Positions 1-64,000 of a stretch of DNA of 64,000 bases are shown piece by piece. The DNA is taken from contig JAGQSC010000019.1 in the NCBI GenBank assembly GCA_020439745.1, forward strand, positions 310,001 through 374,000, in the 5' to 3' direction. The notes under the pieces were generated by a model. It was not told the DNA's origin and searched no databases. It worked only from the letters and a program-made list of their open reading frames with translations. A program made the position numbers and the translations under genes. The stretch's first letter is position 1; each line of letters opens with the position of its first letter. The stretch comes from Acidobacteriota bacterium. GTDB lineage: Bacteria; Acidobacteriota; Holophagae; Acanthopleuribacterales; Acanthopleuribacteraceae.

Positions 1-419
1 TTCGCCGCTTTTATTTCAAGTTCAAACGATTTCCGTTTGACCTGGAAGAACTGGTTGATTCTGAACCCAGAATGGTCCGTTCGTTATATCCAGACCCACT
101 GAGCGAGACGGGTGAATGGGATCTCATCTACCTCACCCCCAAAGATCAAAGCACGGTTCGCGTGTTGCAACGAATGATTGAACCGGTGGCGGAAGAGGAC
201 GGTCAACCAGGTCAGGATGAGTCGTCGGTATTTGCTGTGAAGACCAGGCAGATCACCGGTATTCGGCCCAAATCGTCAGAAACGGGCTTGACTGTTTATC
301 AGGAGAGCCAGATCTATTCCGACTGGGAGTTCACGGCCCTGCCAAAAGCAGAAAACATACTCGAGACCCTGCAACATGCACTAAAACCACCCACCTCATC
401 CGGCGCTGATTTAGAATAG
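1..419 (+). CDS. C-terminal fragment of a LolA-like protein (5' partial)
   Basis: The reading frame is open from base 3 to the TAG at 417-419, so the gene begins before the window. About 138 residues are visible. They alternate short beta-type stretches (FYFKFKRFPF, WDLIYLTPKD) and end near SDWEFTALPKAENI. The LTPKD and SDW.F elements resemble the C-terminal half of LolA/outer-membrane lipoprotein-sorting proteins, which carry lipoproteins across the periplasm. That match is by eye and weak, and the signal peptide is not in view. The gene lies 15 bases before the next one, so the two may be co-transcribed. Confidence 0.6.
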   Translation, partial: RRFYFKFKRFPFDLEELVDSEPRMVRSLYPDPLSETGEWDLIYLTPKDQSTVRVLQRMIEPVAEEDGQPGQDESSVFAVKTRQITGIRPKSSETGLTVYQESQIYSDWEFTALPKAENILETLQHALKPPTSSGADLE

Positions 420-434
420 ACAGCAGAGGTGTCC

Positions 435-1430
435 ATGGCATTGATGCAGGCAGTGATTTGTCTTCAAGCAGGCGAGTCAGTTGCATCTCCCGAGTTGGAG
501 TCTTCGTTTCGGCTTTTGCTGGAGGGGCAGGCTGACCCTGTGTTGGCAGGTGCATTCCTTTCGCTGCTCATTCGCAATGGACTGACGTCCCACGAGTTGT
601 TGGCGTTTCGCACAGTCGCAGCGCCATTCATTGATTCTGTCCCTTATGATGGTGAAGTGGTTTCCATCTCCGATCTAGGCACCTGGGAACGACATTCCTT
701 TCACGTTTACACAGCTGTTTCGTTTGTGGTTGCCGCATGTGGTATCGACGTAATCAATCTCATGTTGCGCACGTCTCGGAAAAGCTGCTCTCGTTTCGAG
801 ATACTCGAAGATCTCCAAATACCTATAAACCGTTCGCTCCAAAAACCATCGAAAACCGGAATAGCCTTTGTGGATGCAGAAGCCGCATTTCCCGCACTGG
901 CCCCTCTGAGGGCGTTGACGGAACCACTCGGTCACCCTAACTTCCTCTCCATCGCCCTACCGCTGTTGCACCCGATACAAAACATCGCGCATCTGATTGC
1001 TGTGTCCAAGGAAGAGGAAACCGAACTTTATGGTGAGTCCTTTCTTCCACTGGGCAGCCAGGGCCTGTTTGTTTACGGCGAAGATCAAACGGCGGAGGTC
1101 AGCTTAACCACTCGTACGAAAATCACGTCACTCATCGACGGTGAGATGGAAAGTACCATCTTCGATCCCAGACGGGTGGGCTTCACGTGGACATCGCTGG
1201 ACCAGTTGGAAGCGGAAGGTGATCAGGCTAATCTGTTCCACCGAATTCTGCGAGATCGGGAACAAAGTGTGTATTCAGATCTTGTTGTGTTGAATGCCGG
1301 CTTTGCCATTCAAGCGGTGCGCCAACAGAATTCCATCGAGGAATGCTTGGATCAAGCACTTCAAGCCATCCAATCAGGAAAGGCGTGGGAGGTTCTGAAC
1401 CGCCACGCGATAAAACCCTCAGCCGACTAA
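435..1430 (+). CDS. TrpD-like (anthranilate phosphoribosyltransferase fold) protein with degenerate active-site motifs
   Basis: About 331 residues. The N-terminal helical domain (residues 15-65, GQADPVLAGAFLSLLIRNG) and the start of the alpha/beta domain follow the TrpD/nucleoside phosphorylase II fold. True TrpD has a GTGGDG loop, a KHGNR segment and an S-KSGS loop that hold PRPP, Mg and anthranilate. The equivalents here are LGTWERHS (81-88), NLMLRTS (108-114) and RKSCSR (115-120), so the glycine loop and the KHGNR site are lost. Ordinary tryptophan synthesis is therefore unlikely; DNA binding or a new substrate, as in YbiB-type paralogues, is possible. GTG at 429 is an alternative start, but AGAGG at 425-429 sits 5 bases before ATG 435. 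No other trp gene is near. Confidence 0.8.
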   Translation: MALMQAVICLQAGESVASPELESSFRLLLEGQADPVLAGAFLSLLIRNGLTSHELLAFRTVAAPFIDSVPYDGEVVSISDLGTWERHSFHVYTAVSFVVAACGIDVINLMLRTSRKSCSRFEILEDLQIPINRSLQKPSKTGIAFVDAEAAFPALAPLRALTEPLGHPNFLSIALPLLHPIQNIAHLIAVSKEEETELYGESFLPLGSQGLFVYGEDQTAEVSLTTRTKITSLIDGEMESTIFDPRRVGFTWTSLDQLEAEGDQANLFHRILRDREQSVYSDLVVLNAGFAIQAVRQQNSIEECLDQALQAIQSGKAWEVLNRHAIKPSAD

Positions 1431-1701
1431 TCAAGCACCCGATGAAGCAATCTACGGCGTGTGGTATATCCATCAGCCGCCTTTTCTAAGCGTCACTGGC
1501 CCCAGCGACCGTCTAACCATGTCCCCTGCAATTGGTTTTTGTCGCGATAACGCTTACTCACCAGGTCTCTGACGTTCCAACGACAGATCTGGCCAAATTG
1601 CGTTTGAAAAGGAGACTGTTTTGGCCGGCACCCTCGCACTAAACCGATTGACGGTTCCAATCGTGGATGAAGAGTTATACTGAATCGCGATTGGGGGAGC
1701 C

Positions 1702-3360
1702 ATGAAAATGAGACTTTGGCCCGGATTCTGTCTTCTAGCTTTGCAGTGGGGGCTGCGCTTTGGCCTGCCCTTGATCTTGGAAGATGGCATTCCCTACGCC
1801 ATTCTGGGGTCACTGGCGCTGGGTGTGCTTATCATGTTGTGGTGGGCCTTTTTCAGTAAGACACCTCACGGCATTCGATGGTGGGCGTTGTTGGCCATGG
1901 TCTTGGCACCCATCATCGTCAGGCCCCTAATTCATCCTTCTATCAATACAGGCATGATGGGCATGATGTATCCCGTCTATGTGGTACCCACCCTTTGTCT
2001 CGCGCTCGTGGGTTGGGCCCTAATCGGAAGGAATTGGCAAAAACGGCGCCAGCTCCTGACCCTGCCCGTCTTCATGCTCCTGGCTGCAGGTGCCTGGACT
2101 TTGGTCCGAACCGGCGGTTTTACAGGTGATGTGGACCAAGACTTTGCCTTTCGCTGGACGCCCACGCCAGAGGAGTTGATGCTAGCTCAAGCGAAACCCC
2201 TCAATGAGGCCTCGGCCATAGCGTTTGTTACGCCGGAATGGCCTGGATTCAGAGGTCCCCGTCAGGACGGAAGCGTCTCCGGCACCTCTATTCACAGTGA
2301 TTGGCTAACGCATCCACCCGAAGAATTGTGGCGATCATCCATTGGACCGGGTTGGTCATCCTTTGCCGTGCAGGGCGATTACTTCTACACCCAAGAACAG
2401 CGAGGCGAGGTGGAAACCGTTTCCTGTTATCGCATGGCATCCGGTGCCGCAGTTTGGCGCCACGAAGACCCCGTCCGCTTCTGGGAATCTAATGCAGGTG
2501 CCGGACCGCGATCCACACCCACTTTGGACCGAGGGATGGTGTTTGCCTTGGGTGCAACCGGTTTGGTCAATGCACTCGACGCCACCAGCGGCGCATTGTT
2601 GTGGCAGCGCGATGCCGCAGCCGAAACGGAGGTCGCCACGCCTGATTGGGGTTTTTCAGGTTCGCCGGTGGTATCCGGTGAAACCCTGTTGGTGCCAGTA
2701 GCGGGCACACTGATTGCCTACCAGCGCTTGACGGGCGATCCCCTTTGGCAAGGTCCCAAATCCGGCGTGAGCTATTGCACACCTCAACTGTTTGAGTCGG
2801 GATCTGGATTGCAAGTACTGCAACTGCACGAAGGAGGGCTCACCAGTTTTGCGCCCCAAGACGGGCAGATTCTTTGGGAGTACCCATGGAAGGGTTACCC
2901 CATTATTCAGCCAGCCGTTCTGTCATCCAGTGAACTGCTTGTGGCTGTAACGGCTGAGAGCGGTTTACGCCGCCTTAATCTGGAAGATCCGTTGTCTGCA
3001 CCTCAGGAAGTATGGACCACGCAAGGACTCAAACCCTATTTCAATGATTTTGTGGTACACGGCGATTATGCTTACGGCTTTGACGGTCGCATTCTTGCCT
3101 GTATCGAACTGACGAGCGGGGAACGCGTTTGGAAAGGCGGCCGCTATGGCAATGGTCAATTAATATTGCTGACCGACCAAGACCTATTGTTGGTGCTATC
3201 CGAACGAGGCGACCTGGCCTTGGTTCAAGCCAAACCGGATGAGTTTAAGGAATGGGCTCGAGTGCCTGCTTTGAAGGGCAAGACATGGAACCATCCCGTC
3301 CTCGTCAACGGCACACTCCTCGTACGAAATGCCGAAGAAATGGCGGCTTTTAGACTTTAA
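1702..3360 (+). CDS. membrane-anchored PQQ-type beta-propeller protein
   Basis: 552 residues. The first ~145 hold about four or five hydrophobic segments with short loops. A periplasmic WP.FRGP.QDG motif follows (around 177-187), the hallmark opening of PQQ-like/BamB-like beta-propellers. Repeated blades then show ALDATSGALLWQ and SGERVWKG, typical of PQQ-dependent dehydrogenase-like repeats. Such propellers usually scaffold proteins or bind redox partners; no dehydrogenase domain or heme motif (CxxCH) is visible, so an enzyme is not supported. GGGGGAG at 1693-1699 precedes ATG 1702. A 271-base gap separates it from the TrpD-like gene, so it probably has its own promoter. It ends 80 bases before the convergent glycerate kinase. 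Confidence 0.88.
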   Translation: MKMRLWPGFCLLALQWGLRFGLPLILEDGIPYAILGSLALGVLIMLWWAFFSKTPHGIRWWALLAMVLAPIIVRPLIHPSINTGMMGMMYPVYVVPTLCLALVGWALIGRNWQKRRQLLTLPVFMLLAAGAWTLVRTGGFTGDVDQDFAFRWTPTPEELMLAQAKPLNEASAIAFVTPEWPGFRGPRQDGSVSGTSIHSDWLTHPPEELWRSSIGPGWSSFAVQGDYFYTQEQRGEVETVSCYRMASGAAVWRHEDPVRFWESNAGAGPRSTPTLDRGMVFALGATGLVNALDATSGALLWQRDAAAETEVATPDWGFSGSPVVSGETLLVPVAGTLIAYQRLTGDPLWQGPKSGVSYCTPQLFESGSGLQVLQLHEGGLTSFAPQDGQILWEYPWKGYPIIQPAVLSSSELLVAVTAESGLRRLNLEDPLSAPQEVWTTQGLKPYFNDFVVHGDYAYGFDGRILACIELTSGERVWKGGRYGNGQLILLTDQDLLLVLSERGDLALVQAKPDEFKEWARVPALKGKTWNHPVLVNGTLLVRNAEEMAAFRL

Positions 3361-3440
3361 GCCGCAACTTTGCACAAGCCAGCTCTGATTGTATGAATCG
3401 TCATGTCTCGCCTTTACGTACCAGCCAGCCAAATGCAGTA

Positions 3441-4508
3441 CTAAAGCAACGTCGCGACCTGCCGGGCCAGTCTTGTGAGCGCTTCAGCCGGCGATTCTCC
3501 GTCCCATGGCTGCAATGTAAAGATGGAAACATTCCGCGGCGGTTGATAGTCACGCCAGCTGCCACATAACACGACTACCGGGACACGAGCACTTAAGGCA
3601 CGATCAATGGCAATTGAAACCGGTTTGCCACGAGGCGTTTGCATATCCACAGCACCCTCACCGGTCACCAGCAAATCGGCTTCCTCTAGGGCTTCATCCA
3701 ATAGGGCTACATCGGCAAAGAAGGGGCCGCCGCGCAATACTTGAGCACCCAAAAAGTCAAACGCCATCCCCAATCCGCCAGCCGCTCCTGCGCCTTCCTT
3801 GTCACGTAATCGTCTGCCGCAGTTGGCTTCCATGGCCCGAGCCGATGTGTGGAGAAACTCGTGCAGGGCCGTCATTTGTTCTTTACTTGCACCCTTCTGG
3901 GCCATGTACATGGCGGCACCTTCAGGTCCTAACAAGGGATTGTTGACATCCGTCAACACGTGCAGTTTCGCTGTGATTTTGAAGTCGCCTTTCGCGATAC
4001 GTGTCGGAAGTCCGTCTTCGGGACAGTGAATCGTTGCACCTTTGTCATTGAGAATCTGGTAACCAAGCGCGCGTATCATGCCGATTCCACCATCAACAAC
4101 CGCACTGCCACCCAAACCGATCCAAATCTCCTGAGCGCCTTTCGACACGGCGTCTTTGATCATAAGGCCCAAACCAAACGACGAAGCGGCCATCACGTTT
4201 CTTTCACTGGGATCCACCAATCCCAAACCCAAACACCTGGCGCTTTCGATGACTGCCACGCCATCTGCGTTCAAGCCATACTCAGCTCGGATGGATCGGC
4301 CCAGTGGATCCACACAAGGCGCGTGTTCCGATCGACAATTGAATCGCGACATCAAGGCATTCAAACTACCCTCACCACCATCGGCCAAAGGAATCAGTGT
4401 TTGGGCCCAACCCGGGAAAGCTTCTGCGATTGCATCCGCTGCCACACGCGGTTCCATGGTCCCCTTATAAGATGCCGGCGCTATGACCACTCGTTTTTTT
4501 TCACTCAT
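3441..4508 (-). CDS. glycerate kinase (GarK/GlxK family)
   Basis: 355 residues, the usual length for this family, which phosphorylates D-glycerate to 2-phosphoglycerate with ATP in the cytoplasm. The N terminus has the family signature APASYKGT (10-17) and then LADGGEGS (42-49). The glycine-rich GLGGSAVVDGG (around 131-141), GAAGGLG and LVTGEGAVD.QT segments match the nucleotide and substrate sites of type I glycerate kinases. The gene stands alone on the minus strand, divergent from the PP2C-like gene with about 165 bases between them, and could feed glycerate from serine or glyoxylate breakdown into glycolysis. No glycolate or tartronate genes are nearby. Confidence 0.93.
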   Translation of the reverse strand: MSEKKRVVIAPASYKGTMEPRVAADAIAEAFPGWAQTLIPLADGGEGSLNALMSRFNCRSEHAPCVDPLGRSIRAEYGLNADGVAVIESARCLGLGLVDPSERNVMAASSFGLGLMIKDAVSKGAQEIWIGLGGSAVVDGGIGMIRALGYQILNDKGATIHCPEDGLPTRIAKGDFKITAKLHVLTDVNNPLLGPEGAAMYMAQKGASKEQMTALHEFLHTSARAMEANCGRRLRDKEGAGAAGGLGMAFDFLGAQVLRGGPFFADVALLDEALEEADLLVTGEGAVDMQTPRGKPVSIAIDRALSARVPVVVLCGSWRDYQPPRNVSIFTLQPWDGESPAEALTRLARQVATLL

Positions 4509-4675
4509 CTACTTGCTCCCTGTGTCCGATGTGTTTCATGGTACGACAATTGGCCATCTCAGGCGCTTTTTGAGTCATCGAATCGTTACTTGGAAGATCC
4601 ACAATAACAATGTAATGATAGGGCGCAGCCAAGCAACCTATGTTCCGCTTCGGACAAATCCATTCTGGGGTATCC

Positions 4676-5716
4676 ATGGAAAAACTTCCCGTCGACATTC
4701 CCACCCTGAGTGACGAAGGTATCGCCAACCTGATGCCCGCGAACATGGTCTATCCGGGCCTGTCGCGATTGTTTGGCCATCTAGCGCCCAACTACGTCAA
4801 GTACATTGCCACAGCTATGGACAGCTACACCTGGTTTCGCTATGTGGAGTCAGAATCCAAGAGTTTCATCCTGAAAAATTTGGCTACACGGGCGCTCTAC
4901 AAAATGCTTAACCGGCAAGATCGCAGCCACATTTGCGCTGGGAATGAGAATGGGATCGTACACGGCGAACGCGCAGTGGGCCTTACGTCTCGGGGCGTCA
5001 ATTACAAAGCTATCAACGAAGACGGATTCGGGATCTTCGATGAAGGTGAAGTGCTAAAGTTAGTGGTTTGCGATGGCGTGGGCGATTGCCTGGTGGGCGA
5101 AGTTGCTTCGTTCGTGATTCTCGATCAGTTCAATCGGTATCCAGAGAAATCACTTCATCAGGTTCTGTTGGACAGTTGTCATCAATTGGTTCAGTTGGCC
5201 AAGGATCTGGCCGTAGAAATACCCGAGTTCGTGACTTTCCCCAATGAAATTAGCCAGGCGGCGGTCACGGCTTTAAGAATTGAAGGCGATCAATGCCAAG
5301 TCGCTCAGGTGGGCGATGTCATCTTGTACACCTACCGAGAAGGTAACTTGACCATGTTGGATCCCCATGGCGACTGGTTGAACCTGCGCCAAATGACCGA
5401 CTTATTTGCCAACGAGAAGTATCTGTCCCAAAGGCATATCATCAACAACGCTGTCGGCCGCAACTACGACTCTGATTGGCAAGCACAGGATTTCGCACTG
5501 AGATCAGGTGATGTGTTGGTATTGGCCTCTGATGGACTTGAGACACTTCACCCAAAAACCGTGCTGGAACTGCTCTCCTCATCGCTTCCATCCAAGCAGA
5601 AACTGAACGAGCTATACCAGGAAGTGATCCGTGCCAACTTGAATTGGCAAACCCCGGGCTCACCCATCTACACCAAACCGGACAACGTGACCCTGGTCGT
5701 GTATCAACACCCCTAA
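4676..5716 (+). CDS. PP2C-type protein phosphatase-like protein
   Basis: 346 residues from ATG 4676. TGGGG sits about 6 bases before it; ATG 4640 would add 12 residues. After a ~95-residue N-terminal extension unlike known domains comes a PP2C fold: INEDGFG (RxxNED-type metal motif), VVCDGVGDCLVGEVAS (normally DG.GG...GE.AS), AQVGD, ASDGLE (SDG motif) and KPDNVT (DN motif). The acidic metal ligands are kept, while the second Gly of DGxGG is Asp, so activity is likely but not certain. PP2C enzymes remove phosphate from Ser/Thr; three Hanks-type kinases lie later in the window, which gives plausible partners. It is monocistronic, with a small membrane protein ending 2 bases downstream on the other strand. 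Confidence 0.85.
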   Translation: MEKLPVDIPTLSDEGIANLMPANMVYPGLSRLFGHLAPNYVKYIATAMDSYTWFRYVESESKSFILKNLATRALYKMLNRQDRSHICAGNENGIVHGERAVGLTSRGVNYKAINEDGFGIFDEGEVLKLVVCDGVGDCLVGEVASFVILDQFNRYPEKSLHQVLLDSCHQLVQLAKDLAVEIPEFVTFPNEISQAAVTALRIEGDQCQVAQVGDVILYTYREGNLTMLDPHGDWLNLRQMTDLFANEKYLSQRHIINNAVGRNYDSDWQAQDFALRSGDVLVLASDGLETLHPKTVLELLSSSLPSKQKLNELYQEVIRANLNWQTPGSPIYTKPDNVTLVVYQHP

Positions 5717-5718
5717 CG

Positions 5719-5943
5719 CTAGTTGACCTCGCTGTCTTTGGGCGGGGGATTCAATTGCATGAGCGTGGTATTAAGGCTATCCCGATTGGACTTGGAGTCC
5801 ATCATCAACACGATCAGGATCGAGATCACAGCACCGATCACCGCGGAAAACACGAGGTTGAGCCCGGAAAGTTGAGATGTTAACACGGTCACCACAGACA
5901 AGAGCGCGACCAATCCCAGTGTATTTTTAAGCCATCGAATCAT
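5719..5943 (-). CDS. small two-helix membrane protein
   Basis: 74 residues with two hydrophobic segments (about 8-25 and 30-47, the second rich in Ile/Val/Ala) and a charged, proline-containing tail. AGAGGG lies 5 bases before the ATG at 5943, a good ribosome site, which supports translation. It is convergent with the PP2C-like gene, separated by two bases. No family is recognised and no function is proposed. Confidence 0.6.
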   Translation of the reverse strand: MIRWLKNTLGLVALLSVVTVLTSQLSGLNLVFSAVIGAVISILIVLMMDSKSNRDSLNTTLMQLNPPPKDSEVN

Positions 5944-6053
5944 CGTTCCCTCTCGTGTGACTAACGGAAAAACGCGGTGAAAGTTACAACCACATCGATG
6001 TCCTCTTGGGAAGCAAGTTCTAGGCCACCGGAATCAAGCTGTATTTCTGTGGA

Positions 6054-6083
6054 TTGACAAACCTCGGCTACACAAGCTAAACT
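6054..6083 (+). promoter_or_regulatory. sigma-70 promoter for tRNA-Pro
   Basis: TTGACA at 6054-6059 and TAAACT at 6078-6083 are separated by 18 bases, a near-consensus housekeeping promoter. The start of transcription would fall at about 6090, a few bases before the mature tRNA 5' end. Confidence 0.75.
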
Positions 6084-6091
6084 CGCGCTTC

Positions 6092-6171
<80 letters not shown>

Positions 6172-6227
6172 AGACGACATTTAAGCCGTGTTGCGTTAGA
6201 CTGGTTCTCAAAGTTTTGGGGGACCTG

Positions 6228-7916
6228 TTGTTCAAAGCCATTTCTTCAATTGGGCGCACTTACCAACACGTTCAACGGTATTCCCAGATCATTTCGATCC
6301 TGTTTCGCTACGGTTTCGGCGATCTGGTGCATCGCCTGAGTCTTGAGAATGTGGTCCATCAGGGGTTGCGCTTGGTTTCGCGCAAACAGCACCGTGCCTT
6401 TGATGCCATGACGCGCGGTCAACGCTTAAGAGCCATGATCCAGGAACTGGGACCCACCTTCATCAAATTGGGTCAGATCTTGTCCACACGACCCGACCTC
6501 GTGCCTGCCGATATCATCGACGAACTGGCCGTACTACAAGACCGCGTAAAGCCCACATCGTTTGATGCCATGTCCACAATTTTGGAAGACGAGTTGGGCC
6601 TCGAGTTCAAGGCCTACTTTGCCAAGTTCCAAGAGGAGCCCTTGGCGTCGGCATCCATTGGCCAGGTTTATCGCGCGCAGCTGGAGACCGGCGAAGAGGT
6701 GGTAGTCAAGGTTCAGCGACCCAACCTGCGCAAACGGGTGGAACTGGACCTGGAGATCCTTCACGATGTGGCCAATTTCGTCGAGAAACGAGTCCTGGAG
6801 TACGAGTCGCTTAAGCCCACCGACTTTGTGCATGAGTTTTCAGAGGCCATCCACAAAGAAGTGGACTACACACTGGAAGCATCCAACATCGAACGCTTCA
6901 GACGCCATTTTGAAGGCGATGAGCGCGTCTATATCCACAAAGTCTACAAACATTTGAGCACGCAAAGAGTTCTGACGCTTGAATACATCGAAGGTGTGAA
7001 GCCCATATCTAGCGAAGCGCTGACTGCGGCTGGACTCGATGCCAAACAGGTCGCCGACCGCGGCGCCACACTCATGTTGGAACAGGTATTCAAACACCGT
7101 TTCTTCCATGCCGATCCACACCCGGGCAACTTGCTCATTCTTCCAGACGGCGCCATCAGTTATCTGGATTTCGGCATGATGGGTCGACTAGACCGTACTA
7201 GCCGCGAACTGGTGGCCGATCTGCTTATCGCCATCGTGGACCAGGACGAGGTCCGTGCCGCTGATGTGCTGCTGAAACTGGTTCGCGCGCCCGACGACCT
7301 GCCACTCCAACGCATCCAAAACGACGTGGCCGAGGTCATGGACCGCTACCTGATTGGCACGAGCTTGGACGAAATGGCGCTAGGTGATTTGTTGAACCAT
7401 CTGCTGAAGCTGGCAGCCAAGTACCGGCTTTCCATGCCATCGGATATGTTCCTGCTGCTCAAATCATTGGCCATGATCGAGGGGATAGGACTCAAGTTGG
7501 ACCCGGACCTGCAAATGGTCGAGAAGATTGCGCCCTACATTCGCGACATCAAATTGGACCGTCTCAACCCCAAACGTATTACGCGCGAGGTACTCTCAGC
7601 CGGAGGCGATTTGATCCACCTGTTGCGCGAGATCCCCGGCGAGTTTCGCCAACTCCTGCGTCAAGCCCGGCGCGGCAAGGCCAAGATCGAATTCGAACAT
7701 GTAGGCCTCGCCCCGCTGATCAACTCCAATGAACGCATCGCCAACCGCATTTCATCCGCCATCGTTCTGGCCTCCATGATCGTCGGCTCCTCGCTCATCG
7801 TGCTTTCGGGTATTCCACCCACCTGGCACGAAATACCTGTGATTGGGATTGTGGGCTATCTGGTATCGGGTGTCATGGGATTCTCGCTACTGATGTCCAT
7901 CCGAAGGGGTCATTAA
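6228..7916 (+). CDS. UbiB/AarF (ABC1) family atypical kinase
   Basis: About 562 residues, close to UbiB proteins (540-560). Visible ABC1 motifs are the KxGQ segment IKLGQILSTRPD that blocks substrate entry, an Ala-rich SASIGQVY loop, the lysine in VVVKVQRP, HADPHPGN and LDFGMMGRL for metal binding. Two hydrophobic helices close the C terminus (around residues 510-560), as in UbiB, which anchors to the inner membrane. The family uses ATPase activity to help ubiquinone or isoprenoid lipid handling. No other ubi genes are nearby. The start is chosen as TTG 6228 because GGGGGA at 6218-6223 precedes it by 4 bases; TTG 6216 is the alternative. Confidence 0.93.
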   Translation: MFKAISSIGRTYQHVQRYSQIISILFRYGFGDLVHRLSLENVVHQGLRLVSRKQHRAFDAMTRGQRLRAMIQELGPTFIKLGQILSTRPDLVPADIIDELAVLQDRVKPTSFDAMSTILEDELGLEFKAYFAKFQEEPLASASIGQVYRAQLETGEEVVVKVQRPNLRKRVELDLEILHDVANFVEKRVLEYESLKPTDFVHEFSEAIHKEVDYTLEASNIERFRRHFEGDERVYIHKVYKHLSTQRVLTLEYIEGVKPISSEALTAAGLDAKQVADRGATLMLEQVFKHRFFHADPHPGNLLILPDGAISYLDFGMMGRLDRTSRELVADLLIAIVDQDEVRAADVLLKLVRAPDDLPLQRIQNDVAEVMDRYLIGTSLDEMALGDLLNHLLKLAAKYRLSMPSDMFLLLKSLAMIEGIGLKLDPDLQMVEKIAPYIRDIKLDRLNPKRITREVLSAGGDLIHLLREIPGEFRQLLRQARRGKAKIEFEHVGLAPLINSNERIANRISSAIVLASMIVGSSLIVLSGIPPTWHEIPVIGIVGYLVSGVMGFSLLMSIRRGH

Positions 7917-7936
7917 CTCCGAGAAAATGTGACCCC
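7906..7936. terminator. inverted repeat between convergent genes, possible weak terminator
   Basis: GGGGTCA (7906-7912) and TGACCCC (7930-7936) form a 7-bp stem with a 17-base loop, overlapping the stop of the UbiB-family gene and facing the end of the GltB-like gene. There is no T tract, so intrinsic termination would be weak. Confidence 0.3.
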
Positions 7937-7943
7937 CAAACTC

Positions 7944-9479
7944 TCAGTGACGGCCATTGAAGATCTCGTCCATCAGCGAATAGGCTTGATTTTGCAGGTC
8001 TTCACCGACCAGGCCCCAGCCTTCCTGATAGCCGAATAAGGTGCGCGGGTGACGCGCACCATATAGGCCGTCCATGATCTCGAAATCCTCTAGGGTGATT
8101 AGGGCTGGATGGGGCTTGCCCAGCGCCCAACTCAAGCGCAGAATCTCCTTGCGCAATGTGCCCATGTAGTTCGCCAGTCGGAAGGCCTTGTGCGTGGGGT
8201 CCAGACCGCGCGCGAGCCATTTGTTTTGTGTAGCCACACCGGTAGGACAGTGGTTGGTATGGCAGCGTTGCGCCTGAATGCAGCCAATGGCCAACATGGC
8301 CTCACGAGCCACATTCACCATGTCCACGCCCAAGGCGAACGCGAACATCGCCTGTTCGGGAAAACCCAACTTACCACCACCCAAAAACACGATCTGGTCA
8401 CACAAACCCCGCTCGGCAAACACGCGGTAGACCCGCGAGAATCCCATCTTGAACGGCAGGGAAACATGGTCTGAGAAACTGAGTGGCGCAGCACCTGTCC
8501 CACCTTCACCTCCATCGATGGTGATGAAATCCACACCCCGATCACCCTTGGCCATCAGATCGGCCAGTTGCTCCCAAAATCTGATATCGCCCACAGCCGA
8601 TTTAATGCCAATGGGCAGACCCCCACTCTCTTCGGCCAACTGCTCGATGAAATCCAGCATCTCGTCAGGGCCGCGAAAGGCGGTGTGATAGGCGGGACTG
8701 ATACACGTCTCGCCAATCGAGACACCACGTGCTTTTGCGATCTCAGCCGTCACCTTCTTACCCGGCAACACACCGCCCAATCCCGGTTTGGCGCCCTGGC
8801 TTAATTTCACCTCGACGGCTTTGACCGCATCCTTGGCGACTGTCTCCTTGAAGCGCTCCATGCTGAAGCTACCATCGGGTGCCCTGCAACCGAAGTAACC
8901 GGTACCTATCTGCCATATAAGGTCGCCACCCCGCAAATGATGGGTGGACACACCACCCTCACCCGTATTGTGTAGGCACGATGCGGTTTGGCAGCCACGG
9001 TTCAGAGCCTCCACCGCCTGAGCACTGAGTGAGCCAAAACTCATGGCCGAAACGTTGACCACGGAAGCCGGTCGGAATGACTTCTCCCGGTTTCGGTACC
9101 CGCCCAGTACTTTCACGCAGGGAACGGGGTAAAAGCGGTCACTGAGGTCATGGATCTGGGGTGCACGATAGGGCTCCGCCGCCTGTTTCAGTATTAGGTA
9201 ATTGGTGGCGATTTCTGGATCGTTATCCGTGCCAAAGCCAAAGTACTCGTTTTGCTTCTTGGAACTGGCATAGACCCAACGCCTCTGATCGCGGGAGAAG
9301 GGTCGCTCTTCGTCGTTGCCGGTGACGATGTACTGCCGTAGTTCGGGCCCAATGGACTCCAGCAGGTAACGGAAATGACCAATGATGGGGAAGTTCCTCA
9401 GGATGGCGTGTTTCGTCTGAAACAGATCGAACAAGACGATCAAAAGCAGAATGCCCAGCGCAATCAGGACCCATAACAT
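7944..9479 (-). CDS. membrane-anchored FMN-binding glutamate synthase-like protein
   Basis: About 511 residues. One hydrophobic segment (residues 2-18) is followed by a positively charged stretch, then the FMN-binding synthase barrel of GltB. NVSAMSFGSLS, LHNTGEGGVS, KLSQGAKPGLGG, TIDGGEGGTGAAP and FLGGGKLGFP are typical. A C-x5-C-x4-C pattern (CIQAQRCHTNHC) followed by PTGVATQ matches the [3Fe-4S] ligands of GltB. The glutaminase and GXGXG domains of full GltB are absent, as in the stand-alone FMN-binding glutamate synthase family; the physiological reaction of such proteins is not well fixed. ATG 9479 is preferred over TTG 9491 because GAGGTG lies just upstream. Confidence 0.92.
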   Translation of the reverse strand: MLWVLIALGILLLIVLFDLFQTKHAILRNFPIIGHFRYLLESIGPELRQYIVTGNDEERPFSRDQRRWVYASSKKQNEYFGFGTDNDPEIATNYLILKQAAEPYRAPQIHDLSDRFYPVPCVKVLGGYRNREKSFRPASVVNVSAMSFGSLSAQAVEALNRGCQTASCLHNTGEGGVSTHHLRGGDLIWQIGTGYFGCRAPDGSFSMERFKETVAKDAVKAVEVKLSQGAKPGLGGVLPGKKVTAEIAKARGVSIGETCISPAYHTAFRGPDEMLDFIEQLAEESGGLPIGIKSAVGDIRFWEQLADLMAKGDRGVDFITIDGGEGGTGAAPLSFSDHVSLPFKMGFSRVYRVFAERGLCDQIVFLGGGKLGFPEQAMFAFALGVDMVNVAREAMLAIGCIQAQRCHTNHCPTGVATQNKWLARGLDPTHKAFRLANYMGTLRKEILRLSWALGKPHPALITLEDFEIMDGLYGARHPRTLFGYQEGWGLVGEDLQNQAYSLMDEIFNGRH

Positions 9480-9550
9480 ATTGCACCTCAAGCGAGTGGT
9501 TGTGATGACACCAAGCCTATCATGGGAGCGACGCCTTGGGCCGATCCAGA

Positions 9551-9579
9551 TTGCCCATCGCAGGCCATTGCGGTAGAAT
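9551..9579 (+). promoter_or_regulatory. sigma-70 promoter for tRNA-Arg
   Basis: TTGCCC (9551-9556) and TAGAAT (9574-9579) with a 17-base spacer, 27 bases before the mature tRNA start. This layout and spacing fit a housekeeping promoter. Confidence 0.7.
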
Positions 9580-9606
9580 GCGGCGCTCCACAGAGCACTG
9601 ATCGAT

Positions 9607-9683
<77 letters not shown>

Positions 9684-9686
9684 GTT

Positions 9687-9755
9687 CAGTGGTCAGAAGT
9701 CAGAAGTCAGTGGTAAGTGTTCAGTTGTCAGGGGTCAGAAGCCAGCCTCTTGCGA
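9687..9755 (+). repeat. degenerate short direct repeats (GTCAGAAGTCAG-like)
   Basis: Starting three bases after tRNA-Arg, a stretch of roughly 70 bases is built of imperfect copies of a 7-10 base unit: GGTCAGAAGTCAGAAGTCAG, then GTTCAGTTGTCAGGGGTCAG. Units GTCAG, GTTCAG and GTCAGAAG recur. No coding potential is seen in it. Confidence 0.65.
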
Positions 9756-9816
9756 TTCCGGACCCAGTTTTTGGGGCAAGTGGCGTGACGAGAGGTGCGA
9801 TACGGCGGAAAGCCCG

Positions 9817-10106
9817 GTGGTGTTCATACGTTGGGTGCTGGCGCTTGTGCTCGGTGTTTTATCGCTCTGGATCATTGCGTTAAACCTGTCCACCATAATC
9901 CCCAAAAAGACAGGCAAACAACCGTCTTGGGTACCCTTGGTTGGCGGTTTGTCAGGCGTGGGTGCCTTTGCCTTTTTTCCCTGACCATCAACACCTACGT
10001 CATGTGGTCCCCTATTTTGTTGGACATGGGATGTGTCCCGGGCATTACCTATTCACTTATCTATTGGCTAGTATTAAGAAAGAAGGAAAAGACAGGGTCG
10101 CGTTAG
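9817..10106 (+). pseudogene. small membrane protein gene broken by a frameshift at a T run
   Basis: From GTG 9817 a hydrophobic protein runs in frame 1 (FIRWVLALVLGVLSLWIIAL, then GGLSGVGAFAF) to a TGA at 9982-9984. Immediately after CCTTTTTTCCC (9971-9981) a second frame continues smoothly with LTINTYVMWSPILLDMGC and YSLIYWLVLRKKEK to TAG 10104-10106. Together they make one small membrane protein of about 95 residues with three hydrophobic segments and a basic tail. The break lies in a run of six T, so either a real disabling mutation, a read error, or slippage is possible. GGCGGA about 7 bases upstream can serve as ribosome site. Its function is unknown. Confidence 0.6.
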
Positions 10107-10359
10107 ACCCAGCGCGAGACCAGTTAATTAAGCACCAGCATTCCCGCCAGAGGCGCGGCTTATACTTGGCCCCGGGTTTCAACCGGGTAGGGCAAGAAAA
10201 GGTCAACCAACCCCGGCCAGCGGTGATGTTTCGGATTATGTCGGCCAATTTGACTCTCAGCAGTGATTGTTACCTCCGCCGATGTCCAAAGCGTATCTAG
10301 TTGGCGGAAAACGTACATCCATAACCTCTGGCACTGATTTGACCGACGCCAATCGCATA
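10107..10359. other. intergenic stretch with a small hairpin
   Basis: No gene is supported here. CCCGG (10171-10175) and CCGGG (10183-10187) around GTTTCAA form a short hairpin whose loop sequence recurs at 12444-12463. The stretch ends at the operator of the toxin-antitoxin operon. Confidence 0.5.
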
Positions 10360-10378
10360 TGTACAATAACCTTGTACA
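10360..10378 (+). promoter_or_regulatory. operator of the yefM-yoeB operon (paired TGTACA)
   Basis: Two TGTACA hexamers (10360-10365 and 10373-10378) lie 13 bases centre to centre, embedded in the inverted repeat GTACAA..TTGTAC, 15 bases before the antitoxin ATG. TGTACA is the known core recognised by E. coli YefM. The position just upstream of AGGAGG fits autorepression by the YefM-YoeB complex. This is inferred from the motif only. Confidence 0.7.
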
Positions 10379-10392
10379 ACTAGGAGGCGGCG

Positions 10393-10683
10393 ATGCCCAC
10401 TGTAACAACCTATTCGGCGGCTAGAGCAACACTGGCCGCGTTATGCGATGAAGCAGTTTCAACCCGCGAACCCGTCATCATTCGTCGCCGAAACGCAGGC
10501 GATGTGGCCCTTGTTGCCGCAGATGAACTGGAAAGCCTCATGGAAACAGCACACTTGCTTCGCGCGCCCAAAAACGCGGAACGTTTGCTCACGGCCTTAG
10601 CACGCGCCCAGAACCAAGACACTGGGCCGTCAACAGTCGATCAATTGCGCGAGACTTTAGGCCTTGGCCAAGAAGAAGTGTAG
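10393..10683 (+). CDS. yefM: YefM/Phd-family antitoxin
   Basis: 96 residues. The N-terminal half has the Phd/YefM DNA-binding fold (TTYSAARATLAALCDEAVS, then PVIIRRRNAGDVALVAADELESL), a signature of this family. The tail is polar and probably wraps the YoeB toxin. It binds and neutralises YoeB and represses its own operon; the TGTACA pair lies just upstream. AGGAGG at 10382-10387 is a strong ribosome site. The gene overlaps the toxin start by 20 bases, so translation is coupled and antitoxin is made first. Confidence 0.93.
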   Translation: MPTVTTYSAARATLAALCDEAVSTREPVIIRRRNAGDVALVAADELESLMETAHLLRAPKNAERLLTALARAQNQDTGPSTVDQLRETLGLGQEEV

Positions 10684-10948
10684 GCAGGAGCCTCGTGTTG
10701 CTGTTTTCCAGCCCGAATTCGTGGAAGACCTGCGGTTTTGGGTGAAAACGGATAGGAAACTGGCCCTTCGAGCCTTGGATTTGGTCGAAGCAATTATGCG
10801 CGATCCATTCAACGGTATCGGCAAACCTGAGCCCCTAAAGTATTTGCTCTCAGGAGCTTGGTCACGACGCCTGACGCAAGAGCATCGACTCGTATATCTT
10901 GTACGTGAAGACCGGATCGACTTCCTCCAAGCCAGGTACCATTACTGA
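10664..10948 (+). CDS. yoeB: YoeB-family toxin (ribosome-dependent mRNA endonuclease)
   Basis: 94 residues, slightly longer than E. coli YoeB (84). It has the family blocks FVEDLRFW, DPFNGIGKPEPLKYLL, SRRLTQEHRLVYLV and the C-terminal ARYHY. The Glu and Arg of the GKPEPL and SRR segments, the EHR histidine and the terminal His-Tyr are the residues that make up the YoeB active site. The toxin cuts mRNA at the ribosomal A site when free of YefM. The start is TTG 10664 inside yefM; no better start exists. All catalytic positions seem intact, so it should be active. Confidence 0.93.
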   Translation: MAKKKCRQEPRVAVFQPEFVEDLRFWVKTDRKLALRALDLVEAIMRDPFNGIGKPEPLKYLLSGAWSRRLTQEHRLVYLVREDRIDFLQARYHY

Positions 10949-11517
10949 TGGACCACCAAACCATGTTAATCAACCGCCTGCGGACCTGTGACCTAGAATG
11001 GCCCGAATACCAAGCCCTCATGGACCATGTCGCAAAAACAACTTGGCAGCTTGTCAAAGACGAGAACTTGGGTAACTACTATGTCAGCAAGGATGAAAGA
11101 TTGTGTTTTGCTGCACCGGCACAACCCTTCACATGGCCAGATTGGCGACCTACATACGTTAGAACTCTATTTGGCATGAAGGCAGGTCATTATGAGATGG
11201 CGGGTGGGTACGCGGACAGGTTTGACGGCCAGCAATCGGACCCGTTGATGGTTTTTACTGGTGGCGTCGAGGATGAGTTATTCGGATACCCGCCCATTGA
11301 GATCTCATGTAACCTCTATCCTTTCCAGTCGAACATAAACGGTGCGCTGTTCCATGTGAGTCGTGAGGGAAATGTGATGGATCCCGATGCCTCAACGGGT
11401 GCCTTGAGTGTCCTAGACTCGGTGGAACAATTCAGTAGAAATGCCATCGTACAAGCGCTCAAAGGCAACGACTGGTTCTGTGCCTATAGACACTTAAACC
11501 TCGTCATCTTAGACTGA
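10948..11517 (+). CDS. hypothetical protein coupled to the toxin-antitoxin operon
   Basis: 189 residues. ATG 10948 overlaps the yoeB stop (TGATG), so it is probably translated by coupling. The protein is soluble, has many aromatic residues (WPEYQ, FTWPDWRPTY, NYYVSKDERL) and no membrane helix or signal peptide. The middle, GGVEDELFGYPPIEISCNL, suggests a compact beta domain. No family is recognised. A third gene in a yefM-yoeB operon is unusual; it could be unrelated cargo of the island. Confidence 0.65.
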   Translation: MDHQTMLINRLRTCDLEWPEYQALMDHVAKTTWQLVKDENLGNYYVSKDERLCFAAPAQPFTWPDWRPTYVRTLFGMKAGHYEMAGGYADRFDGQQSDPLMVFTGGVEDELFGYPPIEISCNLYPFQSNINGALFHVSREGNVMDPDASTGALSVLDSVEQFSRNAIVQALKGNDWFCAYRHLNLVILD

Positions 11518-11819
11518 CTGGAGCGACATACCCAGTCATGGAGCGTGACACCGTTAGTCGTTGACGATCTTTACTCGAGTTTCTTCGAAGATGAGCGCCT
11601 GTTTCCTGTCGGGACCGTTCAATTCGATTCCGCATTGCTGATGCGCGGCATCGACCACGAATGGCTTGCACGAACGCCATTTTACTGCGGGGAAACCTCG
11701 GACCATCATGGACACTGTCTGGTTTGAATGCCGCATTACCGGCCTCCATCTTGATCATCCACCCACCAGGATTGAGATCTGGAGCGGATCATCCTAAGAT
11801 GCGCCCAACGAGGTGAAAC
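11518..11819. other. 302-base gap without a supported gene
   Basis: A 60-codon frame from GTG 11545 is open, but it has no clear ribosome site and no recognisable similarity, so it is not called. AACGAGGTG at 11809-11817 near the end is the ribosome site of the next gene. Confidence 0.5.
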
Positions 11820-12422
11820 ATGGGTAGATTCTTACTAATTCTTTTGTCTTCAAGTATTGCTCTATGGGCAGGCAACATCACGATTAACAACAACGGCGCC
11901 ACGGTGGGGATTCAAGAAAATACCGGTAGTTCGTCCGTCAGAAGGGCCACAGGCCAAACGTTTATCGTGCCCACGCCCACCTCGGAAAGCCAATTGACCG
12001 AATTCACCCTGGAATTTGGTGGCGCACCCAGCGGGTTTGATTGCCGCGTCTACATCTATGAATGGGACGGTGTCGATCGACCTACCGGTGCCGCACTTTT
12101 TGACAGCGGCGCCATTCAAGTCAACGCCGCAGGAAACCTGAACTTCAGCGGATTGATGATTAACCTCACGCCAGGGACACCGTACTTGGTCATGATTACC
12201 ACCCAAGGTGTCAGCAACGACGCCAACAATGGCGCCATCCTCATGACCAATAACGGCAATGTGTACACAGACGGTTCCAACTGGGGACTCACGTCCACTT
12301 CCGCTACAGAAACCCATCTGTCAGAGGCTTGGGCGGAGGTGGCCGCAAACGCATTCGACATGGATTTTCTCGCCACCTTTGGCATGGTCCCCGTAGAACT
12401 GCAGTCCTTCTCCGTGGAATAA
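11820..12422 (+). CDS. secreted protein with PVEL..FSVE C-terminal tail
   Basis: 200 residues. A signal peptide (1-17, GRFLLILLSSSIALWAG) is followed by a beta-rich region resembling the choice-of-anchor/PEP-CTERM type modules that describe a time- or fluid-like trait (TGQTFIVPTPTSESQLTEF, DCRVYIYEWD). The last residues VPVELQSFSVE are shared in form with the protein at 40820-41332, which ends LPVELLEASVE. The tail may be a processing or sorting mark, but no hydrophobic helix or basic cluster follows it. Function unknown; likely exported to the periplasm or surface. Confidence 0.75.
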   Translation: MGRFLLILLSSSIALWAGNITINNNGATVGIQENTGSSSVRRATGQTFIVPTPTSESQLTEFTLEFGGAPSGFDCRVYIYEWDGVDRPTGAALFDSGAIQVNAAGNLNFSGLMINLTPGTPYLVMITTQGVSNDANNGAILMTNNGNVYTDGSNWGLTSTSATETHLSEAWAEVAANAFDMDFLATFGMVPVELQSFSVE

Positions 12423-12729
12423 GGCACGGCGTTCGCCTGCGGGCCCCGAGTTTCAACCCGGGGTTCCTCGCACAACGATCCAGGAGTACAAGCTTGACGT
12501 TTTTCGCCAACTGAACTGACTCGATTACTTTTTTAGAAATCTGGCATTGCTGCCAAAATTCGACCTTGGGGTAAACACAGAGAATCAAGTCACCATTTTT
12601 GCTAGCCAAAAATCGCAAATCCGCCTGAAAGCCAAGATGATGAGCCCCCATCTTGCAGCACCGGACGGTCGCTGATGCTCATTTGGCGTATTATGAAGCA
12701 AGACAGTATTTTTCGAAGCCGATAACTTC
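12423..12729. other. 307-base gap with a GC hairpin
   Basis: CCCCG (12444-12448) and CGGGG (12459-12463) enclose AGTTTCAACC, a hairpin 22 bases after the stop of the secreted-protein gene. It could slow transcription but has no T tract. Nothing else is recognised before the cyclase gene. Confidence 0.4.
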
Positions 12730-14358
12730 ATGACGTCATTCTTGTTGATCTATGCCCGCCAGGGACCTTTGTTGCAAACTGAAATGCAACAACCGCGACA
12801 ATGGGCGGAAGATCACGGGGTACCTGTTCAGGTATCCAGCGCCAACGACTTTGCCTTTGCGACCTTTGGCAGGCACAACACTGCCCAAATCGTCGACAAA
12901 CAGGGTGAGCTGGTGGGGTGGACGTCGCCGACAGGTCACCCGTTACCACAGCCAGATGTTCGTGGTTGGTATTCCGCGGTCCATACCATGCCGGAGATAC
13001 CCATGGCTTGTGTCCAGTTGTGTCGAAAACCCTTTTCCTTGTGGTTGGCTCGTGACCGTCTCGGGATTGCCACCCTATATTACCGTCTCACCGCTGACAG
13101 ACTTTGGGTATCGACTGAGGCGCGCTTGATCGCGATGGCATGCAACCGTTTCGATCTTTCGATCAAGGCATTGGTCTCCTGGGTCGCTGGTCGGTATCGA
13201 GACCATGAGCCACTGTTTGAATGTGTTCGTGGCCTTGAACGAGGCGTTGTAGTCAACCGAACGGATGACGAGGAAGGTCGAAGGCAATTACCCCTGCCGC
13301 CACAGAATCTGGGGATTCGCAAAAAAGAGGATGCCATGGCTGCGATTCGAGACCTATTGCGCAAGCAGTTGGTCCACAGCCTAGATCCCCATCACGTTAC
13401 CGGACTGCCCATCAGCGGCGGCATGGATTCATCCACACTCGCTGCTGTGGCTGTAGACCTCAAATCCGACCATCGTCTGGCGGCATTTGCTTATCGCTTC
13501 AAAACACTATCGAGTTGTGATGAGTCTGCGCGATCGGCCGCAACCGCAGCTGCGCTTAAGTTGCCTCTCACTTACATCGATTGCGAAGACAAGCCCATCC
13601 TAACCGAGCCCATGTATCCCGAACAATGGATTCCGGAAAACCCATTCGACAGTTGGAATCTCATTCACGAAGAGTCCCTACTTTGGCTCACGAGTCAAGA
13701 GGGCCACGTGATGTTGACGGGTCACGGCGGAGATTCCATGTTTAGCGGTATTCCGCCCACTTCGTTACGCGATGCAGCCTGGCGTCTTTCACATCGATTC
13801 GGCATCAAGAAGACGCCGCCCATCCCGTGGTTGACTGAAAAGGCCACAAAACTATTAGATCCAAACATGCCGGTAACCCTCACTAGACGGTCTCGCCAGT
13901 CGAATCTGGCATGGGATCGCATGGGAGGTGTCCGTCGGGCCGTTCATTGGCTGGAACGATTTGGCCGTTACTATGCCTGCCTTTATCGACATCCATATAT
14001 GAGTGAAGAACTGTTGCGCTTCTCACTGCAGATAGAACCCGACTTACTTTGGCTGGGTCGACCCAAGGGCTTAATGCGCCAATCCATGAAAGGGCTACTC
14101 CCCGACTCCGTCCTTCAATGCCTCGAAAAGCCGCATTTGAAAGAGTTCTACAGACGCGGACTCAAGCGAGCAGAACCGGAGATCGTTGCATTAATGGACG
14201 ATTCTCTGTTGGCTGAATATGGCCTGATAGAGCCAAAACGTTTCCTGCAGGCGTTTCGGCAGTATTTGGACGGATCCGAAGGTGGGATGCTGTTGTTTTC
14301 CATCCTTACGGAATTGTTTATTAGAAAAATTTCCGCAAATAGCACAACTATTCTTTAA
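12730..14358 (+). CDS. asparagine-synthetase-like lasso peptide cyclase
   Basis: 542 residues. The C-terminal half is an asparagine synthetase B fold with the ATP pyrophosphatase loop SGGMDSS (229-235) and GHGGDSMF (331-338, the GEGGDE-type motif). The N-terminal glutaminase-like domain has no Cys at position 2 (it reads MTSF), so it cannot release ammonia from glutamine, as in lasso macrolactam synthetases (McjC/LasC type), which adenylate an Asp or Glu side chain of the precursor and close the ring. The 53-codon lasso-type precursor gene 71 bases downstream supports this role. The leader-recognition protein and the transglutaminase-like leader peptidase usually found beside it are not in the window. 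Confidence 0.85.
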   Translation: MTSFLLIYARQGPLLQTEMQQPRQWAEDHGVPVQVSSANDFAFATFGRHNTAQIVDKQGELVGWTSPTGHPLPQPDVRGWYSAVHTMPEIPMACVQLCRKPFSLWLARDRLGIATLYYRLTADRLWVSTEARLIAMACNRFDLSIKALVSWVAGRYRDHEPLFECVRGLERGVVVNRTDDEEGRRQLPLPPQNLGIRKKEDAMAAIRDLLRKQLVHSLDPHHVTGLPISGGMDSSTLAAVAVDLKSDHRLAAFAYRFKTLSSCDESARSAATAAALKLPLTYIDCEDKPILTEPMYPEQWIPENPFDSWNLIHEESLLWLTSQEGHVMLTGHGGDSMFSGIPPTSLRDAAWRLSHRFGIKKTPPIPWLTEKATKLLDPNMPVTLTRRSRQSNLAWDRMGGVRRAVHWLERFGRYYACLYRHPYMSEELLRFSLQIEPDLLWLGRPKGLMRQSMKGLLPDSVLQCLEKPHLKEFYRRGLKRAEPEIVALMDDSLLAEYGLIEPKRFLQAFRQYLDGSEGGMLLFSILTELFIRKISANSTTIL

Positions 14359-14364
14359 TCCAAC

Positions 14365-14393
14365 TTGATCGAAATTGACATGTGTTCTATATT
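14365..14393 (+). promoter_or_regulatory. sigma-70 promoter upstream of the lasso-type precursor
   Basis: TTGATC (14365-14370) and TATATT (14388-14393) are spaced by 17 bases. Transcription would start near 14400, about 30 bases before the precursor ATG. A separate promoter would let the precursor be made in excess over the cyclase, which is common for RiPP clusters. Confidence 0.6.
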
Positions 14394-14429
14394 TTAACCA
14401 AATAAAGCACTGATTATGATGTGAATAGT

Positions 14430-14591
14430 ATGACTCAATCAAATGAAACTCAAATTCGGGATAAAAAGGCGCCCTACGTTAAGCCGGAATGCATCAAGTT
14501 GGGCACGATTGAGCAATTGACCAAGGGACCTCAAGCTGTCCCCTCCGACACGGATTCGGCAGGAATCCTTGGCGGAGGAGGAACTTCCTGA
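14430..14591 (+). CDS. lasso-type RiPP precursor peptide (53 aa)
   Basis: The peptide has a leader with the lasso recognition pattern: Tyr16-x-x-Pro19 (YVKPECIKLG) and LGTIEQLTKG (24-33). Thr31 is at position -2 to Gly33, the usual lasso cleavage rule. If cut before Gly33, the core is residues 33-53 (21 residues): Gly at 1, Asp at 8, further Asp at 10, and a Gly-rich end (GGGGTS). Gly1 and Asp8 would give an 8-residue macrolactam ring. The core has no bulky plug residue apart from Ile14 and Leu15. The start ATG 14430 lacks a good ribosome site; GTG 14421 in frame is an alternative. It ends 5 bases from the convergent surface-protein gene. Confidence 0.75.
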   Translation: MTQSNETQIRDKKAPYVKPECIKLGTIEQLTKGPQAVPSDTDSAGILGGGGTS

Positions 14592-14595
14592 ATCA

Positions 14596-17109
14596 CTAGT
14601 TCGCTTGCGACTTGCGCAGCCAGATGGCGCACAAGCCCAAGCCGATCACAAGCAACACCAATAGCGCTTCACTAAGAGTGGGCACGGTGATGGTCTGACC
14701 TAATACCGTAAATGTGCCGGTGGCGGTCACCACATAACAGGTGTCTGTTGTACCCACGACACCAGGCACAACAATCACACCAGACGGTGGGATGACAACA
14801 CCTGCTGCTAACAACACCCACTGACCCGTATCCGAAGTGCAATTGGAATCGTACAGATCGAAAATGCACCCAGGCACCCCGGTCACGGTGACAGCCCCGC
14901 CTATCTGTACATCTATCATCACAGGACCACAGGCAACCTCATCGTCAATGTTGGTGCACATAACGTCTTCCACCTGTAACGCCGTGAAGGCATGGTATAG
15001 AGGATCGTTGCTGGTTGGATCACCCGTGTCGATGGTGTACACCTGATCACCATCGGCAATTGCATCATCCACACCGGTCACCGTTACGGTCTGAGCCACG
15101 TTCCAGTTACCTGCCGTAAAAACCAACATAGCCACATCCGGCACCCCTTCCAATGGATTGGAGCTGGTGATAGGCAGGGTTACGTTGGCAGTGGGTTCTG
15201 AATCCAAGACTACTGTAAAGGTGTCTGAGGGGCCCATAGGATCTTCATATGTGACCAATCCGCTGGTGGGGGTCACGGTGAACCCCGCCGTATCGGCATC
15301 GTCGAGATTGATACAACTCACATCAGCTGGGTCGATTCCGTCATAGACCATATCCACGCTGGATGCAGGAACGGTCACGGCGAAGTAATTCACGTCACCG
15401 TCATCGATAAAGTCGTTCTGGCCTGTGACCATGACATTCTGCGGTGTATCCCAATTACCTGACGTGAAGGTAACACTAGCCAAAGACAGCAACCCCTCAC
15501 TCACATCACTCGAAAAAAGATCGATGGTCACATCAGCCGTGGGTTCTGAATTCAGGACCACTGTAAAATTTACCGCTGCACCCGCTTCCGTGGTTTGAAG
15601 CGGCTCAACGCCTCCTGGGGTCACTGTAATGCCTGCCGTGTCATCGTCAAGCACATTCACGGCAACGTCGATTACATCTGCGGCGCCTAACGCATCATAG
15701 ACGGCATCGCCCACCGAGGTGGGATCTCCAGTGATCAGCATCACATTCATATCACCGTCGTCAATATCATCATCAACGGGTGTCAGAGTAACCATTACTG
15801 GAGCTGTCGAGCCACTCGGTAACACGACGTTTGCTGGCACAGTGAATTCTGTGATGTCTGCTGAGGACAAGGGGACCGTTACGTTATCGGTGGGTGCCGT
15901 GTTGGCATTAACGGCAATCATGGTTGTTGGGCCCGCTTCATTCAAAGAAACCATGAGCGGACTGACCGTGATTCCTGCAATTTCATCATCGAAGTTGGTG
16001 CCTGTGACATCGGGTGGATCAATTCCTGAATAACCTGCATCGCCGGACACGACCGGACTCAACACAGCAGTAAACATCACATTGCCATCGGCAATGGCAT
16101 CGTCCACCCCACTTAGAATCACGGTTTGAGGTATGTCCCAATTGGCCTGATTAAACACCAGTGTGTCCATTGCCATGCCGTTCACCACCATCTCCCCCAC
16201 ATCGCTGGAAGAGATGTCAATGGATACGGTGTTACCGCCCAAAGGCGGTGCTGTCAAAACCACATCAAACGAAGATGCACCGCCCGCCTCGGTCGTGTTC
16301 ACATTCACAGTGGGCATCACCGAAACGCCGGCCGTCAACTGTGTTCCCGTCAACGCAAAGGCAAAATCGTGCTCGTTGGGCGTGGCATTGGGCGGTGCCA
16401 CCATGTTACAGGTTGTCACTCGCGCACCCCAAGCCGCAACGCAAACGCCTGAGAATAATGGGTCAGTCTGCATCCAGGCACTTTCAAAACCCACAATCGT
16501 ACCGGTATCCGGCGCCGCTGATGACTCAGTCCAGCCCCACTGACCCCCTACAAACACGTCCATATTCGGTTGCAAAACCAACCAGTAGGTACCCGCCACT
16601 AATAGGACGCCGTTCCCAGGCAAATCCACGCGAAAATCACCAGTCCCCACATCTGTATAGCTGGCGTTTTCGTAGGCATAAATCGCGCCAGCTGATAGAT
16701 TTGTGGTATCGGGAAGACTGCCCGAATTACCAAGAATATACACATTCACCGATTCCGCTGGCCCGGAACCGCCAAAATAGGAACCTCTCACTTCAACTGA
16801 GGTAATCTGCCAGGCCCGCTGTGCGGTGCTGATTACAAAATCATCGGCTCCGGCCGTAGCAAATCCCGCGGGAAGACCTGTCATCCCGCCCGTGACCGTA
16901 AACTGCTGTACAGATATCGCCCATGAAGGGGTCGCAATACCAGAAAACGTGCTGAACAAAACAGATCCATCCGTGAGCGGTGGCACGCTATCGTCCACGC
17001 CTCCAGGCTGTAATGTTACTTGAGCGAATAGCTGTCCCGAAAGCGCTAAAATCATCACAAGAATCGTTCGAAAACTTCGGTGGGTCAAGAAACACCCCCT
17101 CTTAGCCAT
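14596..17109 (-). CDS. secreted Calx-beta repeat protein with IPTL-CTERM anchor
   Basis: About 837 residues from ATG 17109, which gives a clean signal peptide (TILVMILALSGQLFAQ); the longer frame upstream adds 46 doubtful residues. After a ~220-residue N-terminal domain come four tandem Calx-beta-like repeats of about 110-120 residues, each with AGITV.P, a SS.V.E turn, VTGVDDAIADG and a closing ...NIDDE or LDDDT. A Cys-containing domain precedes the C terminus VPTLSEALLVLLVIGLG..AIWLRK, the VPTLSE-helix-basic IPTL-CTERM sorting signal. The repeats probably bind Ca through Asp-rich loops. Likely a surface or adhesive protein processed at the envelope. No exosortase-like gene is in the window. 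Confidence 0.87.
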   Translation of the reverse strand: MAKRGCFLTHRSFRTILVMILALSGQLFAQVTLQPGGVDDSVPPLTDGSVLFSTFSGIATPSWAISVQQFTVTGGMTGLPAGFATAGADDFVISTAQRAWQITSVEVRGSYFGGSGPAESVNVYILGNSGSLPDTTNLSAGAIYAYENASYTDVGTGDFRVDLPGNGVLLVAGTYWLVLQPNMDVFVGGQWGWTESSAAPDTGTIVGFESAWMQTDPLFSGVCVAAWGARVTTCNMVAPPNATPNEHDFAFALTGTQLTAGVSVMPTVNVNTTEAGGASSFDVVLTAPPLGGNTVSIDISSSDVGEMVVNGMAMDTLVFNQANWDIPQTVILSGVDDAIADGNVMFTAVLSPVVSGDAGYSGIDPPDVTGTNFDDEIAGITVSPLMVSLNEAGPTTMIAVNANTAPTDNVTVPLSSADITEFTVPANVVLPSGSTAPVMVTLTPVDDDIDDGDMNVMLITGDPTSVGDAVYDALGAADVIDVAVNVLDDDTAGITVTPGGVEPLQTTEAGAAVNFTVVLNSEPTADVTIDLFSSDVSEGLLSLASVTFTSGNWDTPQNVMVTGQNDFIDDGDVNYFAVTVPASSVDMVYDGIDPADVSCINLDDADTAGFTVTPTSGLVTYEDPMGPSDTFTVVLDSEPTANVTLPITSSNPLEGVPDVAMLVFTAGNWNVAQTVTVTGVDDAIADGDQVYTIDTGDPTSNDPLYHAFTALQVEDVMCTNIDDEVACGPVMIDVQIGGAVTVTGVPGCIFDLYDSNCTSDTGQWVLLAAGVVIPPSGVIVVPGVVGTTDTCYVVTATGTFTVLGQTITVPTLSEALLVLLVIGLGLCAIWLRKSQAN

Positions 17110-17405
17110 AATATTAGAAGGCAATAAATTAATACTATTATTAATAGCACATGTGCGTTTTGATGTCATGCAAGAATTGCTTAATTGAAATCTAGGCCGC
17201 AACAAATCCAGAATCAAGTCATCACGCCAATTCACGCGTTCATGCATCCGTCAATCCGAGCCTATCGCACAATTGAATTCCCAAGGCGGATCGTACCGAT
17301 GAAGATGCGCCTGGTGAAAGAACAGACCCTTCGTTCAAATGCTGAGATCGGCAATCATTGCCCCTTTTTCCGATACTACATGCAATACTGCATTGAGGAG
17401 GTTCT

Positions 17406-17741
17406 ATGTCCGCCATGGTGTTGTTTTGGATTAGTTTGGCTTGGGACGCGCCCACAGCGACGATTGATGACAGTATTCGCATCAACATCGAAAAGCGTAT
17501 CGCTTACGGTCAGTTCCCTTCGATCGCCATAGGTATTGTGACAGCGGAAGGTACCTCGACCTGGGCCGCAGGTTCGATCCCTCAAGGCAAGCCCGACGAA
17601 AAGACTATCGACGAAATCGGCAGTATTTCCAAGACGTTTACCGCTCTGCTTCTAGCCTTGGAGATTGAAGCTGGCCGCATCAATCTGACAGCCTTGATCC
17701 TCCACCAAAACGGTACACACAAGGGACCGGGCATCGAATAG
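17406..17741 (+). pseudogene. N-terminal remnant of a beta-lactamase-family serine hydrolase
   Basis: 111 residues: a short hydrophobic start, then IDDSIRINIEKRIAYGQFPS and EIGSISKTFTALLLALEIEAGRINL. SISK is the SxxK catalytic motif of class C beta-lactamase/esterase enzymes, and the surrounding pattern is typical of their first 110 residues. The family is normally 350 or more residues with a later YxN and a KTG/HxG motif. Here the frame ends at TAG 17739-17741 after GRINL and the YigZ gene follows, so the C-terminal two-thirds is deleted. AGGAGG at 17396-17401 precedes ATG 17406. Confidence 0.7.
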
Positions 17742-17757
17742 ACTCAGGTATTCAACC

Positions 17758-18366
17758 ATGCGTTATCGCGTTGTGAGCACTCCGGTTCGACACCAAATCG
17801 ACATACAGCGCAGTGTGTTTATCGCCGATGTGGCGCGTGCGGCGTCCGCAGATGAAGCCAAGTCATTTATTCAAGAGATCAGGAATGAGTTTCCAGGCGC
17901 CACCCACCATTGCTGGGCCTTTCAGACGGGACCACCGGGCGACACCCGAGACATGGGATATTCCGACGACGGTGAACCCCATGGCACTGCCGGGAAACCT
18001 ATGTTGCAGGTCCTCATGCACTCGGGACTTGGCGAGTTGGTCGCTGTGGTGACGCGCTATTACGGAGGCACAAAACTGGGTACAGGTGGATTGGCCCGGG
18101 CCTATGCCCAGGCTGTGAATGAGGCACTTGATCGCGCTCAGACTATTGAGCGCATGGATCGCCAGAGGTTCACTTGCGAGATGGACTACGCCCATCTCAC
18201 AGCGGTTGAATCACTGATCGCCAAAGTGGAAGGCTTGACGGATGACAAGGTGTTTGCCGCCGGTGTGAAGCTGACCATCCAGATACCGGTCGAGACCATC
18301 ACTCAATTTGAACGCCAATTGGCAGAAATCACGTCCGGCTCGGCACGCCTCGAGTCAATTACCTGA
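17758..18366 (+). CDS. yigZ: YigZ/IMPACT family protein
   Basis: 202 residues, the family size. The IMPACT N-terminal domain has HHCWAFQTG, SDDGEPHGTAGKPML and VVTRYYGGTKLGTGGLARAY, highly conserved in YigZ. The C-terminal ferredoxin-like domain follows from about 135. The family is conserved in bacteria and in eukaryotic IMPACT, which regulates the GCN2 kinase; the bacterial role is not firmly known. It begins 17 bases after the beta-lactamase remnant and its last 12 bases overlap the end of the convergent radical SAM gene. Confidence 0.95.
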   Translation: MRYRVVSTPVRHQIDIQRSVFIADVARAASADEAKSFIQEIRNEFPGATHHCWAFQTGPPGDTRDMGYSDDGEPHGTAGKPMLQVLMHSGLGELVAVVTRYYGGTKLGTGGLARAYAQAVNEALDRAQTIERMDRQRFTCEMDYAHLTAVESLIAKVEGLTDDKVFAAGVKLTIQIPVETITQFERQLAEITSGSARLESIT

Positions 18367-19323
18367 GCAGGACGCGCCACCCAACACACAGAACTTGGCG
18401 CAATGGGGATGGTTGAGCATCACTGTGCGATCCATGGTACTAAGACTCTTACCTACTTCAAACTGGGGATCATAGGCCAAAAGCGTGCACGCCAGTATCA
18501 CTGGCTCATTGGCGTCTTTCCGCTTGACGACCATACGCGAACTGGCACACATGACATCGTCCGGATTCTTATTGAGAATGCTCCAACACGAAACCGTAAT
18601 CTCCGGAACGTTCATGTTGCCATCCATTTCGGGAAACAGTACGAAATGCCGACTGGAGGCCATATCAATTCGCAGCCCGAGTTCATCAAATAACCGTTTG
18701 AACCCGTCTCGAGAACGCTCCTGCGACTCACCCCACATTTGTCGTCCAGCCACACCGATGTGGAATCCCTCGTCAGACAGCCATTTTAGCCACCGGGTCG
18801 TGACTTCAAACGCTCGTGGCCCGCGCTCTTCATCGTGAAGTTCGGCCGAGTAATGGTCCAGTGACACACGTAACATTAGCCGATCCCCATACCTGTCCTT
18901 CAAGCCCAACAAAGCTTGCTTGTGACGACCGATGACATGAAACGCGTTGGTCAAAACAATTACGTCAAACCCCCGCGCCAAAGTGACCTCAAGCATGGGT
19001 ATGATGTGCGGATTGATCAGGGGTTCGCCACCGGTGAAACCAATTTCACGGGTATCCCAGCCTAGTTCTCTGATTTCGTCCAGGTAATGCACCACATCGG
19101 GAACTGACAGGTACGCCAACCGATCGTTCTTGGGATTCGACTCGATATAGCAATGGGCACAGGCTAGATTACACAGCGTGCCCGTGTTGAACCAGAGCGT
19201 GTTCAGAGCCCTAAACGGCACGGAAGCGCGCATTTCACCCTTAGCGGTGATTTGTGGGTCGCTGAACTTGTTCAGATGTAGCGTTTGATCCAAGAAAACT
19301 CCAAAGGTGGCGCATTGTACCAT
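18355..19323 (-). CDS. radical SAM enzyme
   Basis: About 322 residues from ATG 19323. The motif TLCNLACAHCY (CxxxCxxC) binds the SAM-reducing [4Fe-4S] cluster, and FTGGEPLINP is the usual GGEP SAM site. A C-terminal group, HPHCAKFCVLGGASC, has three more Cys that may hold a second cluster, though it is too short for a full SPASM domain. Substrate unknown. An open frame extends to TTG 19425, but that would overlap the E1 promoter and carry a non-conserved N terminus; ATG 19395 and 19371 are other choices. It is divergent from the 2-oxoglutarate dehydrogenase gene and convergent with yigZ. Confidence 0.88.
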   Translation of the reverse strand: MVQCATFGVFLDQTLHLNKFSDPQITAKGEMRASVPFRALNTLWFNTGTLCNLACAHCYIESNPKNDRLAYLSVPDVVHYLDEIRELGWDTREIGFTGGEPLINPHIIPMLEVTLARGFDVIVLTNAFHVIGRHKQALLGLKDRYGDRLMLRVSLDHYSAELHDEERGPRAFEVTTRWLKWLSDEGFHIGVAGRQMWGESQERSRDGFKRLFDELGLRIDMASSRHFVLFPEMDGNMNVPEITVSCWSILNKNPDDVMCASSRMVVKRKDANEPVILACTLLAYDPQFEVGKSLSTMDRTVMLNHPHCAKFCVLGGASCSGN

Positions 19324-19384
19324 GTGGCACACAGCCACTAGTTTGCCAAACACACACAGCTCGATGTTCATTCCAAGGGCCGCT

Positions 19385-19414
19385 TTGCCCGGCATCCTCG
19401 AAATTCGGTATACT
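19385..19414 (+). promoter_or_regulatory. sigma-70 promoter for the E1 gene
   Basis: TTGCCC (19385-19390) and TATACT (19409-19414) with an 18-base spacer, 22 bases before ATG 19437, with AAGGAG at 19424-19429 as ribosome site. It lies inside the longest possible version of the divergent radical SAM frame, which argues for a shorter start there. Confidence 0.65.
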
Positions 19415-19436
19415 GACTGACTCAAGGAGAACTACC

Positions 19437-22400
19437 ATGAACAGCAGTCATTTAGACGTTTACAGCCAAAACGTCACCTACATAGAGGCTCTGTTTCATC
19501 AATACCTCGCAGACCCCAATTCGGTAGACCCTAGTTTGCGCAACATGTTTGCATCGTGGGACAGCGACACATCGCGGCCCGTGTTGCTGGAAGAAACTGG
19601 CGGGATCGCCGGATATTTGCGCCGCTTGCCACTGTTCTCGGAAATGAGCCATGACGATTTGATGGGGTTGACCGAGATTACGGAACGAGTGGGCGTATCT
19701 GCCGGTGAGACCTTGGCCCGCGCAGGCCAGGTAGGCAACGACCTCTATATCATCTTGGATGGCATCGTAGCGATCATGAGGCAGGGCGAGCTGATTTCCC
19801 AGTTGGGTGCTGGTGAGGTGGTGGGAGAACTAGCTGTGTTGGATTCTCGTCCACGATCGGCCGATATCGTGGCGCAAACCGCACTGACCTTGCTACGCAT
19901 CCGTAAGGCTGATTTTGAGCACCTGATGGATCAGAGGCACGGATTCACCAAGGCGATGTTGACCACTTTGGCGCAACGTCTTCGCGTTGCGGGTTCTCGT
20001 CAGGAACGGGTCGACAATCTGATTCGCGCTTATCGCGAACGGGGTCACGTGATTGCACGGCTGGATCCGCTAAATATCGAGACACCCCAGCATCCCGAGT
20101 TGACCCTCGCCCATTACGGCTTTTCAGAAGCCGATTTGGACCAACGGTTCACCGCCTCCATCGGCAGCGAAATAACGGGTAGGACATTGCGTCATATTCT
20201 GGAGCACTTGCAGAAAACCTACTGCCGCGCCATCGGCGTTCAGTACATGCACATCGATGACATGGAAATTCAGGAATGGCTGCGGCGTCGCATGGAAGAC
20301 ACCATGAATGAGCGGCCCATGAGCCGAGCGGAGCAAGTTCATATTCTCTCCAAGTTGACCGACGCCGAAGTATTTGAGAGCTTCCTACATCGCAAATTCG
20401 TCGGCTCCAAGCGATTCTCACTCGAAGGCGGCGAGAGCCTGATTCCGCTGCTTGACTGGGCCATTGAAGAGGCAGGCCGTCATGGGATTGACGAAGTCGT
20501 GTTAGCTATGGCCCATCGCGGACGACTCAATGTGCTGGCAAACATCATGGGCAAACCCGCCCACCAAATCTTTCGTGAGTTTCAGGATGTGGATGGCAAA
20601 TCACAAACCGGAAGAGGCGATGTGAAATACCATCTGGGTTACAGCAGTGATCGGGCTACAGCCAGTGGTCACAACATCCACCTGTCCCTGTGTTTCAATC
20701 CCAGCCATCTAGAGTTTGTGACACCGGTGGCGTTCGGCCGAGTACGGGCCAAGCAGGACCGTTTCGGTGACAAACGCCACGAACGGGCGTTGGCTCTGGT
20801 CATTCATGGCGATGCGGCTTTTGCGGGACAAGGCGTGACCCAGGAAAGCCTCAACCTCAGTCGCCTTGATGGCTATGCCACAGGCGGAGCCATTCACGTG
20901 ATACTCAACAACCAGATCGGGTTCACCACGCTGCCACACGACAGTCGATCCACTCAGTACTGCACCGACGTAGCACGCATGCTGCAAGTACCCATCTTCC
21001 ACGTAAACGGCGAGAACCCGGAGGCGGTGGCGCAGGTCATACAGCTGGCTATGGATTTCCGACAGAAGTTCAAGATGGATGTGGTGATCGACATGTACTG
21101 CTACCGCAAGTACGGCCACAACGAAGGCGACGACCCCACATTTACCCAGCCGAAGATTTACGAGATCATCAAGAACCTACCCACCGTACGTGAAGCCTAT
21201 ATCGCCAACGTTTTGAAGATGGGTGAAATAACACAGGCTGAAGCCGACCAAATCGCTGAAGAGTCCAAGGCTCGATTGGAAGCTGACCTGGCTACTTCCA
21301 AGGAGGAGAGCTACACCTACACGCATTTCCGTGAGGGCATGGATATCTGGGGCAAGTATCGCGGCGGACCCGATGCCGACACGCCAGATGTGGCTACTTG
21401 CGTGGATATCACGGCACTGTCTGACTACTTAACGCGCATCACACACGTGCCGGACACGTTTTCCGCCCACCCCAAGATCATGCGGTTCCTGGATCAACAG
21501 CGTGAGATGAGTGAAGGCAAGCAGCCCTTGAACTGGGGCACGGCCGAGTTATTGGCTTATGCATCACTGGTCGCCGAGGGCACGCGTGTTCGATTGAGCG
21601 GTCAAGATAGCGGCCGCGGCACTTTCAGTCACCGACACGCTATTTTGTTCGACACTAAGAACGGGCAGACATACGTACCGTTACAACACGTGCGGGCTGA
21701 TCAGGCTCCTTTCCGCGTGTTCAATAGCCCTTTGACCGAAATCGCTGTTCTGGGATTTGAATACGGTTACAGCATGGACTATCCGGATGGTTTGGTGATC
21801 TGGGAAGCCCAATTCGGAGATTTTTGCAATGTGGCTCAAGTCGTCATTGACCAGTTCATCACCAGTTCCGAGGACAAATGGAACCGCTTGAATTCATTGG
21901 TCATGCTTTTGCCTCATGGGTTTGAGGGGCAGGGACCTGAACATTCCAGCGCCCGCCTCGAACGGTTCTTAAACCTCGCCGCTGAAGACAACATCCAAGT
22001 CGTCAACTTGACAACACCTGCCCAACTATTCCATTGCCTCAGACGCCAAGTGGTTCGGCCCATTCGCAAACCCCTCATGGTCATGTCGCCCAAGAGCTTG
22101 CTGCGCCATCCCAAGGTCACGTCCACATTGGAAGAGCTCGCTACTGGTGAATTCCAACGTGTCATTCCCGATACGGAAGTTGACCCCAGAGGTGTTAAGA
22201 GGATCATGTTGTGTAGTGGCAAAGTCTATTACGACCTGCTGGAAGCGCGGGCGCAACGACAGGCAGAACACGTGGCCATCGTACGATTGGAACAATACTA
22301 TCCCATCCCCTACGACCACTTGGAAGCGGCATTACGCCCTTTCGACACGCAAGCACCCGTCACTTGGATCCAAGAAGAACCGAGTAACATGGGCGCTTGG

Positions 22401-22553
22401 CCGTTTATTCACTTCCACTTCGAGCGGCAAATTGCCAACCGCAACCTCAATTTCGTGGCGCGCGCGGAATCATCCAGTCCTGCGACGGGATCCTCATCGA
22501 GCCACAAACACGAACAGGCCGACCTCATGGATCGTGCCTTTCAGGAGCCATGA
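19437..22553 (+). CDS. sucA: 2-oxoglutarate dehydrogenase E1 with inserted cyclic-nucleotide-binding domain
   Basis: 1038 residues, about 110 longer than usual SucA (~930). Residues 11-40 (YIEALFHQYLADPNSVDPSLR) are the E1 N-terminal tether. Then at ~60-185 comes a complete cNMP-binding domain (FSEMSHDDLMGL, GDxxxxILDGIVAI, and the phosphate cassette GELAVLDSRPRSAD at 130-143 with the key Glu and Arg). From ~190 the standard E1 resumes: LIRAYRERGHVIARLDPL, MAHRGRLNVL, GDAAFAGQG, HNEGDDP, and the C-terminal transketolase part (SGQDSGRGTFSHRHA, PHGFEGQGPEHSSAR). It should bind thiamine diphosphate and decarboxylate 2-oxoglutarate in the TCA cycle. No E2 or E3 gene is next to it. Confidence 0.95.
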   Translation: MNSSHLDVYSQNVTYIEALFHQYLADPNSVDPSLRNMFASWDSDTSRPVLLEETGGIAGYLRRLPLFSEMSHDDLMGLTEITERVGVSAGETLARAGQVGNDLYIILDGIVAIMRQGELISQLGAGEVVGELAVLDSRPRSADIVAQTALTLLRIRKADFEHLMDQRHGFTKAMLTTLAQRLRVAGSRQERVDNLIRAYRERGHVIARLDPLNIETPQHPELTLAHYGFSEADLDQRFTASIGSEITGRTLRHILEHLQKTYCRAIGVQYMHIDDMEIQEWLRRRMEDTMNERPMSRAEQVHILSKLTDAEVFESFLHRKFVGSKRFSLEGGESLIPLLDWAIEEAGRHGIDEVVLAMAHRGRLNVLANIMGKPAHQIFREFQDVDGKSQTGRGDVKYHLGYSSDRATASGHNIHLSLCFNPSHLEFVTPVAFGRVRAKQDRFGDKRHERALALVIHGDAAFAGQGVTQESLNLSRLDGYATGGAIHVILNNQIGFTTLPHDSRSTQYCTDVARMLQVPIFHVNGENPEAVAQVIQLAMDFRQKFKMDVVIDMYCYRKYGHNEGDDPTFTQPKIYEIIKNLPTVREAYIANVLKMGEITQAEADQIAEESKARLEADLATSKEESYTYTHFREGMDIWGKYRGGPDADTPDVATCVDITALSDYLTRITHVPDTFSAHPKIMRFLDQQREMSEGKQPLNWGTAELLAYASLVAEGTRVRLSGQDSGRGTFSHRHAILFDTKNGQTYVPLQHVRADQAPFRVFNSPLTEIAVLGFEYGYSMDYPDGLVIWEAQFGDFCNVAQVVIDQFITSSEDKWNRLNSLVMLLPHGFEGQGPEHSSARLERFLNLAAEDNIQVVNLTTPAQLFHCLRRQVVRPIRKPLMVMSPKSLLRHPKVTSTLEELATGEFQRVIPDTEVDPRGVKRIMLCSGKVYYDLLEARAQRQAEHVAIVRLEQYYPIPYDHLEAALRPFDTQAPVTWIQEEPSNMGAWPFIHFHFERQIANRNLNFVARAESSSPATGSSSSHKHEQADLMDRAFQEP

Positions 22554-23164
22554 TGCGTGTCATTGTTGTAGGTGCTTCAGGGACCATTGGTAAGGCTGTG
22601 GTCAATGAATTGGGAGATCGTCACGATATCGTAAAGGTAGGGCGCCAAAGAGGCGATCTCACTGTGGATATTAGCGATCCCAATTCCATTATGTCGATGT
22701 ATACAGAAATCGGTTCTTTTGATGCCTTGGTGTGTGCGGCAGGCCACGTGCATTTTGGTCCCTTCATGGACTTCACACAAGAGCAATGGCAGCTTGGCCT
22801 CAATCATAAACTCATGGGACAGGTGAATCTCGTCATGATGGGTATGGACCACATCAACGACAGGGGTTCATTTACGCTAACGAGCGGTATTTTGGGCGAC
22901 GAACCCATAGAGTTTGGCGCTTCTGCTTCCATGGTAAATGGTGCCTTGCAGGGATTTGTGATGTCGGCGGCCATTGAGATGCCACGGGGTATCAGAATCA
23001 ACCTGGTGAGCCCAACCGTCATCGAAGAAGCCCTTCCCGACTACGGACCTTTTTTCCGAGGTTTTGATGCTGTTTCCGCGGCCAAAGCGGCGCTGGGATA
23101 CGCCAAGAGCGTAGAGGGCAGACGCACGGGCCAAGTCATTCGCATCAACGGCTGCGTCGTATAA
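22553..23164 (+). CDS. short-chain dehydrogenase-like protein lacking YxxxK
   Basis: 203 residues, compact SDR. The NAD(P) loop GASGTIGKAV (7-16) and VDISDPNS are typical. The catalytic region reads LTSGILGDEPIEFGASASMVNGALQGF, with Ser kept but Asn in place of the Tyr-x3-Lys pair, so the usual proton relay is absent; a subset of annotated SDRs shares this pattern. INLVSPTVIEEALPDYG follows. ATG 22553 overlaps the E1 stop by one base, with AGGAG 5 bases upstream, so it is translated with the E1 gene. Substrate is not known; a redox or regulatory link to E1 is only a guess. Confidence 0.9.
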   Translation: MRVIVVGASGTIGKAVVNELGDRHDIVKVGRQRGDLTVDISDPNSIMSMYTEIGSFDALVCAAGHVHFGPFMDFTQEQWQLGLNHKLMGQVNLVMMGMDHINDRGSFTLTSGILGDEPIEFGASASMVNGALQGFVMSAAIEMPRGIRINLVSPTVIEEALPDYGPFFRGFDAVSAAKAALGYAKSVEGRRTGQVIRINGCVV

Positions 23165-23202
23165 TAAAAGACATTCCAAGACACATAGGGAGACCCCACT
23201 AC

Positions 23203-24084
23203 ATGAAGACCATCTTTCCCATTGCCTGTGCGTGCCTGTGTTTGGCCCAGGACAGCCAGATCCAATTCAAAGTTACGAAACTGACAGAAGGTATTCACAT
23301 GCTTGAAGGGATCGGCGGATTCACAGGAGGTAACCTGGGCCTGCTTTCAGGTGATGACGGATTGGTGCTCATCGACGACAGCATGGCCAACTACAGTTCC
23401 TTGATGCTTGACGCATTAGCCAAGATTAATCCTCAACCCATCGATTTCGTCATCAATACCCACGTGCATGGAGACCACATTGGGGGCAACGAAGTTTTGG
23501 CCAAGAGCGGAACCACAGTCGTCGCACATCAACACATCCGCGATCGCATGTTGAAGGAAGGAATCCAAGGGGCCGATGGCATGGTGCCTGCCCCAAAAGA
23601 CGTCTTACCCGAACTCACATTCTCCGATTCAGTCACGTTTCACCTGAACGGACACGATGCATTCGTGTTTCACGTGGCCAAGGCGCATACCGATGGCGAT
23701 GCGGTCATCCATTTCGTGGACGCGAATATCATTCACGCTGGTGATTTGTTCTTCAACGGTATGTTCCCATTCATCGACTTGGACTCAGGTGGAACGGTTG
23801 CGGGTTACATCGCCGGTCAGGAACGCATACTTTCGCTGTGCAATGAAGAAACACGCATCATTCCGGGCCACGGAGCACTGGCCACGCGCGCCGACCTTGA
23901 ACGAGACCTCTCCGTTTTGAAAACCATCGATCAGCGCATCAAAAACCTGGCGCAAGCGGGCAAGACAGAGGCCGAAATCCTGGCGGCCAACCCCCTCGAA
24001 GACTACCATGACCAATACAACTGGGTGTTCATCACCACAGAGCGAATGGTTAAGACACTGACGCGAACCTATTTGGGTCCGTAA
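23203..24084 (+). CDS. secreted MBL-fold metal-dependent hydrolase
   Basis: 293 residues. A short signal peptide (1-15, TIFPIACACLCLA) is followed by a metallo-beta-lactamase fold: HVHGDH (87-92) with both His pairs and the Asp, AHTDGD (His162) and PGHG (His223), giving a complete two-zinc site. The C-terminal part resembles periplasmic MBL hydrolases related to class B3 and quinoprotein-relay-like proteins. Substrate unknown; a beta-lactamase role cannot be read from sequence. GGGAGA precedes the ATG. Its last 16 bases overlap the end of the convergent ferrochelatase gene. Confidence 0.92.
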   Translation: MKTIFPIACACLCLAQDSQIQFKVTKLTEGIHMLEGIGGFTGGNLGLLSGDDGLVLIDDSMANYSSLMLDALAKINPQPIDFVINTHVHGDHIGGNEVLAKSGTTVVAHQHIRDRMLKEGIQGADGMVPAPKDVLPELTFSDSVTFHLNGHDAFVFHVAKAHTDGDAVIHFVDANIIHAGDLFFNGMFPFIDLDSGGTVAGYIAGQERILSLCNEETRIIPGHGALATRADLERDLSVLKTIDQRIKNLAQAGKTEAEILAANPLEDYHDQYNWVFITTERMVKTLTRTYLGP

Positions 24085-25082
24085 CTTCGGACGAAGTCAC
24101 CCAGCGACCGAACCCAGACATCCGTGGCATTCAACGCAGGTACAAGCCTCAGGTCTTCCCCGCCAGCAGCCAGAAAACTATCCCTGCCCCGGATACCGAT
24201 TTCCTCAAGTGTTTCCAGGCAATCCGCGGTGAAGGACAGGCAAAAAACGGCCAGTTTCTTGACACCTTTTTCCGCTAGCTGCTCGATCACCACATCCGTG
24301 TAGGGTTGTATCCATTTTCCGCGACCCACACGCGACTGGAACGCCACCGTGACCCGGTCGCGGGCCAGATCCAATCGTTGTGCAATCGACTGTGTGGTGG
24401 CAAAGCATTGTGCCCGATAGCAAAACGCATTTTCTTGTACCATGCGCGCACAGCAATCACTGTGGGAAAAACAATAAGGCTGTTCACGGCTCAAATGGTT
24501 TTCTGGGAGTCCATGGTAACTGAACAAATAATGATCAAAGGGTTGTGTTAGCGTGCCACGGGCCACTTTTGCGACAGATTCCAGATAGCCGGGTTGATCA
24601 AAAAAGGCTGGGACCACCGTTAGTGCCGGCGCATGCCAGCTGGATCCTAAGGCTTTGTACAGGGCTTCAATACTGCTCCCTGTGGTTGAGGAAGCATCAT
24701 GCGGGTAAAGCGGAACTACCACCAAGCGGCGGATATTCTGGGCCCGAAAAGACCGAACAGCGCGTGAAATGGACGGCTCACCATACCGCATGGCATAAGT
24801 CACCCGATAATCTTCACCCATCTCTGCAGCCAATTTTGTGGCCAAATCCTGAGTATGAAACATAAGCGGCGAACCGCGATCCGTCCAAATCTGTTGGTAG
24901 GCATGCGCTACCCGTCCGGGCCGAAAGGGTAGGATGACCCCATACAGCAACGCCAAACGCAAAGGGGCCGGCATGGATATCACGCGCCAGTCACCGAGGA
25001 ATTGCCTCAAATATCGTCGAATGGCACCCGGCTTGGGCGCAGTGGGTGTACCCAACTGAATCAAAAGAACGCCAGTCTTCAC
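24069..25082 (-). CDS. hemH: ferrochelatase
   Basis: 337 residues, the usual HemH length. GVLLIQLGTP and PKPGAIRRYLRQFL at the N terminus, then MRYGEPSI, VVVPLYPH and FSYHGLPENHL (the His inserts iron), SRVGRGKWIQP and CLSFTADCLETLEEI are the HemH signature blocks. The enzyme puts Fe2+ into protoporphyrin IX (or coproporphyrin III in the alternative route) as the last heme step. The start is GTG 25082 because AAGGAG lies 6 bases upstream; the longer frame to 25169 adds unrelated residues. A Cys-rich stretch (SDCCARMVQENAFCYRAQC) suggests a possible metal or [2Fe-2S] site as in some bacterial ferrochelatases. Divergent from the SDR downstream. Confidence 0.95.
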   Translation of the reverse strand: MKTGVLLIQLGTPTAPKPGAIRRYLRQFLGDWRVISMPAPLRLALLYGVILPFRPGRVAHAYQQIWTDRGSPLMFHTQDLATKLAAEMGEDYRVTYAMRYGEPSISRAVRSFRAQNIRRLVVVPLYPHDASSTTGSSIEALYKALGSSWHAPALTVVPAFFDQPGYLESVAKVARGTLTQPFDHYLFSYHGLPENHLSREQPYCFSHSDCCARMVQENAFCYRAQCFATTQSIAQRLDLARDRVTVAFQSRVGRGKWIQPYTDVVIEQLAEKGVKKLAVFCLSFTADCLETLEEIGIRGRDSFLAAGGEDLRLVPALNATDVWVRSLGDFVRSYGPK

Positions 25083-25147
25083 TGCATCTCCTTCACGACT
25101 CCCTGTAAGATATAGGGTTGACCCAAGAAGGGCAAGCCGGAGGACAC

Positions 25148-25891
25148 ATGCAGGATTGGCATATTGCAATCACTGGGGGTAGCAAGGGTATCGGGGCCGC
25201 TACCGCAAACACGCTTGCACGACAAGCTGTTCACCTGCACCTGATGGCGCGCAACCAACCGAAACTCGATGAATTTTCTCGGTCCTTGAACGCCAAAGCT
25301 TACTCGATCGATTTGGCCAAACCCGAACAGATTGCCCACGTGATGCGGTCAATTGGCGAATCTTCAGGGGGCCGATTGGATGGCTTGGTCATCAATGCCG
25401 CCAAATACGGTATGTCGAGCTATCAGGATCTCACGCCCGAAATGTTCAGAGCATATCTAGACACCAATCTGGTAGCCAGCTTAGAACTTGTGCGTTGTGC
25501 CGCACCCCTGCTCAAGGCCGGCCAAGGAAAATCGATCGTCATGGTTTCATCCACTTTGGCGCTGCGTCCGGTTCCCGGTACCGCAGCCTATGCTGCGTCC
25601 AAGGCAGGATTAAACAATCTGGTGCGTTGTCTTGCGCTGGAGCTGGCTGCGGAGAGCATTCGTGTCAATGCGGTTCTTCCCGGTGTGGTCGACACAGAAA
25701 TCCACGATCCGCAGCGTGTATCCGATCCCTCCCGAAGCGAGAAGATGACACAGTTAGCACCGCTACACCCCTTGGGGCGAGTTGGCACGGCGCAAGACGT
25801 GGCCAACATGATCGAGTTTCTTTTGTCGCCCAAAAGTAGTTGGATGACCGGTTCTTGCATCACGGTGGACGGAGGCATTTCCGTTGCCTAG
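25148..25891 (+). CDS. classical short-chain dehydrogenase/reductase
   Basis: 247 residues from ATG 25148, with GGAGG 4 bases upstream; the frame open to TTG 25118 is rejected as start. The NAD(P) site TGGSKGIGAA (9-18), NAAKYG, catalytic Ser in VSST and the YAASK (Tyr-x3-Lys) motif are all present, as is the C-terminal GSCITVDGG. This is a functional oxidoreductase of the FabG/SDR type. The substrate cannot be named; queD and maf follow in overlapping order, so the three are likely one operon. Confidence 0.93.
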   Translation: MQDWHIAITGGSKGIGAATANTLARQAVHLHLMARNQPKLDEFSRSLNAKAYSIDLAKPEQIAHVMRSIGESSGGRLDGLVINAAKYGMSSYQDLTPEMFRAYLDTNLVASLELVRCAAPLLKAGQGKSIVMVSSTLALRPVPGTAAYAASKAGLNNLVRCLALELAAESIRVNAVLPGVVDTEIHDPQRVSDPSRSEKMTQLAPLHPLGRVGTAQDVANMIEFLLSPKSSWMTGSCITVDGGISVA

Positions 25892-26285
25892 GCATACACT
25901 TGTGCGAGTCGTGCGATTTGAAGCATCCCACCACTATCGACTACCTCATTTGACGGAATCAGAAAATCGCGACCGTTTCGGGCCCTATGCGCAATCCCAT
26001 CGCCATGAATGGACGGTGCATATTTGGGTGGAGGGCATTATGGACCCCGAATCAGGCATGTTATGTGACCTGGCCTCCCTTGATCAGGCGATCGATGAAG
26101 AGATTCTCCAGAAATTCTCCGGAAAGGACTTCAGCGATGGAGACTCCTATTTTGTGGACCATCCCGCCACAACCGAACGACTCGCTCAGTTCATCTGGCA
26201 GCGTCTGAGTGCGCGTTTGACGGAGCGAATCGCGAAGGTTCGTGTGACCGAGGATCAAGACCTCGCAGCGGAATACGAAGCATGA
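25884..26285 (+). CDS. QueD/6-pyruvoyl-tetrahydropterin synthase homologue without the catalytic Cys
   Basis: 133 residues. VRFEASHHYR (10-19), SENRDRFGPYAQSHRHEW, then VEGIMDPESGMLCDLASLD are the 6-carboxytetrahydropterin synthase family blocks, with the three zinc His (in the SHH and SHRH segments). In QueD the residue in the FGxC position is the catalytic Cys; here it is Tyr35 (FGPY). A different proton donor or a different pterin reaction is suggested. The C-terminal Glu in TEDQDLAAEYE fits the pterin anchor. TTG 25884 overlaps the SDR stop by eight bases, with GGAGG eight bases upstream. Other queuosine genes are not seen. Confidence 0.87.
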   Translation: MPRHTLVRVVRFEASHHYRLPHLTESENRDRFGPYAQSHRHEWTVHIWVEGIMDPESGMLCDLASLDQAIDEEILQKFSGKDFSDGDSYFVDHPATTERLAQFIWQRLSARLTERIAKVRVTEDQDLAAEYEA

Positions 26286-26866
26286 CCCCATTAGTCTTCG
26301 CCAGTACGTCGCGATACAAACTCGCCCAGTTCGCGCGTTTGAACCTACCATTCAAAGCCATGGCGCCGCCCTTCGATGAAGAAGAAGTCAAAGGTGCCCC
26401 AAAACAACTGGCGATCGATCGGGCTTTGGGAAAGGCCTTGTCTTTGAGTGCAGAGCGGCCCAATTCGGTGATCGTGGGTTCCGACCAAACCCTTGAAATC
26501 GAGGGTGAAGTGTTGGGCAAACCCGGTACCCATGACAGAGCACTCATTCAGTTGCAACGCTTAAGAGGCAAGACACACTACCTGCACAGCGCATACGCGT
26601 TGGTTCATGGCGATCGAATTACCACCGGCTGCGTGACGGCCGCCATGACCGCACGTCACGAAATCGGTGACCGTTTCCTCAGCGAGATGATTGCAAAGGA
26701 CGACACCACAGACTGTTGCGGCGCATACAAATGGGAATCCATGGGAATATTCCTATTTGATCGCGTGGAGGTATCCGACCACAACGCGATCGTCGGACTC
26801 CCACTCTTGTCGCTCATACAGTCATTAATAGGCTATGGATTCTTCCCATTCCTGAGTCATAAATAG
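26282..26866 (+). CDS. Maf-family nucleotide pyrophosphatase
   Basis: 194 residues, standard for Maf. The N-terminal ASTSRYKL and the PPFDEEEVK segments, VGSDQTLEIEGEVLGKPG (the substrate-Asp motif) and the C-terminal KWESMGIFLFDRVEVSDHNAIVGLPL are family blocks. The E.SM.IFLF and GLPL region fits the YceF (m7GTP-preferring) branch, although subtype is a guess. Maf enzymes hydrolyse modified NTPs and help keep septum formation in check. ATG 26282 overlaps the queD-like stop by four bases (ATGA), so it is translationally coupled. A run of T (26880-26894) follows the stop. Confidence 0.9.
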   Translation: MTPLVFASTSRYKLAQFARLNLPFKAMAPPFDEEEVKGAPKQLAIDRALGKALSLSAERPNSVIVGSDQTLEIEGEVLGKPGTHDRALIQLQRLRGKTHYLHSAYALVHGDRITTGCVTAAMTARHEIGDRFLSEMIAKDDTTDCCGAYKWESMGIFLFDRVEVSDHNAIVGLPLLSLIQSLIGYGFFPFLSHK

Positions 26867-26884
26867 ACAAAATGTGCCAGTTTT

Positions 26885-26913
26885 TTGCTTTTTTGATTTC
26901 GCGACCTTATATT
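26885..26913 (+). promoter_or_regulatory. upstream promoter of rpoD
   Basis: TTGCTT (26885-26890), 17-base spacer, TATATT (26908-26913). It sits about 225 bases before the sigma factor start and within the T-rich tail of the Maf gene. Confidence 0.55.
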
Positions 26914-27072
26914 GCCTTGCGATGAGGATGCGGGTGTTCGGATCTTTGTTGGCGTGATACACGTCAGCGAAAGGGAGATAGCTGTTGGCCGACAAAGATA
27001 CAACGCGAGCTGAGAGGACGTTCTGTCAGCAGTGCGACTCGCTCGTCCAAATAGGTGCATGTGGTCCCATCC

Positions 27073-27101
27073 TTGATCCCATGCGCAGTTTTCGATAGAA
27101 T
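27073..27101 (+). promoter_or_regulatory. proximal promoter of rpoD
   Basis: TTGATC (27073-27078), 17-base spacer, TAGAAT (27096-27101). Transcription would start about 30 bases before the coding start. With the upstream pair, this suggests two tandem sigma-70 promoters. Confidence 0.6.
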
Positions 27102-27138
27102 CCAAGGTTCTGCACATTGATGCGGTGAGGTGGTCAAT

Positions 27139-28890
27139 TTGAAGTCAGAGGAAATTCCCAAAGAGATTCATGATCTTTTGGAGCTCGGTAAAGAGCGCGG
27201 TTATCTTACATACGAAGAAATAAATGATGGTCTGCCTGAAGACATGGTCACGCCAGAGGAACTGGAAGACCTGTACCAGTCCATGGCGCATTTCGGTATC
27301 GAACTGATCGACGAGGAAGGCAAACCTCGCATGATCGAAGAAGATAGCGAAGGGGAAAGCAGCGAGAGCAAGTCTTCATCCAACCGGACATCAGAGTCCG
27401 TATTCGCAATACCTGACAGTAAACGGGAAGACAGCGGCTACGAGATCGATCTATCACCGAGCTTGCTGGATCGAACCAATGACCCCGTGCGCATGTACCT
27501 CAAAGAAATGGGTAACGTGCCACTACTTACCCGCGAAAAAGAGGTGTTCCTCTCCAAAAAGATCGAACGTGGCAAGAAGATTACGTTCAAGGCACTTTCC
27601 CGATTTCGCTTTCTGATTCCCGAGATCTTAGAGATGGGTCGCACCTTGCAGATGGCACCCGAAGACATCAAAGACACGCTGGAATTCGGGACCGATGACG
27701 ATGAAGATTCAGCAAAGACACGAAGTATCATGATCGCCATCTTCGAGAAGCTGGACGCCCATGAAGGCGAGGTCCGCAAAGCCGAAAACCGTCTGGCCAC
27801 AACACGTTCCAAGTCTGAAAAACGAATTGCCCAAATGGAACGGGAATTGGTTCGCTTGCGCGTGACGACGTCCCGTATGATTCGCGAAATCCCTTTCAGC
27901 CAGAAGGAATTGGGTCATCTCATCGATATGGCCGCTCGCTACTACAACAAGATCATCACATACGAACACAAGATCAAGAAGATCGACCAGAAAATGGCTA
28001 AGAAGTCACACAAGGCACAAAGGCCACAACTGGAGAAAGACCGACACGACTCAGTGATGGCGCTCAACTTGCTCGAAGGCGAGATTGGCGCTTCCATCGA
28101 ACGTTTCAAGTTGAACTACACCAAACTGAAAAAGGGTGAATTCGAAACGGAAGACGCAAAGCGTAAACTGATCGAAGCCAACTTGCGCTTGGTCGTATCG
28201 ATTGCCAAGAAATACACCAATCGTGGCCTGCAGTTCCTGGACCTGATCCAGGAAGGCAACATTGGCTTGATGAAAGCCGTGGACAAGTTCGAATATCGAC
28301 GCGGTTATAAATTCTCAACCTATGCAACTTGGTGGATTCGGCAAGCCATCACGCGAGCCATCGCCGATCAAGCACGCACCATTCGTATTCCCGTGCACAT
28401 GATTGAAACCATCAACAAGCTCATTCGCACATCTCGCGCGTTGGTCCAGGAGATGGGCCACGAACCCACCTGCGAAGAAATTGCCGAAAAAATGGAGATC
28501 CCGGTTTCCAAAGTACGCAAGATCATGAAAATCGCACAAGAACCGATTTCACTCGAAACACCGATCGGCGAAGAAGAGGATTCCCACCTGGGTGACTTCA
28601 TCGAAGATTCCAAGATCATTTCGCCCGTGGATGCGGTGATTTCCATTAACTTAAAAGAACAAACCGAGGAAGTTCTGGAATCGCTCACTCCTCGCGAAGA
28701 GAAAGTCCTGCGCCTGCGATTTGGTGTGGGTGAGGAAAGCGAACACACGCTTGAAGAAGTGGGTCAGAAGTTTGCGGTCACCCGAGAGCGCATCCGTCAA
28801 ATCGAATCCAAAGCGCTGCGCAAGCTGCGACACCCTTCGCGAAGCCGGAAATTGAAAGCCTTCTTGGAAGGCAGTCGGTTCTCCAACTAA
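27139..28890 (+). CDS. rpoD: primary sigma factor RpoD (sigma-70)
   Basis: 583 residues from TTG 27139, with GAGGTG six bases upstream; GTG 27130 is the alternative. Region 1.1 is the acidic N terminus (1-75). Region 1.2 has [22 protein letters not shown] ~150-residue charged non-conserved region follows. Region 2 has [35 protein letters not shown] (2.3/2.4), then IRIPVHMIE (region 3), and region 4.2 [19 protein letters not shown] with the -35 helix. It directs RNA polymerase to housekeeping promoters. It is monocistronic, bounded by two promoters and a strong terminator. Confidence 0.97.
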
Positions 28891-28896
28891 TCAGCG

Positions 28897-28926
28897 ACCC
28901 CGGCTCACGCCGGGGTTTCTGCTTTT
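28897..28926 (+). terminator. intrinsic terminator after rpoD
   Basis: CCCCGGC (28898-28904) pairs with GCCGGGG (28909-28915) around TCAC, extended by A28897-T28916, and is followed by TTTCTGCTTTT. It ends exactly at the base before the ATG of the next gene. Confidence 0.92.
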
Positions 28927-29745
28927 ATGGCTTATCTCGTACTTGCTTCCCTTCTGTGGGCGGTCCCGTTTGGGCTCATCAAGAGGACCCTTACCGATGT
29001 GGATCCCACCCTGGTTGCATGGATCCGCCTAGTCCTGGCTTGCCTCGCTTTTGCGGGATTTCTGAGACCAGCGCCCTGGAAGCAAGCCAGCAAATGGATG
29101 TTGATCGGCGCAGTACAGTTTGGTGCCATGTACGTGTTGTACATTCGTGCCTTTCAATACCTTTCAGGCAGCGAAGTGGCGTTACTCACGATCACCACAC
29201 CGCTTTGGGTGTCACTTATGGTGGAGGGCCGTCGGTCCACTCGTCTATGGTGTGCCGCGGGGATTGCAGTGTTTGCTGCCGCCCTGCTTCAAAAAACATG
29301 GAACCTGCGCTCCCTTACTCTGGTCGGCATCTTGCTGGTTCAGCTTGCCAATGTCTGCTTCGCTTGGGGTCAATTGCGATACCGCAAATGGTGCTCCAAC
29401 CAACGACCTGAAGCGGGTATGATGGCGTGGCTGTATTTGGGTGCGCTGGTCGTTCCCACCGTCATGCTGGCATTTGGTTCTTTTCATTTACCCAGCCGCC
29501 CAGATCAATGGGGAGCCCTACTCTACCTAGGACTGGTACCCACTGCGCTAGGTTTCTATTTATGGAACCGTGGGAGCCGTTTCGTTCCTGCCGCTGTGCT
29601 GGCCGTTGCCAACAACCTGAAAATTCCTTTGGCCATTTTGCTGGCATGGACGGTGTTCGGCGAGAAACGACCCGATCTGGTCTTTCTGGCCAGCGCTGTT
29701 CTTTTTGGGGTGGCATTTGCCATTGCGCCCCGCCAAAGAGGTTAG
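28927..29745 (+). CDS. EamA/RhaT-family (DMT) transporter
   Basis: 272 residues with about ten hydrophobic helices, built from two EamA halves: LWAVPFGLIKRTL...LVAWIRLVLACLAF opens the first and LVQLANVCFAWGQL / LYLGLVPTALGFYLWNRG marks the second, typical of drug/metabolite transporters in the inner membrane. Substrate is not readable. The start codon touches the T tract of the rpoD terminator and has no recognisable ribosome site, so it would be translated only from a leaderless or readthrough mRNA. Its stop overlaps the end of the convergent kinase gene by four bases. Confidence 0.87.
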   Translation: MAYLVLASLLWAVPFGLIKRTLTDVDPTLVAWIRLVLACLAFAGFLRPAPWKQASKWMLIGAVQFGAMYVLYIRAFQYLSGSEVALLTITTPLWVSLMVEGRRSTRLWCAAGIAVFAAALLQKTWNLRSLTLVGILLVQLANVCFAWGQLRYRKWCSNQRPEAGMMAWLYLGALVVPTVMLAFGSFHLPSRPDQWGALLYLGLVPTALGFYLWNRGSRFVPAAVLAVANNLKIPLAILLAWTVFGEKRPDLVFLASAVLFGVAFAIAPRQRG

Positions 29746-32465
29746 CGCGCCTCGCCAAACTCCAAGTCGTAGGCGTGGGGCGCAAATGAACGAGCCTTTT
29801 CTCGCAGACTTTCAGCCAATTCGTCGTTCCCTCTTGCGGCTTCTAGTCTGGACTTCATCTCCAATGTGAGCATGTGGCTACTATGCCATTGCCACATGTC
29901 GTCCACAATCCTTTCCGTGTCCGCCATCTGATGTTTTTTCAACAAGCTGTTAGCCAAGTGGAAGGCGGCGTGCAGATAACCTTCAAGTTCATCTGTCTCG
30001 CAGAATTTGAGGAACGATGCCTGACACCAATGATCAGCGTCGTCGATTGACCCTGTTCTTCTTGACCGTTCCGCTCTTAAAAAGTCAAGTCGCGCCATGC
30101 CGGACAAGTCTTGTGACAAATGCCATCCCGCATCTTCGAATAGGCTTTCTAGCAACTCGAACTGATCTCTCGCCAAATAGAGTTCAATCAAGCTCAACAA
30201 GCCATATCCCTCACGACTGCTATCACCACCCCGGGCAAAACCCTCCAATGCAAGGCCTAGCTCCGTTTCAGCCCGATCCCATTGGTGTAGCTGCAAGTAG
30301 GTCCATCCAAGGTTGTGGCGAGCAAGGGACTCGTCAGACGGGCGGTTCGAAACCTGATGCAAGGCCACTGCCTTTTGATAATGTTGTACTGCATTCTCAT
30401 AATCGTAGCGACGAACCGCAAGACCTCCAAGATTGTTGGCCAAAGAGGCCTGACGCTCAATATCCTGCTGTTCGACAGCCAGATTCCATGCCCTTTGATA
30501 ATGTAATTCTGCAGTTTTCAAGTCACCAAACAGGCGGCTCAACGAGCCCATGCTGGATTCGGTTCGAATCACGCCCTGCCAGTCTCCGCATGACTGCTGT
30601 AACTGTCTGGCATGATCGTAACGCGACATCGCTTCCCGTATATCACCCATTTGACGATAAACTGCAGCTAAGCGAGATTCGGCGGTCGCCAATCCACGCA
30701 TATCACCCAACTTGGTCATGGTCCTAGCGGCACTTTCCGCCGTGTTTCTGGCCAGGTCAAGCACACCCTGCCGCCGATAGACGCTCGATTGACGCAACTG
30801 TGCTTCGGCCACCTGTCGTTGATCACTGGCCGTCACCGCATCCGACTCAGCCTGTTCGAAAAAATGCAAGGCCTGGTTTAGTTCACCTATTTCTAACTGG
30901 ACCAAGCCCATTCTCAAGAATCCCCTTTGGCGCAAAGAGAGATCGGGTTGTTCGGTCACACGACGGGCAATGGCCATGGCTTCGTCAAACTTGCCTGTGG
31001 CAGTCAGGCATTGGGCCAGCCTCAGTTGCGCCCGGAAGAAGTTGGGATCCAACTGCACACAGACCTCAAAGAAAGAAATCGCAGCTGGCTCACCTTGGTT
31101 TTCCATCATTTGTACGCCATGCGCGTATATTTCGTTTAACAATGGGTCTGAGCTGTGAGACTCCTCTGAGGTGACTGATCCCCCTGCTCCCAGTTGAAAC
31201 GCAATACGTCGCGCTGCCCCAAACAAAGCGGGTGTCATCTCCGATGCGGATACCGTTTCTGAAAGCGAGTGACCGCTGCCATCCTCAATGGTGAATACCA
31301 ACGTCGCCTGGTTGGGGTCCGTCTCGAACTGGGTCGTCACTAAAAATTCAGTTTTGGTGGGAGACAACTCGCTGTGAGCCAATTGAACATCTAAGAGCTT
31401 GTATTGACCCAGAGCCTCCATTAACAAAGCCATCCAACCGGCTTGCTCATGGGCTTCTCGCAATAGAACCGTGCGCACCTGAGGATCGTCCATCTTCCAG
31501 GTGGGTTGACGAACGCGAATGGCTTGAACCGTGAATAGGGCGATTAGCGCTAATGCTGCGGTCGCTGCGAAAGCCATTTTTCGACGACGACGGGCTCGGG
31601 CCGGCCTGGACAAGAGTCGCTGTGCTTCCAGCTTCACATCGGTCGCCGACGGTCGAAGCGTTGTATCGGGTTGGGTCATCCTTTCCAAAAACCGAACCAA
31701 TTCCACATCACCGATCTCTTGATCAAAGGGTATGATCTTGCGAAAAGCCACATGACCCAACATGGCCGGTTGTGTCAGATCTTCAGGATAGGCTCGGCGA
31801 CCCGTAAGCACTTCAATCATGACGATGCCTAACGAATAGATGTCCGTGGCAGTCGTCAGCTTATCCCCTCGGGCCTGCTCTGGCGACATGTAGGCCAGCG
31901 TCCCTACCAAAGACCCCTCTGTTGTTTTTGTGTCAGACGCCGAATACTCGTGAACATAGGCGTTCGAACTCGTCTCTATTTCGTGATCCTCAGAAGAGCG
32001 CGCCAGCCCAAAGTCCAGCACCTTGACGCTGCGATCCCTCAGAACCATCAGATTGTCAGGCTTGAGATCGCGATGGATGATCTGAGCCTTATGCGCCACT
32101 TCGAGTGCCGAAGCGATTTGAATCAGTAACTTGAGGCAATCGTCTTTTCCAATCATCCGGCACCGCGTAGCCGCTTTCAACGTGGTGCCATCCAAGTACT
32201 CAAGGACAAGCACATCCTGACGGGTGTCCTCAATGAAATCGTAAATGCGGCAGATATTGGGATGGTCCAACTGAGACAGCGTTCGCGCTTCCCTCATGAA
32301 CCGAGCTTTGGCTAAGGGACTCAGGCGGCGCTTGGCCTGCATCACTTTTAAGGCCACATCGCGATCAAGCAAAGGGTCGCGGCCTCTAAAGACATCACCC
32401 ATCCCGCCGGAACCCGCTTCCGCGCAGACCACAAACCGTCCAAAACGCTGTGGATGTTCGGTCAC
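29742..32465 (-). CDS. Ser/Thr protein kinase with TPR array
   Basis: 907 residues from GTG 32465, with GGAGG upstream. The N-terminal Hanks-type kinase (about 10-285) has GSGGMG, an ATP lysine in VALKVM, HRDLKPDN, DFGLARS and MSPEQARG. One hydrophobic helix (around 295-315) follows, then a ~120-residue periplasmic-type region, and about 480 residues of TPR repeats rich in A-x-L-x-L and YxxA patterns. The kinase is therefore cytoplasmic and the TPRs are outside, probably sensing a partner. It is divergent from a second kinase with the same layout 72 bases away, and both share RRLSPLxxxRFLREARxLSQLDHPNICRIYD-type wording. Confidence 0.94.
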   Translation of the reverse strand: MTEHPQRFGRFVVCAEAGSGGMGDVFRGRDPLLDRDVALKVMQAKRRLSPLAKARFMREARTLSQLDHPNICRIYDFIEDTRQDVLVLEYLDGTTLKAATRCRMIGKDDCLKLLIQIASALEVAHKAQIIHRDLKPDNLMVLRDRSVKVLDFGLARSSEDHEIETSSNAYVHEYSASDTKTTEGSLVGTLAYMSPEQARGDKLTTATDIYSLGIVMIEVLTGRRAYPEDLTQPAMLGHVAFRKIIPFDQEIGDVELVRFLERMTQPDTTLRPSATDVKLEAQRLLSRPARARRRRKMAFAATAALALIALFTVQAIRVRQPTWKMDDPQVRTVLLREAHEQAGWMALLMEALGQYKLLDVQLAHSELSPTKTEFLVTTQFETDPNQATLVFTIEDGSGHSLSETVSASEMTPALFGAARRIAFQLGAGGSVTSEESHSSDPLLNEIYAHGVQMMENQGEPAAISFFEVCVQLDPNFFRAQLRLAQCLTATGKFDEAMAIARRVTEQPDLSLRQRGFLRMGLVQLEIGELNQALHFFEQAESDAVTASDQRQVAEAQLRQSSVYRRQGVLDLARNTAESAARTMTKLGDMRGLATAESRLAAVYRQMGDIREAMSRYDHARQLQQSCGDWQGVIRTESSMGSLSRLFGDLKTAELHYQRAWNLAVEQQDIERQASLANNLGGLAVRRYDYENAVQHYQKAVALHQVSNRPSDESLARHNLGWTYLQLHQWDRAETELGLALEGFARGGDSSREGYGLLSLIELYLARDQFELLESLFEDAGWHLSQDLSGMARLDFLRAERSRRTGSIDDADHWCQASFLKFCETDELEGYLHAAFHLANSLLKKHQMADTERIVDDMWQWHSSHMLTLEMKSRLEAARGNDELAESLREKARSFAPHAYDLEFGEAR

Positions 32466-32537
32466 CTATCCTCCACACAGACATCATAACAGGCGTAAAT
32501 GAAGTAACATGAAGCATTCATTGCTTCGAGGTCGTTC

Positions 32538-35408
32538 TTGACAGTAAACGCAGATGAAACCAATCGGATAGGCAGGTTTCGCATCGACCGTCTCATCGGT
32601 CGAGGGGGCATGGGCCACGTCTATTTGGGTTTCGATGAAATGCTCGAACGGCCCGTGGCCCTCAAGGCGCTTTCACCGGAAAGACGCCTCTCACCCCTGG
32701 ATTTGACGCGGTTCCTGCGCGAGGCACGCATTCTTTCTCAATTGGATCACCCCAATATCTGCCGGATCTACGACTTGATTGAATGGCGGGAACACGAGTT
32801 CTTGGTGTTGGAATACATCGACGGAGTTACCCTTACCGAGGCCATGTCCAACAACTTGGCAACAGAACGAAAACTGAAGATCGTTCATACGTTGGTCGAA
32901 GTGTTGGATGTGGCGCACCAGGCAGGAATCATTCATCGCGATTTCAAACCCGACAACGTGATGATCGAAGCTTCCGGCGCCATTAGAGTCCTAGACTTTG
33001 GGCTGGGACGCAAAACAGGCGACGATTGGGAAGAAGTGCCAGACCCCATCGCGGATCATCTGAGCGATCTGGAAGATGGTGCATCCGGATCAAGTAAAAC
33101 CACCGTCGGATCGATCGTCGGCACCCTGAAGTACATGAGCCCCGAAGCCGCTAATGGCGAGGAAGTGGGCTTACCCAGCGATATTTACTCCCTCGGTGTG
33201 TTGATGTACGAGTTGTTTTGCGGCCATTCACCTTATGCGGACGATTTACCTCAGCCAGCGCTCCTGATGCACGTCATGAACGCACGCGTGGCCCCGATTC
33301 CTGAGAATGCGATGAATGCAGACGTACGCGCCCTGATTGAATCGTGCTTGCAGGAACACCCAAACAGCCGTCCCACCGCCGAACAATTGCGTAGAGACTT
33401 GGAAACGATACGACTCAAACCCAAGGTGAAAGCGAGGCGCATCAGGCGCATCCGAGCGGGCGTTTACACGTCTCTCATGTTGCTCGCTGCCATCATCCTG
33501 ACATGGCGCTTCGCCCAACCAAAACCACTCCTGCAAGCGCGCAAAGTGAACCGATTAGCCCTTTTGCCCGTTGTGAACCTGGACAGTTCGGGTGACTCAC
33601 AATGGTTTTCCACGGGATTGAGAGATCTTGCCGAATTGCACCTTGCAGGCATTCAGCATCTGGCATTGGTTCCCAACGAACACCTGGAATCCTTCATTGA
33701 CGGACCCCTTCGTGTATTGTCTCCAGCCGAATTGACCGAAATGACTGAGGCATTGGACCTGGATTTCACGGTTTCGTCGTGGGTAGATTCCTCCGAGGCA
33801 GGATTTCGAATCCACTATCAAATATACGGCGACCGCGGAGAGATTGCTTCCGGCACAGTAGATTCTCGCGATCCCGCAGAAGGCGCCTCCCTTTTCGGAA
33901 AACAGCTCTTTCACAAAATGACCGGTGCTGACCTACAAACCTCTATGGTTTCACGCAGCAGCTTTGTCAATCAAATCTATGCCGTAGGCGTACACCGGCT
34001 GCAAAGCGAGGGAGCCCCCCAGGCTGTGGACTTCTTTCGCGTCTGCCTGCAACTTGACCCAGAGTTCAACCAAGCACGTCTGCAATTGGCCAGTTGCATG
34101 GAGAAGACCGGTGACTGGGACGAAGCGATCAACGTGCTCAATGAGGCACTGTCCATCCATCAAAATGCCAGTGACCCCATCATCGGTGATGCACATCGTC
34201 TGTTGGGCAGTATCGCCCAACGCCGTGGCCATACCGATCAAGCCAAGGACCACTTGAAAAAAGCTTTGGACCACTACACCCGAATTCGCGATGAAAATGG
34301 GATGGCGCACATTCATCGACAACTGGGCGTGATGGCCTATTACGCCGGTCACATCGAGGAAGCAAACGCGCTCTGGTCAATGGCGCGAGACAGTTACCGA
34401 CGTGCACGGGATCCCATTGGCGAAGCGAAAGTGCTCAACAATCTAGGCGCCATGTCATCTGCTTTGGGGGATCTGGCTGCATCGGATGCCTATCATGAGT
34501 CGGCCTTGAACATTCGCATGAAGCTTCGGGATCGAGAAGGCATGGCCGACAGCTATAACAACATGGGGAGTAACGCCTGGCAACAATCACGCTACGATGT
34601 GGGTCAGAAGTATTTTGAGCAAGCACTGACGCTCTATCGCGAGCAAGGAAACCAGCCTCGGGCCGCGCAGGCTCTTTCCAACCTGGCCGAGTGCCTGAAA
34701 GGTTCGGGCCATCTCGAAGAAGCTGTAAAACACACCAAAGAGGCCATTGCGATCTATCAGCAATCCGCTAGCCGACCCCAATGGGCCGTGTCTATGAACA
34801 ATTTGGCTGATACCTATAGGCTGATGGGCAAGTTCACGTTGGCCGAGAGCTGCTCCTATGACTCCTACAAAGCGCATCTTGAGCTGGATGACGAACTGGG
34901 CTCCATTTGGGCACTCCATTCGCTGGCTTTGATCTGCTACGAACGCAATGAATCCCAACAGGCATTCGACATAGCCGAATACGGTCTGAGCCTGTTGGGA
35001 TCCTATCAGGACATCGACAAAGAGGCTGCATTGCGCAATGACATGGGCGAGTTTGCACTGGCCATCGGCAAGCTCGACGAAGCACAGCGCCAATTGGAGG
35101 CAGCTCGGTTGTTGTTCGAGCAACTGGGTTCACCCCACATGATGGCTTTGGTAGATCACAATCTGGGACGATGCGCGCTAAGACGCAAAGACTTCGCTCT
35201 TGCAGAACACTACTATCAAGCCACCAAGAGCTTCTTTGAGGAAACCAGCACGCCTTATGCTCTGAGGAGCGAGATTGACGCCGCCCAATCGCAGTGGCCC
35301 GAGGCCGTCGACGCCCTGACTTGTGCACAACTGCTCGATGAATCCAACTGGACCTGGACCCTGGAGAAACGTTTGCGGGAACTCAAAGACAATTTGCAAA
35401 GAAATTGA
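32538..35408 (+). CDS. Ser/Thr protein kinase with TPR array
   Basis: 956 residues from TTG 32538, with GAGGTC five bases upstream. The kinase domain (about 10-285) has GRGGMG, lysine in VALKAL, HRDFKPDN (Phe for Leu), DFGLGRK and MSPEAANG. A hydrophobic helix at about 305-325 is followed by a ~130-residue beta-rich region (RLALLPVVNLDSSGDSQWFSTGL), like the FlgO/adenylate-cyclase-associated domain of such kinases. TPR repeats run to the C terminus. It is similar in order and wording to the divergent kinase, and they probably arose by duplication. The kinase should be active; its substrates are unknown. Confidence 0.94.
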   Translation: MTVNADETNRIGRFRIDRLIGRGGMGHVYLGFDEMLERPVALKALSPERRLSPLDLTRFLREARILSQLDHPNICRIYDLIEWREHEFLVLEYIDGVTLTEAMSNNLATERKLKIVHTLVEVLDVAHQAGIIHRDFKPDNVMIEASGAIRVLDFGLGRKTGDDWEEVPDPIADHLSDLEDGASGSSKTTVGSIVGTLKYMSPEAANGEEVGLPSDIYSLGVLMYELFCGHSPYADDLPQPALLMHVMNARVAPIPENAMNADVRALIESCLQEHPNSRPTAEQLRRDLETIRLKPKVKARRIRRIRAGVYTSLMLLAAIILTWRFAQPKPLLQARKVNRLALLPVVNLDSSGDSQWFSTGLRDLAELHLAGIQHLALVPNEHLESFIDGPLRVLSPAELTEMTEALDLDFTVSSWVDSSEAGFRIHYQIYGDRGEIASGTVDSRDPAEGASLFGKQLFHKMTGADLQTSMVSRSSFVNQIYAVGVHRLQSEGAPQAVDFFRVCLQLDPEFNQARLQLASCMEKTGDWDEAINVLNEALSIHQNASDPIIGDAHRLLGSIAQRRGHTDQAKDHLKKALDHYTRIRDENGMAHIHRQLGVMAYYAGHIEEANALWSMARDSYRRARDPIGEAKVLNNLGAMSSALGDLAASDAYHESALNIRMKLRDREGMADSYNNMGSNAWQQSRYDVGQKYFEQALTLYREQGNQPRAAQALSNLAECLKGSGHLEEAVKHTKEAIAIYQQSASRPQWAVSMNNLADTYRLMGKFTLAESCSYDSYKAHLELDDELGSIWALHSLALICYERNESQQAFDIAEYGLSLLGSYQDIDKEAALRNDMGEFALAIGKLDEAQRQLEAARLLFEQLGSPHMMALVDHNLGRCALRRKDFALAEHYYQATKSFFEETSTPYALRSEIDAAQSQWPEAVDALTCAQLLDESNWTWTLEKRLRELKDNLQRN

Positions 35409-35543
35409 TCAGCAAAGCTCGCTTAAGGTATGTGATAGGCTATCGGACGGATTGATGGCTGGAAGACCATATTCACATCAATTTTCACGCAAACGGTGTC
35501 ATCCATTTTGATTCTCATTAAGTCACTCGCAACCGAAATAGGT

Positions 35544-37658
35544 GTGTCAAAACTGAAAAACACCTGCAGTGTCGTGTTTCTTCTGTGCCTGATCATGTTG
35601 CCTAACTGTGGGAAAGATGTGAAATCACCTTCGGTTTTGATCATCACGATTGATACGGTTCGTGCTGACAGGCTGGGTCCCTACGGAAAAGTGGACGCCG
35701 GAACCCCCAATCTCGACAAATTCGCGACGGAAGCCCATATTTTTGAACAAGCATTTACGGTTGCGCCTGTTACCACACCATCTCATGCATCCATCATGAC
35801 GGGAACCTATCCACCCTTTCATGGCGTTCGAGACAACGGTTTTTTTCAGTTACCCGACGACGCCGTTACCATGGCTGAGGTTTTTTCCGACCATGGGTAC
35901 CAAACAGGTGCAGTGGTGGCGTCTTACCCATTGGATCGGCGATTCAACATTTCCCAGGGATTCACCTTCTATGACGACCATATAAATAGTGGCCAAGCCC
36001 AAAAGAAGCTGAACCCCTATTTCGATGAGCGGACTGCCATCGAAGTAAATGAAGCGTTCTTGCCCTGGTTACGTGAACACGCCGATCAACCCTTCTTTGC
36101 ATGGGTTCACTACTGGGATGCACATCAACCCTTGAGGCCACCATCTCCATTCCGAGACCGCTTTCACTACGACCCTTATCAAGGTGAAATCTCCTACGTT
36201 GACTACGCAATTGGTCAAGTACTGGATCTGCTGCGTCAACAGAAGGTGTACGACGACACAGTTGTTGTTGTCGTTGGCGACCATGGAGAAGGGCTGGGAC
36301 AACACGGCGAATATACCCATGCACTGCTTGCCTACAATTCAACGCTGCATGTGCCTCTCATGATCAAAGGTCGCGCTCAGAAACAGGCACATCGTATCAA
36401 GAGTTGGGTAAGTACCGTGGACATCATGCCCACGATTATCGATATGCTGAACATTCCTGCACTGCCTCAAATACAAGGTCATTCGAGAACCTCCATCATG
36501 TGGGGTAAAGAACAGAGCCCTGTTACTAGTAGTGCGCTTTATGCGGAAGGATTATCGGGACGTATTTCACACGATTGGGGAGAACTTCGTGTTTTGTTTG
36601 TTCCACCTTACAAGCTGATCTACGGTCCAAGACCGGAGCTTTATGACCTTGAGACAGATCCCTTAGAAACCGTAGATCTTTCAGAAAAAGACAGCGAGAT
36701 GTTTGAGAGGATGACCCAGCGATTGGCAGCACTATCGATCGAGCTGGACAGTGAAGATGATTCTAATGCGCTGGGCGAAATAGACCCGGAGGTCCTGGCC
36801 AGATTGGCTTCCCTTGGATATGTATCATCTCCGCGAGACCCAATAGACATCAAAGTAAACGAAGTCCTCAAATCAGATGGGCCAGCACCACAGGACATGG
36901 TTAGCAACAACACACTAGAAAGTCTCTACCAAGAGTACGTCTGCGATGGCCGTTTTGTGGATGCCCTCGCGCCAGCCCAACAACTTTACAAGAATTACGC
37001 GAATCCCAAGCACGCTGCCCTGTTGGCATCCGTACTCTTCCAACTGGGTCGATTTGATCCTGCCATAAACCTTGTTGAACAGACCAAGACATGGTTACCC
37101 TATTTTCCACAACCATTGCTGATTGGATCCATCTATGTTTTGTCGGAACAACATGCGCATGATCGCGCCCTATCCCTTGCCAATAGGCTCGTGCATGAAA
37201 TCCCGAGCGCCAACGCATATTTGGCTCTGGCTCAAGTCATCAAAAAGGCGGGTTCGGGCCCCTATGGAGAACCTCTCGAAAAGGCCTTGGCGCTCGATCC
37301 CGCACATACCGGTGTGCTTTTTGAATTGGCAGTCATGGAAATGGGATTAGGGGATACGGAGTCGGCAATAAAGACGTTCAGACGACTGGTTGACGAGGAG
37401 CCTTATGTCGCAAGGCATGTTTGCAATTTGGGCCTTGCATATATGGAACTCGGTGATGATCTTACAGCTCAAAGACTATTCGACCGAAGTCTAAAACTTG
37501 ATCCTTCGTATGCAAATGCCTACCTGGCCTCCCTGTCGCTGGCCGTGAAGCGCAGCGACAAAGAGGCCATGAACCTCCTGTTTGACAAGTTGCTGATCCA
37601 TTGCAGGCAACCCGACTGCCTCGAAAAGGCCCAAGCACTCATGGATGATGCTAAATGA
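35544..37658 (+). CDS. sulfatase-like lipoprotein (Thr nucleophile) with TPRs
   Basis: About 704 residues. A lipoprotein signal ends at LPNC; GTG 35544 is preferred because it gives a basic-hydrophobic-Cys start, while GTG 35496 adds 16 residues. The alkaline-phosphatase-type fold has TIDTVRADRLG and VVGDHGEGLGQHGE for metals. The sulfatase site C-x-P-S-R reads TTPSH: Thr77 is in the formylglycine position and His81 replaces Arg. Formylglycine is thus impossible, and a phosphodiesterase, phosphonate hydrolase or phosphotransferase reaction is more likely. A C-terminal third (from ~460) is TPR-like. It overlaps the next gene by four bases and begins a three-gene operon. Confidence 0.9.
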   Translation: MSKLKNTCSVVFLLCLIMLPNCGKDVKSPSVLIITIDTVRADRLGPYGKVDAGTPNLDKFATEAHIFEQAFTVAPVTTPSHASIMTGTYPPFHGVRDNGFFQLPDDAVTMAEVFSDHGYQTGAVVASYPLDRRFNISQGFTFYDDHINSGQAQKKLNPYFDERTAIEVNEAFLPWLREHADQPFFAWVHYWDAHQPLRPPSPFRDRFHYDPYQGEISYVDYAIGQVLDLLRQQKVYDDTVVVVVGDHGEGLGQHGEYTHALLAYNSTLHVPLMIKGRAQKQAHRIKSWVSTVDIMPTIIDMLNIPALPQIQGHSRTSIMWGKEQSPVTSSALYAEGLSGRISHDWGELRVLFVPPYKLIYGPRPELYDLETDPLETVDLSEKDSEMFERMTQRLAALSIELDSEDDSNALGEIDPEVLARLASLGYVSSPRDPIDIKVNEVLKSDGPAPQDMVSNNTLESLYQEYVCDGRFVDALAPAQQLYKNYANPKHAALLASVLFQLGRFDPAINLVEQTKTWLPYFPQPLLIGSIYVLSEQHAHDRALSLANRLVHEIPSANAYLALAQVIKKAGSGPYGEPLEKALALDPAHTGVLFELAVMEMGLGDTESAIKTFRRLVDEEPYVARHVCNLGLAYMELGDDLTAQRLFDRSLKLDPSYANAYLASLSLAVKRSDKEAMNLLFDKLLIHCRQPDCLEKAQALMDDAK

Positions 37659-39271
37659 TTCGTTTTGGATGCATTATTTGTCTGATTATTGTGGCATGTC
37701 ATCAGCCCGAGATTCCTTCTAGCCAATCGGGAATGGACAAAGATCTCGTCTTTGCACAGTATTCTGGAGGTCAGATCGTTGTTTCCGAGGTTCGCCAACG
37801 ATTCATGGAGGAACACCGTACAGAACCGACTAATAATGACATGCACCACTTAGCATTGCGTATCGCTGTTGAGCGCAATCTAGCTATTAATGTCAATCCC
37901 CAATCACTCAGACAAGATCAACGAGATGCCCTTCAAATTCTGCGAGTTGAAGATGCAGTTCAACTCTACCTAAAGTCGGAACGTTCGTCGGACCTCGTAG
38001 CGAGATCTGATGAAGCGTCAAAAAGGCGGTACACACAGATTCAGGATCAGTTGAATCGGCCTGAGCGGCGCGTCGTGAATCATCTATTTCGCGCCTCCCA
38101 AAAGGGATCCGACCAAGAAACCATCCAGTATTTGGAATCACTTCGGCTGCGTGCGTCCAATGGGGAGTCTTTTCAGGAACTTGCCAAGCAGTACTCTGAA
38201 TCGGAGAATGCCTTAAACGGCGGTGCCCTAGGCTTGCTCACCCAAGCACAGTTACCCGAAGAAATCGGCAATATGGTGTTCTCGATGGACCGCCAAACGA
38301 TTTCTAATCCCGTGAAGATACGGGGGGGCTACGCCATCTTCTTCGTTGAGGACATCTTGAGCGCAGTCCAATCCAGTTATTCAGATTACATTAACCCATT
38401 GACATTCCTCGGGCGCATTGAAGCTCAAACCGAAATCATGCGTGAATTCCCGTTGTGCGAGCCGACGTTAGCGGTGTCTTCCAACGAACCGATTCCCGCA
38501 CAACTGACGAAACTAGACCCTCAGGATGTGCTCATGAAGCTGGGTAGTAATCGTATTTCAGTATTACAATTCCAGTCTGCGCTTCAACATCAGTGGCCTC
38601 TTGTTGCACCGGTCATATCGCCTGAGGAATGGACCCAATTGTACTTTGAATACAGTCGGCTGTTGATTTGCACCTATGTAAATATTGTTGAGCCATGGCT
38701 GAAGGAACACTCAGTTCTAAGTGAAGCTATTTTTGCCCGACAAGAGCACCGCATCGGCGCGATGGCCTACCGAGAAGCAGTCAATGAGTTTATATCAACA
38801 GCCATTGACCAGGAGGAACTGAAGACCTTTTTCAAATCACGCCTCGTACTATTTCACAAACCGATGCAAGCGACTGTTGATGCGCTTTGCGTGCCTGTGA
38901 CCCCCGAGAGGCTCGCCTTGGCCACGGATTCAGGCAATTTTGCACATCATTCGCTGGCCGAAGCCGCAGCGATAGTAGGCGGTGAGGTTGAACACTTGAA
39001 TTCAATTGTTTTTCCCGAGGGTATCCCAGCAAAGGCCTGGCAGTACGTGTCCCAAAAAAGGGAACCCGGCCGTTTACCGTTGTTCCATTTCGATGGATTT
39101 CTGTACCTAATCGACGTCATCGCATTTGAACCGCCCAGAGAGCAACCATTTGAAAACGTCAAAGAACAAGTGCGGCAAATGTATGTCCTCCAGCACATCC
39201 ATGAGCTGGAACAGAAGTTTCTGCAACAACAAACTTCGTTACTTGAATTCCAAATAATAGGTTCACATTGA
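37655..39271 (+). CDS. parvulin-type peptidyl-prolyl isomerase lipoprotein
   Basis: 538 residues. The lipobox IIVAC (Cys15) anchors it to a membrane. Residues 137-235 (RVVNHLFRASQKG, FQELAKQYSES, GGALGLLTQAQLPEEI, KIRGGYAIFFVE) form a standard parvulin domain; the flanking N-terminal helices are SurA/PrsA-like. A second, more divergent parvulin-like domain sits at the C terminus (about 395-500). It should help fold exported proteins in the periplasm. It overlaps both neighbours by four bases (ATGA, TTGA), so the sulfatase-like protein and both isomerases are co-translated and may be one functional unit. Confidence 0.88.
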   Translation: MIRFGCIICLIIVACHQPEIPSSQSGMDKDLVFAQYSGGQIVVSEVRQRFMEEHRTEPTNNDMHHLALRIAVERNLAINVNPQSLRQDQRDALQILRVEDAVQLYLKSERSSDLVARSDEASKRRYTQIQDQLNRPERRVVNHLFRASQKGSDQETIQYLESLRLRASNGESFQELAKQYSESENALNGGALGLLTQAQLPEEIGNMVFSMDRQTISNPVKIRGGYAIFFVEDILSAVQSSYSDYINPLTFLGRIEAQTEIMREFPLCEPTLAVSSNEPIPAQLTKLDPQDVLMKLGSNRISVLQFQSALQHQWPLVAPVISPEEWTQLYFEYSRLLICTYVNIVEPWLKEHSVLSEAIFARQEHRIGAMAYREAVNEFISTAIDQEELKTFFKSRLVLFHKPMQATVDALCVPVTPERLALATDSGNFAHHSLAEAAAIVGGEVEHLNSIVFPEGIPAKAWQYVSQKREPGRLPLFHFDGFLYLIDVIAFEPPREQPFENVKEQVRQMYVLQHIHELEQKFLQQQTSLLEFQIIGSH

Positions 39272-40809
39272 TTGTCTTTACCCTTTTGATCATGCAATTG
39301 ACAACCTCGGACACGGTGATCGCTTCCTATGATTTGGGGAACATAACCAGAGAGCAAGTGGCTCATGAAGCGTCTCGTTTCCCGCGACTCACAAACGAAG
39401 CGCAGCTAATTGAGGCCTATGCAGCCGTCCGTTGGATGGCACACAAGGCTAAACAATCAGGAATAGCCAATCGAAACGATATTGCCTGCGCCATGAAGCA
39501 GACGAGATTAACACTGCTCGAGGAAGCCTATTGTGCACGGCTCAAGGATGCTCAGAGTCCCGATCCCAACGAGGTGGAGGTAGTCGCCCAGCGTCTTAAA
39601 TCAAGGCATGACGACGCTGAAAAACGCAAATTGCGCATGATTTTCAAAAAGGTCGACCGTGAATCTGACAGCCAACTCAGGCACGATGAACTCCTCACAT
39701 TACGAGCGAGGGCGCTTGAAGGTGTCGCTTTTTCCGAATTGGCCAGCCACCATTCTGACAGCAGCAATCGACATGTAGGAGGGCTAGTCGGCACGATTGA
39801 CCTCAATCGCTTACCGGACCCAATCCGCAACGCTGCGAATCTTCTTGGTGAAGGCGCGATCAGCATGCCAATAAGGGTTCAACAGGGATGGGTAATCCTT
39901 CAATGCGAACGTATACTTCCGGGACTGTCCATGGCCGATTTGGAGTCACAAGCACGCGACAAGGTCCGACAGAAGATGGCTTTGGTGGCCTTAGATCGCG
40001 ATAGACAGGATATTCTCGAGAAAGCCAATATCAATCTCAATGGCGCACCCAACGAGCAACTTGCCGTTGCCGAAAAGACCCACCTTTTTAGATCGGATTT
40101 TTCATGTATTGTGTCCGGTCACCAAAACCTGTCCCTAGAGACAGTCCATGCTAGTTTGGTGACACATGTGCGGGCCGCTCGGCAAGTCGCCAATGGGGTG
40201 AGTGCACAATTGGCGTCACAAATTGAGTTTTCCGAGGACATGATTCTTGCCAACGCCTATTTTGAGGGTATTCGATCGTCCATGGCGACCCTGTATCCTG
40301 ATGAAGTTGTAGCGGAGTTCATTGAAAACCATCCGGAATACTTCATACACCCTGAATTGGTCGATCTGAAAGTCATCATGATGAAATCACAAAGCGACAT
40401 CACAAGTATCGATATTTTCTCAAGTTTGGTCAGCCTCCGAACTCATGTGCTCAATGGAGCCATTAGTTTTGAAGATGCTGCGAGACAATTTTCGTCTCTC
40501 CCAAACGCACCACATGGAGGAGACACCGGAACTATTGGGATGGACCAGGTGGCACGATGGGGTCCCATCGTTTATCACGCAGTGGAGCACCTTTCAGAAG
40601 GCCAGACATCTGAGGTACTTCAAGACAAACTTGAATTTTGGCTGATCCGGATGGAACATAAATATCCATCTCGTCCAATGACTCAGGTCGAATCCGAGAT
40701 CAAATGCCGCGATCTATTCAAGAAGCGAGATGGGCTTACGCTCCTCGACCAAACTCGTCGGAAAATGGCACAGGAGTGTCACCTCCAGATTTTATCAAGG
40801 CCCGATTAG
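39268..40809 (+). CDS. second parvulin-type peptidyl-prolyl isomerase
   Basis: 513 residues from TTG 39268 overlapping the upstream stop. The N terminus (VFTLLIMQLTTSDTVIA) is a weak export signal without a lipobox. There are two parvulin domains: residues 120-217 (RMIFKKV, FSELASHHSDS, GGLVGTIDLNRLP, QQGWVILQ) and about 370-470 (LKVIMMKS, FEDAARQFSSLPNAPHGGDTGTIG, KLEFWLIRMEHK). Between them is a helical segment. It is probably periplasmic and pairs with the lipoprotein isomerase. It ends 10 bases before the stop of the convergent PVEL-tail protein. Confidence 0.85.
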   Translation: MIVFTLLIMQLTTSDTVIASYDLGNITREQVAHEASRFPRLTNEAQLIEAYAAVRWMAHKAKQSGIANRNDIACAMKQTRLTLLEEAYCARLKDAQSPDPNEVEVVAQRLKSRHDDAEKRKLRMIFKKVDRESDSQLRHDELLTLRARALEGVAFSELASHHSDSSNRHVGGLVGTIDLNRLPDPIRNAANLLGEGAISMPIRVQQGWVILQCERILPGLSMADLESQARDKVRQKMALVALDRDRQDILEKANINLNGAPNEQLAVAEKTHLFRSDFSCIVSGHQNLSLETVHASLVTHVRAARQVANGVSAQLASQIEFSEDMILANAYFEGIRSSMATLYPDEVVAEFIENHPEYFIHPELVDLKVIMMKSQSDITSIDIFSSLVSLRTHVLNGAISFEDAARQFSSLPNAPHGGDTGTIGMDQVARWGPIVYHAVEHLSEGQTSEVLQDKLEFWLIRMEHKYPSRPMTQVESEIKCRDLFKKRDGLTLLDQTRRKMAQECHLQILSRPD

Positions 40810-40819
40810 AGAGGAGTGG

Positions 40820-41332
40820 TTACTCTACCGAAGCTTCGAGTAGCTCCACAGGTAATCCTGTTGCTCCTGTTATTCGCAACACAAAATTGGCAGGATTGGC
40901 AGCTGTAACTGGCGCACCCGTCGATAAGAATGCATGAACGCCCGTTCCACCGCTGATGTCCAAGGCCAACGAAGGTCCTCCGCTGTAGGGGGTAATTCGC
41001 ACAAACAAGTCTGTGCCGGTGAACATGCCATCCCAGTTCGTGATGGCATCCACGTTCATACCCGTCGTGGGGTTGACCGTCTGAAGGCCTAAATTGGCGC
41101 CTCCTATGGATTCATCGAATCGGAATTGGTGGGCCGGTTGGAGATCTGTGGGACCAAAAAAATACGTTAACTGAGTCACCGCGACCGCCGAGTTAAGACC
41201 TGTGAATAAGTTGCCTGCATTGGAAGTTATGTCATAAAGATTAGACGTATTCCCGGAATCGTATTGGATGGTTGTTTGAGCCAATGCGCTTAGACCTAGT
41301 GTCATCATCAACAAAATCGATAGAACTCGCAT
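40820..41332 (-). CDS. secreted protein with PVEL..ASVE C-terminal tail
   Basis: 170 residues from ATG 41332, with AAGGGG eight bases upstream; two extra codon starts upstream are less likely. Signal peptide 1-19 (VLSILLMMTLGLSALAQ), then a beta-rich region with many Asn, Thr and Gly. The last residues LPVELLEASVE match in pattern the 11820-12422 protein (VPVELQSFSVE). The gene is convergent with the second parvulin gene. Function unknown; extracellular or periplasmic. Confidence 0.75.
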   Translation of the reverse strand: MRVLSILLMMTLGLSALAQTTIQYDSGNTSNLYDITSNAGNLFTGLNSAVAVTQLTYFFGPTDLQPAHQFRFDESIGGANLGLQTVNPTTGMNVDAITNWDGMFTGTDLFVRITPYSGGPSLALDISGGTGVHAFLSTGAPVTAANPANFVLRITGATGLPVELLEASVE

Positions 41333-41387
41333 GACAAGACCCCTTACCAACTAAAATCGATAGAATCTTATAGAATTGTGATCCACT

Positions 41388-41886
41388 ATGTCAAATTTCA
41401 AACATAACTCTATGGAACTGCTTCGTACGATTTGCGGCCCTTTCCACGATTTTCTATTGCTAGCTTGCCCCGATCATCAATTCCCTAACTATCGTGATTT
41501 CATCAATGATCCGCGCGCTGTTCGAATCGATGACGATATGCTTCGCGATCTTTCTGATTAACACAAGAAACACCAACACATAATCCAGCCAAGAATGAAC
41601 CCCATGTTGGTCTCTGTTTTCTCGGGCCCACGATCATTCACACCGAAGGTGCTCGTGCAGCAGCCGGTGTTTTCAATTCCTGGGCCAATTTGTTTTCCTG
41701 CGGACCCAAGGAACTAATTCTCAGTGGTGGCTGGGTGACCATTGAAGGCGAGTCTGATCAAAGTTGGGTGGATAGATTCATCGTGGATCGTGATGAACTC
41801 GTCCGCAAGTTGAGAACTATTGCTGGTTTTTCTCGAACATTCTTGAAACCCACGGTGAACATTTCCAGCTTCACATGGGGGTTTGA
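41388..41886 (+). pseudogene. hypothetical gene broken by two frameshifts
   Basis: ATG 41388 opens a 57-codon frame (SNFKHNSMELLRTICGPFHD ... MLRDLSD) that stops at TAA 41559-41561. In the -1 frame, coding-like sequence continues from 41558 (LTQETPTHNPAKNEPHVGL, IHTEGARAAAGVFNSWANL, ILSGGWVTIEG, WVDRFIVDRDELV). At the T run 41827-41831 it shifts again, giving IAGFSNILETHGEHFQLHMGV and TGA 41884-41886. Read through, it makes one soluble protein of about 166 residues. Both breaks are tightly placed, so decay or read errors are likely. No family is recognised. Confidence 0.6.
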
Positions 41887-41909
41887 AAGACGACGGCGAG
41901 GGATTAACT

Positions 41910-42341
41910 ATGTCACAACACGAGATTTGGGTCTTCTTTTATGGGTCCTATATGAATTTGGACGTCCTGAAGGAAGTGGACTACGTACCCCGCGAGGTTG
42001 AAGTGGCACGTCTTCCGGGTTATGCGATTACCATTCAACCACTGGCCAATCTGGCGCGCTCAAATCAACACACCGTGTATGGCATTGCAGCTACAGGAAC
42101 CCATACACAACTTTCCCGCCTCTACGACCATGCTGCACACGTCCTGGGCGGTCGGTACCTGCCCGAGGCGGTGTTGGTCCAAACCATGTCCGATCGATGG
42201 ATCCCCGCACTTACCTATATCGCACCGGAATTGAGCGGAGGCCAGGCAGCTGACGACTACGTGGAACGCATCGCCAAACCGGCTAGGCAGCTTGGTTTTC
42301 CCAACTGGTACATTGAGCACTTGGAATCGTTCAAGCCATAA
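41910..42341 (+). CDS. gamma-glutamylcyclotransferase-like protein
   Basis: 143 residues from ATG 41910, with GGCGAGGG upstream. The N terminus VFFYGSYMNLDVL is the GGCT-like YGS-type substrate loop, followed by ARLPGYAITIQP and VYGIAATGTHTQLSRLYDH, as in the AIG2/GGCT fold. The Tyr-Gly-Ser and a later acidic residue make a catalytic site plausible. These enzymes cyclise gamma-glutamyl peptides or amines. It is only 23 bases behind the broken gene and 16 bases ahead of the convergent DUF58 gene. Confidence 0.78.
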   Translation: MSQHEIWVFFYGSYMNLDVLKEVDYVPREVEVARLPGYAITIQPLANLARSNQHTVYGIAATGTHTQLSRLYDHAAHVLGGRYLPEAVLVQTMSDRWIPALTYIAPELSGGQAADDYVERIAKPARQLGFPNWYIEHLESFKP

Positions 42342-42357
42342 TCGTGACTATTCGGCT

Positions 42358-43671
42358 TCACAGTAGGTGGCGCGCTTTGATGTCCAGATAGGTGTTAATC
42401 AGTTTGGCGCTGAGCATGTGGGGTTCCGTTTCCAGAACCAATACGCCCCGACTCTTTAGGTCGCTCATCACCTTGCGATTCCATTCGCTGATCTGAGCAG
42501 CTGCCGCCAGCTGATAGAAGGACGCAGCATCGGTGGGACGTTGAGCCAACACATCCCTTAAGGCCGGCTCCTGATAAGACACACACAGAGGCAAATGCTT
42601 ACCCGTCAGATTTGTGAGGTGGGTGACCACTCGATCCGCATTCACCTGATCGAGGATATGAGTGACTAGGATCAACAGTGCACGTTTGTGGAATGTCTTT
42701 TTCACATGGAGAAATGCGTGATCAAAATGCGATTCTTCGTGGCGTGGGAACAGGTTGTAACTGGCGTGAATCAACTGCTTTAGATGACCCGATCCACCCT
42801 TGATGGGCACCTGACTCAAAATATCACTGGCAAAAGCCACCATGCCCACGCGATCACCCTGTTTCAAGGCGATATGGCTCATCAGCAAACCGGCATTGAT
42901 CGCATGGTCGAGCAGCGAAAGGTCATTTTCTACGGACGTCATCATGCGTCCACAATCGAGCATGACTACAATATTTTGGTTCTCTTCTTGACGATAGGTT
43001 CGCACCGTGAGCTGTCGTCGTTTGGCCGTGGCACGCCAATCAATATCCCGATACTCATCTCCCAATATGTAATCTCGAAGGCGGTCAAATTCCTGGTCGC
43101 CGCCCAGTTTTCTGACCTTTTTGACGCCCATCATGTTCTCGCGGTTGGAACGCGCCAAAAGCTTGAAAGACTCCAGGCGACGCAGATTGGGATACACATG
43201 GTGTTCGGACTCATGAGCAAGACGTATCTGTCGTTGCCAAAAACCTGCACGGGTTTGCGCTAACACCCAAGTCGCAGTCAATTGATGCCTGCCGCGTTGA
43301 AGCGGTTTCAGCTTGTATGCTACCTCCAGGCGCTCCCAACCATTGACCTCACATTGAAAGGGCAGTTGTGCCACTTCAACACTGCGTGGGACCTCCTCCC
43401 ACACGGTGACAGTCACCGATTTTGGAGCGCGTACGTCCAACCGAATCATGGCTTCATGCCATTGGTCGTGCGACATGATTTTGGTCAAAACCCGCTGTGC
43501 TTGAAACCAGCCGGCACGAGGAATGGAAGCCAAATCCCAAATCCAAACAAGCGCCATGAGGGCATTCATACCTAGAATCCCCATCCACAACGCAGGAAAA
43601 GGGACGACCAGCAGACTGGCAATGGCGGGAATTGCTGCCGTCATAACCAATCGCCTGGTGGGAAAAATCAA
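42358..43671 (-). CDS. DUF58 membrane protein (MoxR cluster)
   Basis: 437 residues from TTG 43671. Two hydrophobic helices (about 8-45) are followed by a beta-rich region and then the DUF58 signature RKLGGDQEFDRLRDYILGDEYRDIDWRATAKR (in parts), followed by a von Willebrand A-like region with VVMLDCGRMM (partial MIDAS). DUF58 proteins sit next to MoxR ATPases and are thought to form membrane-chaperone assemblies. It is the last gene of the run; its start overlaps the moxR stop by four bases. Confidence 0.9.
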   Translation of the reverse strand: MIFPTRRLVMTAAIPAIASLLVVPFPALWMGILGMNALMALVWIWDLASIPRAGWFQAQRVLTKIMSHDQWHEAMIRLDVRAPKSVTVTVWEEVPRSVEVAQLPFQCEVNGWERLEVAYKLKPLQRGRHQLTATWVLAQTRAGFWQRQIRLAHESEHHVYPNLRRLESFKLLARSNRENMMGVKKVRKLGGDQEFDRLRDYILGDEYRDIDWRATAKRRQLTVRTYRQEENQNIVVMLDCGRMMTSVENDLSLLDHAINAGLLMSHIALKQGDRVGMVAFASDILSQVPIKGGSGHLKQLIHASYNLFPRHEESHFDHAFLHVKKTFHKRALLILVTHILDQVNADRVVTHLTNLTGKHLPLCVSYQEPALRDVLAQRPTDAASFYQLAAAAQISEWNRKVMSDLKSRGVLVLETEPHMLSAKLINTYLDIKARHLL

Positions 43672-44639
43672 CGGGGCACTTCCACCGAGGCAATCACTTT
43701 GCCCAGCACCTGGTCGACCGACATCCCTTCCACTTCTGCTTCTGGGGACAAAATCACGCGGTGTCGAAAGGTGGGCAACGCAAGATCCACGATATCGTCG
43801 GGAACCACGAAGTTACGGTTTCGAATGGCTGCCAAGGTACGGCTACCTTGAATCAATGTGATGCCCGCTCGCGGTGAGGCTCCTTGGTAGAGATCATCCC
43901 ATTCGCGCGTCTTGCGCACCAGCTTGGCTACAAAACCGAGAATGGACGCATCCACACGCACTTTGGTCGTCATAGCGCGAATGGCAGCCAGTTGCTCTTT
44001 GTTGACCACAGCCTTGAGTTCCGTATCGACACGGTCAATGGGACTGGTCGGAGCAAGAAAGTGCTTGAGAATCTCGATCTCGTGGGACTCATCCGGGTAG
44101 GGAATGAGGAACTTGAACATGAATCGATCCAGCTGAGCTTCGGGCAAGGCATAGGTACCTTCGGTCTCCAGTGGGTTTTGCGTGGCAACCACCAAGAAAG
44201 GTTCCGGTAGCTTGTATCGTTTACCATCGACCGTGACTTGTCGTTCCTGCATGACTTCAAGAAGAGCCGCATGGGTCTTGGCCGGAGATCGATTGATCTC
44301 GTCAGCCAATACAATGTGGCTGAAAATGGGGCCTGGATGGAATTTGAAGTCACTGCTCTTCTCGTCGAATACATGCGAGCCTGTGATGTCCGAAGGCATC
44401 AAGTCGGGCGTAAATTGAATGCGTTTAAAAGTGCAACCCAGCACTTTTCCCATGGCTCGAGAAAGTAACGTTTTACCTAAGCCCGGTACACCTTCCACCA
44501 GAACATGCCCACCGGAAAGCAAGGCCACAAGTACTCCTTCAAAGATGGCCTCCTGGCCTACAAAAACACGTCGCACCTGATTGGACACTCGTTCGTACAG
44601 TTGCCTGATTGGATTGGATTCAATCGGTATTTCGTTCAT
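43668..44639 (-). CDS. MoxR-family AAA+ ATPase
   Basis: 323 residues. Walker A GVPGLGKT, Walker B VLADEINR, sensor-1 ATQNP, and the C-terminal lid with RAG/SPRAGI.L are typical of MoxR/RavA ATPases, which insert or activate metal cofactors or partner proteins, often together with a vWA/DUF58 protein. It is in the middle of an overlapping run (4-base overlaps on both sides), so its product is likely made with DUF4350 and DUF58. Confidence 0.95.
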   Translation of the reverse strand: MNEIPIESNPIRQLYERVSNQVRRVFVGQEAIFEGVLVALLSGGHVLVEGVPGLGKTLLSRAMGKVLGCTFKRIQFTPDLMPSDITGSHVFDEKSSDFKFHPGPIFSHIVLADEINRSPAKTHAALLEVMQERQVTVDGKRYKLPEPFLVVATQNPLETEGTYALPEAQLDRFMFKFLIPYPDESHEIEILKHFLAPTSPIDRVDTELKAVVNKEQLAAIRAMTTKVRVDASILGFVAKLVRKTREWDDLYQGASPRAGITLIQGSRTLAAIRNRNFVVPDDIVDLALPTFRHRVILSPEAEVEGMSVDQVLGKVIASVEVPR

Positions 44640-45715
44640 GGACTCTCCAGTTTCTTATTGATCTCTTCGATAGCGTCGTCAAGGGACAGGGTACGCTCTG
44701 GGTTTTCTCGCCAGAAGTTACGGGAGATAATGGCGAACGCAGCATCTACGCGACCCGTATCAGCGAGCAACTTGCCAAAGGCCTCTAGATGTTTGCGGAA
44801 TGAAATGCGTTCACGGACCCGCTCGCGGTCTCCGTAACCCACAATGGGGCTGGACCGCCAAAGGAACAGGGCCAACAACAGAAGCCCTTGTAAGGCCAAC
44901 AGATTAATTGGGAACGTTTTCAGGAAGTGCAGGATACTGTTGTCGTTTGCTTGACTCACCCCAGGAAACTCGACCAGGCAGGCGCGCGATCCAAAATCAA
45001 ATTGGTTCAGGAAATTATTGAGCGCATCGCGATGTTCAGCCTTGACCAACGCGTAGTTCAGGAACATGTAGGCGTTGGCAAAAACGACGACACCCTCCTG
45101 GTGGTCCGAAGCTTTGTTGGACCATATCATGGTGGCATAGGCTGAATTCTCTGCGTATAACAGGTCGTCGTGATATTGATCCGTTGTCCATACAGAGTCC
45201 AGGGGGTATTGCCCTATCTCATCGCCGTCCAGCCAATCGTAAACCAGCGACATCTCCAGGTCCGCAGCCTCACGTGTCATGGGGAAGACTTCTAATGAAT
45301 GGTTAATCCTGTCGGGTTGATGGTCGGCAAAGGTCCTCACCTGGTCCAGGTCGTCTCGATCTGGGAACCGTTCACTTTGTTCGGTCCAAAAAGCGCGATT
45401 GTTGACATAAGTAGGGCAGATATAGAACACAACCCGCGGATCATCCGCTCCATCCACAAAGCTAAGAAGCGATTCAAAATCTTCTTCCGAAAGGCCGTGA
45501 CCATATCGATCAAAACAAAAGACCCAATCGTAATCCTCGTCTGAATCAAGAAACATGGACTTGGTGACTTTCATCCCGCGTTCCTTGAGGAGGGCATGAA
45601 AGACACCGATACCGTTGATACTGTTTCCGTTATCAACCCCATATGGGTGGGTGATTGGCGCCTTGCTGCAGGTCACCAGCATCAATCCCAGTAGAAAAAC
45701 TGCACCCCTATTCAC
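44636..45715 (-). CDS. DUF4350-domain lipoprotein/membrane protein
   Basis: 359 residues from GTG 45715, which gives a lipoprotein-like N terminus (VFLLGLMLVTCS); the longer frame to 45775 lies inside the previous gene. The N-terminal domain (YGVDNGNSINGIGVFHALLKERG, then YDWVFCFDRYGHGL) is the DUF4350 fold, and one transmembrane helix near 265-285 (INLLALQGLLLLALFLW) precedes a cytoplasmic tail. The protein is a constant companion of MoxR and DUF4129 in such clusters; its role is unknown. Overlaps DUF4129 by 8 bases. Confidence 0.85.
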   Translation of the reverse strand: MNRGAVFLLGLMLVTCSKAPITHPYGVDNGNSINGIGVFHALLKERGMKVTKSMFLDSDEDYDWVFCFDRYGHGLSEEDFESLLSFVDGADDPRVVFYICPTYVNNRAFWTEQSERFPDRDDLDQVRTFADHQPDRINHSLEVFPMTREAADLEMSLVYDWLDGDEIGQYPLDSVWTTDQYHDDLLYAENSAYATMIWSNKASDHQEGVVVFANAYMFLNYALVKAEHRDALNNFLNQFDFGSRACLVEFPGVSQANDNSILHFLKTFPINLLALQGLLLLALFLWRSSPIVGYGDRERVRERISFRKHLEAFGKLLADTGRVDAAFAIISRNFWRENPERTLSLDDAIEEINKKLESP

Positions 45716-46367
45716 CGAGTCCTCGTTCCAGTTGTCGGAAGGCTTTGTATCGTTCATCCCACAGTGCTTCATCATTCGGGTTTGGCCCGAAGAAGTGGAC
45801 CTCGAAGGCTGGGACCAATTCCTGGAAATAGCCCTTGGCGGCCCCTTCTTTTAGCTCTCTCAAATAGGCGTAATTGGTTTTACCGGGATCCAGATCAATG
45901 AGCTGACGCGCATCTAAGGTGAGCAATACATGGCCAAACAAATAGGCAAATGCATCCCTAATGCGACCTTCTTTTCGAGCTTGGCGGGCCAATGCCAGGA
46001 AATCACCGGTCTCATGTTGCAGATCCTTTGGCAGCAAGTGTTTTCTTAGTTTGGCAAACTCTCGTTCCTGTTCACTGGACGAATCGACCTCCACCAAACG
46101 CCTGGCCCTCACTAACGTCAAAACAATGACGGTCAAAAGCGCCAACACTATGATCACAGCAGCGATCTTTCCGAGCTCGAACGCCCAAGTCCCAAGCGAC
46201 GGACCATTCGTTCGAAATGGGGGTCGGGACTTTGTTTTGGGTGGGTCGATAGGTTTGATTTCCCCAGCCTCATAGTCCCACCAGGTCTCAGCTTGAGTTT
46301 CAAGGACATCCTGAACGGTTTCCGGCTCATTGAGTTGCCAAGCCATCACGAAGAACAAAAGCGTCAT
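45708..46367 (-). CDS. DUF4129-domain membrane protein
   Basis: 219 residues from ATG 46367. A short hydrophobic start, then one strong membrane helix (about 75-95, IAAVIIVLALLTVIVLTLV) and a C-terminal helical domain (RDAFAYLFGHVLLTLDAR, KTNYAYLREL) that matches DUF4129. It is found with MoxR and DUF58 in many phyla, sometimes fused to transglutaminase. ATG overlaps the upstream stop by four bases. Confidence 0.82.
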   Translation of the reverse strand: MTLLFFVMAWQLNEPETVQDVLETQAETWWDYEAGEIKPIDPPKTKSRPPFRTNGPSLGTWAFELGKIAAVIIVLALLTVIVLTLVRARRLVEVDSSSEQEREFAKLRKHLLPKDLQHETGDFLALARQARKEGRIRDAFAYLFGHVLLTLDARQLIDLDPGKTNYAYLRELKEGAAKGYFQELVPAFEVHFFGPNPNDEALWDERYKAFRQLERGLGE

Positions 46368-47119
46368 GATAAGCTCGCCATCCTCAATTCCAAACTCAAG
46401 TCCCAACCTTCCTTGCTAGTTCGTACGTCAATATAGTCGACGAAGCCGACTACGTAAGAGTAGGCGATGATCAGACCACCAATGATGTGTATCAACATAA
46501 GGCCGGGTGCAGCCGACAGAGTCTGATCAAACCGGAACTGACCGAGAAAGGTATTTTGGATCATGGCTGAGGTGTAGAGTCCCCCCAAAACAGATAACAG
46601 CCCCACCGCATAGAGCACCAACGTAAGACCGGCACCATGCCGATCGTGGGTCTGCAGAAAACGCAACCTATCCCTTTTCCGGGTTCCGCTCAATTGTTCC
46701 AGCACGACCACTTCGGTAGAGAATCGGTATCTGAATTGGTAGATGATGAATCCCAAGGGTAGTACGTAAAGCAAGATTCGCAACGGCACATATTCAAGCA
46801 ACATCTTCGGAAAAACCTGCCATGAACGCTTTAGAGCCTCGATGGCGCTGGGTCGATCGTTGAACAGCAAATCTGCGCTGTAGATGATCAAAGGTAATCC
46901 TAAAAGCGGTGCTTCAACCACGATCAAAATAATCGAGGCAAGTGCATGCCAGTCAATCACATACAGGATCGACCCATTCAGAGCTGCCATGCCAGCCACC
47001 ATGATTACAGTGATCCATGCATAACCGGACAGATGCTGACGTACCATCAGGAGTGCTAGATCCATCAGTTCGAACATCGACCGAGGTCGCAACCTGAACC
47101 GAATACCTTCAACTTTCAC
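46364..47119 (-). CDS. multi-helix membrane protein of the MoxR cluster
   Basis: 251 residues from GTG 47119, with about five or six hydrophobic segments. The end (FVDYIDVRTSKEGWDLSLEL) matches the YIDxRxxxEGxDL tail of DUF4013-like proteins common next to SpoIIM and RDD genes. Role unknown. It overlaps the SpoIIM stop by 11 bases and the DUF4129 start by 4. Confidence 0.75.
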   Translation of the reverse strand: MKVEGIRFRLRPRSMFELMDLALLMVRQHLSGYAWITVIMVAGMAALNGSILYVIDWHALASIILIVVEAPLLGLPLIIYSADLLFNDRPSAIEALKRSWQVFPKMLLEYVPLRILLYVLPLGFIIYQFRYRFSTEVVVLEQLSGTRKRDRLRFLQTHDRHGAGLTLVLYAVGLLSVLGGLYTSAMIQNTFLGQFRFDQTLSAAPGLMLIHIIGGLIIAYSYVVGFVDYIDVRTSKEGWDLSLELRMASLS

Positions 47120-48059
47120 GGTTCACGCCCAATCTCGGAAGATTAAGGTAGACAGTGATTGCTGCTGCGCTGACGACCATGACGCCTGCCTTAAAAGTAG
47201 CAGGCAACTCGGAAGGCGACACAAAACCTTCGATAAAGGCAGCCGAACTGATCATGGTGGCCGCCAGAAGAACCATGGGCATGACCTCACTCATCGATTT
47301 TTGCAGTGAACGGATCCTCGTTTCTCCGTGGGTAATCAGCATGGCAAAACCCATACGCATACCCGCACAACCAGATACGCAGATACCCATCAATTCCAAT
47401 GGCCCATGTGCCATGACGAATTCACCAAAATGATGTGCGTGCGGTCCACTGAGCATGAAGCCAAACACCGAACCCAGATAGATCCCGTTGAAAAGCAAGA
47501 CGTAGATGGTCCCCATCCCCAACAACAGGCCAGAGGCAAAGCATTGCAAAGCGATTGAAACGTTGTTGTAGATGTAGAAGCTGGTACCTGCTCCACCGGC
47601 AAACACAGAACGTTGTTCAAAACCATCCGAATACATCTCGTTGATTTGCGCCATGGTAATGGGCCCCAACACACGTTCGGCGAAAATCGGATCCACATAG
47701 GCGAGGGCGGTACAAATCAAAAAGGGTACCCAGAACATGGCAGACGCCAAGCGAAAATAGATGTTCTTGTCCATCAATCGTGGAATTTTCTGCAAGAACA
47801 ACAGCCTCAGATTGGTAAATGTCCATTTCTGAGCACCGTAGAAGTGGTTGTGAGCTCTGGCGACCAGTTCATGCAGGTATTGAACTGTTTCTTCTGGCAC
47901 GTGATAGGCTGAAGCCAGCGATAAGTCCGTGCACACGGAGCGATAGAGTTGTGTAAATGCAATGGCGTCATTGGAAGAGTAGGTTGAACGGCGTTTGGCC
48001 ATCAGTTGCTCAAGACGATGCCAATCTTTCTGGCGCTCTGCCAGTTTGTAAAGCGTCAT
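47109..48059 (-). CDS. SpoIIM-like membrane protein (DUF95)
   Basis: 316 residues from ATG 48059. The long helical N terminus is followed by several membrane helices. The block NNVSIALQCFASGLLLGMGT and FGEFVMAHGPLELMGICVSG is the SpoIIM/DUF95 signature. In non-sporulating bacteria this family belongs to the MoxR cluster. ATGA overlap with the RDD gene. Confidence 0.88.
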   Translation of the reverse strand: MTLYKLAERQKDWHRLEQLMAKRRSTYSSNDAIAFTQLYRSVCTDLSLASAYHVPEETVQYLHELVARAHNHFYGAQKWTFTNLRLLFLQKIPRLMDKNIYFRLASAMFWVPFLICTALAYVDPIFAERVLGPITMAQINEMYSDGFEQRSVFAGGAGTSFYIYNNVSIALQCFASGLLLGMGTIYVLLFNGIYLGSVFGFMLSGPHAHHFGEFVMAHGPLELMGICVSGCAGMRMGFAMLITHGETRIRSLQKSMSEVMPMVLLAATMISSAAFIEGFVSPSELPATFKAGVMVVSAAAITVYLNLPRLGVNRES

Positions 48060-48844
48060 GAAGAAGCCCCAAACACGCGCACATAAACCAGGCACAGAAT
48101 CATGTCGAACGACAGGCTTTCGTCTAAGCCATATCGTTTGCGTAACTGTTGTGCCAGCGGCATGGCCATTTCGTCTCGGCGCAGTTCAGAAAAATCCTCT
48201 CGCCTTTGAATGAACGAGGTCAAAGCCCTTCCCTGTTCCCGTGACAAAACAAGCCCTTTAGGTAACGCGTTGAGTTGTGCCGATTCGACGACTGGCGGCA
48301 CTTTCACCGTGCGTTCACGTGCCGTGCGGTCTTTGATCACGACCGTGTTTGCGGCCAGGTCGCCAAGCCGCTGATTATGGCGCGAGAAGAACACGCTCAG
48401 AAAACCAAGCGCGTAGAACGGCATGAGTGAAAGGCTGCCCACCAGGGAGACACTCGGCATCATGTCAACGACGCGTAACAGGTTGCGAATCAGCGCTTGA
48501 GTGGGGTGCATGGGTGTGCCCTCACCCGAAACGACTCGCAATTTGAACAGGGCCTTGCCGGGGGTCCGCCCACCCCAAAGGGCTTCAAACACCGCGAAAT
48601 ATAACCAGGCAATTGCGACCAGAATCAAAATGGATCCAGAGAGCAGGAGCCCCATCAAATCGCCACCCAGCACCCCCAATAATCCAAATGCAAACAACAT
48701 AATCAACGAACCGAAGAAAATAATCAGATGATCGATGGCACAGGCAAACATCCGTTCGAATACCCCGGCCCTGTAGTAACGAAACTCGGTGTATTCGGGC
48801 GTGTGGACGTCAAAGACGGTGTCGATCGTGTTGGCTTCGGACAT
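48056..48844 (-). CDS. RDD-family membrane protein
   Basis: 262 residues. The Arg and two Asp positions (GVFERMFACAIDHLIIF, and LGDLAANTVVIKDR) are in two of the hydrophobic helices, as in RDD proteins; LWGGRTPGKALFKLRVVS is the most conserved loop. It has a ~100-residue cytoplasmic C terminus. It may transport or organise with SpoIIM. It starts 4 bases after the stop of the upstream secreted-protein gene. Confidence 0.9.
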   Translation of the reverse strand: MSEANTIDTVFDVHTPEYTEFRYYRAGVFERMFACAIDHLIIFFGSLIMLFAFGLLGVLGGDLMGLLLSGSILILVAIAWLYFAVFEALWGGRTPGKALFKLRVVSGEGTPMHPTQALIRNLLRVVDMMPSVSLVGSLSLMPFYALGFLSVFFSRHNQRLGDLAANTVVIKDRTARERTVKVPPVVESAQLNALPKGLVLSREQGRALTSFIQRREDFSELRRDEMAMPLAQQLRKRYGLDESLSFDMILCLVYVRVFGASS

Positions 48845-48848
48845 GAGC

Positions 48849-49676
48849 TTAGAGGGCCACCAACCTGGGACAGAAGTCTATTTCAAGCGCATCTGCAATC
48901 TGTCCGATATCCATCAACATGGCATTGAGCGTTTGTGCATCCAATTGCGAGAAACGAGACCAAGCTACTGAGACGCGATCCATTAGTTCCATAGCAGGTG
49001 CGTAGGGTGTCTGGGCAGGGTCTGGGATGCGAAACACAAACGAAAGGCGTGCCGCGTGCCCTCTGTCCTGCGCGGAGCCAACCACTTCAATCGCTCGTAG
49101 GCGTTTGGCTCGCCTCGGTTTATTCACTTGCCAGGCATTGAGCATGGGAATCGCATCACGCTTGTCAAATACCTGCCCATTACCGCGATCCACGTCCCAC
49201 CAACCGTTATGGATCACCGATTCTCCGTCGTGAAAGTGGAGTGTTACCGAACGGATTCGTATGGTTCGGTTCGCTTGAAACTGAACTCCGAATACATAGA
49301 GATTGGGAATGATAACGTCGAATTGGATGGGTTGAAAGCTCCAACGCCCATTGGATTTGTTCTCCTTGGGCAACTGGGGGTCTCCCCCAAACGTCACTTG
49401 ATTATCCACATCCAGGTCAAACGTATGTCTGGTTTGGGTGTCCACCCTGACATTCGCATTCTCGGCCACGGAATGCTGCAAGTCCTCCAACAACCGCAGC
49501 AAGTCACTTGGGCCGCTGGGTGCAAACCCGCGGTTGTGGTCCTCTATGCTGCGATTCAAGCGATAGCTAAGATCATCGAATGATCTTTGGATATCTCGAT
49601 TGTGACGCGTGGGAATTCGCGTCTGAGCAGCAAGAATGCCGGAAAAGAACATCAAAATCCACGTGCGTGCTCTCAT
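48849..49676 (-). CDS. secreted beta-sandwich protein, hypothetical
   Basis: 275 residues. A signal peptide (1-17, TWILMFFSGILAAQ) and a basic helical part (20-75) are followed by a beta-rich domain (VDTQTRHTFDLDVD, IRIRSVTLHFHDGESV, HNGWWDVDRGNGQVF) and LRAIEVVGSAQDRGHAARLSF. The tail is helical. The wording resembles uncharacterised beta-sandwich periplasmic proteins. It is the first gene of the MoxR block after a GC hairpin. Confidence 0.78.
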   Translation of the reverse strand: MRARTWILMFFSGILAAQTRIPTRHNRDIQRSFDDLSYRLNRSIEDHNRGFAPSGPSDLLRLLEDLQHSVAENANVRVDTQTRHTFDLDVDNQVTFGGDPQLPKENKSNGRWSFQPIQFDVIIPNLYVFGVQFQANRTIRIRSVTLHFHDGESVIHNGWWDVDRGNGQVFDKRDAIPMLNAWQVNKPRRAKRLRAIEVVGSAQDRGHAARLSFVFRIPDPAQTPYAPAMELMDRVSVAWSRFSQLDAQTLNAMLMDIGQIADALEIDFCPRLVAL

Positions 49677-49749
49677 CTTCCCCCTCCTTCCACGGCGGAC
49701 GCACCTATATTAGCTCGACCTAGCCCTCTAAGACAGTTCAAGTTGAGGT

Positions 49750-49772
49750 GGAGGCGGGTTCGACCCGCCTCC
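49750..49772 (-). terminator. 10-bp GC hairpin between operon blocks
   Basis: GGAGGCGGGT (49750-49759) and ACCCGCCTCC (49763-49772) around a 3-base loop, right after the DUF4340 stop on the minus strand. No T tract follows, so it may pause or protect mRNA ends rather than stop transcription. Confidence 0.5.
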
Positions 49773-49777
49773 GGCTA

Positions 49778-50815
49778 TCAGCTCTTTTCTTCGTCTTCCA
49801 TGAGTTCTGCGGCTGTTGCCAAGAACTTCTTGCCCACATACTCGCTTAGCTCATAAACCCATGAACCGTGAAAAGCCGTGAATTCTTGGATTTTTACGGC
49901 GGCTTCCCATTGTTCTGACTTCTCCTTCACTTGCTCGTCTGTTTCCAGTTCAGATGGATTGATCGAGCGCAAGTCATGCTCTCCCGATATGCGAAGGTAG
50001 GTCTTATCGCCTGACTTTGCCAATTCAAGCGTGTAATGTGACTGATCCTTCAAGTCATATGTAACACGCTGGGTAAACGAGAGGTTTGCTACTTGCGCGT
50101 CGTCAGCAAGGTAGACTTTGTCAAAGCTCAAATTGGTGAGTGCCGTCTTCAACTGACCGACGGCCGGGGACTCCTTCTTGCCGTCAGGCAGGCCCACCAA
50201 TTTCAATGTGCCTTCCTGGTCTTCAATCGTGTAGCCTGCGCCCCGAATGCGTTGCACTTCGGTCTGAGCGACGTTTAGTAGTTCCTTACGCAGGAACCCA
50301 TCATCGCCAGCTGTCAAATAGGCTCGACTGGAGGTGAGGTACACGTTGCGCGCATCCCCATCCATACGTTTGATATAGCTGCCATTGCCACCTTCAAGTG
50401 ACTTCCCGATGACAAAATCCACCATCTGTTTGCCGGCAGCGTTCTTGAACTGCACCCGCATAGACTCATCAAACTCCGTGGTTAACTGGAGTTCCTGATC
50501 CATGTCGTCACCGCGACCCACTTGTTTTTCCAGACTAAGCCCAAGCACATCGCGGATGAAACGATTGACCGCCTCGTTTTTGGCAGGATAGCCGTTGGAG
50601 GAAACCAGTGTGAACTCATCGCCCACACGTTTCAGTTGGGTGACCTGATCACCTTTGGTAATCGTGGCTTCCACGATTTCGTCAGGGTTCAGGTTGGGCA
50701 GGAATTTCTGGCCGCGCTCAAATCGTTCGCCTCGATGTTGTGAGCTGATAAAGCTGAGCACAGACAGAATGAGCGCGACAACCGTCGCCAATCCTAGTTT
50801 TTGATTGCGATTCAT
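49778..50815 (-). CDS. DUF4340-domain protein of the Gld-type ABC system
   Basis: 345 residues. One N-terminal membrane helix (7-25, LGLATVVALILSVLSFISS) and a large beta-rich domain with the DUF4340 pattern (ITKGDQVTQLKRVGDEFTL, YPAKNEAVNRFIRDVLGL, GNGSYIKRMDGDARNVYLT). DUF4340 proteins accompany GldG in this type of ABC cluster and hold it at the membrane. Overlaps gldG by 4 bases. Confidence 0.9.
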   Translation of the reverse strand: MNRNQKLGLATVVALILSVLSFISSQHRGERFERGQKFLPNLNPDEIVEATITKGDQVTQLKRVGDEFTLVSSNGYPAKNEAVNRFIRDVLGLSLEKQVGRGDDMDQELQLTTEFDESMRVQFKNAAGKQMVDFVIGKSLEGGNGSYIKRMDGDARNVYLTSSRAYLTAGDDGFLRKELLNVAQTEVQRIRGAGYTIEDQEGTLKLVGLPDGKKESPAVGQLKTALTNLSFDKVYLADDAQVANLSFTQRVTYDLKDQSHYTLELAKSGDKTYLRISGEHDLRSINPSELETDEQVKEKSEQWEAAVKIQEFTAFHGSWVYELSEYVGKKFLATAAELMEDEEKS

Positions 50816-52830
50816 TTGGTCCCCCTTAACACGCTCGCTTCATTCATTTTTCGTCGCACAAACAAACCCATGCCCAACAAAAACACCAGTATGGGTGTGA
50901 ACCACATGGTCATGAATCTCACGCGTCCTTCGACACCTTCCAAGGCTGCGCGCTTGGTCTTGCGAATTTCACGAAGTTGTCGTTCGGCGTTCTTCTTTTT
51001 TTCTTGAAGTTCGGTCAACTCGTCTTGCACTTTCTTTTCCAGAAGTTGGGTGTTCTTTTGTGACAACTGGCTTTGCTTGTCAGACAACTCCTTTTGGAAA
51101 CGTTCTACTTCCGCTCTGAACTTGCGTTCCTCGTCCAAGGACTCCTGGTCGGCAGCAGCCTCAATCTCGTCAAAGACCACAAACGGTCGTTTGATGGATG
51201 ATTTGGCTCGGACGCGCAACAACTCTTCAGAACCAAGCATGTAGTCCAGTGCATTCAGCATGACCTTGTGGTTGTCGTTGGCCGCGGCCAATCCAAAGAA
51301 GCTCTGCTGAAACGCCAGCTCATCGGCGATGAAATCCACGTCAGCGAAAACCATCACGGAAGCAGGAGCCAAACGGTCGGCGGTCACGGCTTCCTTTTCA
51401 ATCCACTCCGCATCTTCTGGCGGCGGCATCTGGAATCCAGGTGGCATTCCAGGAGGGGTTTCAGGCGTGGAGGCCGGGAATCGAGCACCTTCTGCAAAAG
51501 CCGTGGGGAACTGCCCACGTAACAGGCAGGCAATCATCTTTTGCCCCTGCGGGTTGTAGGCATCCAATAACTTGCCCGGATTGCCGGCATCCATGAACGT
51601 GAGCTCGTTTCCGGAGGGGAACCCCGCCTTCATATTCAAGGCATCCCCTTTTTCAGTGGTTTGAACCAATGGAATCATCTCCAAATTGGATTCCGTATCG
51701 ACCTGTTCCAGCACACCCGCCATAAAGAACCGAATGTTGTTCAAGCCCTGAAAAACCGGGAGCTCTGTATTAAGCGTAGTAGCCCGTGTCTTGTCTGTGA
51801 TGTTCATGTCGACAATCACTGTTTCTGCAGGCCCAGAACGCGAAACGGGGCGTTTTACGGCCAAATCAAAATCGGCAGCGATTTGGTCTTCAACACGACG
51901 AAGTCCCCATTTCTCCATCAACCGCTCCAGGTTCGATGAGGGCTTGTACTGGTATTGCGCAAAGGGCTGTTGTGGGTTTTGGGGTGCCTGATCGCGAATG
52001 GCATAGGGATCCACCATCACAATCGTATTGCCACCGGTGACAATCCACTCATCAAGGGCCCACAGTGATTTGTCCGCCAATGAACGCGGGTGAATCACCA
52101 CCACCAGATCATAATCATCATGCGAAATTTGGTCGGACTCCAAATCGATTTTGGATACGTCATAGGTTTCCTTCATCATTTTGACCATGGTCCAGGTCTC
52201 TGGAGCAGCTTTGCCCTGTGCTGCCATCAACTGCGCGTAGTAAGGATTATCATCCGCCATGACGTCCAAACTGGAGAGAATGCCCACGCGTTTCTTCGCT
52301 GGCCACAAGAGGCTGTAGATGCGTTTCGAAATCTCATACTCCAAGGTCTCTTGTTTTTCCGGCCAAAGGAAATCAATCACGTCTTTGCTGCCAGTCTGAG
52401 TTTCGAAGACCATCCCAAAGAAGAACTGGTCGCCGTACTGATTCAGCATCTTGCCGTCAAGACCATAATCTGCTGCGTCCTGTGCTTCGTCGCTATCGGC
52501 CTTGGGATCGTAGAATTCGACGGTAATCTTGCCTTGCGAGTAACGCTGGTACTCAGACAACAAACTTCTCACATATTGTTCATAGGTGATGAAGCTCTTG
52601 ATAAACGCTGGCAATTTCTTGCCAATCGTTTCCGAGTAATAGAGCTTGACCGTAATTGGCTGCACACCTTCGTGATTCATCTTGTTCAGAATGTCGTGTG
52701 TGCCGTCTGTCAAGGTATAGATTCCGTCGGCCGTGAAATCCAAACGCCAACCATCGGTGTTCATGTACACGGTGTGCACCGTGAACACCGTCAAAAGAGC
52801 AATTAAGACGATCGTAATAATGCGATTCAT
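50812..52830 (-). CDS. GldG-family ABC transport auxiliary protein
   Basis: 672 residues. One N-terminal helix, then the GldG pattern (LDFTADGIYTLTDGTHDILN, VKLYYSE, VEFYDPKADSDEAQDAADYG, WPEKQETLEYEISKRIYSL, VGILSSLD). A long coiled-coil (about 580-640, rich in EKK, LEEK, REIRK) precedes a final helix near 650. Such proteins pair with a GldF permease and GldA ATPase; in Bacteroidetes they are linked to gliding, elsewhere to unknown export. No other gliding genes are in the window. Confidence 0.92.
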   Translation of the reverse strand: MNRIITIVLIALLTVFTVHTVYMNTDGWRLDFTADGIYTLTDGTHDILNKMNHEGVQPITVKLYYSETIGKKLPAFIKSFITYEQYVRSLLSEYQRYSQGKITVEFYDPKADSDEAQDAADYGLDGKMLNQYGDQFFFGMVFETQTGSKDVIDFLWPEKQETLEYEISKRIYSLLWPAKKRVGILSSLDVMADDNPYYAQLMAAQGKAAPETWTMVKMMKETYDVSKIDLESDQISHDDYDLVVVIHPRSLADKSLWALDEWIVTGGNTIVMVDPYAIRDQAPQNPQQPFAQYQYKPSSNLERLMEKWGLRRVEDQIAADFDLAVKRPVSRSGPAETVIVDMNITDKTRATTLNTELPVFQGLNNIRFFMAGVLEQVDTESNLEMIPLVQTTEKGDALNMKAGFPSGNELTFMDAGNPGKLLDAYNPQGQKMIACLLRGQFPTAFAEGARFPASTPETPPGMPPGFQMPPPEDAEWIEKEAVTADRLAPASVMVFADVDFIADELAFQQSFFGLAAANDNHKVMLNALDYMLGSEELLRVRAKSSIKRPFVVFDEIEAAADQESLDEERKFRAEVERFQKELSDKQSQLSQKNTQLLEKKVQDELTELQEKKKNAERQLREIRKTKRAALEGVEGRVRFMTMWFTPILVFLLGMGLFVRRKMNEASVLRGTK

Positions 52831-52841
52831 GTTCCCCCTCC

Positions 52842-53588
52842 TTATACCGACTTGGTCTGGCGCAACACCATCATGCCGGCTGTCAGCGCACCAAAGGTTA
52901 CGACCACAAAATAGAACAGGGTCTTGACTTCAATCAGACCACGGGTAAATGAGCTGAAGTGGTCGATGATACTCAAGCTTCCAAACACTTGTTCGGTGTA
53001 GGCGCCAAAGATTTTTCCAATTACCTCAAGCGGCTGAGGCAGGCCCAACACCAGCAGAACAATACAAGCCGCAATGCCCAAGATGAACGCCACGACCTGG
53101 TTCTTCGTCATCGCGGAAAACAGCATGCCTATTGACAAAAAGGAACCTGCCAGTAAGGCACATCCTATGTAGCCTGTGAAGATTACGCCCCAATCCGGAT
53201 CACCCAGCCATGCCACCACCAACACGGTTGGAGTCGTGAGCAAAAGGGAAAAGCCCAGGAAGCTCCAGCCGGCAAAGAACTTGCCCATGTATGAGGCTTC
53301 CAACGTCACCGGAAGTGTGAACAAAAGCTCTATCGTTCCTGATTTTCGTTCTTCCGACCACAATCTCATGGCCACAGCGGGAACGAGCACGACGAGGATC
53401 CAGGGTACGAACTGGAAAAAGGAATCCATGCTGGCCTGGCGAATTTCGAGAAATCGGCCGAAGTCCCGGGACACGGTGAGGAAACCGGTACCCATGAGAA
53501 AGATCACCACGAAAATGTAGCCCAGCGGTGAAGCGAAATAGCCTTTAAATTCCCGTTTGAAGATGGACTTAAGACCTGTGAACTTCAT
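52842..53588 (-). CDS. ABC transporter permease (GldF-like)
   Basis: 248 residues with six hydrophobic helices; LKSIFKREFKGYFASPLGYIF and LWSEERKSGTIELLFTLPV are the typical ABC-2 export permease blocks of the GldF/NosY kind. Overlaps the ATPase gene by 4 bases. Confidence 0.93.
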   Translation of the reverse strand: MKFTGLKSIFKREFKGYFASPLGYIFVVIFLMGTGFLTVSRDFGRFLEIRQASMDSFFQFVPWILVVLVPAVAMRLWSEERKSGTIELLFTLPVTLEASYMGKFFAGWSFLGFSLLLTTPTVLVVAWLGDPDWGVIFTGYIGCALLAGSFLSIGMLFSAMTKNQVVAFILGIAACIVLLVLGLPQPLEVIGKIFGAYTEQVFGSLSIIDHFSSFTRGLIEVKTLFYFVVVTFGALTAGMMVLRQTKSV

Positions 53589-54538
53589 GCTGCCACCCCC
53601 TTAGTGATCGCGCGGAAAAGTTCATCCAGACGACCTTCTTGTAGGTGGATGCTCAACAGCTCGGCGTCCTTCAAAATGCTCAACAAATCACTCAAATGGT
53701 TGCGTCCATCTACGGGCACCACCTCAAACGTCTGTTCCGATTCGCGCTCCACTCGTCTGCACCATGATTGCTTGCCAATTTCGTCGATCATGGCGTCGTT
53801 GGCAGATGCTAATGAGACTCTGATCACGTTGTGATTAGGTGCCTGCTCCATGAGTGACTCAGGCGTAGCGTCGACCAAAATCTTTCCCTCGCTGATGACA
53901 AGCGCGCGGTTACAGATGCGTTCCACCTCGTCGAGGATGTGTGTGGAAAGCACGATGCATTTATTCTTGGATAAGTTACTGATAAGTTCGTGGATCAGTG
54001 CTTTTTGATTCGGATCCAATCCATCGGTGGGTTCGTCAAGAATAAGCACCTCTGGGTCGTGAATCAATGCCTGAGCCAAACCAACTCGCCGTTTGTAGCC
54101 TTTTGACAGCGTTTCGATGGTTTGGTGAATCACGCGTTCGAGCCCTGTCATTTCTACCACGCGATCAATCGCAGCAGTCGCATCTTCAATATCTCTGGCG
54201 TCACATATGAAGCGCAGAAAACCATCCACCGTCATTTCGCCATAAGCGGGCGCACTTTCCGGACAATACCCAATCATGCGTCTCACTTCGATCGAGTGCT
54301 CCCGAATATTCTTGCCGCCCACTTCCACATCGCCGGAATCCGCTTCCAGAAAACAGGTGATGATCTTCATGGCCGTTGACTTGCCAGCCCCGTTGGGACC
54401 CAAAAACCCGAGAATATCACCGCGTTTCGCCTGAAAGCTGATTGAGTCCAATGCGCGAATCGGTCCATAGGTCTTCGTTAATCCACGCACATCAATCAAC
54501 ACCTCGCGGTCGACTTGATCAGGATCCATATGTTCCAT
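53585..54538 (-). CDS. ABC transporter ATPase (GldA-like)
   Basis: 317 residues. Walker A GPNGAGKST, signature LSKGYKRRV, Walker B VLILDEPTDGLDP and the switch His (STHILDEV) are all present. The C-terminal ~90 residues form the domain of ABC-2 export ATPases. It energises the GldF permease. The gene begins a new block, 167 bases after the FxsA gene. Confidence 0.96.
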   Translation of the reverse strand: MEHMDPDQVDREVLIDVRGLTKTYGPIRALDSISFQAKRGDILGFLGPNGAGKSTAMKIITCFLEADSGDVEVGGKNIREHSIEVRRMIGYCPESAPAYGEMTVDGFLRFICDARDIEDATAAIDRVVEMTGLERVIHQTIETLSKGYKRRVGLAQALIHDPEVLILDEPTDGLDPNQKALIHELISNLSKNKCIVLSTHILDEVERICNRALVISEGKILVDATPESLMEQAPNHNVIRVSLASANDAMIDEIGKQSWCRRVERESEQTFEVVPVDGRNHLSDLLSILKDAELLSIHLQEGRLDELFRAITKGVAA

Positions 54539-54704
54539 ACCTCACTCCATTCACATGTCTGATGATGGGCGCAAAAAAGACCGCCCACGCGCCAAAATGG
54601 CGCAATCAATCCCAGTCCCCCGGCCCCTCATAACCCGCAAAACGGAGTCCGTGTTGCGCAATGGGTGCCGTTCTTGATGGACGAAGGGCAAATTTCGTAC
54701 CAAA

Positions 54705-55115
54705 TCAGTCGTCTTTGGTCCAGGCCTCCGTCTCCACAACAACACCACCACCCTGTTTTGGACGGGAAAACCTTGCAATAAGTCGACGTGCAAAGTACAT
54801 CCGAACAGATGGAATAACGCCGATGAAACCCGCGATATCCGTGATAAACCCCGGTGTCAACAACAGTGCACCCACACCAAACAACATGGCAGCTGCCACA
54901 AACTCAACAGCGGGCAGCTGTCCGCTTTGCGCCTGTTTCTGAATCTGTTGCCACGACCTGAAACCCTCACGACGTACCAAAGCACCACCGATGAGACCAG
55001 TCAGTGCACAGCCCGCAATGGTCCACAAGGCTCCCCACCGAGATGCAACCTCGATAATCAACAACATCTCAGCGAAAGTAAGAGCGACGACCAGAATGAA
55101 AAAGCGAAGGATCAA
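54705..55115 (-). CDS. fxsA: FxsA family membrane protein
   Basis: 136 residues with two or three helices. AEMLLIIEVASRWG, RREGF, GALLLTPGFITDIAGF are the FxsA blocks. E. coli FxsA eases exclusion of phage T7 when overproduced; the usual role is unclear. TTG 55115 overlaps the kinase stop (TTGA). Confidence 0.87.
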   Translation of the reverse strand: MILRFFILVVALTFAEMLLIIEVASRWGALWTIAGCALTGLIGGALVRREGFRSWQQIQKQAQSGQLPAVEFVAAAMLFGVGALLLTPGFITDIAGFIGVIPSVRMYFARRLIARFSRPKQGGGVVVETEAWTKDD

Positions 55116-57067
55116 GTAGCGGCTGCCAGGGCTGCTTCCAAATCAACCAGGGACTGGTATCGGTGCTCAGGTTTCTTGTTGATGGCCGTGAGAATCACGC
55201 GCTCCAGCTCCATCGGCAAGCCGGGGTAGTGACTTCGCGGTGCAGCTGCTGGCGTATTCAAGTGACCGTGAAAAATCTGCGTGGTATTGCTTCCCTCAAA
55301 AGGGACCTTGCCTGAAAAGACTTGGTACATCATGATGCCAACACTGTACAGGTCACTACGAGCATCCATAGTTTCACCCATGATCTGTTCGGGAGCCATA
55401 TAAACCGGCGTACCAGTGACGTACATTTGGTTACTTCGCTCCAGTTTGGCGGCACGTGCAACGCCAAAATCCATGACCTTGACGACGCCGCGATTGTCGA
55501 TCATGACGTTGTCCGGCTTGACATCACCGTGGATGACCCCAGCTTCGTGGGCAGCGTGCAGGCCTAAACAAACCTGCCGCATGATGCGGCTTCCTATGGC
55601 CACCGGCAAACGTTCCAGACCACGCATGGCCTGGCGAAGTGTTCTGCCTTCGATGTATTCCATCGTGACGAATTGCAGATCGTGCGCCAAATGGAAGTCG
55701 TAGGTGCGCACCACGTTTTTGTGGGTCACGCGTCGGGCCAGTTTGGTTTCGTTCTTCAGCATTTCGCGCAGACCTTCGTCATCGATGTGTAAGGTTTTCA
55801 GCGCAACCGCTTCATCAAGTGTCATGTCATGCGCCCGATAAACTTGGCCCATGCCACCTTTGCCCAGTACTTCCAGGATACGATACCGCCCAGACAGAAT
55901 CGCATTCGCCTTCAAGGTCCCACCACTGGGCACTTCCGGTTTCATGGGTTCTGAGGCCACAGTCTTTTGTGCTGTTTTTTCCAGAAACTCGATCAGCTCA
56001 CGTTGTTCACGTAATTCTTGAACGAGTTCACGAAATGCTCGGGCCAAGACACCGATTTCGTCTTTGCGTCCCGTTTGGATGTCACCTTCATTAAAGTGGT
56101 CTTGACGCATGCCCTCAACGACGTGGGTGAGTTGGCTGAGGGGCCGAGTGATGCCTCGAGACACCAAGAAACTCAACGGAATCATGAGCGCAATGGCCAC
56201 TGCGCCCCAAAGTAACGCCGTTCGTATCATCTTGTGAAAGGGACTCATTTCGCGATCAACCGATCGAAGTGCCACAAACTGACCAGTGGCTGCACCTCGA
56301 TTGTTGCGTAAGCTCCCGGTCACCGCGCGAAACGTTTCAGACGCCAATTTGATCTCGTGGACCTGGTTGGCCTGCAAATTGGCAAATGTTGCTGCTAACG
56401 CAGACCGGTCCAGTTGTTGAGCTGCCGTATGAAGCGAAGCAGCACTAATGCGTGGTTGGCCGCCATTCATGACAAACGCTGTGTCACAGGCTGTCAGATC
56501 CGCGAACTGCTCAGCCACTTGATCGTCAATTCGGTATCCGATCATCACGAAACCGTAAAGGGCATCGCCGATGGTAATGGGACTCATAACCACGTGGTAG
56601 AGCGCAGGTCCGAGGCCCAACACACTCACCGACTCTCCGCCTTCGTCAAAGGCACCCAAGGCATCTTGGATATCGCCTAAAGAGCGATCATCCAAATCGC
56701 CACCTGTTTGGACCACAATCGCTCCGCTCCCGTCGGTCACCATGGCAAAATCGCAATCCGAGAATCGGCGGATCTCCTCAAATTGGTCGATCATGGATTC
56801 GGTGGCACCGGCTTCAATAGCCTCGGCCATGTAAGCCTTGAAGGCGCTATTACCGCTGACGTAAGCGTTCACAGCTTGGAGCTTTGCTCGAACGTCCTTT
56901 TCATACTGTTCAATGGTGCTTCGAGCTCTATTCAACCCTTGTTCAATCACCTGATTGGCAGTTTGGCGGGAGGAATGTTCAAAGACCGCGGCCACGCCCA
57001 GCAAGAGCGCGACCGAAATCAATGCAATCCCCAACCAGACCTTGTGCCTTAGTGAAATCACCGTCAA
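55112..57067 (-). CDS. transmembrane sensor Ser/Thr kinase with HAMP domain
   Basis: 651 residues from TTG 57067. An N-terminal helix (9-29), a ~240-residue periplasmic double-Cache-like region (FAMVTDGSGAIVVQTGGDLDD, VVMSPITIGDALYGFVMIGY), a second helix (about 285-305), a HAMP domain (ITRPLSQLTHVVEGM) and coiled-coil, then a C-terminal Hanks kinase (~395-651): GKGGMG, lysine in VALKTL, HGDVKPDN, DFGVARA, YMAPEQ. HRD is HGD, so this is a non-RD kinase, not needing activation-loop phosphate. A histidine-kinase-like input layout on a Ser/Thr kinase is notable. It is between the cupredoxin gene and fxsA. Confidence 0.94.
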   Translation of the reverse strand: MTVISLRHKVWLGIALISVALLLGVAAVFEHSSRQTANQVIEQGLNRARSTIEQYEKDVRAKLQAVNAYVSGNSAFKAYMAEAIEAGATESMIDQFEEIRRFSDCDFAMVTDGSGAIVVQTGGDLDDRSLGDIQDALGAFDEGGESVSVLGLGPALYHVVMSPITIGDALYGFVMIGYRIDDQVAEQFADLTACDTAFVMNGGQPRISAASLHTAAQQLDRSALAATFANLQANQVHEIKLASETFRAVTGSLRNNRGAATGQFVALRSVDREMSPFHKMIRTALLWGAVAIALMIPLSFLVSRGITRPLSQLTHVVEGMRQDHFNEGDIQTGRKDEIGVLARAFRELVQELREQRELIEFLEKTAQKTVASEPMKPEVPSGGTLKANAILSGRYRILEVLGKGGMGQVYRAHDMTLDEAVALKTLHIDDEGLREMLKNETKLARRVTHKNVVRTYDFHLAHDLQFVTMEYIEGRTLRQAMRGLERLPVAIGSRIMRQVCLGLHAAHEAGVIHGDVKPDNVMIDNRGVVKVMDFGVARAAKLERSNQMYVTGTPVYMAPEQIMGETMDARSDLYSVGIMMYQVFSGKVPFEGSNTTQIFHGHLNTPAAAPRSHYPGLPMELERVILTAINKKPEHRYQSLVDLEAALAAAT

Positions 57068-58416
57068 TAGTTCTCCGCACTGGAACGCGAGTAACGTTTG
57101 CCAGATTTGTTCAAGTGAGCAATTCTCCGCTGTTTAAGCTTGATGTGCAAGTTGACATCAGAAATATCTGAAGCTGCGACCTCTACTTTTTGGGTCGTCA
57201 TTTCTCCATGGGGATGCCACACCGACAATACATATTCGCCCGGCTCCAGATCGTTGAAGTTGAAACGTCCGTTGGGCCCGACATATGCGATGTGAGGTGA
57301 GTCCACGACCAGCACGTAGGCATTCATCTCGTGATGGACATTGCAAAACACTTTGACTAGCCCCTCGTGCTTAAAGGTGTGAGAGACACCTTCACCAGCG
57401 GCATAACGTCCCGCATCAAAAGCATTCTTCCCGGAAACCGAAAAAACATTATGGATGATGGGGTCTGAGTTTGGAAAGTGAACTTCAGAACCCTTGGGAA
57501 CAGCGAGTACACGGGGGACAAAGGTCTTGTCGCGTGTGATAATCTCAAACCGACCGGAAGCAGATTGGCCTACCAATGAACCCCCAGTGAGGGTCACTAC
57601 GATGGGGTCGCTCCCCGCATCGCCCGTCACCGAAACGTTACCTGTTACCGAATACACCGATGGCTTGGTTACATCCGCCATCGCGGGTTTTGGGGACGAA
57701 ACCGGGCTTGGCTCGGGTTGCGCTACCTGTTCGGGTTCCTGAGTCATGACGGGTTCTGGCTCATCATTCACGACTGGCTGAGGGGCCTTTGTTTCAGGCA
57801 CAGATTCCTCGACAACGGGTTGTGCTGAAGCTTTCGCGACTTGAACTACAGGCGATGTGACGGCCTCATCAAAGACCAGATTCACCGTTGTGGGGCCATC
57901 CCCCCTTACCTGAATCCTTTTCTCAAGATAAGGGTAACCCGGTACCCAAGCTCCAAGGCGGTATCGTCCTGGAGGCAATTGGCTTAACCTAAATGATCCA
58001 TCTGCCGAAACTTCAGTCCAAGCGACTCTATCCCGCACCAGCACAATGCCACGCATATCACCGTAGACCTTGCACCTCACTTCCACCAAACCACTGCTCG
58101 TAAACACCCGTCTTTCGTCCTCGCCTTCGTCCAAGCGTCCACCGGCAAAGGCGTTGGCACCGCTCTGAGAGATCAGGTTATGCGCCAGTGATCCCGTGTT
58201 CCGAAACACCACAGGCACCCCGCGGGGAACAAGCGCGATCTGCGGCATAAATGACCGATCACGCACTTCAATGACATAAGCTTCAGGTTCGCCATCCAAC
58301 AGTTCCATGAACACAACCGCACCTCCGGGTACGGTTTCTTGTGTGGTCTGAACGGTACCCTCACAGGTTCCCGCGATCAATACTGAAGTTACGAAAAGCA
58401 AGACAAAATAACGCAT
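57064..58416 (-). CDS. tandem cupredoxin and carboxypeptidase-regulatory-like domain protein
   Basis: 450 residues from ATG 58416, after AGGAGAAG; a longer frame to 58449 is not supported. Signal peptide 1-19. Two copies of a unit follow: cupredoxin plus a carboxypeptidase-regulatory beta-sandwich (FRLSQLPPGRYRLGAW; FNFNDLEPGEYVLSVW), joined by a Pro/Glu-rich linker (about 205-250). The second cupredoxin has all type I copper ligands: His322, then Cys358-x2-His361-x2-Met364 (amicyanin spacing). The first has His79, Cys115 and Met121, but Tyr118 instead of the His. It likely transfers electrons or binds copper in the periplasm. It starts 3 bases after the barrel gene. Confidence 0.9.
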   Translation of the reverse strand: MRYFVLLFVTSVLIAGTCEGTVQTTQETVPGGAVVFMELLDGEPEAYVIEVRDRSFMPQIALVPRGVPVVFRNTGSLAHNLISQSGANAFAGGRLDEGEDERRVFTSSGLVEVRCKVYGDMRGIVLVRDRVAWTEVSADGSFRLSQLPPGRYRLGAWVPGYPYLEKRIQVRGDGPTTVNLVFDEAVTSPVVQVAKASAQPVVEESVPETKAPQPVVNDEPEPVMTQEPEQVAQPEPSPVSSPKPAMADVTKPSVYSVTGNVSVTGDAGSDPIVVTLTGGSLVGQSASGRFEIITRDKTFVPRVLAVPKGSEVHFPNSDPIIHNVFSVSGKNAFDAGRYAAGEGVSHTFKHEGLVKVFCNVHHEMNAYVLVVDSPHIAYVGPNGRFNFNDLEPGEYVLSVWHPHGEMTTQKVEVAASDISDVNLHIKLKQRRIAHLNKSGKRYSRSSAENY

Positions 58417-58418
58417 GA

Positions 58419-59771
58419 TCACTTCTCCTGTTCGCTGTTCCAGCGCCATCGCAAGGTGGTCAAGAACTCGTCAGCGTGTTCCCATTTCCCCAGTCGCAGG
58501 AATTGGTTGTCACTGTATTCAATGAAGAGTCGCCAGCCGCGATAAAGTCGAGCCGAGACCCCATAATCCAGCTTCTTCCATTCCCACCAAACGCTGGGCG
58601 TTGGATAAACACCGGCATTCCCCACAAAATCTGGCTCCAGTTTTGAGTAGCGAATGGCCGGTGTGACCGACGGAAGTATCTGGCTCTTTTGGAATGCCAA
58701 CCACAAGGGGAGCTTGAATGTCCAGGAGAGTTCACCTTCAAGTGCTGTCCGACCAAGACCTGCCACCTCAGAGTCAATCGACTGGAGAAACAGCGTTCCG
58801 CTATCAAAATAGACCCATGATGTGATGGTTAGTTCCTCCTTAGACTTGCCTTCCAAAGGCAGTCCTGGAGGTAACCCCAATTCCTCGACCCCCAACAGCA
58901 AATCCATGTCACCGCCATAAAATGATCCTCGCATGTCGACCGTGTCGCGTAGATCTCGCTCGAAATAGGAAACCAAAACGTTTACGCTGCGCCGCCCGTA
59001 ATCGTCGCCATACCAAAAGCCGCCAGCCAGACCCAGCTCTGCTTCCGAAAATCGAAGGTCCTCGATCTCAGCATCATAAAAAAAGACAAACCCACTTTTG
59101 TAGGGCGGATCCGGGAACGGATTGATGAATGGGTTTCTGGCCGGTGAACCGTTGTCTCCAGCCAAGGCATTGGCGTCGCGCAGGAAGAGAGGGTTCCCAA
59201 CCGTATAGCTTCCCTTGACGTAGATGTTCTTGGTGATTTGAAATCCACCTTCCATGCCAGCATCCTCTAATCGATTGAACACCGTGCTGGCCAGGCCATA
59301 GCTCACGAGATGACGGTCGTCCTGGCGTTCAAACTTGCCAAATTTACCCAGCTTCACGAAAAAAGAGCGCGCTTCCGGCACGTCGCCTGGTTCAGATTCA
59401 GTGCCATAACGAATCCAGATTTCGTCCATGTCCCACTGCCTGTCACTGGAGGTAGGGTTGCGATCGTACAGGTCGATCACATCCACCTTCGCGTGGCCCG
59501 ACCATTGGCCGTATTCCATGTGTCCAACCAACGTGAATCTGGACATTTCATAATAACTACCCGCCTGTACGGTCTCCAAGGAGCCACTCGTTTCTCCGGG
59601 AGGCAGGAACTCTTCGGGAAATGGAAAAGGAATCCCGAATTTGGCCTCATCGGAATCGCGGTAGTTCATGTCGGACTCTAATCCAAACCTAAATCGCAGG
59701 TCCTGGGCTAACAAAGGCATCGCTAGGGATATGGATAACAACACAATGATTCTCAATCTTGTCCTCCCCAT
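58419..59771 (-). CDS. outer-membrane beta-barrel protein
   Basis: 450 residues. Signal peptide 1-22 (IIVLLSISLAMPLLAQ), then alternating short amphipathic beta-strands with aromatic ends (RFTLVGHMEYGQWSGHAKVD, GFQITKNIYVKGSYTVGN, GGFWYGDDYGRRSVNVLVS). The C terminus LTTLRWRWNS is strand-like. It resembles porin-type or capsule-export barrels; it has no plug domain, so a TonB receptor is unlikely. It is the first gene of the long minus-strand run and is co-transcribed with the cupredoxin protein. Confidence 0.82.
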   Translation of the reverse strand: MGRTRLRIIVLLSISLAMPLLAQDLRFRFGLESDMNYRDSDEAKFGIPFPFPEEFLPPGETSGSLETVQAGSYYEMSRFTLVGHMEYGQWSGHAKVDVIDLYDRNPTSSDRQWDMDEIWIRYGTESEPGDVPEARSFFVKLGKFGKFERQDDRHLVSYGLASTVFNRLEDAGMEGGFQITKNIYVKGSYTVGNPLFLRDANALAGDNGSPARNPFINPFPDPPYKSGFVFFYDAEIEDLRFSEAELGLAGGFWYGDDYGRRSVNVLVSYFERDLRDTVDMRGSFYGGDMDLLLGVEELGLPPGLPLEGKSKEELTITSWVYFDSGTLFLQSIDSEVAGLGRTALEGELSWTFKLPLWLAFQKSQILPSVTPAIRYSKLEPDFVGNAGVYPTPSVWWEWKKLDYGVSARLYRGWRLFIEYSDNQFLRLGKWEHADEFLTTLRWRWNSEQEK

Positions 59772-59870
59772 TGCTCGTACGTCGAGTTGAGTGATTCATC
59801 CAGTTTGGGTTACGCTGCATAACATCCTAATGGATCTGTAGAAATTAGCGACAAGGAATTCGAAAACAAC

Positions 59871-61652
59871 ATGATTGGAGCGCTTTTGATGGTTCTGAAC
59901 GCCATGGACCCCCACAGTTACGCAAATACCGATCAGGTACAGGTGACGCATATGACGTTAGACTTACGCCTGAATTTCGAGGCGCAGACCATCGCGGGGA
60001 CGGTGACTCTCGACCTGGATCGCCGTGCGCCCAAATTGGTTCTCGATACCGATCAACTGATCATTCAAGCCGTCCAAGACGGTGCGGGCAACCCCCTTGA
60101 ATACACCTTGTCTCCGGCTAAGGCCTATATGGGGCAGGCACTTTACGTAACGCTTCACGATCAAACAACTCAAGTCACGATTCAATACACCACCTCGCCT
60201 TCAGCAGGTGCCATTCAGTGGCTGTCATCCGAAATTACTCAGAGTCACAAGCCCTTTGTTTTCACTCAGTCTCAGGCCACATTGGCAAGGTCTTGGATAC
60301 CATGCATGGACTCGCCTTCGATCAAAGGCACCTACCGAGCTACCATCCGCGTGCCAGCCGGATTGACGGCCGTGATGAGTGCCGCCCACAAAGACCACGA
60401 TGTGGAACGCGGTGTGTTCACATTTCAAATGGACCAACCGATTCCTTCATATTTGATCGCACTGGCCGTTGGAGACTTAAAGTTTGCGAGTTTGTCGGAC
60501 CGAACGGGTGTTTACGCCGAGCCGGGAGTGGTCGATGCCGCTGCAGCAGAGTTTCGCGATGCGGAAAAGATGCTCAAGGCTGCAGAATCACTTTTGGGAC
60601 CCTACGAGTGGGAGCGGTGGGACATTCTGGTATTACCTGCAAGCTTTCCTTTCGGTGGGATGGAAAACCCGAGGATCACTTTCGCCACACCTACCGTCAT
60701 TGCCGGTGACAGGTCGCTGGTCAGCCTACTCGCGCATGAACTGGCCCATTCTTGGTCCGGCAATTTGGTCACCAACGCCACTTGGAACGATTTCTGGCTG
60801 AACGAGGGATTCACGACGTATATTGAGAACCGCATCATGGAGCAACTCTACGGTAAAGACCTCGCCGCGATGATGGGTTTGTTGGGTCAGCAAGATCTTC
60901 AAGCTGCGGTGAAGAGCCTGCCGGCCGAGGACACGAAACTGAAGCTTGATCTCAAAGGCCGCAATGCCGACGACGGCATGTCCGATGTCGCTTATGAAAA
61001 AGGCGCAAACATGTTGCGGTTAATGGAACAAGCCTTCGGAAGGGACGCATTTGACATCTATCTCAAAGGATATTTTCACCGATACAAATTCAAAACCCTA
61101 ACCACCGAAGATTGGCTTAGCGATGCAAAGGCTCAGCTTCAAGGCAATCCCAATGACATCTGGGAGCGTGTCGAGAATTGGGTGTACCAGCCAGGTATTC
61201 CCGTTGATATGGTCCGACTTTCGAGCTCCCGTTTTAAGGCAAGAACGGATGACGCCAAGAACTGGGCAACCAGCGGCACACTGCCTAAAACCGATGAATG
61301 GGTCACGCAGGAATGGCTCCACTTTCTTCGCAGCCTTCCCCAGCAACTGGCTCCTGAAAAGTTAGCGGACCTCGATCGCTCCTTTGGGCTTACCCACACG
61401 GGCAATGCAGAAATTGCGTGCACTTGGTTCACCCTCTGCATCGCCAACAATTACACGCCCAGTTATGATGCCGTGCAAACGTTTCTCGGGACCATCGGGC
61501 GCCGTAAATTCCTGATGCCCCTATACGAAGCACTCTTGGCCAACCCCAACACCAAGGAACTGGCTGACGCGATTTATCGCAAATCTCGCTCCAATTATCA
61601 CAGTATTTCACAGGCATCACTGGACAAACTGTTTAGCGGCCCTATTCAATAG
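59871..61652 (+). CDS. M1-family metallo-aminopeptidase
   Basis: 593 residues, like the short M1 (leukotriene A4 hydrolase-type) enzymes. GGMENP (exopeptidase motif) precedes HELAH (289-293) and Glu312, the zinc site HExxH-x18-E. The central YEKGAN and the tail of helices fit the C-terminal domain of the family. N-terminal residues form the usual saddle-like beta domain (THMTLDLRLNFEAQTIAGTV). It removes N-terminal amino acids. The start ATG 59871 has AAGGAA upstream; ATG 59889 is possible. There is no clear signal peptide, so it may be cytoplasmic. Confidence 0.93.
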   Translation: MIGALLMVLNAMDPHSYANTDQVQVTHMTLDLRLNFEAQTIAGTVTLDLDRRAPKLVLDTDQLIIQAVQDGAGNPLEYTLSPAKAYMGQALYVTLHDQTTQVTIQYTTSPSAGAIQWLSSEITQSHKPFVFTQSQATLARSWIPCMDSPSIKGTYRATIRVPAGLTAVMSAAHKDHDVERGVFTFQMDQPIPSYLIALAVGDLKFASLSDRTGVYAEPGVVDAAAAEFRDAEKMLKAAESLLGPYEWERWDILVLPASFPFGGMENPRITFATPTVIAGDRSLVSLLAHELAHSWSGNLVTNATWNDFWLNEGFTTYIENRIMEQLYGKDLAAMMGLLGQQDLQAAVKSLPAEDTKLKLDLKGRNADDGMSDVAYEKGANMLRLMEQAFGRDAFDIYLKGYFHRYKFKTLTTEDWLSDAKAQLQGNPNDIWERVENWVYQPGIPVDMVRLSSSRFKARTDDAKNWATSGTLPKTDEWVTQEWLHFLRSLPQQLAPEKLADLDRSFGLTHTGNAEIACTWFTLCIANNYTPSYDAVQTFLGTIGRRKFLMPLYEALLANPNTKELADAIYRKSRSNYHSISQASLDKLFSGPIQ

Positions 61653-61683
61653 CCTGAGGTACAATGAAGTTGCAGGAGGCACC

Positions 61684-61905
61684 ATGTGCCGGATAACCAT
61701 ACGTATTGATGACCCAGAAGTGAAACAAACATGGACAGTGGAGAAGGAACTGATCATTCTCAGGTCCCATCATGGAGACTTCTTTGAAATCGAATGCGAT
61801 GGTATCAGTTCCACCGTTTACCAACTTGAACGGGCACAGGCAATCGCCGACTACGTGGCCAGCCAACTCAGTTCCTGGCTTGGAGCAGACGAAGCGGAGA
61901 ACTAA
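61684..61905 (+). CDS. small acidic hypothetical protein
   Basis: 73 residues, with many Glu and Asp, and a beta-type start (CRITIRIDDPEVKQ). AGGAGG eight bases upstream of ATG supports translation. Its TAA overlaps the ATG of the S4-domain gene by one base. No family is known. Confidence 0.6.
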   Translation: MCRITIRIDDPEVKQTWTVEKELIILRSHHGDFFEIECDGISSTVYQLERAQAIADYVASQLSSWLGADEAEN

Positions 61906-62300
61906 TGGATCAGGAAAAAGTGAGATTGGACCGCTGGTTGGTGGCCGTCCGTCTGTTCAAGACGCGCGCTTTGAGCGCTGAGGCTATTTCCGGCGGCAAG
62001 GTGAAGGTGAATGACGAGTCTGCCAAGCCCCATAAGTCCATCAGAATAGGCGATGTCGTGACACTCAAACGCGATGGACAAACGTGCGCCTACACGGTCA
62101 TGAAGGCGATCGAGAAACGCGTCAGCGCCAGTGATGCTATTCAGTGCTATCAATTAGAGGTCGACCCAGGCCTGGACCTTGATCAGAAGCAGATGCTGCA
62201 GACCATTCGAGATCTGGCAAGGCTACAACCCAAGTCCAAGGGGCGACCCTCAAAAAGGGACCGCCGTGTTATGCAGCGATTCAAGGAACACATCGAATGA
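61905..62300 (+). CDS. S4-domain RNA-binding protein (HslR/Hsp15-like)
   Basis: 131 residues. The S4 domain at 5-65 (VRLDRWLVAVRLFKTRALS, GGKVKVNDESAKPHKSIRIGD) matches Hsp15/HslR, which binds 50S subunits carrying a stuck nascent chain. The C-terminal part is Lys/Arg-rich (KGRPSKRDRR) as in the family. It overlaps galE by four bases. Confidence 0.9.
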   Translation: MDQEKVRLDRWLVAVRLFKTRALSAEAISGGKVKVNDESAKPHKSIRIGDVVTLKRDGQTCAYTVMKAIEKRVSASDAIQCYQLEVDPGLDLDQKQMLQTIRDLARLQPKSKGRPSKRDRRVMQRFKEHIE

Positions 62301-63286
62301 GAACGCTGGTTGTGGGAGGTGCCGGCTACATCGGTAGCCACGTCGTACTGGCACTACTCGATGCCGGTCCATTCCATGTCGCCGTGCTAGACGATTTCAG
62401 CACAGGGCACCGCATCAACGTACCCGATATGGCCGAGCTTTTTGAAGGCGACTTTCGCGACCGTACGTTTCTGCACCAGGTATTCCGAGCATTTCGGCCG
62501 CAAGCCGTCATACACCTCGCTGCGCTCAAAGCGGCCGGTGAATCGATGAATATTCCCGTGACCTATGCCAATCACAATTTGATCGGTTCTTTGGGCCTGA
62601 TTCATACCTGTCTGGAATATGGGATTGAGGCGTTTGTCTTTTCTTCGACGGCTGCCGTGTATGGCGATCCTGTTTACCTTCCTCTGGACGAAGATCACCC
62701 CACCAAACCCATTAACTTCTATGGCTACACCAAGCTTGCTATTGAGGAACACCTGAGTTGGTACAGCCAGCTTTCAGGCCTTAGCTATGCGAGTTTGCGC
62801 TATTTCAATGCGGCCGGTTACGACGCCTCAGGCCGTGTACAGGGACTTGAAACAGATCCGCGCAACCTCATACCCATTGTCATGGAGACCGCAGCCGGAT
62901 TGCGCCCGTCCCTGTCCGTATTTGGAGATGACTACCCCACCCCTGATGGCACCTGCGTTCGTGACTACATCCACGTCACAGATCTTGCCGACGCGCATGT
63001 CCGCGCGCTGGAAGCTGTTGCAAAGCATGGCTCACTGATATGCAATTTGGGAACCGGAAGTGGGTTCAGTGTTTTGGAAGTGTTGGCGTCTGCCAGAAAG
63101 GTCACCAGTCGGCCGATCCCGTCCGTGATCAGCGCGCGACGCCCAGGTGACCCACCCCAGCTGTGGGCGTCCAACGATCGAGCAACCCGATTGCTGGGCT
63201 GGAAGCCGCAACACTCTGACTTAGGCACACTCCTAAACACGGCCTGGCAGGTGATTCGCCCACAAATTCTGGAGGAGCAAACTTGA
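62297..63286 (+). CDS. galE: UDP-glucose 4-epimerase
   Basis: 329 residues, standard GalE. NAD site GGAGYIGSH (7-15), catalytic FSSTAAVYG and YGYTK (Tyr-x3-Lys), AAGYDASGR, and DGTCVRDYIHVTDLADAH near the end. It interconverts UDP-glucose and UDP-galactose for surface polysaccharide. It overlaps the halogenase-like gene by four bases (TTGA). Confidence 0.95.
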   Translation: MRTLVVGGAGYIGSHVVLALLDAGPFHVAVLDDFSTGHRINVPDMAELFEGDFRDRTFLHQVFRAFRPQAVIHLAALKAAGESMNIPVTYANHNLIGSLGLIHTCLEYGIEAFVFSSTAAVYGDPVYLPLDEDHPTKPINFYGYTKLAIEEHLSWYSQLSGLSYASLRYFNAAGYDASGRVQGLETDPRNLIPIVMETAAGLRPSLSVFGDDYPTPDGTCVRDYIHVTDLADAHVRALEAVAKHGSLICNLGTGSGFSVLEVLASARKVTSRPIPSVISARRPGDPPQLWASNDRATRLLGWKPQHSDLGTLLNTAWQVIRPQILEEQT

Positions 63287-64000
63287 ACTCATACGACGTC
63301 GTGATTGCGGGAGGTGGTCTTGCAGGCCAATGTTTGGCTCGACAGTTGCGCCTGGCCCATGCCAACTTGCGACTTGCAGTCATCGAAAAGGCCGCTTTGC
63401 CCTATCCCACGGCTGCCCACAAAGTAGGTGAATCATCCGTAGAAATTGGCGCTCACTACTTTGCTCGCAAGCTCAAATTGGCGGACCACATTGCCAAAGA
63501 CCAACTCCCAAAATACGGACTACGCTTCTTCTTTGGGCACGATGATAATCGACAGATTGGTGACCGCCTTGAACTGGGGGTGAGCGAGACCTACCCTACT
63601 CCAAGCTATCAGTTTGACAGGGGCATCTTAGAAAACCACCTGGTGACCTTAAACCGCGATGCCGGTATTGACGTCTTCGACGGGACCCGTGTCACGGGCA
63701 TCAACACGTCTGAGGTTGAACATCAAATCACAGCCATACACAAGGGTCAGGAACGCCTATTCAAGACAAAATGGTTCATCGATGCGGCGGGTCGGGCAGC
63801 GCTCCTCAAACGCAAGCTGGGATGGCAACAATCCAACAACCACGATATACATGCCGTCTGGTTCCGCGTGGCCGACCGCGTGAAAATAGACGACTGGTGC
63901 TCGGATCCTGAATGGATCGCACGTTGCAAGAGTCCCGGAAGTCGCTGGTTGAGCACAAACCACCTGATGGGCAACGGCTATTGGGTATGGTTGATTCCGC
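63283..64000 (+). CDS. flavin-dependent halogenase-like protein (3' partial)
   Basis: 239 residues are visible and the frame is open at the window end. TTG 63283, with GGAGGAG upstream, begins an FAD domain: GGGLAG (10-15), HKVGES (46-51). PKYGLRF with Lys77 matches the K-x-G-x-R-F segment that supplies the catalytic Lys in tryptophan halogenases, and WVWLIP (234-239) matches the WxWxIP motif that sets halogenases apart from monooxygenases. It needs a flavin reductase. The substrate is unknown. The family name should be confirmed with the rest of the gene. Confidence 0.85.
   Translation, partial: MNSYDVVIAGGGLAGQCLARQLRLAHANLRLAVIEKAALPYPTAAHKVGESSVEIGAHYFARKLKLADHIAKDQLPKYGLRFFFGHDDNRQIGDRLELGVSETYPTPSYQFDRGILENHLVTLNRDAGIDVFDGTRVTGINTSEVEHQITAIHKGQERLFKTKWFIDAAGRAALLKRKLGWQQSNNHDIHAVWFRVADRVKIDDWCSDPEWIARCKSPGSRWLSTNHLMGNGYWVWLIP

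Follow-up and report, generated by a model that had tools for sequence, protein, structure and literature searches.

The 2-oxoglutarate dehydrogenase complex stands at the junction of carbon oxidation and nitrogen assimilation, and its control varies by organism, with AMP, NADH, acetyl-CoA or FHA proteins as inputs. The E1 component (E1o) of Escherichia coli, SucA, is reported to respond to AMP via a site inside the catalytic core. The actinobacterial enzyme OdhA/KGD is regulated by acetyl-CoA and by OdhI/GarA, the FHA regulator being a separate protein, and carries an added domain that is a succinyltransferase (E2) (PMC10415282). In mycobacterial Pat (Rv0998/MSMEG_5458, a type III GNAT), an N-terminal cAMP domain activates the catalytic domain (PMC8556138). 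A 2007 census of 7,696 proteins with cyclic-nucleotide-binding (CNB) domains, sorted into 30 families, included an oxidoreductase fusion family and no 2-oxoacid dehydrogenase; CNB domains with other ligands or none, as in CooA and PDZ-GEF, are described there as well (PMC2246266).

We analysed a stretch of 64,000 nucleotides (the window) from a metagenome-assembled genome of an Acidobacteriota bacterium of the Acanthopleuribacteraceae, in which one gene encodes an intact E1o whose chain runs from the E2/E3-binding tether through a full CNB domain to the catalytic core (CNB-E1o). This protein is probably the E1 of a 2-oxoglutarate dehydrogenase complex that acts as a cyclic-nucleotide receptor, its activity being allosterically gated by a cyclic nucleotide, most likely cAMP.

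Domain layout and predicted fold of CNB-E1o

The open reading frame of CNB-E1o contained no internal stops and was preceded by a ribosome-binding-site-like AAGGAG ahead of its ATG, and third-position base composition did not change between the CNB domain and the E1 part. An earlier note, made from the sequence alone, had read the gene as an E1o with a built-in cyclic-nucleotide domain between tether and core, and the order PF16078-PF00027-PF00676 within one frame bore this out (Table 1). All Pfam domain calls exceeded the curated cut-offs, with 36.9 bits for the PF16078 tether (cut-off 27, E=2.7e-9) and 67.6 bits for PF00027 cNMP_binding (cut-off 27.5, E=9.5e-19). Identity as E1o was assigned by the NCBIfam equivalogs PRK09404 (1250.7 bits, cut-off 764) and TIGR00239 (1076.7 bits, cut-off 770). 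The E1 blocks HRGRLN, GDAAFAGQG...NNQ, HNEGD and SHRH were conserved in the family alignment and matched Vibrio vulnificus SucA; the catalytic core is complete, with the ThDP/Mg motif and the active-site His intact. V. vulnificus SucA was also the closest solved structure, with an alignment that began at residue 187, a core identity of 48% and, for the AlphaFold2 model, a TMt of 0.94.

Table 1. Coordinates of the CNB-E1o gene and its parts in the window
Feature	Position	Strand	Size or basis
CNB-E1o gene: 2-oxoglutarate dehydrogenase E1 with internal CNB domain	19437..22553	+	1038 aa
PF16078 E2/E3-binding tether, N-terminal, residues 9-43	19461..19565	+	Pfam; kept in 16/17 fusions
Flexible linker, residues 44-56	19566..19604	+	Low confidence: pLDDT <50 at residues 43-55
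CNB domain, residues 57-167 (PF00027 core 87-166)	19605..19937	+	Pfam and fold matches
Phosphate-binding cassette GELAVLDSRPRSAD, residues 130-143 (Glu131, Arg140)	19824..19865	+	Cassette conservation
Continuous helix, residues 168-206, CNB C-helix to first core helix RQERVDNLIRAYRERGH	19938..20054	+	AlphaFold2 secondary structure
E1_dh PF00676, residues 313-625, with HRGRLN and ThDP/Mg motif GDAAFAGQG...NNQ	20373..21311	+	Pfam, alignment
Transket_pyr PF02779, residues 697-890	21525..22106	+	Pfam
OxoGdeHyase_C PF16870, residues 895-1035	22119..22541	+	Pfam

Taken alone, the CNB segment matched the structures of PKG, PKA-R, Epac, CNG-channel and CRP proteins in sequence. When the domain was modelled by itself (AlphaFold2, pLDDT 87), a beta-roll with flanking helices was predicted, and Foldseek aligned this model to CNB domains with E as low as 9.5e-13 and TMq of 0.70-0.87. 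In the model of the whole protein, the predicted CNB fold covered residues 56-187 or thereabouts, slightly wider than the Pfam core. The fold partners were CRP-type regulators (CRP, GlxR), MlotiK1, HCN and the CNB domains of PKA-R, that is, ligand binders. In the AlphaFold2 model of the whole protein, residues 168-206 formed one helix that serves both as the CNB domain's C-terminal helix and as the first core helix, and within it R183, Q189, Y199-R200 and G203-H204 were conserved in the alignment. The C-terminal helix of CNB domains in PKA and CRP moves upon ligand binding, and the modelled helix would give a physical coupling route from the CNB domain to the catalytic core.

The cassette GELAVLDSRPRSA (residues 130-142) had the canonical form, with both Glu and Arg, in keeping with the earlier note's claim of a complete domain with its phosphate cassette. 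The domain was conserved across lineages. Arg140 is the equivalent of Arg209 of PKA, which coordinates the cAMP phosphate (PMC2246266). Gly169 of PKA, which is co-conserved with this Arg in cAMP-type CNB domains (PMC2246266), had its counterpart in Gly100 of the window protein; the alignment placed Ala or Glu there in several relatives.

Spread, conservation and origin of the fusion

On the question of how widely the arrangement is spread, which the earlier note had raised, scans of genomes and contigs yielded 17 distinct CNB-E1o proteins from several bacterial groups, so that the architecture is present in 16 proteins besides that of the window. PF00027, a model built independently of these fusions, matched all 17. 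Carriers were found in the Acanthopleuribacteraceae, in two families of Thermoanaerobaculia and in metagenome-assembled genomes (MAGs) labelled Myxococcota and Deltaproteobacteria. Within the Acanthopleuribacteraceae, the fusion was present in 6/7 genomes, including those of Acanthopleuribacter pedis and Sulfidibacter corallicola, and the seventh (G002) had an unfused E1o only. An E1o match was obtained in 160/297 Acidobacteriota genomes, and among the matches listed only those of the window genome (G000) and of G260, a member of the Thermoanaerobaculia, began in the CNB region. In that class, the carriers belonged to families f73 and f83, and no fusion was seen in the other Thermoanaerobaculia families. 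A scan of GTDB contigs added L038 (Myxococcota) and L043 (Deltaproteobacteria), labels which are MAG titles only. In L043 (7977-10994), the CNB domain lay at the extreme N-terminus of the E1o in place of the tether, and the protein formed a long branch in the tree; this is possibly a separate fusion event.

It is vanishingly improbable that CNB-E1o is an assembly or frame artefact in which a CRP-like gene was joined to sucA. We found no point in favour of this explanation, which was rejected on the recurrence of the architecture in 17 distinct proteins, on a tether in frame ahead of the CNB domain in 16/17 together with an uninterrupted E1 core and on the presence of the fusion in isolates, both A. 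pedis and S. corallicola being described species and Sulfidibacter being represented by a complete chromosome.

Across the 17 fusions, the CNB columns G109, G126, G130, E131, V134 and A142 were invariant, and P139 and R140 were kept in 16/17. Conserved columns made up 6/13 of the cassette and 5/94 of the remaining CNB domain (Fisher p=3e-4). The earlier note would have given up its reading if close relatives had the cassette in decayed form only; this was rejected, as Glu was kept in all 17 fusions and Arg in 16 of them, and decay or loss was seen in a single genus and is not the rule. In that genus, L048 (G325) reads PWSA instead of PRSA, with Trp for the cassette Arg, and its congener G324 (L124) has no CNB domain at all, so the domain is dispensable there. 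One family thus offers a natural series of an intact cassette (L047), a lost Arg (L048) and a lost domain (G324).

These patterns bear on a reading in which the CNB domain is a ligand-free structural or docking module, serving as a tether spacer or an aid to complex assembly and not in signalling. The position of the domain in L043 in the tether's stead, the loss of Arg in L048 and the faster divergence of the CNB domain than of the E1 core (mean conservation 0.53 vs 0.73) all fit such a module; the preferential conservation of the cassette and its nearly constant Glu and Arg would however go unexplained, and we hold this reading to be decidedly unlikely. Conservation of this architecture in several groups of bacteria suggests that E1o may be controlled directly by a cyclic nucleotide.

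The best tree of E1 cores (51 rows, IQ-TREE) contained two fused clades and one loss, or three changes; a single fused clade that included G324 was not rejected (AU p=0.30). In a tree of 107 CNB domains, the fused ones fell near each other on weak support; this tree draws on few columns, and the scan behind it was biased to similar cassettes. We favour, as the simpler history, a single old insertion that some lineages later lost; two independent gains of the domain would be possible. In unfused relatives such as L069 and L080, the tether or linker ends in G-P-x-F...S-[IL]-F, and a helix of the type QDRVDQLIRAYRVRGH comes immediately after it. The fusions of clade B have this linker motif and this helix too, with the CNB domain lying between the two; the domain was therefore inserted between the linker and the first core helix.

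Paralogues, cyclases and the proposed control

In the window genome, the CNB-E1o gene stands alone, without neighbours of the TCA cycle, and the locus gave no operon clue, the genes around it in the window being unrelated (radical SAM, SDR, metallo-beta-lactamase fold and ferrochelatase). Among other genes of the window, that at 12730-14358 (+) encodes an asparagine-synthase-like protein with weak likeness to lasso-peptide cyclases and that at 18355-19425 (-) a radical SAM protein with weak likeness to peptide maturases, both under the NCBIfam family cut-offs and separated by few genes. At 14596-17247 (-), a repeat-rich protein of 883 aa had no match in Pfam or NCBIfam, and its C-terminus VPTLSEALLVLLVIGLGLCAIWLRKSQ resembles an IPTL/PEP-CTERM-type sorting signal.

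A second, unfused E1o of the window genome was found in the order gap-E1o-sucB-lpd (G000:C16:72230-76110; L150:10222-15508), with the one sucB above cut-off in that genome (G000:C16:74908-76110) followed by an lpd-like ORF. Since this copy adjoins sucB-lpd, TCA flux in the window genome need not depend on the fused one. The two proteins were 48% identical and fell in separate clades, and on these separate clades we rejected the idea that CNB-E1o is a recent duplicate of the other E1o.

Two E1o genes were likewise found in each of G001, G003, G005 and G006. In G004 (assembly 92% complete), the fused E1o was the only one found, and sucB-lpd had no adjacent E1. From the gene content of G000 and G004, CNB-E1o in the Acanthopleuribacteraceae can be a second isozyme or the sole E1o.

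In the genomes of Thermoanaerobaculia families f73 and f83, the fusion was the only E1o found above the equivalog cut-off. At L156 (G325) and L157 (G354), it was followed on the same strand by sucB and an lpd-like ORF, and in G323, G353 and G355 the order E1o-sucB was the same, as judged by position. The fused protein should therefore be the TCA-cycle E1o of these two families, as the sole E1o found and, in the two genomes examined for it (G325 and G354), the head of an E1o-sucB-lpd operon, and from this gene content the idea that TCA flux is set by cAMP or cGMP via E1o would apply in full in the Thermoanaerobaculia.

The paralogues raise the question of whether the orphan fused E1 of the Acanthopleuribacteraceae has drifted to a different 2-oxo acid or to the role of a free 2-oxoglutarate decarboxylase, with the unfused E1o running the TCA step. 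Such drift would suit genomes with two E1o genes, the placing of only the unfused copy beside sucB-lpd in the window genome and the low identity and separate clades of the pair. It is nonetheless improbable, as the fused copy outscored its paralogue on the E1o equivalog PRK09404 (1250.7 vs 1147.6 bits) and retained the tether as well as the SucA-aligned motifs of the core, as G004 has the fused E1o alone and as the Thermoanaerobaculia orthologues lie within the sucB-lpd operon.

Class III cyclase domains were present in every fusion-bearing genome searched, with four in the window genome. One of these has an FHA-GAF-cyclase layout and, from its metal-binding aspartates, the Lys in DKYIGD and the Thr in EYTVLGN, is presumably of the ATP-using type. 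Cyclases were however found in 113/148 genomes of these groups, without a significant difference between genomes with and without the fusion (p=0.12); because they are this common, their presence does not discriminate, and co-occurrence was dropped as evidence for cAMP after this test of 148 genomes. The cyclases of the fusion-bearing genomes are a precondition for the link to cAMP, not evidence for it. The window genome encodes further proteins in which a CNB domain is joined to an ABC-exporter-like, a repeat-rich and an acyltransferase-like protein, as judged by eye, and to an FHA domain, as checked by Pfam (L005, L006, L007 and L008); CNB domains linked to enzymes or signalling parts are thus common in this genome.

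The CNB domain could also be a true allosteric sensor whose ligand is neither cAMP nor cGMP, such as another nucleotide, a nucleoside or a small molecule that reports energy or nitrogen state. The CNB domain of CooA takes heme (PMC2246266) and that of trypanosome PKA takes nucleosides (PMC10959531), the residue after the cassette Arg differed among the fusions (S, W, I, V), and AMP or acetyl-CoA affect E1o enzymes elsewhere. This alternative is unlikely all the same, given that the canonical G-E...P-R-x-A was kept in nearly all fusions, a pattern from which families with other ligands often depart (PMC2246266), and that cyclases are encoded in the tested genomes.

We prefer gating by a cyclic nucleotide, most likely cAMP, which would occupy the internal CRP/PKA-type domain with Glu131 directed to the ribose and Arg140 to the phosphate. 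The bound ligand would move the C-terminal helix of that domain, the unbroken helix 168-206 would relay this movement to the first core helix, and the shift would alter E1 activity with either sign, the tether docking CNB-E1o on an ordinary E2/E3. In this model we infer the ligand, its affinity, the allosteric coupling and whether the effect is positive or negative. The wider proposition is evenly poised: that in several Acidobacteriota and Myxococcota-labelled lineages 2-oxoglutarate oxidation is set by the direct action of a cyclic nucleotide, cAMP or other, unmediated by any transcription factor, kinase or FHA protein, and that in two Thermoanaerobaculia families the E1o concerned is the only one. 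If true, a cyclic nucleotide would be a new direct input to 2-oxoglutarate dehydrogenase, and cAMP signalling and central metabolism would meet in one polypeptide without transcription.

Comparison with known systems

No description of a combination of CNB domain and E1o was found in the open-access literature, a scope that takes in only a minority of subscription papers and no bioRxiv preprints. SucA (E. coli 2JGD; V. vulnificus 6KM9/6KMA) resembles CNB-E1o in the whole catalytic core and the tether but has no CNB domain. Actinobacterial OdhA/KGD (8P5R-8P5W; PMC10415282) is, like CNB-E1o, an E1o with an added domain ahead of the core and has its E1 step under allosteric control; it differs in that an E2 domain lies where the CNB domain lies in CNB-E1o and that it has no CNB domain, and in CNB-E1o the Pfam scan found no 2-oxoacid_dh (E2) domain. 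CRP/GlxR/Clr, PKA regulatory subunits, MlotiK1 and HCN share the fold and the phosphate-binding cassette with CNB-E1o, but their CNB domains act on DNA binding, on a kinase or on a channel, whereas the partner in CNB-E1o is a ThDP enzyme. The NCBIfam Pat model also matched the CNB domain of CNB-E1o, in which a GNAT domain was absent by Pfam scan. Pat is the closest precedent in principle, though not in membership, as a bacterial enzyme with an N-terminal CNB domain for its built-in switch; its catalytic part, however, is a protein acetyltransferase and not an enzyme of the TCA cycle.
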